From the IMG/VR virus record IMGVR_UViG_3300034061_003353, positions 1-21,834 of that record: a DNA stretch of 21,834 nt; one strand, written 5' to 3'. Below, in pieces: positions 1-21,834 of this stretch (the stretch's first letter is position 1; each line of letters opens with the position of its first letter). The translations under genes were made by a program, and so were the position numbers. The notes under the pieces are model-generated. The model made no database searches. It saw nothing but the letters and a program-made list of their open reading frames with translations, and had not been told where the DNA came from. The stretch is from a virus.

Positions 1-3000
1 AAGGTTTTATTCCTAATTTTGCTGATCCAAAAATTAAAACAAACAGTGGTAAAGATGCAATTGAATCTTTTTATCGTAAAGGTTCAGAAGTGGAAGGTAA
101 AAAATTAACAGGTGGAGTTATAGCTTTTCCTGTTCCTCAAACTACAGATTTATATTCAGTTGGATCTTCTAGCGTAAATATTCCTGGTTCTGGATTTGGA
201 GTTCCTTTGTATGATGCGGTATTGGCTGAAGTGTCAAAAAGAGGAGCATGGTTAACATCTGATAGAGAAACAGTTAGTGATAAGGCTAGAAGAATTTGGG
301 ACGGTTATAGAAAATTAAGGACAGGTGATGTAAAAAATAAAAAATTACCAATAAAAAATTGGTTTTTAGATCCAGCATTTAATAATGGCAGTTATGAATT
401 CCCAATGAATCCACAAGATTTATTAAAAAATAAATCTACATGGCCTTCTGAAAACGATCCTGTTTGGTCTCTGCAACACGCTTATCAATTTAAAAAGTCT
501 CAATTAGATAGTCCTGTAAAAAATAAAATGGCGTCTGGTTTTATACCTAATTTTGCTTATAAACAAGCAGTAATGGGCTTAGAAGAAAGTATGAGCGGCA
601 ATAAAGCCATCTTCGATACTAAGCCTTTCCCACACATTAGAAACAGCAGTCAACCAACATTTAGCTCCGCAATAGCTGATCATGGTGGTTTAGGTAATGC
701 TTTGAGTGATTCTATGAGAGGACAGAAAGCTGCGGGATTGATGAATAAAGGATTTGTTCCTAATTTTGCCAATAACCGATCCTTCAGAAGAAGGGTTCAA
801 AGAAATCAAGGACAGAATCAAACTCAAAATACTCAATCAAATTTCAACCCAACTCAAATACAATCAAGTGCAGAACAATTCGCTCAAGATGCATTAACAA
901 AAATTAATAATGCATATCAATATATTGCTGTTTTTGGCGCAGCATTTGCAGATGTTATTGAAAACGTATCAAAATCAACAATAACAACAATAAAATCAAC
1001 ATCTTCAAAAGTTCAATCATCTATAGGATCTTTATCTAATAATTTAACTTCTTCTGTTTCTAATATGTCTAATAGTGGAAATAGATTTGCAAAATTTTCA
1101 GAAGGATTATCTAAAGCTAGTACGGCAATAGCAATTCTTGGTCCTACTATTGCAGGTTTTGCGGAACAGGCTGTTTTTGGAAATAAAAAACGAACTGAGA
1201 TGACAGGTACAGAAAGATCTCTTCAATCGGCTTTAAGTACTGGATTGAGTGCTGTTTCTACAGGCGCTGGTATAGGAGCAGCTTTCGGGCCTGTAGGCTT
1301 AGGAATAGGTGCTGCTGCTGGAGCTTTAGTTGGTTTCGTTTCTGCTTTAAATGCAGCAAAATTAAGTGCTGAAGATCTTGCTGAAATGGCTGATAATCAA
1401 AAACAAAATACTCAACAAAATGTTTCTGCTGGTCAGAAATATACTCAAGCTCAACAAGAATATGCAAAACTTTTAGCTTCTGGCGCTTCGTCTGATAAAT
1501 TACAATTAGCTAGTAAAAGTTTATCAGAATCATTTAATCAAATTACAGATGTTAAATTAGCAGATGAATTGAGTAAAACAAAAGGTGGTGTAGAAGCTTT
1601 AAATTCTGTATTGAGTAAATTTGAAACTGATAAAAATGTTTTGACTGCTGCTTTGTCTTTTTCTGCTGGAATAAAAGGCGGTAAAACTCAAGGAAGCGTT
1701 CAACTTGGAGAAAGAGTTAAAGAATTAAAATCAATAGGTTTAAGTGAAGATCAATTATCTGTATTGCAATCTTTTAAATTAGAAAAAGAAAATATACCTC
1801 AATTCATTCCTCCTGCTGGGCTTGGGCCAGGCACAAGGATAAATGTTGAAACCGTCAAAGAATCTAGTTTAAAAACTGCTCAACAAATTGCAGAAAATAT
1901 AGCTAAATCAACAATAGGATCTAAAGGTACAGTGGAAGAAGTCAAAGCTTTTCAAGAATCTATTCTTGAACTCTTGCTTAAAAAAGATAAGGAGGAAATT
2001 TTAAAAGAGTTATCTTCTGGAAATCAATTTATAAATAATATTATAGAAAATGCTAGAAAAGAAGGTAATTTATTAAAACTAAGAAATGATTTAAGTTCAT
2101 CTATTTTAAAACAAATAGGCGAAGCAAATGCGCAATTAGAACAAGATGATTTTGGCAGAAAGCTTTTAGATGAGATAAATAATTTTAAATTTTCATTGGC
2201 AGAAGGTATTCTTAGTCCTTTATCTATAGCTACAGAAAAATTAAAAACTCAAAGAACAAAAACAATATCAGAAGGTCAAGATAAATTAACAGAATTAAAT
2301 TTAAATTTCGCAAAAGAAAATCAAGAAAAATTTTTAAAATTAAATCCTAGTTCTGAAGTTATTCAAAGTAAGATAAGACCAGCATTAGAGAAAGCGCAAA
2401 CTGGAGATCTTTCAGGTCTTCAAGCGATATTACAAGAAAGTTCGATTACAGGGCCAAGCCCATTTGATCCCGCAATTATTAATGATTTAAAAAAAATCTA
2501 TGAAGAATTTAACAGATCAGTAGACAAACAAAATAGAAGCAATGTCAATCAATTAAAATTAACAGATTTACAAGGTCGTGTAGAACAAATACGCGCAAAA
2601 ACTACAGAGTTTCAAGCAACATTATTGCAAAAACAAATTCAATTATTAGGCGATCAAGAAAGAATCGAGGCTACTAGAAAAACAAATTCTGAATTAGAAA
2701 TAGACGCTATCGAAAGAAAAATGGCCGATCAAGGTAATTTTCTAGGCAGAGGAGTTATAGGAAAAGCTGAATCTAAAATTGCATTACGAAATGAAACAAC
2801 AACAAAAAAACTTGTTGATTTAGAAATTAGTAGATCAAAGTCTGCTCAGTCTGATTATCAATCATTAATCGAAAAACAACAAACTAATTTAACAAAAATG
2901 GCCGCTCAATCTGAATTTGAGGGTCGTCCAATGCAAGCTATTGGTTTAAGAGAGCAAGCTAGAAATATAAAATCTATAGATATAACAAATAGTCAAACAC

Positions 3001-4484
3001 TATCTCAAGCTATATCTCAATTACAACAAAGTCCATTTGCCGATCCAACATTAGAAAACGAAAGAGTCAGAACATTAGAAAAATTAAAGACTGTTCAAAA
3101 CGATATTGTTAATGGCAAACTAAAAGAAGAAGAAATAACAAAACGCCTTAATAACGAAGAATTGAGAAATGCTAAAAGATCAACTTCTATAGTTTATGGA
3201 TTCAAAGAAGGTTTTGACGCTTTAAGAGATGAAGCTGATACAGGTTTGAATAGATTAGCTAGAGATACTCCAGCGCTTTTTAGAGATGGAATGGTGAATG
3301 CTATAAAAGCAGCAGTAAAAGAAACAGATAATTTAGGCGATGCTCTTTTAGGTGTTGCTGCTAATTTCTTAGATATTATTAGTAGTAGATTAATGGAAGT
3401 TGGTGTTTCAAAATTGATAAGTGGATCAGGAATTGAAAGTCTATTTACGGCTCAAAAAGGAGGTGTAGTACGCGCACAATCTGGCATGTATATTTCTGGA
3501 ACTGGTTCTGGAGATAAATATCCAGCATTGCTTGAGAATGGAGAATATGTATTAAATAGAAATGCGGTAATGGCAATGGGTGGACCTGCCGCGCTTGACA
3601 CCTTGAATTTCTCTGCTGCACCTCGTTTTGCTGCTGGAGGTCAATTTAAAAATCAATTCGATAATATTTCTAGTATGGAAGCTAATATGACGGAAATGGG
3701 ATTGGAGTCTAGCCCATTATATAAAGAACTTACAGATGCTGCAAAACAAAAAGCTGATGAAGAAAGAAGAAAAAAACTTGCCGATAAACAACAAAGAGCA
3801 GCTATGATTGGTAGTTTAGTGGCTGCTGCTGCAACGGTGGCTATAGGTGCTGGTATTTCCAATGCAGCTTCTAACATAAAAGCAACTAATGCACAAAAGT
3901 TATCTGCAAAATTTCAAGCAACAGGAGGAGCTGGCTTAAATAATTCAGAATTAGGAAAATTAGCTAGTTTTCAAAAATCAGGACTGTTGGGTAAAAATTT
4001 CGAATATATTGGTGGAACTCCACAAACTGGATTTGGATCTGTATTTTCTGGACCCACAATTGGAAAAACTTGGTATCAAAAAGCTGGATCTGCTATTTCT
4101 AAACCATTTAGAAGGCAGGCTGGTGGATTAATTGGATCTCGTTTATCTGATACAATTCCTGGTTATATGGAAGGTGGATTATATAACTCTCCAATGGTTA
4201 AAAGATATGGAACTAGCATGCAAGGTGGCGGTTCATCAATTATGGCTGCTGGAAATAATAGTTCTACAGTTAATAATAATACAAGCGCAAATAATTCATT
4301 TAATTTTAATACTACAATTCAGAAAGATGGTAAAATTACTATGGGCAGTAATACATCTAGTTATGAACAGCAAGATATTGAATTATCTAAGAATCTTAAT
4401 AATAGAATATATGCTGCTGTTGGTGAAGTTATTCGTAAGGAAAAACAATTTGGCGGTTCTCTAGCTGGAGTTAGAAACTCATAA
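1..4484 (+). CDS. Tail tape measure protein (5' partial), lambda gpH role
   Basis: This protein sets tail length and is ejected ahead of the DNA during infection. The frame is open from the window edge (first whole codon at 3), giving at least 1493 residues; the GTG at 90 is only an internal codon. In order it shows GFIPNFA motifs around a possible GNAT-like domain (to about 770), Ala/Gly-rich hydrophobic stretches (about 1119-1182 and 1251-1362), and a long Gln/Lys/Glu-rich helical region (about 1380-3200). Next come a tape-measure signature GSGDKYPALLENGEYV (about 3504-3551), another hydrophobic segment (about 3799-3870), a second Gly-rich module near 4114, and the ending IRKEKQFGGSL. Its size, composition, hydrophobic segments and position before the distal tail genes support the call. 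If entirely helical at 0.15 nm per residue it would span more than 220 nm, but the N-terminal part looks globular. One base separates it from the next ATG. Confidence 0.88.
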   Translation, partial: GFIPNFADPKIKTNSGKDAIESFYRKGSEVEGKKLTGGVIAFPVPQTTDLYSVGSSSVNIPGSGFGVPLYDAVLAEVSKRGAWLTSDRETVSDKARRIWDGYRKLRTGDVKNKKLPIKNWFLDPAFNNGSYEFPMNPQDLLKNKSTWPSENDPVWSLQHAYQFKKSQLDSPVKNKMASGFIPNFAYKQAVMGLEESMSGNKAIFDTKPFPHIRNSSQPTFSSAIADHGGLGNALSDSMRGQKAAGLMNKGFVPNFANNRSFRRRVQRNQGQNQTQNTQSNFNPTQIQSSAEQFAQDALTKINNAYQYIAVFGAAFADVIENVSKSTITTIKSTSSKVQSSIGSLSNNLTSSVSNMSNSGNRFAKFSEGLSKASTAIAILGPTIAGFAEQAVFGNKKRTEMTGTERSLQSALSTGLSAVSTGAGIGAAFGPVGLGIGAAAGALVGFVSALNAAKLSAEDLAEMADNQKQNTQQNVSAGQKYTQAQQEYAKLLASGASSDKLQLASKSLSESFNQITDVKLADELSKTKGGVEALNSVLSKFETDKNVLTAALSFSAGIKGGKTQGSVQLGERVKELKSIGLSEDQLSVLQSFKLEKENIPQFIPPAGLGPGTRINVETVKESSLKTAQQIAENIAKSTIGSKGTVEEVKAFQESILELLLKKDKEEILKELSSGNQFINNIIENARKEGNLLKLRNDLSSSILKQIGEANAQLEQDDFGRKLLDEINNFKFSLAEGILSPLSIATEKLKTQRTKTISEGQDKLTELNLNFAKENQEKFLKLNPSSEVIQSKIRPALEKAQTGDLSGLQAILQESSITGPSPFDPAIINDLKKIYEEFNRSVDKQNRSNVNQLKLTDLQGRVEQIRAKTTEFQATLLQKQIQLLGDQERIEATRKTNSELEIDAIERKMADQGNFLGRGVIGKAESKIALRNETTTKKLVDLEISRSKSAQSDYQSLIEKQQTNLTKMAAQSEFEGRPMQAIGLREQARNIKSIDITNSQTLSQAISQLQQSPFADPTLENERVRTLEKLKTVQNDIVNGKLKEEEITKRLNNEELRNAKRSTSIVYGFKEGFDALRDEADTGLNRLARDTPALFRDGMVNAIKAAVKETDNLGDALLGVAANFLDIISSRLMEVGVSKLISGSGIESLFTAQKGGVVRAQSGMYISGTGSGDKYPALLENGEYVLNRNAVMAMGGPAALDTLNFSAAPRFAAGGQFKNQFDNISSMEANMTEMGLESSPLYKELTDAAKQKADEERRKKLADKQQRAAMIGSLVAAAATVAIGAGISNAASNIKATNAQKLSAKFQATGGAGLNNSELGKLASFQKSGLLGKNFEYIGGTPQTGFGSVFSGPTIGKTWYQKAGSAISKPFRRQAGGLIGSRLSDTIPGYMEGGLYNSPMVKRYGTSMQGGGSSIMAAGNNSSTVNNNTSANNSFNFNTTIQKDGKITMGSNTSSYEQQDIELSKNLNNRIYAAVGEVIRKEKQFGGSLAGVRNS
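3..770 (+). repeat. Three GFIPNFA-type motifs in the tape measure N-terminal part
   Basis: GFIPNFA is encoded at 3-23 and 537-557, and the variant GFVPNFA at 750-770. The spacings are 178 and 71 codons. Only the seven-residue core and its DNA are conserved between copies, so these look like linker or boundary motifs rather than a duplicated domain. I recall similar PNFA motifs in large phage structural proteins, but I cannot confirm a family here. More copies may lie upstream of the window. Confidence 0.75.
105..510 (+). other. Embedded GNAT-like acetyltransferase domain (tentative) in the tape measure
   Basis: Between the first and second GFIPNFA motifs is a globular-looking segment. It begins LTGGVIAFPVP and continues with GFGVPLYDAVLAEV, GAWLTSDRETVSDKARRIW and DGYRKLRTGDV, then a Trp- and Pro-rich tail. 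The pattern G-x-G-x-x-LYD, then LTSDR, then S-x-x-A-x-x-x-W resembles the acetyl-CoA-binding helix and C-terminal part of GNAT-like domains carried by phage structural proteins. No catalytic residue can be assigned by eye. The alternative is a structural domain of unknown role. Confidence 0.4.
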
Positions 4485-4485
4485 A

Positions 4486-5430
4486 ATGAAAAACGCACTA
4501 TTAAATTACGAAAATCAATTTTTCTTGAATAACTCCAGTATTTCAGGAATTATTTCTGTTGATGGTTCTTATTCTATTAATTACGCGCCAATTAAAACTA
4601 TAGGTGTTGGATATAATAAACAAGTGATAGCTGAAGTTCCAACGGCTAATTTTTCTATTAATAAATATTTATTATATAATGAACCGTTTTTGCTTTTTAC
4701 AGGAGAATCTCAAAATAGAACAGCTATTCCATTTAAAGGAAGTTTAAATTATAAAAATAAAAAATTTGGATTTCAATCGGGATATCTTAATTCATTTAAT
4801 TTATCTTGTTCGGTTGGAGAAACACCAAAAACCACAAGTGATATAATTGTTTATGGTGACATAGGTCCATCTTACGACGCTTCTGGTAATTTTAAACCTC
4901 CATACATATCAGTTCCACAAACAAAAGATATAACATTAATATGCAGTGGATCTAGTACAAATAGAATAACAAATTTTAATTATAGTATTGATTGCAAGAA
5001 ACAAGCTATTTATACATTGAATCAAAGTGGATATTCTTATTCGGGGCCTACTGGACCAACATCACCAGTTCTAAACTACATACCAACAGAGGTATTATTA
5101 AATTTACCTATTGAAATAAATGCATCTTTTACGTTAGAGGTCGATGATTATACTTCTAAATCTGTATATAATATATTAAATAATGATGGTGATACTAATT
5201 TTTCTATAAATATAAATGGAACAGTTTTTACAGATGAAGTTCTTTCGGTTGGTGGGCAGAATTTAGCGGTTGATGGTGGATTTGATTTATTATTATATGA
5301 AAAAGCTGTAGGTATAAACATGTTCAATCAATCATTTAATAATGTAAAACTAGTATCTCAAGAATTTAATTCAAGTGCTGACGACGTTTTAAGTGTAAAA
5401 CTTAATTATAAAGGTTATCTAAACAATTAA
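4486..5430 (+). CDS. Minor tail / tail-tube-like structural protein, 314 aa (paralogue of 7233-8039)
   Basis: I do not recognise a named family. The protein is soluble, rich in Asn, Ser, Tyr and beta-branched residues, and has no signal peptide or membrane segment. It appears bipartite: residues 15-126 and 160-312 each look like a beta-sandwich, which would suit a duplicated tail-tube or distal-tail fold. Residues 100-126 align without gaps with residues 92-118 of the 268-residue protein two genes on: 8 of 27 are identical, including YL, S, E, D and YG-x-I. It starts one base after the tape measure stop, where lambda has the distal tail gene gpM, so a tail-completion or distal-tail role is likely. 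No Shine-Dalgarno sequence is close to the start, so coupled translation is plausible. Residues 183-197 are a Pro/Gly-rich loop. Confidence 0.6.
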   Translation: MKNALLNYENQFFLNNSSISGIISVDGSYSINYAPIKTIGVGYNKQVIAEVPTANFSINKYLLYNEPFLLFTGESQNRTAIPFKGSLNYKNKKFGFQSGYLNSFNLSCSVGETPKTTSDIIVYGDIGPSYDASGNFKPPYISVPQTKDITLICSGSSTNRITNFNYSIDCKKQAIYTLNQSGYSYSGPTGPTSPVLNYIPTEVLLNLPIEINASFTLEVDDYTSKSVYNILNNDGDTNFSININGTVFTDEVLSVGGQNLAVDGGFDLLLYEKAVGINMFNQSFNNVKLVSQEFNSSADDVLSVKLNYKGYLNN

Positions 5431-5431
5431 T

Positions 5432-7231
5432 ATGGGAATACCACTATCATCATTATCTAATAAATTAGGAGTAAATGTTGCGGCTACTGACATATTTTTG
5501 GTATCCAATTCAGATTCTACACAAGATAATAAAATAACCAGAGATGAATTAAGTAAAGCGTTTACTGGTTTTTACGCTCAAGCTGGCGAAGGTTTTACTA
5601 TTTTTGAAAGTAATGGAGTTTATGGATTATCAGTAAGCGGATCAAATGGTTTTGTTGGTATAAATGATCGAACTCCATTTGTTTCATTAGATGTTATAGA
5701 TAATACTGCTTCTACAAATGGTTCTGGTCAAATTAGACTAAGTACTCCAAATTCTGGAAGAAAAATAGGTTTTTCATTAAGTGATCCAAATACATACTAT
5801 CAATTCAGTAAAAAACCAAATGATATTAAATTATATTTAGAATCTTCAGTTAATAATGGATCAACATTCACTAATTTATTCGTAGTGGATCAAAGTGGAA
5901 ATTTTGGTATTACTAACTCTACTGAAGCTTTATCCGATAAGTTTTTAGTAAGTGGAGCGTCAATTCAATTTCAAAATTCAGGCAACGCTATACTTTTTGA
6001 TCCATATAATACAGAAATTAAAACAAGCGCTAATGATGAAACATTGTTTTTAAATTATAATAATATTGCAGATATAAATATAGGCAGAAATGCTGTTTAT
6101 GTAGATAATAATTTAACAGCTCCAAAAGTTGGTCTTGGACATTCTATACCTGATACGCTTTTGCATGTAAGTGGAATTGGTTCAGTATTCAAACTTCAAA
6201 GTTCTTCTGTAGCTGTAAATCAATCTTTTAGAAATTCTACAACTTTTGGAAATATCGGTATAAATTCTAATAAATTTTATTTTGGTCCTAATAATGGATT
6301 GAGTGATTCTAATATTGTTTATAATATGGCTGGTATTGGAACTTTAGGAATAGGAAATTCAAATCCAATATATAAATTAGATTTAGTATCAAGTGGACCA
6401 ACGGATTATACTGTAGCTCATTTTGAAACAACAGGAGCAAAAACAATAGAAATAGGTATAGGAAGTAATAGACCTTTAGATGCTGGAGCTGGAGATACTG
6501 GTCCAAGAAATTCATTTTTAACACTTTCTAGATATGATGGATCATCAGATGTTGATAAATGGTCTATAGGAAATATTTATAATGATTCTACTTTTGGAGG
6601 TAACGATGATTTTGTTTTTATAACAAATGGATATTTCGGAGCGTCTCCAAATGTGGTTGCTAAATTAAGTAAAGCGGGAAGTTTGGATATTGATGGAAGT
6701 TATACAACAAATGATGCATATTGTAAGGGAAAATTTGTTCAAGTTTTTAAGACTAGATTAACAGGAAATAATATATATTTCGATCCATTTTCTGAATCTT
6801 CAAGCGCAAGTCCAAGTGGTCATAATGAAATTTTATGTCCATTTGGAATAACTCCTTATGCAGGTAGAATAGAAAAAATTCAAATAATAAGCTCAGATAA
6901 TCTTGCGGCATATCAAGATGGAAGATTTGAAATAGCTGCTATAACTCAAATTCCTAATACACCTTCGGGAGTTACTGGTCAAACATCATTTTTACCATGC
7001 TCCACTAATATAACAACAATAAGTGGTGCAATAGGTTATGTGGATTTTCCAGCTATAAGTAGAAATCAATTAATAACTTTAAATAGAACTCAGTTCACTA
7101 ATACAACCGCTTTTGCTAGTGGACAGTTATTACAATATAGAATATGTCAAAATTTTGATGCTGCAAATCCAGGTTTAACTACCGCTAAAAATTATACAGT
7201 CATGTCAACAGTTTCTTTTACAGTTACTTGA
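5432..7231 (+). CDS. Fibre-like tail structural protein with repeated VGIG-x(n)-L-x-V motifs, 599 aa
   Basis: The N-terminus (PLSSLSNKLG..DIFLVSNS..NKITRDEL) resembles the short adaptor that starts many phage fibre proteins. It is followed by spaced beta motifs of the form VGI/LGI...P...LDV: residues 74-90, 158-174, 232-246 and 304-319. Such repeats are typical of trimeric beta-structured fibre shafts. Residues 425-599 form a separate C-terminal domain ending in VMSTVSFTVT, a plausible receptor-binding or trimerising head. There is no autoproteolytic chaperone domain. The gene lies between two related tail proteins (4486-5430 and 7233-8039), an unusual position for a fibre, so it may be a decoration of the tail tube end or a side fibre on the distal tail. 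It starts one base after the upstream stop, with AT-rich sequence and no Shine-Dalgarno. The specific receptor is unknown. Confidence 0.6.
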   Translation: MGIPLSSLSNKLGVNVAATDIFLVSNSDSTQDNKITRDELSKAFTGFYAQAGEGFTIFESNGVYGLSVSGSNGFVGINDRTPFVSLDVIDNTASTNGSGQIRLSTPNSGRKIGFSLSDPNTYYQFSKKPNDIKLYLESSVNNGSTFTNLFVVDQSGNFGITNSTEALSDKFLVSGASIQFQNSGNAILFDPYNTEIKTSANDETLFLNYNNIADINIGRNAVYVDNNLTAPKVGLGHSIPDTLLHVSGIGSVFKLQSSSVAVNQSFRNSTTFGNIGINSNKFYFGPNNGLSDSNIVYNMAGIGTLGIGNSNPIYKLDLVSSGPTDYTVAHFETTGAKTIEIGIGSNRPLDAGAGDTGPRNSFLTLSRYDGSSDVDKWSIGNIYNDSTFGGNDDFVFITNGYFGASPNVVAKLSKAGSLDIDGSYTTNDAYCKGKFVQVFKTRLTGNNIYFDPFSESSSASPSGHNEILCPFGITPYAGRIEKIQIISSDNLAAYQDGRFEIAAITQIPNTPSGVTGQTSFLPCSTNITTISGAIGYVDFPAISRNQLITLNRTQFTNTTAFASGQLLQYRICQNFDAANPGLTTAKNYTVMSTVSFTVT

Positions 7232-7232
7232 T

Positions 7233-8039
7233 ATGGCTAAATTTATAAAGTACGAAAATATAGATTTTAGAATAAACAATGATGTTTTTTATTCTAATTC
7301 AGTAGCTATTTCATTACAATCTAACATATCTCCAATATTATTGTCAGATGGAACTTTGTTGCGATATGCACCAGATAACACGGTTGTAGGATCTTTAAAT
7401 ACTGAATTTTATCTAACAGATTCATTTCCTAATTATTTAAATACGCTTTCTACTACAGAAAGCTCTGTAATAGCTGAGTTCGCTGGAATAAAAATTGAAA
7501 ATTGTTATTTAAAATCTTTATCTTTTAAAGTGGCTAATTTTGAACCAGTCTTATTATCTGCTGATTTTGATTGGTATGGAAAAATAAATTCAACAAATAG
7601 CACGAATGCATTAAAACCATTTACATCAACAAGAAATTCAAGTTTAACAAATATATCTCATTCACATCATACATTTTTAATGGACGTAGATAAAGTATTT
7701 GGATATGACGAGATTTTTTCTTTCGATTATTCAGAAAAAGTTGACCTGTTGCCATTTTTTGCAAATGGAGAAGTTACTCCTTTCAGAGTGGCAAAAACGA
7801 ATAGAATAAAAACAATTTCAGTTGATGGAAATTATTTTAAAAAAAATGATGTTGCAAATATAGAAGGTCAATCTGTTAACTGTGATTTATATTTAAAAAA
7901 TTATCAAAATACATTATTAAAAACATTTAATATTTCAGGTAAAATAGAATCGCGTTCATTAAACGTTTCTAGCGATGGATTGTTGCAAAGTACATTATCA
8001 ATGTTAGAAAAAGTCACAATAAATAGAAATAACATATGA
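7233..8039 (+). CDS. Minor tail / tail-tube-like structural protein, 268 aa (paralogue of 4486-5430)
   Basis: This is a soluble beta-rich protein without a recognised name. It shares its layout with the 314-residue protein: an N-terminal half ending in YLKSLSF...ADFDWYGKI (residues 92-118) and a C-terminal half beginning near FGYDEIFSFDYSEKVDLLPFF. The best local match to its paralogue is weak but ungapped over 27 residues. The paralogy and a place just before the gpM-like gene suggest a tail-tube-terminator or distal-tail ring function. This rests on context, not on a family match. The stop overlaps the start of the next gene as ATGA (8036-8039), which favours translational coupling. Its own ATG follows the upstream TGA by one base. 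Confidence 0.58.
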   Translation: MAKFIKYENIDFRINNDVFYSNSVAISLQSNISPILLSDGTLLRYAPDNTVVGSLNTEFYLTDSFPNYLNTLSTTESSVIAEFAGIKIENCYLKSLSFKVANFEPVLLSADFDWYGKINSTNSTNALKPFTSTRNSSLTNISHSHHTFLMDVDKVFGYDEIFSFDYSEKVDLLPFFANGEVTPFRVAKTNRIKTISVDGNYFKKNDVANIEGQSVNCDLYLKNYQNTLLKTFNISGKIESRSLNVSSDGLLQSTLSMLEKVTINRNNI

Positions 8040-10039
8040 GTAAATTTTTAGATACTCAATTTTCAATCACTGGAATTAAAGATTTTAGAACTGATTCTGA
8101 ATTATATTCTAAATATGATCTTGTAGATTATCAATATTATACAGGTAATACCATATATCCATCAGATATATCTGGTTTATTCGCTTGGTTTAAAAGTGAT
8201 GATTTAAATAATTTTGATATAGATTCTTCGGGTAAAATTTCTATTTGGTATAATTCTGCTCCAGGTCATTCAACGGAAAATTTATATAATTATGATACAT
8301 CAGAAACTAAACCAGCATATAATTTTGATGAAAATAATGTAAAGTGCAAAGCTAATGCTGATCTTGGTTTGTATAATCAATTATATCCAAATCCAAGTTC
8401 TCCAAATTTTAGTGGTTTTTTAACTGGAGATAGATGTTGGTTTGTAGTTTATGAATTCGATTCTTTAAGAAAAGGTAGTTTAACAACTCCATCAAATTAT
8501 TATGCTAATTATTCAACAATTATAAATACGGACAATGCAAATACTTCAACAGCATCTACTGGTTTTTTTGGCGTATATGGAAATAATATAGATAATTCAT
8601 TGAATCCAAATGTTTTGGCTGGGTCTCAAGAATTTATAATTGTTGCTAATGATGCTGCACAATTATATCCAACACCATCAACATTGAATTCAGCTTTTTC
8701 TGCTGGTAATTTATTTAATAAAAATATAGTATCAATTTTAAAAAACAATACAACCACTAATTTAAGAATCAGAAATAATGCTTGCGAATTATTAAATTTG
8801 AATACAAATTATTTTGCTAGTGGTTGCGCTAGTTTAAGAATTGGAACTGCTGGCAATGGTCATGGAAATGCTGGTTTAAGCGCTCCTTATAATTATGATG
8901 CTAGTAATATATCGTATTATGAAATAATTGGTTATTCAAAAATGCCAACAGATGAAGAGATTTTAAAATTAGAAAAGTATTTATTTAAAAAATATTTTAC
9001 TAATGAAGATAATTTATATATTGCAAGTCAGAATTTTACTTCAGATAATTATAGTTATGCGCCAATTAATTTAACAGGTTCGCAATATTTAACTAAAGAT
9101 ATTGATAGTTTATTTAATAAAACATATGGTTGTTCATCAAATTTTAATACAAAAGCTATTAAATCAAATTTTGGTGATGGATATTTTTCTAATGTAATAC
9201 CTAATGCAAATAATTTAGTAAGTAATTTTTCTTTAAAATACGATGGTTTAACAGATAAACAAGCTTTTTCTTTGATAGGATTTTTTCAAAATTCTTTTGA
9301 ATATAGCTCTCTTGGTGAGGTAGATTCATATGAAAATGTCTCAATGGATTTATTTTATCCATATAAAGACAATGCTAAAATTTATTTTGAAAATTTAGAT
9401 TATAATTCAATTGATTCTAATATTAATAATATTGTTATAAATTGTACAACAGCATATGATTCTAGTTTAGATTATAAAGGTTATCTTATTACAGATGAAT
9501 CTGCAATAAGACCTTTTATATCTAATAAAAATTATTCGCAGCATGATATAGTTTATTATAATAACGTATCAACATCTGGAGGTTATTATTGGTATACAGG
9601 AAATTCTTCTGCTGTTTTAAATAATACACAAAGTCCAACTGGAGTTAATAGTTTATTTACTAAAAAATTTTATTTTAAACCAGATCTTGATTTTAAAATT
9701 CCATTAAATCCAAGATTTTTAAAAAATGAATATGAAATGACTTCGGTTGCATACGAGCAAGACGGAATAAATAAAAATATCCTTGATTTGTCATTATCTT
9801 TTACGAACAGATCTGATAAAGAAGCTTTTGCGATTTTAAAATTTTTAGATGATAAATGTGGATTTAAACTTTTTGAATTTGTGTTGCCACCGCCTTACAA
9901 TAAGCAGTTAACTTTTTATTGTCCTGAATGGAATCATACATATAAATTTAAAGATAATCATGATATTAATGTAAAATTTTTAGAATTTAAAGGTAATTTA
10001 GCTTCAGATATATATTTTAATACAATAATAAAACTATGA
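8036..10039 (+). CDS. Distal tail protein, lambda gpM-like, duplicated core with LamG/ConA-like insertion, 667 aa
   Basis: Lambda gpM-type proteins link the tail tube to the tip; they are typically far shorter than this one. The C-terminal part (about residues 548-655) has the family look: an EYEMTSVAYEQDGINKN strand pair, then DKEAFAILKFLDDKCG, then FYCPEW. An earlier segment (371-470) repeats it with FGDGYFSNV and DKQAFSLIGFFQNS, so the core is duplicated. Residues 43-322 are a LamG/ConA-like domain, from ISGLFAWFKSDD to MPTDEEILKLEKYLFKKY. Small CBM5/12-like pieces flank it and also separate the two cores (residues 20-36 with 326-345, and 484-545). The protein probably forms a distal tail hub that also binds host glycans. 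It overlaps both neighbours by four bases (ATGA at each end). The gpM-like call is by motif and gene order; the sugar specificity is unknown. Confidence 0.68.
   Translation: MSKFLDTQFSITGIKDFRTDSELYSKYDLVDYQYYTGNTIYPSDISGLFAWFKSDDLNNFDIDSSGKISIWYNSAPGHSTENLYNYDTSETKPAYNFDENNVKCKANADLGLYNQLYPNPSSPNFSGFLTGDRCWFVVYEFDSLRKGSLTTPSNYYANYSTIINTDNANTSTASTGFFGVYGNNIDNSLNPNVLAGSQEFIIVANDAAQLYPTPSTLNSAFSAGNLFNKNIVSILKNNTTTNLRIRNNACELLNLNTNYFASGCASLRIGTAGNGHGNAGLSAPYNYDASNISYYEIIGYSKMPTDEEILKLEKYLFKKYFTNEDNLYIASQNFTSDNYSYAPINLTGSQYLTKDIDSLFNKTYGCSSNFNTKAIKSNFGDGYFSNVIPNANNLVSNFSLKYDGLTDKQAFSLIGFFQNSFEYSSLGEVDSYENVSMDLFYPYKDNAKIYFENLDYNSIDSNINNIVINCTTAYDSSLDYKGYLITDESAIRPFISNKNYSQHDIVYYNNVSTSGGYYWYTGNSSAVLNNTQSPTGVNSLFTKKFYFKPDLDFKIPLNPRFLKNEYEMTSVAYEQDGINKNILDLSLSFTNRSDKEAFAILKFLDDKCGFKLFEFVLPPPYNKQLTFYCPEWNHTYKFKDNHDINVKFLEFKGNLASDIYFNTIIKL
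8162..9001 (+). other. LamG/ConA-like lectin domain inside the gpM-like protein
   Basis: The segment opens with ISGLFAWFKSDDLNN and GKISIWYNSA, has a WFVVYEFD core strand, and closes with ISYYEIIGYSKMPTDEEILK followed by LEKYLFKKYF. This opening and closing pattern is common in concanavalin A-like domains of phage and secreted proteins. It probably binds a polysaccharide; no ligand residues can be assigned. Confidence 0.6.
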
Positions 10040-13032
10040 GTTATGTAAAAACAACTGGAGTTAATATCGGAAATTGTTTAACTGGTTTTGGAATACATTA
10101 TCCTATAACAGTTTTTAATAGTGGTAATGGAGAGGTTTTTTACAATATTCAAAATTCTAATCAAAATAATTTTAGTTTATCTAAAAATAATTTTTCTTTA
10201 ACCGCTGGTGATTATGATGTTTTTGATGTTTTTTATAAACCTACATTGTCAGTTTCTTTAAGTGATGAAACAACAAATTTAACTATCTCATCTGTTTCGA
10301 TAGACGACGGATCAGTAGATCCAAGTGGAGATATTACGGTTAACTTAACTGGATCTAAATTAATTAATATAACTGGTGGAAATCCAAGAGCTTTTAGAGC
10401 GATTGGTGATAGTAAAAATTTAAAATACAATTTCTACTGGAAAGATCCAACAGGAATTTCTGGATCTAATTTAAAAAATTATTTTATTACTGGTTATAGA
10501 TTAGATTTGTCTACGGGTGTAGATTTTACTAGTTTACAAATAAAATATTCTAACGATTTTAATATAGCGGAAAACACTAGTTTAAATCCGAAATTTTCAA
10601 CTTATTATGGATTTAATGATGATGATAGAACTTTTGAATTAAATAGAGATTTATATCCAGATCTAAAAAGTAATCAAAATTATTATGCCAGATTATACAG
10701 TTTAGTTAATAATAATACTGGTGTTTCTGTATATGCAACTGGAATTGATTCGGCTGTTTCTAATTATTCAGATGAAGTGTTAATAGGATATTCTGGAGCG
10801 CCTATAAATATTAAATTAGTTACAAAAGCTTTTGATTTTTATATTAATTTTAGTACTTGGTATAGTTATAGTTATGATTTATACGCTGAAATAATAAAAC
10901 AAAATGGCGGCAATGATTTTTCAGCTTATTCAGGAATAAATATTTATTTGCCAGAAAGAAGTGTTTTTGAATCAAGAGATACAAATGTTGGAGCATTAAA
11001 ATTAGATGGTGTATTTAATAATCTAACTGGAGATGGCAGTACGTTTATAAATATATACGTTCCATATAACACAGAGTTGAAAGGAAAGTATGGAGATGGT
11101 ACTAATGTTTATTATGAAAAAGGCATGGAAAAAGAAGGTAATGCAGCTTATGATGGTAATTTTGTTCCTAAAGAACCAGCAGTGCTTTTAAATCTTTCTG
11201 CAACTAATAATGGTACAACTCCAACTGATCCATTGAAAGCTTATAGTGATACAACAAATGGTGGTCCATGTATAACATTAAAAGCGCGAACAAATTTAGG
11301 ATCAAGCATAGGAGAGAGAACGGATATAAAATATAATATATATAGCCAATTGCCAAATATAAACAAAACTTTAGATTTGGGATATGGAATAAAATGTGAA
11401 CCAAAATTTGGTGCTGGTAGTGGAGGCGGAAAAGGTGGATTTGTTTATATGTATGTATTTGTAACATTTTATCCATTTTTTGATACTATAAGCGCAGATA
11501 GTAATTTGATATATCAAGTTATTCCTTTTAATGGTACTTATCCAAAAGGATATGCTGATGATACGACAGTTAATCGAAAATATTGGTATTATTATATTTA
11601 TTATGGTGAAGAAAGTAGAGTTTATGTTAATGCAAAAGAAGGTTTTTTAAATTTTAATAGACATGCTTATAATATTAGTAGCGCATTTGCAGATGCTGGC
11701 GAATTTGGTTCTGCATATTTAGAATATCAAGAAGTTAACAAAAATAAATATTATTTTCCTTATTCTAGCATTGATGGTTCTATTCCTAGCTCAAATGTTC
11801 AGCTATCGTATACTATAATAAAAGATGCATTGAGATGGTTTCCTTTTAATAAAAATTTAAATAATAGACAATCTGGATATCTTATAGATTCGCTTTCGAA
11901 CGCCAGTGTTAATTACAGTTTATATAATAAAAATCTTGCTTCTGATTATGTATTTAGATTCAATCAAAGTGGAATATCAAGCGCAATAAGTTGGTCTGGT
12001 TCTGGATCTTATACTCTTGAAAATACAACAGAATTTAATCAAGGAACTTACATATCAAACTATAAAAATTTAGGATCTTCATCTTATAAAGCAGTTAATT
12101 TAAAAAACAATCAATTTCTAAAATTGAATTTTACTGCAAGTACTTCTTTTAATGATTTTGATTTATTTTTTGTATGTAGTTTTGATGATTTTGCATCTAC
12201 TGATAATGATATTTATTGTTCTGTTTTCGATTGGTATTTAAATGAAAATAATATAACCAGTAATCAGTTTAATATTAAAAATTTTGAAACCCTATTAAAG
12301 ACGCCCTTTCCAAAAGAAAATGTTTCATTTAATTATAATAATACATGTTTGACTAATTTAAAAAATGTTTCTACACCCACTGATTATGGAAAAAAGATTT
12401 CTAAACAATTATATATTAGATCTAAAGTATCTAATATAGATACAACTACTAATATAATAACAACGTCTACTAATCATAATTTACAAAATGGAGATACTAT
12501 CTGTTTTTATGCTGATACATTACCATCTCCTATAGCTAGTTATGATCCAGTTTCTCCATATGCGCAAGATAAAAATATTTATACTGTATCAAACGTTACG
12601 GCCAATACTTTTAAATTAGGAACATTAGATATAACTACAGTTGGAAGCAACGTTTATATAGAAAAAATTAAATCTGATGCTTTATATAGACCATTTATAT
12701 TACAAATAAGAAGAATAGGTAATACTTATGCTTATTATATTAATAGAACATTTGTTGATCAAATAACTCCACAAAATTCTTTATTAAATGATTTAAAAGA
12801 TACAACTTTAAAATTAATTAATAGAAATGCTACTATAGGTATTAATTATTTTGATGTAGCTTTTTATAAGAGATTATTGTCAGAATCAGAACTGAATTCA
12901 GCGTATGCATATTATGTTGATTATTATATGAGTCTATTTAGTGGAGAAACTAATTGTACTAGTATTAATTTAAAATCTGATTTATATAGTTTCAGATTGC
13001 CAAATATTTTTAATTTAGCAGGAAAGTCATAA
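10036..13032 (+). CDS. Large multidomain tail-tip protein (Ig-like, FN3-like, LamG-like), 998 aa
   Basis: No single family covers this protein. Residues 10-108 resemble an ASH/Hydin-type Ig domain (FNSGNGEVFYNI, FSLTAGDYDVFDVFYKP, ITVNLTG). Residues 118-240 look FN3-like (YNFYWKDP, FITGYRLDL, YYARLYSL). Residues about 255-600 are a Tyr/Asn-rich region with a glycine loop (FGAGSGGGKGGF) and are unassigned. Residues 690-965 look LamG-like, ending FDVAFYKRLLSESELNSAYAYY. That domain is interrupted by a compact module at 795-862 (NHNLQNGD ... YTVSNVTANTFKL). The gene overlaps the gpM-like gene by ATGA and ends one base before the gpL-like gene, so it belongs to the tail tip. An adhesive or glycan-binding accessory is the likeliest role. 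An enzymatic function in the central region cannot be excluded, but I see no catalytic motif. Confidence 0.55.
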   Translation: MSYVKTTGVNIGNCLTGFGIHYPITVFNSGNGEVFYNIQNSNQNNFSLSKNNFSLTAGDYDVFDVFYKPTLSVSLSDETTNLTISSVSIDDGSVDPSGDITVNLTGSKLINITGGNPRAFRAIGDSKNLKYNFYWKDPTGISGSNLKNYFITGYRLDLSTGVDFTSLQIKYSNDFNIAENTSLNPKFSTYYGFNDDDRTFELNRDLYPDLKSNQNYYARLYSLVNNNTGVSVYATGIDSAVSNYSDEVLIGYSGAPINIKLVTKAFDFYINFSTWYSYSYDLYAEIIKQNGGNDFSAYSGINIYLPERSVFESRDTNVGALKLDGVFNNLTGDGSTFINIYVPYNTELKGKYGDGTNVYYEKGMEKEGNAAYDGNFVPKEPAVLLNLSATNNGTTPTDPLKAYSDTTNGGPCITLKARTNLGSSIGERTDIKYNIYSQLPNINKTLDLGYGIKCEPKFGAGSGGGKGGFVYMYVFVTFYPFFDTISADSNLIYQVIPFNGTYPKGYADDTTVNRKYWYYYIYYGEESRVYVNAKEGFLNFNRHAYNISSAFADAGEFGSAYLEYQEVNKNKYYFPYSSIDGSIPSSNVQLSYTIIKDALRWFPFNKNLNNRQSGYLIDSLSNASVNYSLYNKNLASDYVFRFNQSGISSAISWSGSGSYTLENTTEFNQGTYISNYKNLGSSSYKAVNLKNNQFLKLNFTASTSFNDFDLFFVCSFDDFASTDNDIYCSVFDWYLNENNITSNQFNIKNFETLLKTPFPKENVSFNYNNTCLTNLKNVSTPTDYGKKISKQLYIRSKVSNIDTTTNIITTSTNHNLQNGDTICFYADTLPSPIASYDPVSPYAQDKNIYTVSNVTANTFKLGTLDITTVGSNVYIEKIKSDALYRPFILQIRRIGNTYAYYINRTFVDQITPQNSLLNDLKDTTLKLINRNATIGINYFDVAFYKRLLSESELNSAYAYYVDYYMSLFSGETNCTSINLKSDLYSFRLPNIFNLAGKS
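12418..12621 (+). other. Nested H-x-L-x-x-GD module inside the LamG-like domain of the 998-aa protein
   Basis: Residues 795-862 read as a short beta module: SNIDTTTNIITT, then NHNLQNGDTICFY, then IYTVSNVTANTFKLGT. This pattern (a strand, H-x-L-x-x-GD, then YTV...ANTFKL) recurs as a mobile insert in phage and surface proteins. It splits the flanking LamG-like sequence, whose end resumes near RPFILQIRRIGNTYAYYI. Confidence 0.5.
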
Positions 13033-13033
13033 T

Positions 13034-14143
13034 ATGAAAACATTTTTTAAACTAAATAATTATGTAGTTTTTGATTTATATGAATTAGAATTAGAATCAA
13101 CGGAGGGTTATTTACGTTTTCATGGTTCTAAAAATTTTTCTAAAAATATAGTTTTTCAAGGCCAGGAATATGTTTTTATACCTTCTGAATTGTCTAATTT
13201 ACAAGCTTCTTCAGATGGAAAACAATCTAAACCGACATTAAAAATTGCTAATATAAATAATTATATATCGTACATACTAAAAGATCGCAAAGATTTAATA
13301 GGCAAACAGTTCATAAGAAAAAAAATTCTTGGTAAAGATTTAGATACTGTTAATTTTACTGATGGCATAAATCCATTTGGAGTTTCATCATTTAAAACTT
13401 ATATAGCTTATGATAAATTTTTGATAAATATGAAAAAATCTGAAAATAAAGAGTTTGTTGAATTGGAGTTAGCTACTAAAATTGATATTCAGAATTTGAC
13501 TATACCAGCAAGAAAAATAACTAATGATACTTGTTCATGGGGTTATCGTTGTTATGGATGTAACTATGGAAATACTCCTGATTATAGAGGCCCAAATATA
13601 ATAGATGGTTTCAATGATTTAAGTGCTGGCTTAAAAGAAGATGGTGTTAATTATCTTAAAAATTATGGAATGCTTAATAGTTCATGGTGGTTTAGTAAAG
13701 TATGGGGAAATGTTTCAGATATTGGAGTTCCAATAGCTGATGAAAACAACAAAACATTTTTAAAGACATATAAAAAAGAATTTAATTTGCAAAATGAAAC
13801 TTATGGTTTAGAAAAATTAACTTATAAAGGAAGATGGGATAAATCAATAACTTATTCGCAAGGAGATTTTGTTTATTTAGATTATATACCTAGTGTACCA
13901 ACTGATTTAAAAAATGATTTCGTATTAAATTCTAATAATAAACAGAAAAATTTTTATGTTTGCGTGTCTTCTAGCGTTTTAAATAAACAACCTGATCTTA
14001 ATACAGATATTTGGAAACAAGATAAATGCTCTAAAACTCTTAAAGGATGTTTGTTAAGATTTCAAGATTATTTGACTCAGCCTAATGGAAAATTGCCATT
14101 TGGAGCTTTTCCTGCAACATTTCCTTATGATAATAAAAAATAA
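13034..14143 (+). CDS. Minor tail protein, lambda gpL-like, with Cys cluster and inserted CBM5/12-like module, 369 aa
   Basis: Lambda gpL family proteins sit in the tail tip and hold an iron-sulfur cluster through cysteines. Residues 1-165 match the family's N-terminal beta domain in position and style. The cysteine groups are CSWGYRCYGC (C167, C173, C176) and CSKTLKGCLLRF (C332, C339), followed by LPFGAFPATFP, a strong family hallmark. In this protein the two groups are about 155 residues apart rather than close together. The insert contains a CBM5/12-like module (residues 266-328: W268, TYSQGDFVYL, NFYVCVSSS, W327). The extra C310 lies in the insert. The ATG follows the upstream stop by one base; AGGAAAG about 10 bases upstream is the only Shine-Dalgarno-like sequence among these genes. 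The stop overlaps the JAB gene. Confidence 0.8.
   Translation: MKTFFKLNNYVVFDLYELELESTEGYLRFHGSKNFSKNIVFQGQEYVFIPSELSNLQASSDGKQSKPTLKIANINNYISYILKDRKDLIGKQFIRKKILGKDLDTVNFTDGINPFGVSSFKTYIAYDKFLINMKKSENKEFVELELATKIDIQNLTIPARKITNDTCSWGYRCYGCNYGNTPDYRGPNIIDGFNDLSAGLKEDGVNYLKNYGMLNSSWWFSKVWGNVSDIGVPIADENNKTFLKTYKKEFNLQNETYGLEKLTYKGRWDKSITYSQGDFVYLDYIPSVPTDLKNDFVLNSNNKQKNFYVCVSSSVLNKQPDLNTDIWKQDKCSKTLKGCLLRFQDYLTQPNGKLPFGAFPATFPYDNKK
13829..14017 (+). other. CBM5/12-like (chitin-binding type) module inside the gpL-like protein
   Basis: It spans residues 266-328. It shows the W-x(n)-TYSQGDFVYL start, an aromatic strand NFYVCVSSSVLNKQP, and a closing W in DIWKQ. This is the usual layout of the small carbohydrate-binding modules 5/12. 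It resembles SQHDIVYY and SKYDLVDY in the gpM-like protein. The ligand is unknown; glycan binding is inferred. Confidence 0.5.
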
Positions 14144-14459
14144 TTTATTATTGGAAATCAAAAATTATTGCAAATCAAATCCAACCGAAGAAACGTGTGG
14201 TTTTATAGTCGAGTCAGATAATGATTTAATTTTTATACCAGTAGAAAATAAGCATTTAGATAAGAAAAATTATTTTTTAATTTCTCCAAAAGATTATTTA
14301 GAAATTAAAAAGAAATACAAAATAATATATTTTTTTCATAGCCATTTATCTAATCCTTCATTTTCTAAATTAGACATTTTATATCAAAGATATCATAATA
14401 TAAATATGCTTATGTATAATATAGATAGCGACGAAATACTGGAAAGAAAGTGTAATTAA
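14127..14459 (+). CDS. JAB/MPN (JAMM) metalloprotease-like tail protein, gpK N-domain only, 110 aa
   Basis: Lambda gpK has a JAB peptidase-like domain plus a NlpC/P60 cell-wall hydrolase domain; only the JAB part is present here. The JAMM zinc ligands are visible: E22 in PTEETCGF, H71 and H73 in FFHSHLSNP, S80 and D83 in SKLD. The HSH-to-D spacing is one residue shorter than usual. I chose the ATG at 14127, which puts the conserved Glu about 20 residues from the N-terminus, as usual. An in-frame ATG at 14085 would add 14 residues lying wholly inside the gpL-like gene and is less likely. The start overlaps the upstream gene by 17 bases, so coupled translation is likely. It lies four bases before the gpI-like gene. 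It probably helps tip assembly or acts on the tip; proteolytic activity is unproven. Confidence 0.8.
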   Translation: MIIKNNLLLEIKNYCKSNPTEETCGFIVESDNDLIFIPVENKHLDKKNYFLISPKDYLEIKKKYKIIYFFHSHLSNPSFSKLDILYQRYHNINMLMYNIDSDEILERKCN

Positions 14460-14463
14460 CTAT

Positions 14464-15033
14464 ATGGTTAATGTAAAATTACATGGTATATTTGAAAATT
14501 TAATTGAAACCGATTGGAATTTGAATGTTAAATCTATTATAGAAATATTTCAAGCGATTGAAGCAAATACTGGTAAACTTATATCTACATTAGGAAATAT
14601 GAACGAATATATAAGTCACTTTATGATTTATGTTGATAATAAAATTGTATCTCCAGAATATTTACATTCTCCAATTTTGAAACAAAATTCAAAAGTTGAA
14701 ATTATTCCATTAATATTAGGTTCTGCTGAACAAATTATAATTGGTTTGGTATTATTAGCTATATCTACTGGAATTCAAATGTTGATAACTCAGATATTAT
14801 CTCCTAAATCGCCAACTGATATAAAAACAGTTTCTAGATTATTTTCAAACTATGAAAACGTAACTTTAAGAAATGTAGCTATTCCAATAGGTTATGGTAG
14901 ATTAAGAATAGGATCTATTGTAATTAGTAATCAAATATCTTTTAACATATACGCAGGAGATGAAACAACTAGTGAAGCATCATTATTAGTAGCTAAAGAA
15001 TTAGGAGCTTTGCCAATCGCGTCTAATCCATAA
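14464..15033 (+). CDS. Tail assembly protein, lambda gpI-like, 189 aa
   Basis: Lambda gpI is needed for tail-tip assembly with gpJ and gpL. Residues 1-82 look like a ubiquitin-like beta-grasp domain ending in the typical VEIIPLILG. A strong hydrophobic helix follows (residues 88-112, IIIGLVLLAISTGIQMLI). The C-terminal part has the family's conserved NVAIPIGYGRLRIGSIVIS (138-156). Length (about 190-220 usual) and order between gpK-like and gpJ-like genes agree. The membrane-like helix may contact the host membrane during DNA entry; that is inference. It starts four bases after the JAB stop with TAT before the ATG and no Shine-Dalgarno. Confidence 0.85.
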   Translation: MVNVKLHGIFENLIETDWNLNVKSIIEIFQAIEANTGKLISTLGNMNEYISHFMIYVDNKIVSPEYLHSPILKQNSKVEIIPLILGSAEQIIIGLVLLAISTGIQMLITQILSPKSPTDIKTVSRLFSNYENVTLRNVAIPIGYGRLRIGSIVISNQISFNIYAGDETTSEASLLVAKELGALPIASNP

Positions 15034-15044
15034 TAAGTATTAAA

Positions 15045-18000
15045 ATGACAATTCGTTTACAAGAAAAAACATCTAATTTTTTAAGAAGAACACTACAATC
15101 AGCTAAAAATCCTTCTTATGAAACAGAATCATTTTATTCTTCTACTGATCTTTTGTGCGAAGGGCCAATAGAGGGTTTTGCAAATAAAAATGGCGAAACA
15201 GTTGGTTATTTAGAAATTAATGATACTTTATCAACTATAGGAACATCTATATATTATAATAATATACCAGTTGTAGATTCTAAAACAAATTTATTTAATT
15301 TTTCTCAAACTCAAATCTCTTTTGACACTGGAACAGAGAGAAAAAAAGGTTCTTATATTGCATCAAACGTATTTGAATATAAAAATAGAATATACGATAT
15401 ACCAAAAGCTATTATAGTAAAAAATACTTTAATTAAAGAACCGGCTAATTATTCTCAAGATAAAACTAAATCTGGTTTTGATGTAGTAACATTCAAATCA
15501 AATGATTCTAATATAAGACAGGATTTAAAAAATTATATTAATTATAAAAATTATAGTAATCCAGTAAGTCATCGTGTTGCTAATAGATATGCATCGTTTT
15601 TTCAATTTTCAATAAGTATTGATAATTTATATTCAATAAGTGGCAATGATACAGCGGTGGCTCCTATTAGTTTTATTATTGAAGCTCAAAATTTAACGAC
15701 ACAAACTTCATCGTATTTATATTTTAATGGATCTTTTGTGGCTAAAGGAGGAGCATTAATTTTACCGTTTGAAATATTTTTAAATAATGCCGATGGAGAT
15801 TATGCCGTAGATCCATTTCCTGATGTTAATTTAATAGTTTATAGTTTGAGAGAATCAGTGCTTTCAAGTACTTCTGTTTTTAGATCATTTTCTTTAGATT
15901 CAGTAGTTGAAGCGGTTTCTTACATTTTTGGTTATCCTTATTCTAGCACTGTTAATACGACAATAAGTTCAAGACATTTTAATGGAATTCCAACTAGATC
16001 TTATGATTGTAAATTATTAAAAATAAGAGTTCCTGATAATTATGATGGTGAAAGCAGGGAATATATTGATAATTGGTCAGGAAACTTTAATGTTAGCCTA
16101 AAATGGACTAATAATCCAGCTTGGGTATTTTATGATTTATGTATTAATAGCAGATATGGAATGGCTAGAGGACATATCAATGAATTAGATTTAAATAAAT
16201 GGCAATTTTTGACATTGTCTAAATTTTGCGATGAATTGGTAAAAACTAATTCTAGAACAAAATATAGTGAAGATTTATTTACTTATGACAATAGTATTCA
16301 ATATGGTCAAGTAAATTATAATACAATTTCATTTACTACAACAGAAACTGTATTAGAAAATTTACAACAAAAATATCCTGTTGGATCTATTTTATATATT
16401 TATAATTTAAAAAATATATATGATGAAAACGTTGATTACAATTTTAAAAAAATTATTTGTTCTGTTTCTTTAAATGGTTCGACTGCAACAATAAAATTAT
16501 GCAATGATTTTGGTCCAAGAAGAATATTAGAAAATGATTTAAGTGGAAATTTATTTTTAGAATTGACGAAATATGTTAAAAGAGATCCTTCTAAAAATAT
16601 TGAAAGCGAAATTAAATTATTTATTTTAAAATATATAATCGGCGATAAAAGTTTAGGATTATCTTTTTCTACGCAAGACGAAGCTATTAGTAAAAATCAA
16701 ATGAAATTAAAAATATTTGATACTTCGTTAAATATATCTAAAGGATCTTGCGTTGCAAAGCATCCAGAATATGATGATTATCTAGAGCCAAGGTTTTCTT
16801 GTAATGTATTAATAAATAACGATGTAGAGGGATTAAAAATACTATCGGATTTATCTTCGATATTTAGAGGCATATTCTATTTTAAAAATGGTCTTTTAAA
16901 TTTAACTTCAGATGTTAGACAAAAACCGGTTTATATTTTTTCTAATTCAAATGTAAAAGATGGTCTTTTTACATACGCGTCTTCAGATTTAAACACTTCG
17001 TATTCAGTAGCAAAAATTCCATATTTAGATAAATATGATAATTTTAAAGATAAAATTGTATATGTTGAAGATCAAGATTTGGTCAAAAAATATGGAATCG
17101 TTGAAAAAGATATTTTAAGTTTTGGCGTAACTAGCAAATCTGAAGCTCAAAGAATTGGTCGTTGGTTCTTAGCTACTGGTAAATTAGAATCGGAAGTTAT
17201 TGGATTTTCGACTGGTTTAGAAGCGACAATTTTGCAAGTAGGTAATATAATAAGAATATCAGATGAATTAAAAAATTCTAATATTGTTTATGGGAAAATA
17301 ACTAAATTAGATTTTGAAAATGATTATATATATGTTGATAGAGAAGTATCTGAAATATGTTTAGGAAAAAATATAAAAATATTTTCTTTAATAAATGATG
17401 AGCCAGTTGAATTAGATTTTACATTAATAGAAATAGATAATAACAACTTAAGATTAAAAATATTTTCTCATGCTTATATGAGTTGGTTTATAGTTAATAA
17501 TATAAACGTTTCTGATAATGGATTGATTTTACAAGCTAATACTGTTGCAGGAGATAACAGTTGGAACAAAAAAGCTTATACTAATAATAGTTTTGTTGAT
17601 AATTGTCAAATTTCATACAAATCTGATTTTGCAGCTGCCGATCAAAATGTTGTAGGTTTATCTGCAATTAAAAATACATCAAAAAATCAAAATGATATAA
17701 ATTATGGTTTTTATATTGTTGGTGGAAGTTTATATATTATACAAAATGGTTCGGTAACTAGTGTTTATTCTGGATATGGATCTGTAACAGCAGATGATAT
17801 TTTAAAAATAACTTATGATGGAAGCTATATCAGATATTATAAAAATGGTGTTTTAGTTGCTGATCCTGTTGGCAGATCAAAAGGAGATGCTTTATATGGT
17901 GTTGTAGCTTTATATCAAACTTTTAGCAAAATAAGCGATTTAAGCTTTTCTGTTTTTCCTGATATAGTTTATGGTCAATATTCTAATTTAAGATCAGGAG

Positions 18001-18596
18001 CTAATTTTTCTATTTATATTAATGAAAATGATTCTAATTTTGATTTATTTAAAATTATTAGTATAAATGAAGTTTCAGCAAATGAATATGCTATATCAGC
18101 AATGAAATATCAGCAAGAAAAATTTAATATAATAGATAAAGATGAGTATGTAGATGAAGCGCAAAATAGACCAAAAGAAATTGTTTTTTCAACTGATAAT
18201 ATTGTTAATGAGTTATTTACCGATAATCAGATAAGTCAGTATGTTCAAACAAAATCTATTAATTACGCATCTATTTCAACGTCGAGTTATGACTATAGTT
18301 TTTTAATAGAAGAAGAAATATTAAATGATGATTTTTTTAATGCAAAATATGAGTATTTGACGGTTGATTTTATTTCAATGTTTAATAATTTAATAACAAC
18401 AAGAAGAATTGATAATGTGTTTGGAATAATGTGTATTATAAACAAAAATGGAAAATCATTAAATTTTAATATATTAAAAGAAGATGCTCGTTTAATTAAA
18501 ATTTTTCTCGGCGAATCATTAGCTGGAAATATATCAGCAAAAACATCGATTGATCTTTATGCTTTTGATTTAAATTATAAAATAATTAATGTGTAA
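15045..18596 (+). CDS. Tail tip host-specificity protein, lambda gpJ/TipJ-like, 1183 aa
   Basis: This is the central hub and spike that closes the tail tube and contacts the receptor. Family signatures appear in order: DLLCEGPIEGF (35-45), IYYNNIPV (69-76), TNNPAWVFYDLCINSRYG (355-372), KFCDELV (393-399), EPRFSCNVLIN (581-591), VEDQDLVKKYGI (674-685), and RIGRWFLATGKLESEVIGF (703-721). Two stretches exceed the usual core. About 170 residues separate CDELV from EPRFSCN (about 404-578). A ConA-like domain is inserted at about 810-970 (SWNKKAYTNN, ITYDGSYIRYYKNGVLV) before the core resumes with LFKIISINEVSANEYAISAMKY. It lies 11 bases after gpI and 8 before the fibre gene. The end lacks lambda's long fibronectin series, which may instead be supplied by the next gene. 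Confidence 0.9.
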   Translation: MTIRLQEKTSNFLRRTLQSAKNPSYETESFYSSTDLLCEGPIEGFANKNGETVGYLEINDTLSTIGTSIYYNNIPVVDSKTNLFNFSQTQISFDTGTERKKGSYIASNVFEYKNRIYDIPKAIIVKNTLIKEPANYSQDKTKSGFDVVTFKSNDSNIRQDLKNYINYKNYSNPVSHRVANRYASFFQFSISIDNLYSISGNDTAVAPISFIIEAQNLTTQTSSYLYFNGSFVAKGGALILPFEIFLNNADGDYAVDPFPDVNLIVYSLRESVLSSTSVFRSFSLDSVVEAVSYIFGYPYSSTVNTTISSRHFNGIPTRSYDCKLLKIRVPDNYDGESREYIDNWSGNFNVSLKWTNNPAWVFYDLCINSRYGMARGHINELDLNKWQFLTLSKFCDELVKTNSRTKYSEDLFTYDNSIQYGQVNYNTISFTTTETVLENLQQKYPVGSILYIYNLKNIYDENVDYNFKKIICSVSLNGSTATIKLCNDFGPRRILENDLSGNLFLELTKYVKRDPSKNIESEIKLFILKYIIGDKSLGLSFSTQDEAISKNQMKLKIFDTSLNISKGSCVAKHPEYDDYLEPRFSCNVLINNDVEGLKILSDLSSIFRGIFYFKNGLLNLTSDVRQKPVYIFSNSNVKDGLFTYASSDLNTSYSVAKIPYLDKYDNFKDKIVYVEDQDLVKKYGIVEKDILSFGVTSKSEAQRIGRWFLATGKLESEVIGFSTGLEATILQVGNIIRISDELKNSNIVYGKITKLDFENDYIYVDREVSEICLGKNIKIFSLINDEPVELDFTLIEIDNNNLRLKIFSHAYMSWFIVNNINVSDNGLILQANTVAGDNSWNKKAYTNNSFVDNCQISYKSDFAAADQNVVGLSAIKNTSKNQNDINYGFYIVGGSLYIIQNGSVTSVYSGYGSVTADDILKITYDGSYIRYYKNGVLVADPVGRSKGDALYGVVALYQTFSKISDLSFSVFPDIVYGQYSNLRSGANFSIYINENDSNFDLFKIISINEVSANEYAISAMKYQQEKFNIIDKDEYVDEAQNRPKEIVFSTDNIVNELFTDNQISQYVQTKSINYASISTSSYDYSFLIEEEILNDDFFNAKYEYLTVDFISMFNNLITTRRIDNVFGIMCIINKNGKSLNFNILKEDARLIKIFLGESLAGNISAKTSIDLYAFDLNYKIINV
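17472..17954 (+). other. ConA-like lectin domain inserted in the gpJ-like protein
   Basis: It covers residues about 810-970. It starts with AYMSWFIVNNINV, continues with CQISYKSDF and NYGFYIVGGSLYII, and has the typical ITYDGSYIRYYKNGVLV hairpin before LYGVVALYQTFSKISDLSFSV. Flanking residues fit the gpJ core, so the domain looks inserted. Glycan binding is likely; specificity is unknown. Confidence 0.55.
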
Positions 18597-18604
18597 TTAG
18601 ATAT

Positions 18605-21600
18605 ATGGCATTTTTACAAAATCTTGAAGTAAATTATAACGATCCATTTTTAGTTAAAAATTTATATTTTAACTTTGATAATAATTTATCTACTTATGAT
18701 AAGTCTATATCAGCAGAAAGTATTGGATTAGATGCGTCTGTTGATTTTGTAAGTGGTTCTATAAGGCAAAGTTCTATTGATTTATTTTGGCAATTAGAAA
18801 GACCGATAACAAAAAATTTATTATCGGGTTATATTATTGATGATGGTTTTTCAGGATTTTTGATAAATTATTACGATAAGAATAGAAATTTTCTATATCA
18901 AGATCCAGAAGTTCTATATACAACAGAATATTCGAAAACTAGCGAGCAAATTTCAGGAATTTTTACATTACTAACGGGGCAAAATAATTTATCAGAACTA
19001 AATGAATTTTTTATTGATGTCGTTTGCGTTAGTAATAGTGGATTTTATAATAATGGTTTTTATAATACAGGAGTTTCTTTAGTAAACTTTACTAATTCAA
19101 GTTTATCGATATCTTCTATTTATTTTGATACAAATATATCTATAAATTTAAATTTATCAGACGCTAAATCAATAAAAGAACTTGATGTTTTTGTAACTAA
19201 AGATCCTGATTTTACAGTTGCAAGTGGTAATTATTTATATACAAATAAATATTTTTATCCTTCTTTTGATAATATAACTGTACCAATAATATCTACAAAT
19301 GATAAAGAATCTGATTCGCTTGCTAATAATAGCATTAAAATTCCTTACTATGTTCATTTATTGTCATCCAATTATTTCAGTACAGGTCAATTAACAACAT
19401 CATCTGGAATAAAACCGCCTTCTTATGATCAAAATTATTTTCCAGATAAGATTAATGGAGTTACTGGGTATGTTTATTATGATTTCAACGATACGTCTAA
19501 AGATTTAAATTTAAATGCTTTTATAAAATGGAACTCTGTTGAAGTAACAGAAAATTGTAACTTTCATATATTGGTAGAAGAAAGTGGAAAAAATAAAACT
19601 AAATATGATTACTTTTTAAATAATAGAACGGCTGAAAATATAATAAATGCTTTACCGGGGACGGGAACAGGTTTAGTTTTTACAGGCACGATATTTTCTA
19701 ATTATGGATCTTCGGGATTACAATGGGTAGATCATACTATTTATGTAGATGATATAGGTTCTTTTCCTAGCGGTTTTTTTCCACAATACACGGGCGGATT
19801 AAAATATATATCGGAAATAAGAATTCCATCTGGCTACTCAAATAATAACGAAGTATTTTTATCCTATAATTATACTGGTGATAATAAATTTAGTTTTTTA
19901 CCATCTGGAGGATATTATGAAAATAATATATATACGGGTTCATATTCTAATGCTAGATATTTAAATAATACATCTTTAAATAATACAGGATTAACTTATC
20001 TAGGCGAGTTTAATACTGGGGTTTGTATAGCTAAAAGAATAACAGGATTTGCTGATTTTGTATATCCAACATTTGATCCAAGCTTTATATTTCCAATTAA
20101 CGAAGGAAATGACTATTTTGTCAAAGTTCGCGCAATAAATACAGATGAAGTTGTGTCAGAATTTTCTGATACTTTATTTATTAGTTCTGGATATATAAAT
20201 CAAGCAATAAATTTTAGTCCATTAAGTGGTAAAAAAGTAATTGATGGTTCTGGTATTAGTGGTTATATACCAGTATTTTCCGATTCAGATAGTTTAACAA
20301 CAGGCACATTATATTATAGTGGAAGTAATAATATTGTTTTTACTGAATTACCAACAACAACTACTACTGCAACTCAGTATTTAGTAATTGAAAATAATAT
20401 AATAAAAAAACAAATTGGATCTGGAAGCGGTGGTTCTGGTGGAAGTAGCGGAACATCTGGAACTTCAGGATCTTCTGGTTCTTCTGGCAGTAGTGGAAGT
20501 AGCGGATCATCTGGATCTTCTGGAAGCAGTGGATCAAGCGGTTCATCTGGCAGTAGTGGATCAAGCGGTTCATCTGGCAGTAGTGGATCAAGCGGTTCAT
20601 CTGGCAGTAGTGGATCAAGCGGTTCATCTGGCAGTAGTGGATCAAGCGGTTCATCTGGAACTAGCGGTTCTTCTGGAAGTAGTGGATCATCTGGAAGTAG
20701 TGGATCAAGCGGTTCATCTGGAACTAGCGGTTCTTCTGGAAGTAGTGGATCTTCTGGAAGCAGTGGATCATCTGGAACTAGCGGTTCTTCTGGAAGTAGT
20801 GGATCATCTGGAAGTAGTGGATCAAGCGGTTCTTCTGGAAGTAGTGGATCTTCTGGAAGCAGTGGATCAAGCGGTTCTTCTGGAAGTAGTGGATCATCTG
20901 GAAGTAGTGGATCGAGCGGTTCGTCTGGCAGTAGTGGATCATCTGGAAGCAGTGGAACAAGTGGTCAAGCTGGCGGAGTAAGATATAATTTTTCAAATAG
21001 TACTGTAGATGCTGATCCAGGCGATGGAATATTAAGATATAACAATGCAATTTTTGCAAGTATAGATTATATTTTTATAGATAATGTAGATCAATTAAAT
21101 AACAATCAGTCAGCATGGTTTAATACTTGGGATGATAGTACTACAACAAGTGATCGTGGTACAATAACTATTTATAGTAGAGATTCAGGAAATATAGTTA
21201 ATCAATTTTCAATAGATGGTAACGTTTCTGCATTAAGCGGATATTATAGAATAAAAGTTGCTCCTATAGCAGGTACTATACCTAGTAATGGAGCATTATT
21301 AGCTATAAGTTTTTCTAGAACAGGAAATTCTGGATCAAGTGGAAGCAGTGGTTCATCTGGAAGTAGTGGATCATCTGGATCTTCTGGAAGCAGCGGATCA
21401 AGTGGAAGAAGTGGATCTTCTGGTAGTAGTGGAAGTAGCGGATCATCTGGAACTTCAGGATCTTCTGGTTCTTCTGGCAGTAGTGGAAGTAGCGGATCAT
21501 CTGGATCTTCTGGAAGCAGCGGATCAAGTGGATCATCTGGATCTTCAGGATCTTCTGGTTCTTCTGGCAGTAGTGGAAGTAGCGGATCATCTGGATCTTC

Positions 21601-21834
21601 TGGAAGCAGCGGATCAAGTGGAAGAAGTGGATCTTCTGGTAGTAGTGGAAGTAGCGGATCATCTGGAACTTCAGGATCTTCTGGTTCTTCTGGCAGTAGT
21701 GGAAGTAGCGGATCATCTGGATCTTCTGGAAGCAGCGGATCAAGTGGATCATCTGGATCTTCAGGATCTTCTGGTTCTTCTGGCAGTAGTGGAAGTAGCG
21801 GATCATCTGGATCTTCTGGAAGCAGCGGATCAAG
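18605..21834 (+). CDS. Tail fibre with FN3-like N-region and Gly-X-Y (GSS) collagen-like tracts (3' partial)
   Basis: The frame stays open from ATG 18605 to the window end: at least 1076 codons. Residues 1-600 are beta-rich. Near residues 440-530 an FN3-like end is seen (NEGNDYFVKVRAINTDEVVSEFSD split around 500), and a linker (LPTTTTTATQYLVIENNIIK) leads to the repeats. Residues 613-789 are 59 uninterrupted Gly-X-Y triplets, mostly GSS with some GTS and one GQA. Residues 790-906 form a globular domain (YNFSNSTVDADPGDGILRYN, WFNTWDDST, LAISFSRT). From 907 a second Gly-X-Y tract runs out of the window. The layout suits a trimeric side or central fibre attached to the gpJ-like hub 8 bases upstream. 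Proline-free collagen-like repeats would form a weak triple helix or a flexible stalk. The receptor-binding tip is beyond the window. Confidence 0.82.
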   Translation, partial: MAFLQNLEVNYNDPFLVKNLYFNFDNNLSTYDKSISAESIGLDASVDFVSGSIRQSSIDLFWQLERPITKNLLSGYIIDDGFSGFLINYYDKNRNFLYQDPEVLYTTEYSKTSEQISGIFTLLTGQNNLSELNEFFIDVVCVSNSGFYNNGFYNTGVSLVNFTNSSLSISSIYFDTNISINLNLSDAKSIKELDVFVTKDPDFTVASGNYLYTNKYFYPSFDNITVPIISTNDKESDSLANNSIKIPYYVHLLSSNYFSTGQLTTSSGIKPPSYDQNYFPDKINGVTGYVYYDFNDTSKDLNLNAFIKWNSVEVTENCNFHILVEESGKNKTKYDYFLNNRTAENIINALPGTGTGLVFTGTIFSNYGSSGLQWVDHTIYVDDIGSFPSGFFPQYTGGLKYISEIRIPSGYSNNNEVFLSYNYTGDNKFSFLPSGGYYENNIYTGSYSNARYLNNTSLNNTGLTYLGEFNTGVCIAKRITGFADFVYPTFDPSFIFPINEGNDYFVKVRAINTDEVVSEFSDTLFISSGYINQAINFSPLSGKKVIDGSGISGYIPVFSDSDSLTTGTLYYSGSNNIVFTELPTTTTTATQYLVIENNIIKKQIGSGSGGSGGSSGTSGTSGSSGSSGSSGSSGSSGSSGSSGSSGSSGSSGSSGSSGSSGSSGSSGSSGSSGSSGSSGSSGSSGTSGSSGSSGSSGSSGSSGSSGTSGSSGSSGSSGSSGSSGTSGSSGSSGSSGSSGSSGSSGSSGSSGSSGSSGSSGSSGSSGSSGSSGSSGSSGSSGSSGTSGQAGGVRYNFSNSTVDADPGDGILRYNNAIFASIDYIFIDNVDQLNNNQSAWFNTWDDSTTTSDRGTITIYSRDSGNIVNQFSIDGNVSALSGYYRIKVAPIAGTIPSNGALLAISFSRTGNSGSSGSSGSSGSSGSSGSSGSSGSSGRSGSSGSSGSSGSSGTSGSSGSSGSSGSSGSSGSSGSSGSSGSSGSSGSSGSSGSSGSSGSSGSSGSSGSSGRSGSSGSSGSSGSSGTSGSSGSSGSSGSSGSSGSSGSSGSSGSSGSSGSSGSSGSSGSSGSSGSSGSSGS
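20441..20971 (+). repeat. Gly-X-Y tract 1 (59 triplets, GSS-rich)
   Basis: Exactly 531 bases of 9-base units encode G-X-Y with X and Y nearly all Ser, some Thr, and a last GQA. At DNA level it contains several shorter tandem units, including the 27-base repeat. Serine codons alternate between TCN and AGY types. Confidence 0.95.
20522..20656 (+). repeat. 27-bp tandem repeat, four exact copies plus one variant
   Basis: The unit is GGC AGT AGT GGA TCA AGC plus GGT TCA TCT (9 codons, three GSS triplets). Exact copies start at 20549, 20576, 20603 and 20630; a variant copy starts at 20522 with GGA AGC AGT. All copies are in frame within the fibre gene. Confidence 0.93.
20972..21322 (+). other. 117-residue fibre domain between the two Gly-X-Y tracts
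   Basis: It begins GGVRYNFSNSTVDADPGDG and includes YIFIDNVDQLNNNQSAWF, NTWDDSTTTSDRGTITIYS, YYRIKVAPIAG and LLAISFSRT. I recall a similar beta domain (D-x-DPG-x-G, SxW...WDDST, SFSRTG) in collagen-like phage tail proteins. It is probably a trimerising or binding node on the fibre shaft. Confidence 0.6.
21323..21834 (+). repeat. Gly-X-Y tract 2 (GSS-rich, runs off the window)
   Basis: It starts GNS GSS directly after the 117-residue domain and continues in phase to the last base. Triplets are nearly all GSS, with GRS and GTS once per 216-bp unit. Confidence 0.93.
21404..21834 (+). repeat. Perfect 216-bp tandem repeat (copy 2 truncated by the window end)
   Basis: The 216 bases from 21404 to 21619 (24 Gly-X-Y triplets, 72 residues, beginning GGA AGA AGT) recur without a mismatch from 21620 to 21834, the last 215 visible bases. 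Inside each unit a sub-repeat recurs at 90 bases (for example the segments from 21458 and 21548). The identity shows a recent in-frame duplication or an ongoing expansion. Confidence 0.95.

Follow-up and report, generated by a model that had tools for sequence, protein, structure and literature searches.

The tail hub encoded by a 21,834-base virus record (the whole stretch of DNA analysed here, called the window) carries two added segments in its body that differ in kind: segment 1 follows the core of the hub, whereas segment 2, predicted to be a SPRY-like domain of ConA fold, is an exchanged cassette. Related phages exchanged this cassette at the DNA level between otherwise close hubs, giving it a history unlike that of the rest of the gene. 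Taking the observations together, and by analogy with known phages, we consider it fairly probable that this nested domain is a lateral module for binding the host surface, probably its glycans, and that it is exchanged by homologous recombination.

The J gene encodes a gpJ-type hub that stops shortly after HDIV

The J gene (15045..18596, plus strand; coordinates written with two dots refer to this strand throughout) encodes a protein of 1183 aa. Its product matched the Pfam family Phage-tail_3 at residues 598-744 (E 2.7e-15) and PHROG family 31, 'central tail fiber J' (E 2.1e-83), and phmmer aligned it with five distinct gpJ-like sequences of solved structure (T1, F2 pyocin, lambda and others; E 1.4e-47 to 1.8e-30). 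When a structural model of J was compared with the PDB using Foldseek, the top matches were tail-tip chains of lambda and T1 (E 2.7e-33 and 6.9e-33, respectively), and VIA-align superposed model residues 12-1044 onto residues 12-608 of lambda gpJ (several chains; Z 18.7-22.3). Since the whole-model VIA-align rows mainly span residues 459-995, the absence of such matches outside ~459-995 is uninformative. The L-K-I-J gene order of the window is that of a lambda-like tail tip. Altogether, sequence homology and gene order identify J as a gpJ-type siphophage hub. Its predicted fold comprises HDII, HDIII and HDIV with an OB insertion, the domain names being taken from PMC10721106 and PMC11101478 (papers given by PMC number are cited here and below for the portions of their text that were available).

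In lambda gpJ, a beta-sandwich formed by residues 483-569 is inserted between two strands of HDIV (PMC10721106); it is named OB in PMC11101478. From this position and the alignment with lambda gpJ, the first half of the OB-type domain of J was placed at residues ~741-808 (17265..17468), and alignments and the model placed its second half at residues ~974-1000 (17964..18044), all these borders being approximate. Beyond HDIV, lambda gpJ goes on into FNIII domains, a shaft, a fibre and a receptor-binding domain (PMC11101478). The alignment of J with lambda stops near lambda residues 604-608, and these lambda parts are replaced by a short C-terminal part of ~142 aa (residues 1042-1183; 18168..18593), with no same-chain FNIII pair, fibre or receptor-binding domain as in lambda. 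Because only these ~142 aa follow HDIV, J is a gpJ-type hub but not one of the lambda subtype.

Upstream of J, the window encodes a tape-measure-like protein (PHROG 339, E 1.1e-4), then a minor tail protein, a 998-aa protein (an ORF at 10036-13032), a gpL homologue (13034..14143; Pfam and PHROG), a gpK-like (JAB) protein (14085..14459; Pfam and PHROG) and a gpI-like protein (14464..15033; PHROG 32, tail assembly protein). The C-terminal third of the 998-aa protein looks LamG-like by eye, with no Pfam support. The lambda counterpart of the gpL homologue is the partner of the hub, with HDI and an Fe-S domain, and its cysteines are Cys173, 182, 205 and 212 (PMC10721106). The window protein keeps the 9- and 7-residue spacings of lambda (C167/C176 and C332/C339), with a middle gap of 156 rather than 23; ~133 aa are thus inserted within the Fe-S domain, separating its two halves. 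This insertion, the third in the hub complex, also splits the match to the Phage_tail_L profile and resembles a CBM5/12 module by eye, with no Pfam match. Downstream of J, the ORF list and relatives revealed a fibre-like gene that is still open at the window end (18605..21834). Long (Gly-Ser-Ser/Thr-Gly)n repeats make up its Gly/Ser-rich region and keep other frames on both strands open as well; among the loci searched, 75 have relatives of its N-terminal part, and its total length varies.

Segment 1 is shared by a wide clade while the site of segment 2 can be empty

Site lengths were taken between conserved flanking blocks in 43 hubs: the J proteins of 8 named phages, chosen from 40 listed matches, and 35 of the 37 A2 rows. 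The J proteins, 92 in number, had been reduced to 39 by merging rows at least 90% identical. Left out beforehand were L001 (the window itself), ORFs shorter than 850 aa and L105 (same contig as L126), in which a frameshift near residue 571, real or a sequencing error, divides J between two overlapping ORFs. A2 also excludes L027, L029 and L032, which are over-long.

The original prediction, made from the sequence, had described two insertions in the hub body: about 170 residues between CDELV (residues 395-399) and EPRFSCN (residues 581-587), and a ConA-like domain near residues 810-970. Site lengths and fold confirmed two in-frame added segments at these places, and the flanking-block site lengths agree with the coordinates proposed for both; against lambda-like hubs, the claim of two insertions holds. 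Site 1 measures 177 aa in the window and 3 aa in 8/8 named hubs, so ~174 aa are added there. It spans 160-182 aa in 31/31 rows of the wider clade in A2, including L097 and L023/L025 (25% identical), and is 10 aa long in L026 and 3 aa in L028, L033 and L034. Site 2 measures 257 aa in the window and 250-263 aa in all 27 complete ConA-bearing hubs (window included). Its length is 99 aa in L097, 126 in L101, 124 in L023/L025, 131 in L026 (weak block match) and 78-87 in 7/8 named hubs, several of them with weak block matches. The value of 191 for the eighth named hub, L164, comes from an unsupported block match (E 6.3) and is not reliable, and the site 2 blocks had no match in L028, L033 and L034.

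The closest view of an empty site came from L097/L098, a hub 45% identical to J: overlapping local alignments jump from window residue 806 to 948, and the ConA-like domain is gone from the aligned sequences while the flanking OB strands are kept. The ConA segment is also absent from L101 and L023/L025. The core tree places L097, weakly supported (61), as the sister of the cassette bearers as a whole; given this placement, one gain of the cassette after the L097 split is likely, a loss less so. The J ORF of L101 has its first 40 residues identical to those of L079, the remainder being far more distant, so that L101 may be a chimera, a recombinant or the product of an N-terminal exchange.

Homologues carrying the same segments as part of a common core would argue against insertion as originally proposed. 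This is partly the case for segment 1, which is found throughout the wider clade, down to 25% identity, and whose pairwise identities track those of the J core (Spearman rho 0.82), but not for the ConA segment, given the hubs listed above that lack it, 7 of the 8 named ones by site length. Segment 1 (residues ~403-579; 16251..16781) is predicted to be a compact domain: when modelled alone it reached a mean pLDDT of 93.2 and a pTM of 0.88, with strands that possibly form a small beta-barrel, plus helices. Fold matches were weak, with a best E of 0.02 in Foldseek, 0.028 in BFVD and 0.027 in a PDB profile search. VIA-align gave 7w1c_B as best overall (Z 6.2), and several of the weak matches are phage tail proteins, such as residues 92-172 of T5 pb9 (Z 5.4, rmsd 2.7, 75 aligned). 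An OB-type beta-barrel is a candidate for this fold. Pfam gave no family for the window member and, among 33 members, single-member matches only. The fold of segment 1 is that of no recognised lectin. We read segment 1 as a clade-specific structural domain that stays outside the cassette exchange and, judging from domain order, probably sits in or near HDII.

Segment 2 is predicted to be a SPRY-like domain nested in the OB domain of HDIV

Segment 2 (residues ~809-973; 17469..17963) was modelled with block pLDDT values of ~83-93. Its best VIA-align match was the SPRY domain 5jiu_A (Z 16.0, rmsd 3.6, 167 aligned), followed by 4x8n_A, also SPRY (Z 15.8, rmsd 2.8, 153 aligned, model residues 810-975); SPRY-type matches for residues ~810-975 had Z values of 13.6-16.0 and a Foldseek E of 1.3e-7. 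The model thus predicts a ConA-like beta-sandwich of SPRY topology, SPRY/B30.2 being a subclass of the ConA-like superfamily. As the Pfam SPRY profile matched 0/27 cassette members at E up to 1, we call the cassette 'SPRY-like' by its predicted fold and do not file it in the SPRY family; a PDB profile search with the cassette gave SPRYD7 as best match at an E of only 0.26. Since phmmer aligned J residues ~741-1000 to the place of the OB insertion in HDIV of lambda gpJ, the ConA-like domain sits in a domain that is itself an insertion.

Among cassette members, 10 columns are invariant (W, C, G, S, D, N, A, P, Y and R), with no invariant Glu. Loops vary a little more than strands (mean entropy 1.77 vs 1.49, p 0.036); a textbook binding site would have sharply hypervariable loops, and this slight contrast counts against a binding role.

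We also searched for the cassette outside hubs. A tblastn search of 50,697 phage records (E up to 1) with each segment of J from the window gave no match, and the cassette members L050 and L062 matched Cellulophaga phages only, in 5 records each. A cassette profile run over the ORFs of the window and 105 loci gave matches only in J ORFs, and in 45/45 newly fetched loci (of 54 found by the ConA search, a pattern-started scan of limited reach) the cassette shared its ORF with the J core. The cassette of L050 is 32% identical (E 6e-7) to gp15 of Cellulophaga phage phi13:1 (L156:5662-7542; PHROG 19691), a virion protein supported by mass spectrometry. This protein also matches tail-fibre and collagen-like families, and for this reason we set aside the 'head and packaging' label that PHROG gives to family 19691.

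The cassette has been exchanged between otherwise close hubs

Trees and correlations were computed for 27 hubs (351 pairs), leaving out L017 and L021, whose contigs end inside the cassette, and 8 A2 hubs without a cassette. Cassette identity correlated with core identity with a Spearman rho of 0.48, as against 0.76-0.82 for segment 1, residues 121-284, residues 285-402 and the C-terminal part; the median pairwise identity is 38% for the cassette and 66% for the core. In AU tests on the 27 hubs, each of the 7 other region trees was rejected by the cassette data (368-424 lnL), and the cassette tree by each of the 7 other data sets (165-589 lnL); among the non-cassette regions, lnL differences were 1-144, many of them formally significant too. 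The cassette tree groups L076+L083+L090 (99) and L037+L050+L060+L062 (99), whereas the core tree groups L047+L048+L049+L076+L096 (99), L080+L083+L090 (100) and L002+L004+L037+P0001 (100).

The breakpoints can be seen in the DNA. L080 and L082, which are 99-100% identical to each other and come from different metagenomes, are ~91-99% identical to L090 on either side of the cassette and 54-78% inside it, the very start of the gene also being lower (75-89%). Compared with L002, the window is 78-86% identical before the cassette, 53-68% within it and 88-92% just after it. L004 and L017 go from mostly 60-80% identity upstream to near-identity from codons ~808-812, a breakpoint that may be chimeric since the L017 contig ends inside the cassette.

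Neighbouring genes served as controls. The 998-aa protein, gpL (rho 0.70), gpI and the first 200 aa of the fibre tracked the J core (rho 0.70-0.88 overall), whereas gpK (14085-14459; rho 0.38) and fibre residues 201-560 (0.55 and 0.39) tracked it poorly. From this low value, gpK may also be exchanged, and the cassette is one of several exchanged tail-tip parts rather than a unique one.

A proposed lateral module for attachment

Because J stops ~142 aa past HDIV, recognition of the host must be in the cassette, in other tail proteins (the downstream fibre, for example) or in both. At the top of the hub, HDI and HDIV form a pseudo-hexameric ring (PMC11101478), and within this ring the cassette is hosted by the OB insertion that HDIV carries (PMC10721106, PMC11101478), so the cassette would be lateral. 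We propose that the OB domain in a lambda-type HDIV loop itself received a SPRY-like ConA-fold domain, and that three copies per tail project sideways from the hub top ring. The cassette may then serve for attachment, reversible or accessory, to ligands on the host surface (polysaccharide most likely), and phages could swap it by homologous recombination in conserved flanks, a swap that would alter surface specificity without rebuilding the hub. For the OB or Ig domains that decorate tail proteins, contact with cell-surface carbohydrate has been proposed (PMC10038345), and precedent makes glycan binding by the cassette plausible.

SPRY domains are mostly protein binders, in eukaryotes, and we therefore rate the glycan ligand below the reading as a whole. 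The same background is what makes a docking or decoration domain conceivable, one that has another protein of the virion (side fibre or collar) as its ligand, is exchanged together with this partner and never touches the host. Residues 201-560 of the adjoining fibre gene are mosaic as well, which would suit such a pair, but the cassette correlates with the downstream fibre stretches at a rho of only 0.47, 0.40 and 0.30 and with the other tested neighbours at 0.10-0.56, so that no partner in the window co-varies well with it. L097-type hubs, which manage without the domain, count against docking and also against a binding role; on balance, we regard docking as unlikely. An enzyme that cuts surface polysaccharide (a ConA-fold glucanase or lyase) is much less probable still, since the ConA-like superfamily includes glucanases but the best listed fold matches of the cassette are non-enzymatic SPRY domains and none of its 10 invariant columns is a Glu. 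That there was no exchange at all, and that fast evolution (suggested by the low cassette identity) or chimeric metagenomic contigs (L017, the suspicious L101) produced a false tree conflict, is the least credible explanation, given that residues 121-284 are even less conserved (median identity 34%) and yet track the core (rho 0.76), that the conflicting cassette clades are supported at 97-99 and that the L080/L082 mosaic was recovered from two metagenomes.

We thus favour a lateral binding module, and the original interpretation as a whole is partly supported. A bolder version, in which a hub without a distal receptor-binding end leaves host range to be set chiefly by an exchangeable SPRY-like cassette on the shoulder of the hub ring, traded by recombination at the domain border, is offered tentatively and seems to us somewhat doubtful. 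A pattern-based scan of cellular genome contigs with A1, of limited reach, gave 11 pattern stretches and 0 relatives, and hence neither a prophage nor a pointer to the host. The usual places to look for host-range modules are the distal tip and the side fibres; this cassette is instead nested in an insertion of the hub body. Homologues with an empty site and clean natural recombinants amount to a natural experiment on lateral hub domains in adsorption, and the cassette is a possible marker of attachment specificity in uncultured siphophages.

Comparison with known systems

The hubs of lambda (gpJ) and T1 (gp33) (PDB 8iyk, 8k35, 8xcg, 9l9p) share with J the HDII-HDIII-HDIV scaffold and, in lambda, the OB/beta-sandwich insertion in HDIV; unlike J, they lack segment 1 and the SPRY-like domain, and lambda goes on into FNIII, fibre and receptor-binding domains. 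The hub of Salmonella phage Jersey, gp32, is also gpJ-like without a lambda-type C-terminal antireceptor, and its inserted domain HDII-ins3 is proposed as the antireceptor (PMC13243795). That proposal rests on AlphaFold and concerns an Ig-like fold inserted in HDII, and exchange is not reported in the available portion of the paper.

In phages of Gram-positive bacteria, 'evolved' Dit proteins carry inserted carbohydrate-binding or catalytic modules, as do 'evolved' Tal proteins within their gp27-like hub domain; the Tal insertion projects away from the trimer axis, and the CBMs of evolved Dits bind the host at lower affinity than the RBP (PMC7291167, PMC9437275). Like an evolved Tal, J has an added domain inside the hub body. 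Folds and sites are different there (in the Brussowvirus Tal, lysin modules between sub-domains 3 and 4; PMC7291167, PMC9437275), and the hub here is of gpJ type.

Similar folds occur on other virion proteins. A fibre protein of mycobacteriophage Douge (8zdq_v, chain residues 694-878) matched the cassette in VIA-align (Z 13.7, rmsd 3.0, 150 aligned). The CTD of this CFP (689-878) has a CBM-like fold and belongs to a glycan-binding region, recombinant CFP-tip-CTD binding mycobacterial cells and glycan fragments (PMC13033339); unlike the cassette, it is C-terminal on a central fibre and not nested in a hub. ConA-fold domains, including SPRY and LamG, are found on tail fibres and other virion components of jumbo phages, hub insertion not being reported in the accessible text (PMC7824862). 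The sequence relative of some cassette members, gp15 of phi13:1, is likewise a fibre-like virion protein and not a hub. Among the papers listed by literature searches on SPRY/ConA-like or inserted binding domains in phage hubs, none was recognised as reporting this arrangement. Inserted binding modules in hubs are already known, and what appears new, as far as these searches reach, is the SPRY-like predicted fold, its nesting in the OB domain of HDIV and its exchange as a cassette.
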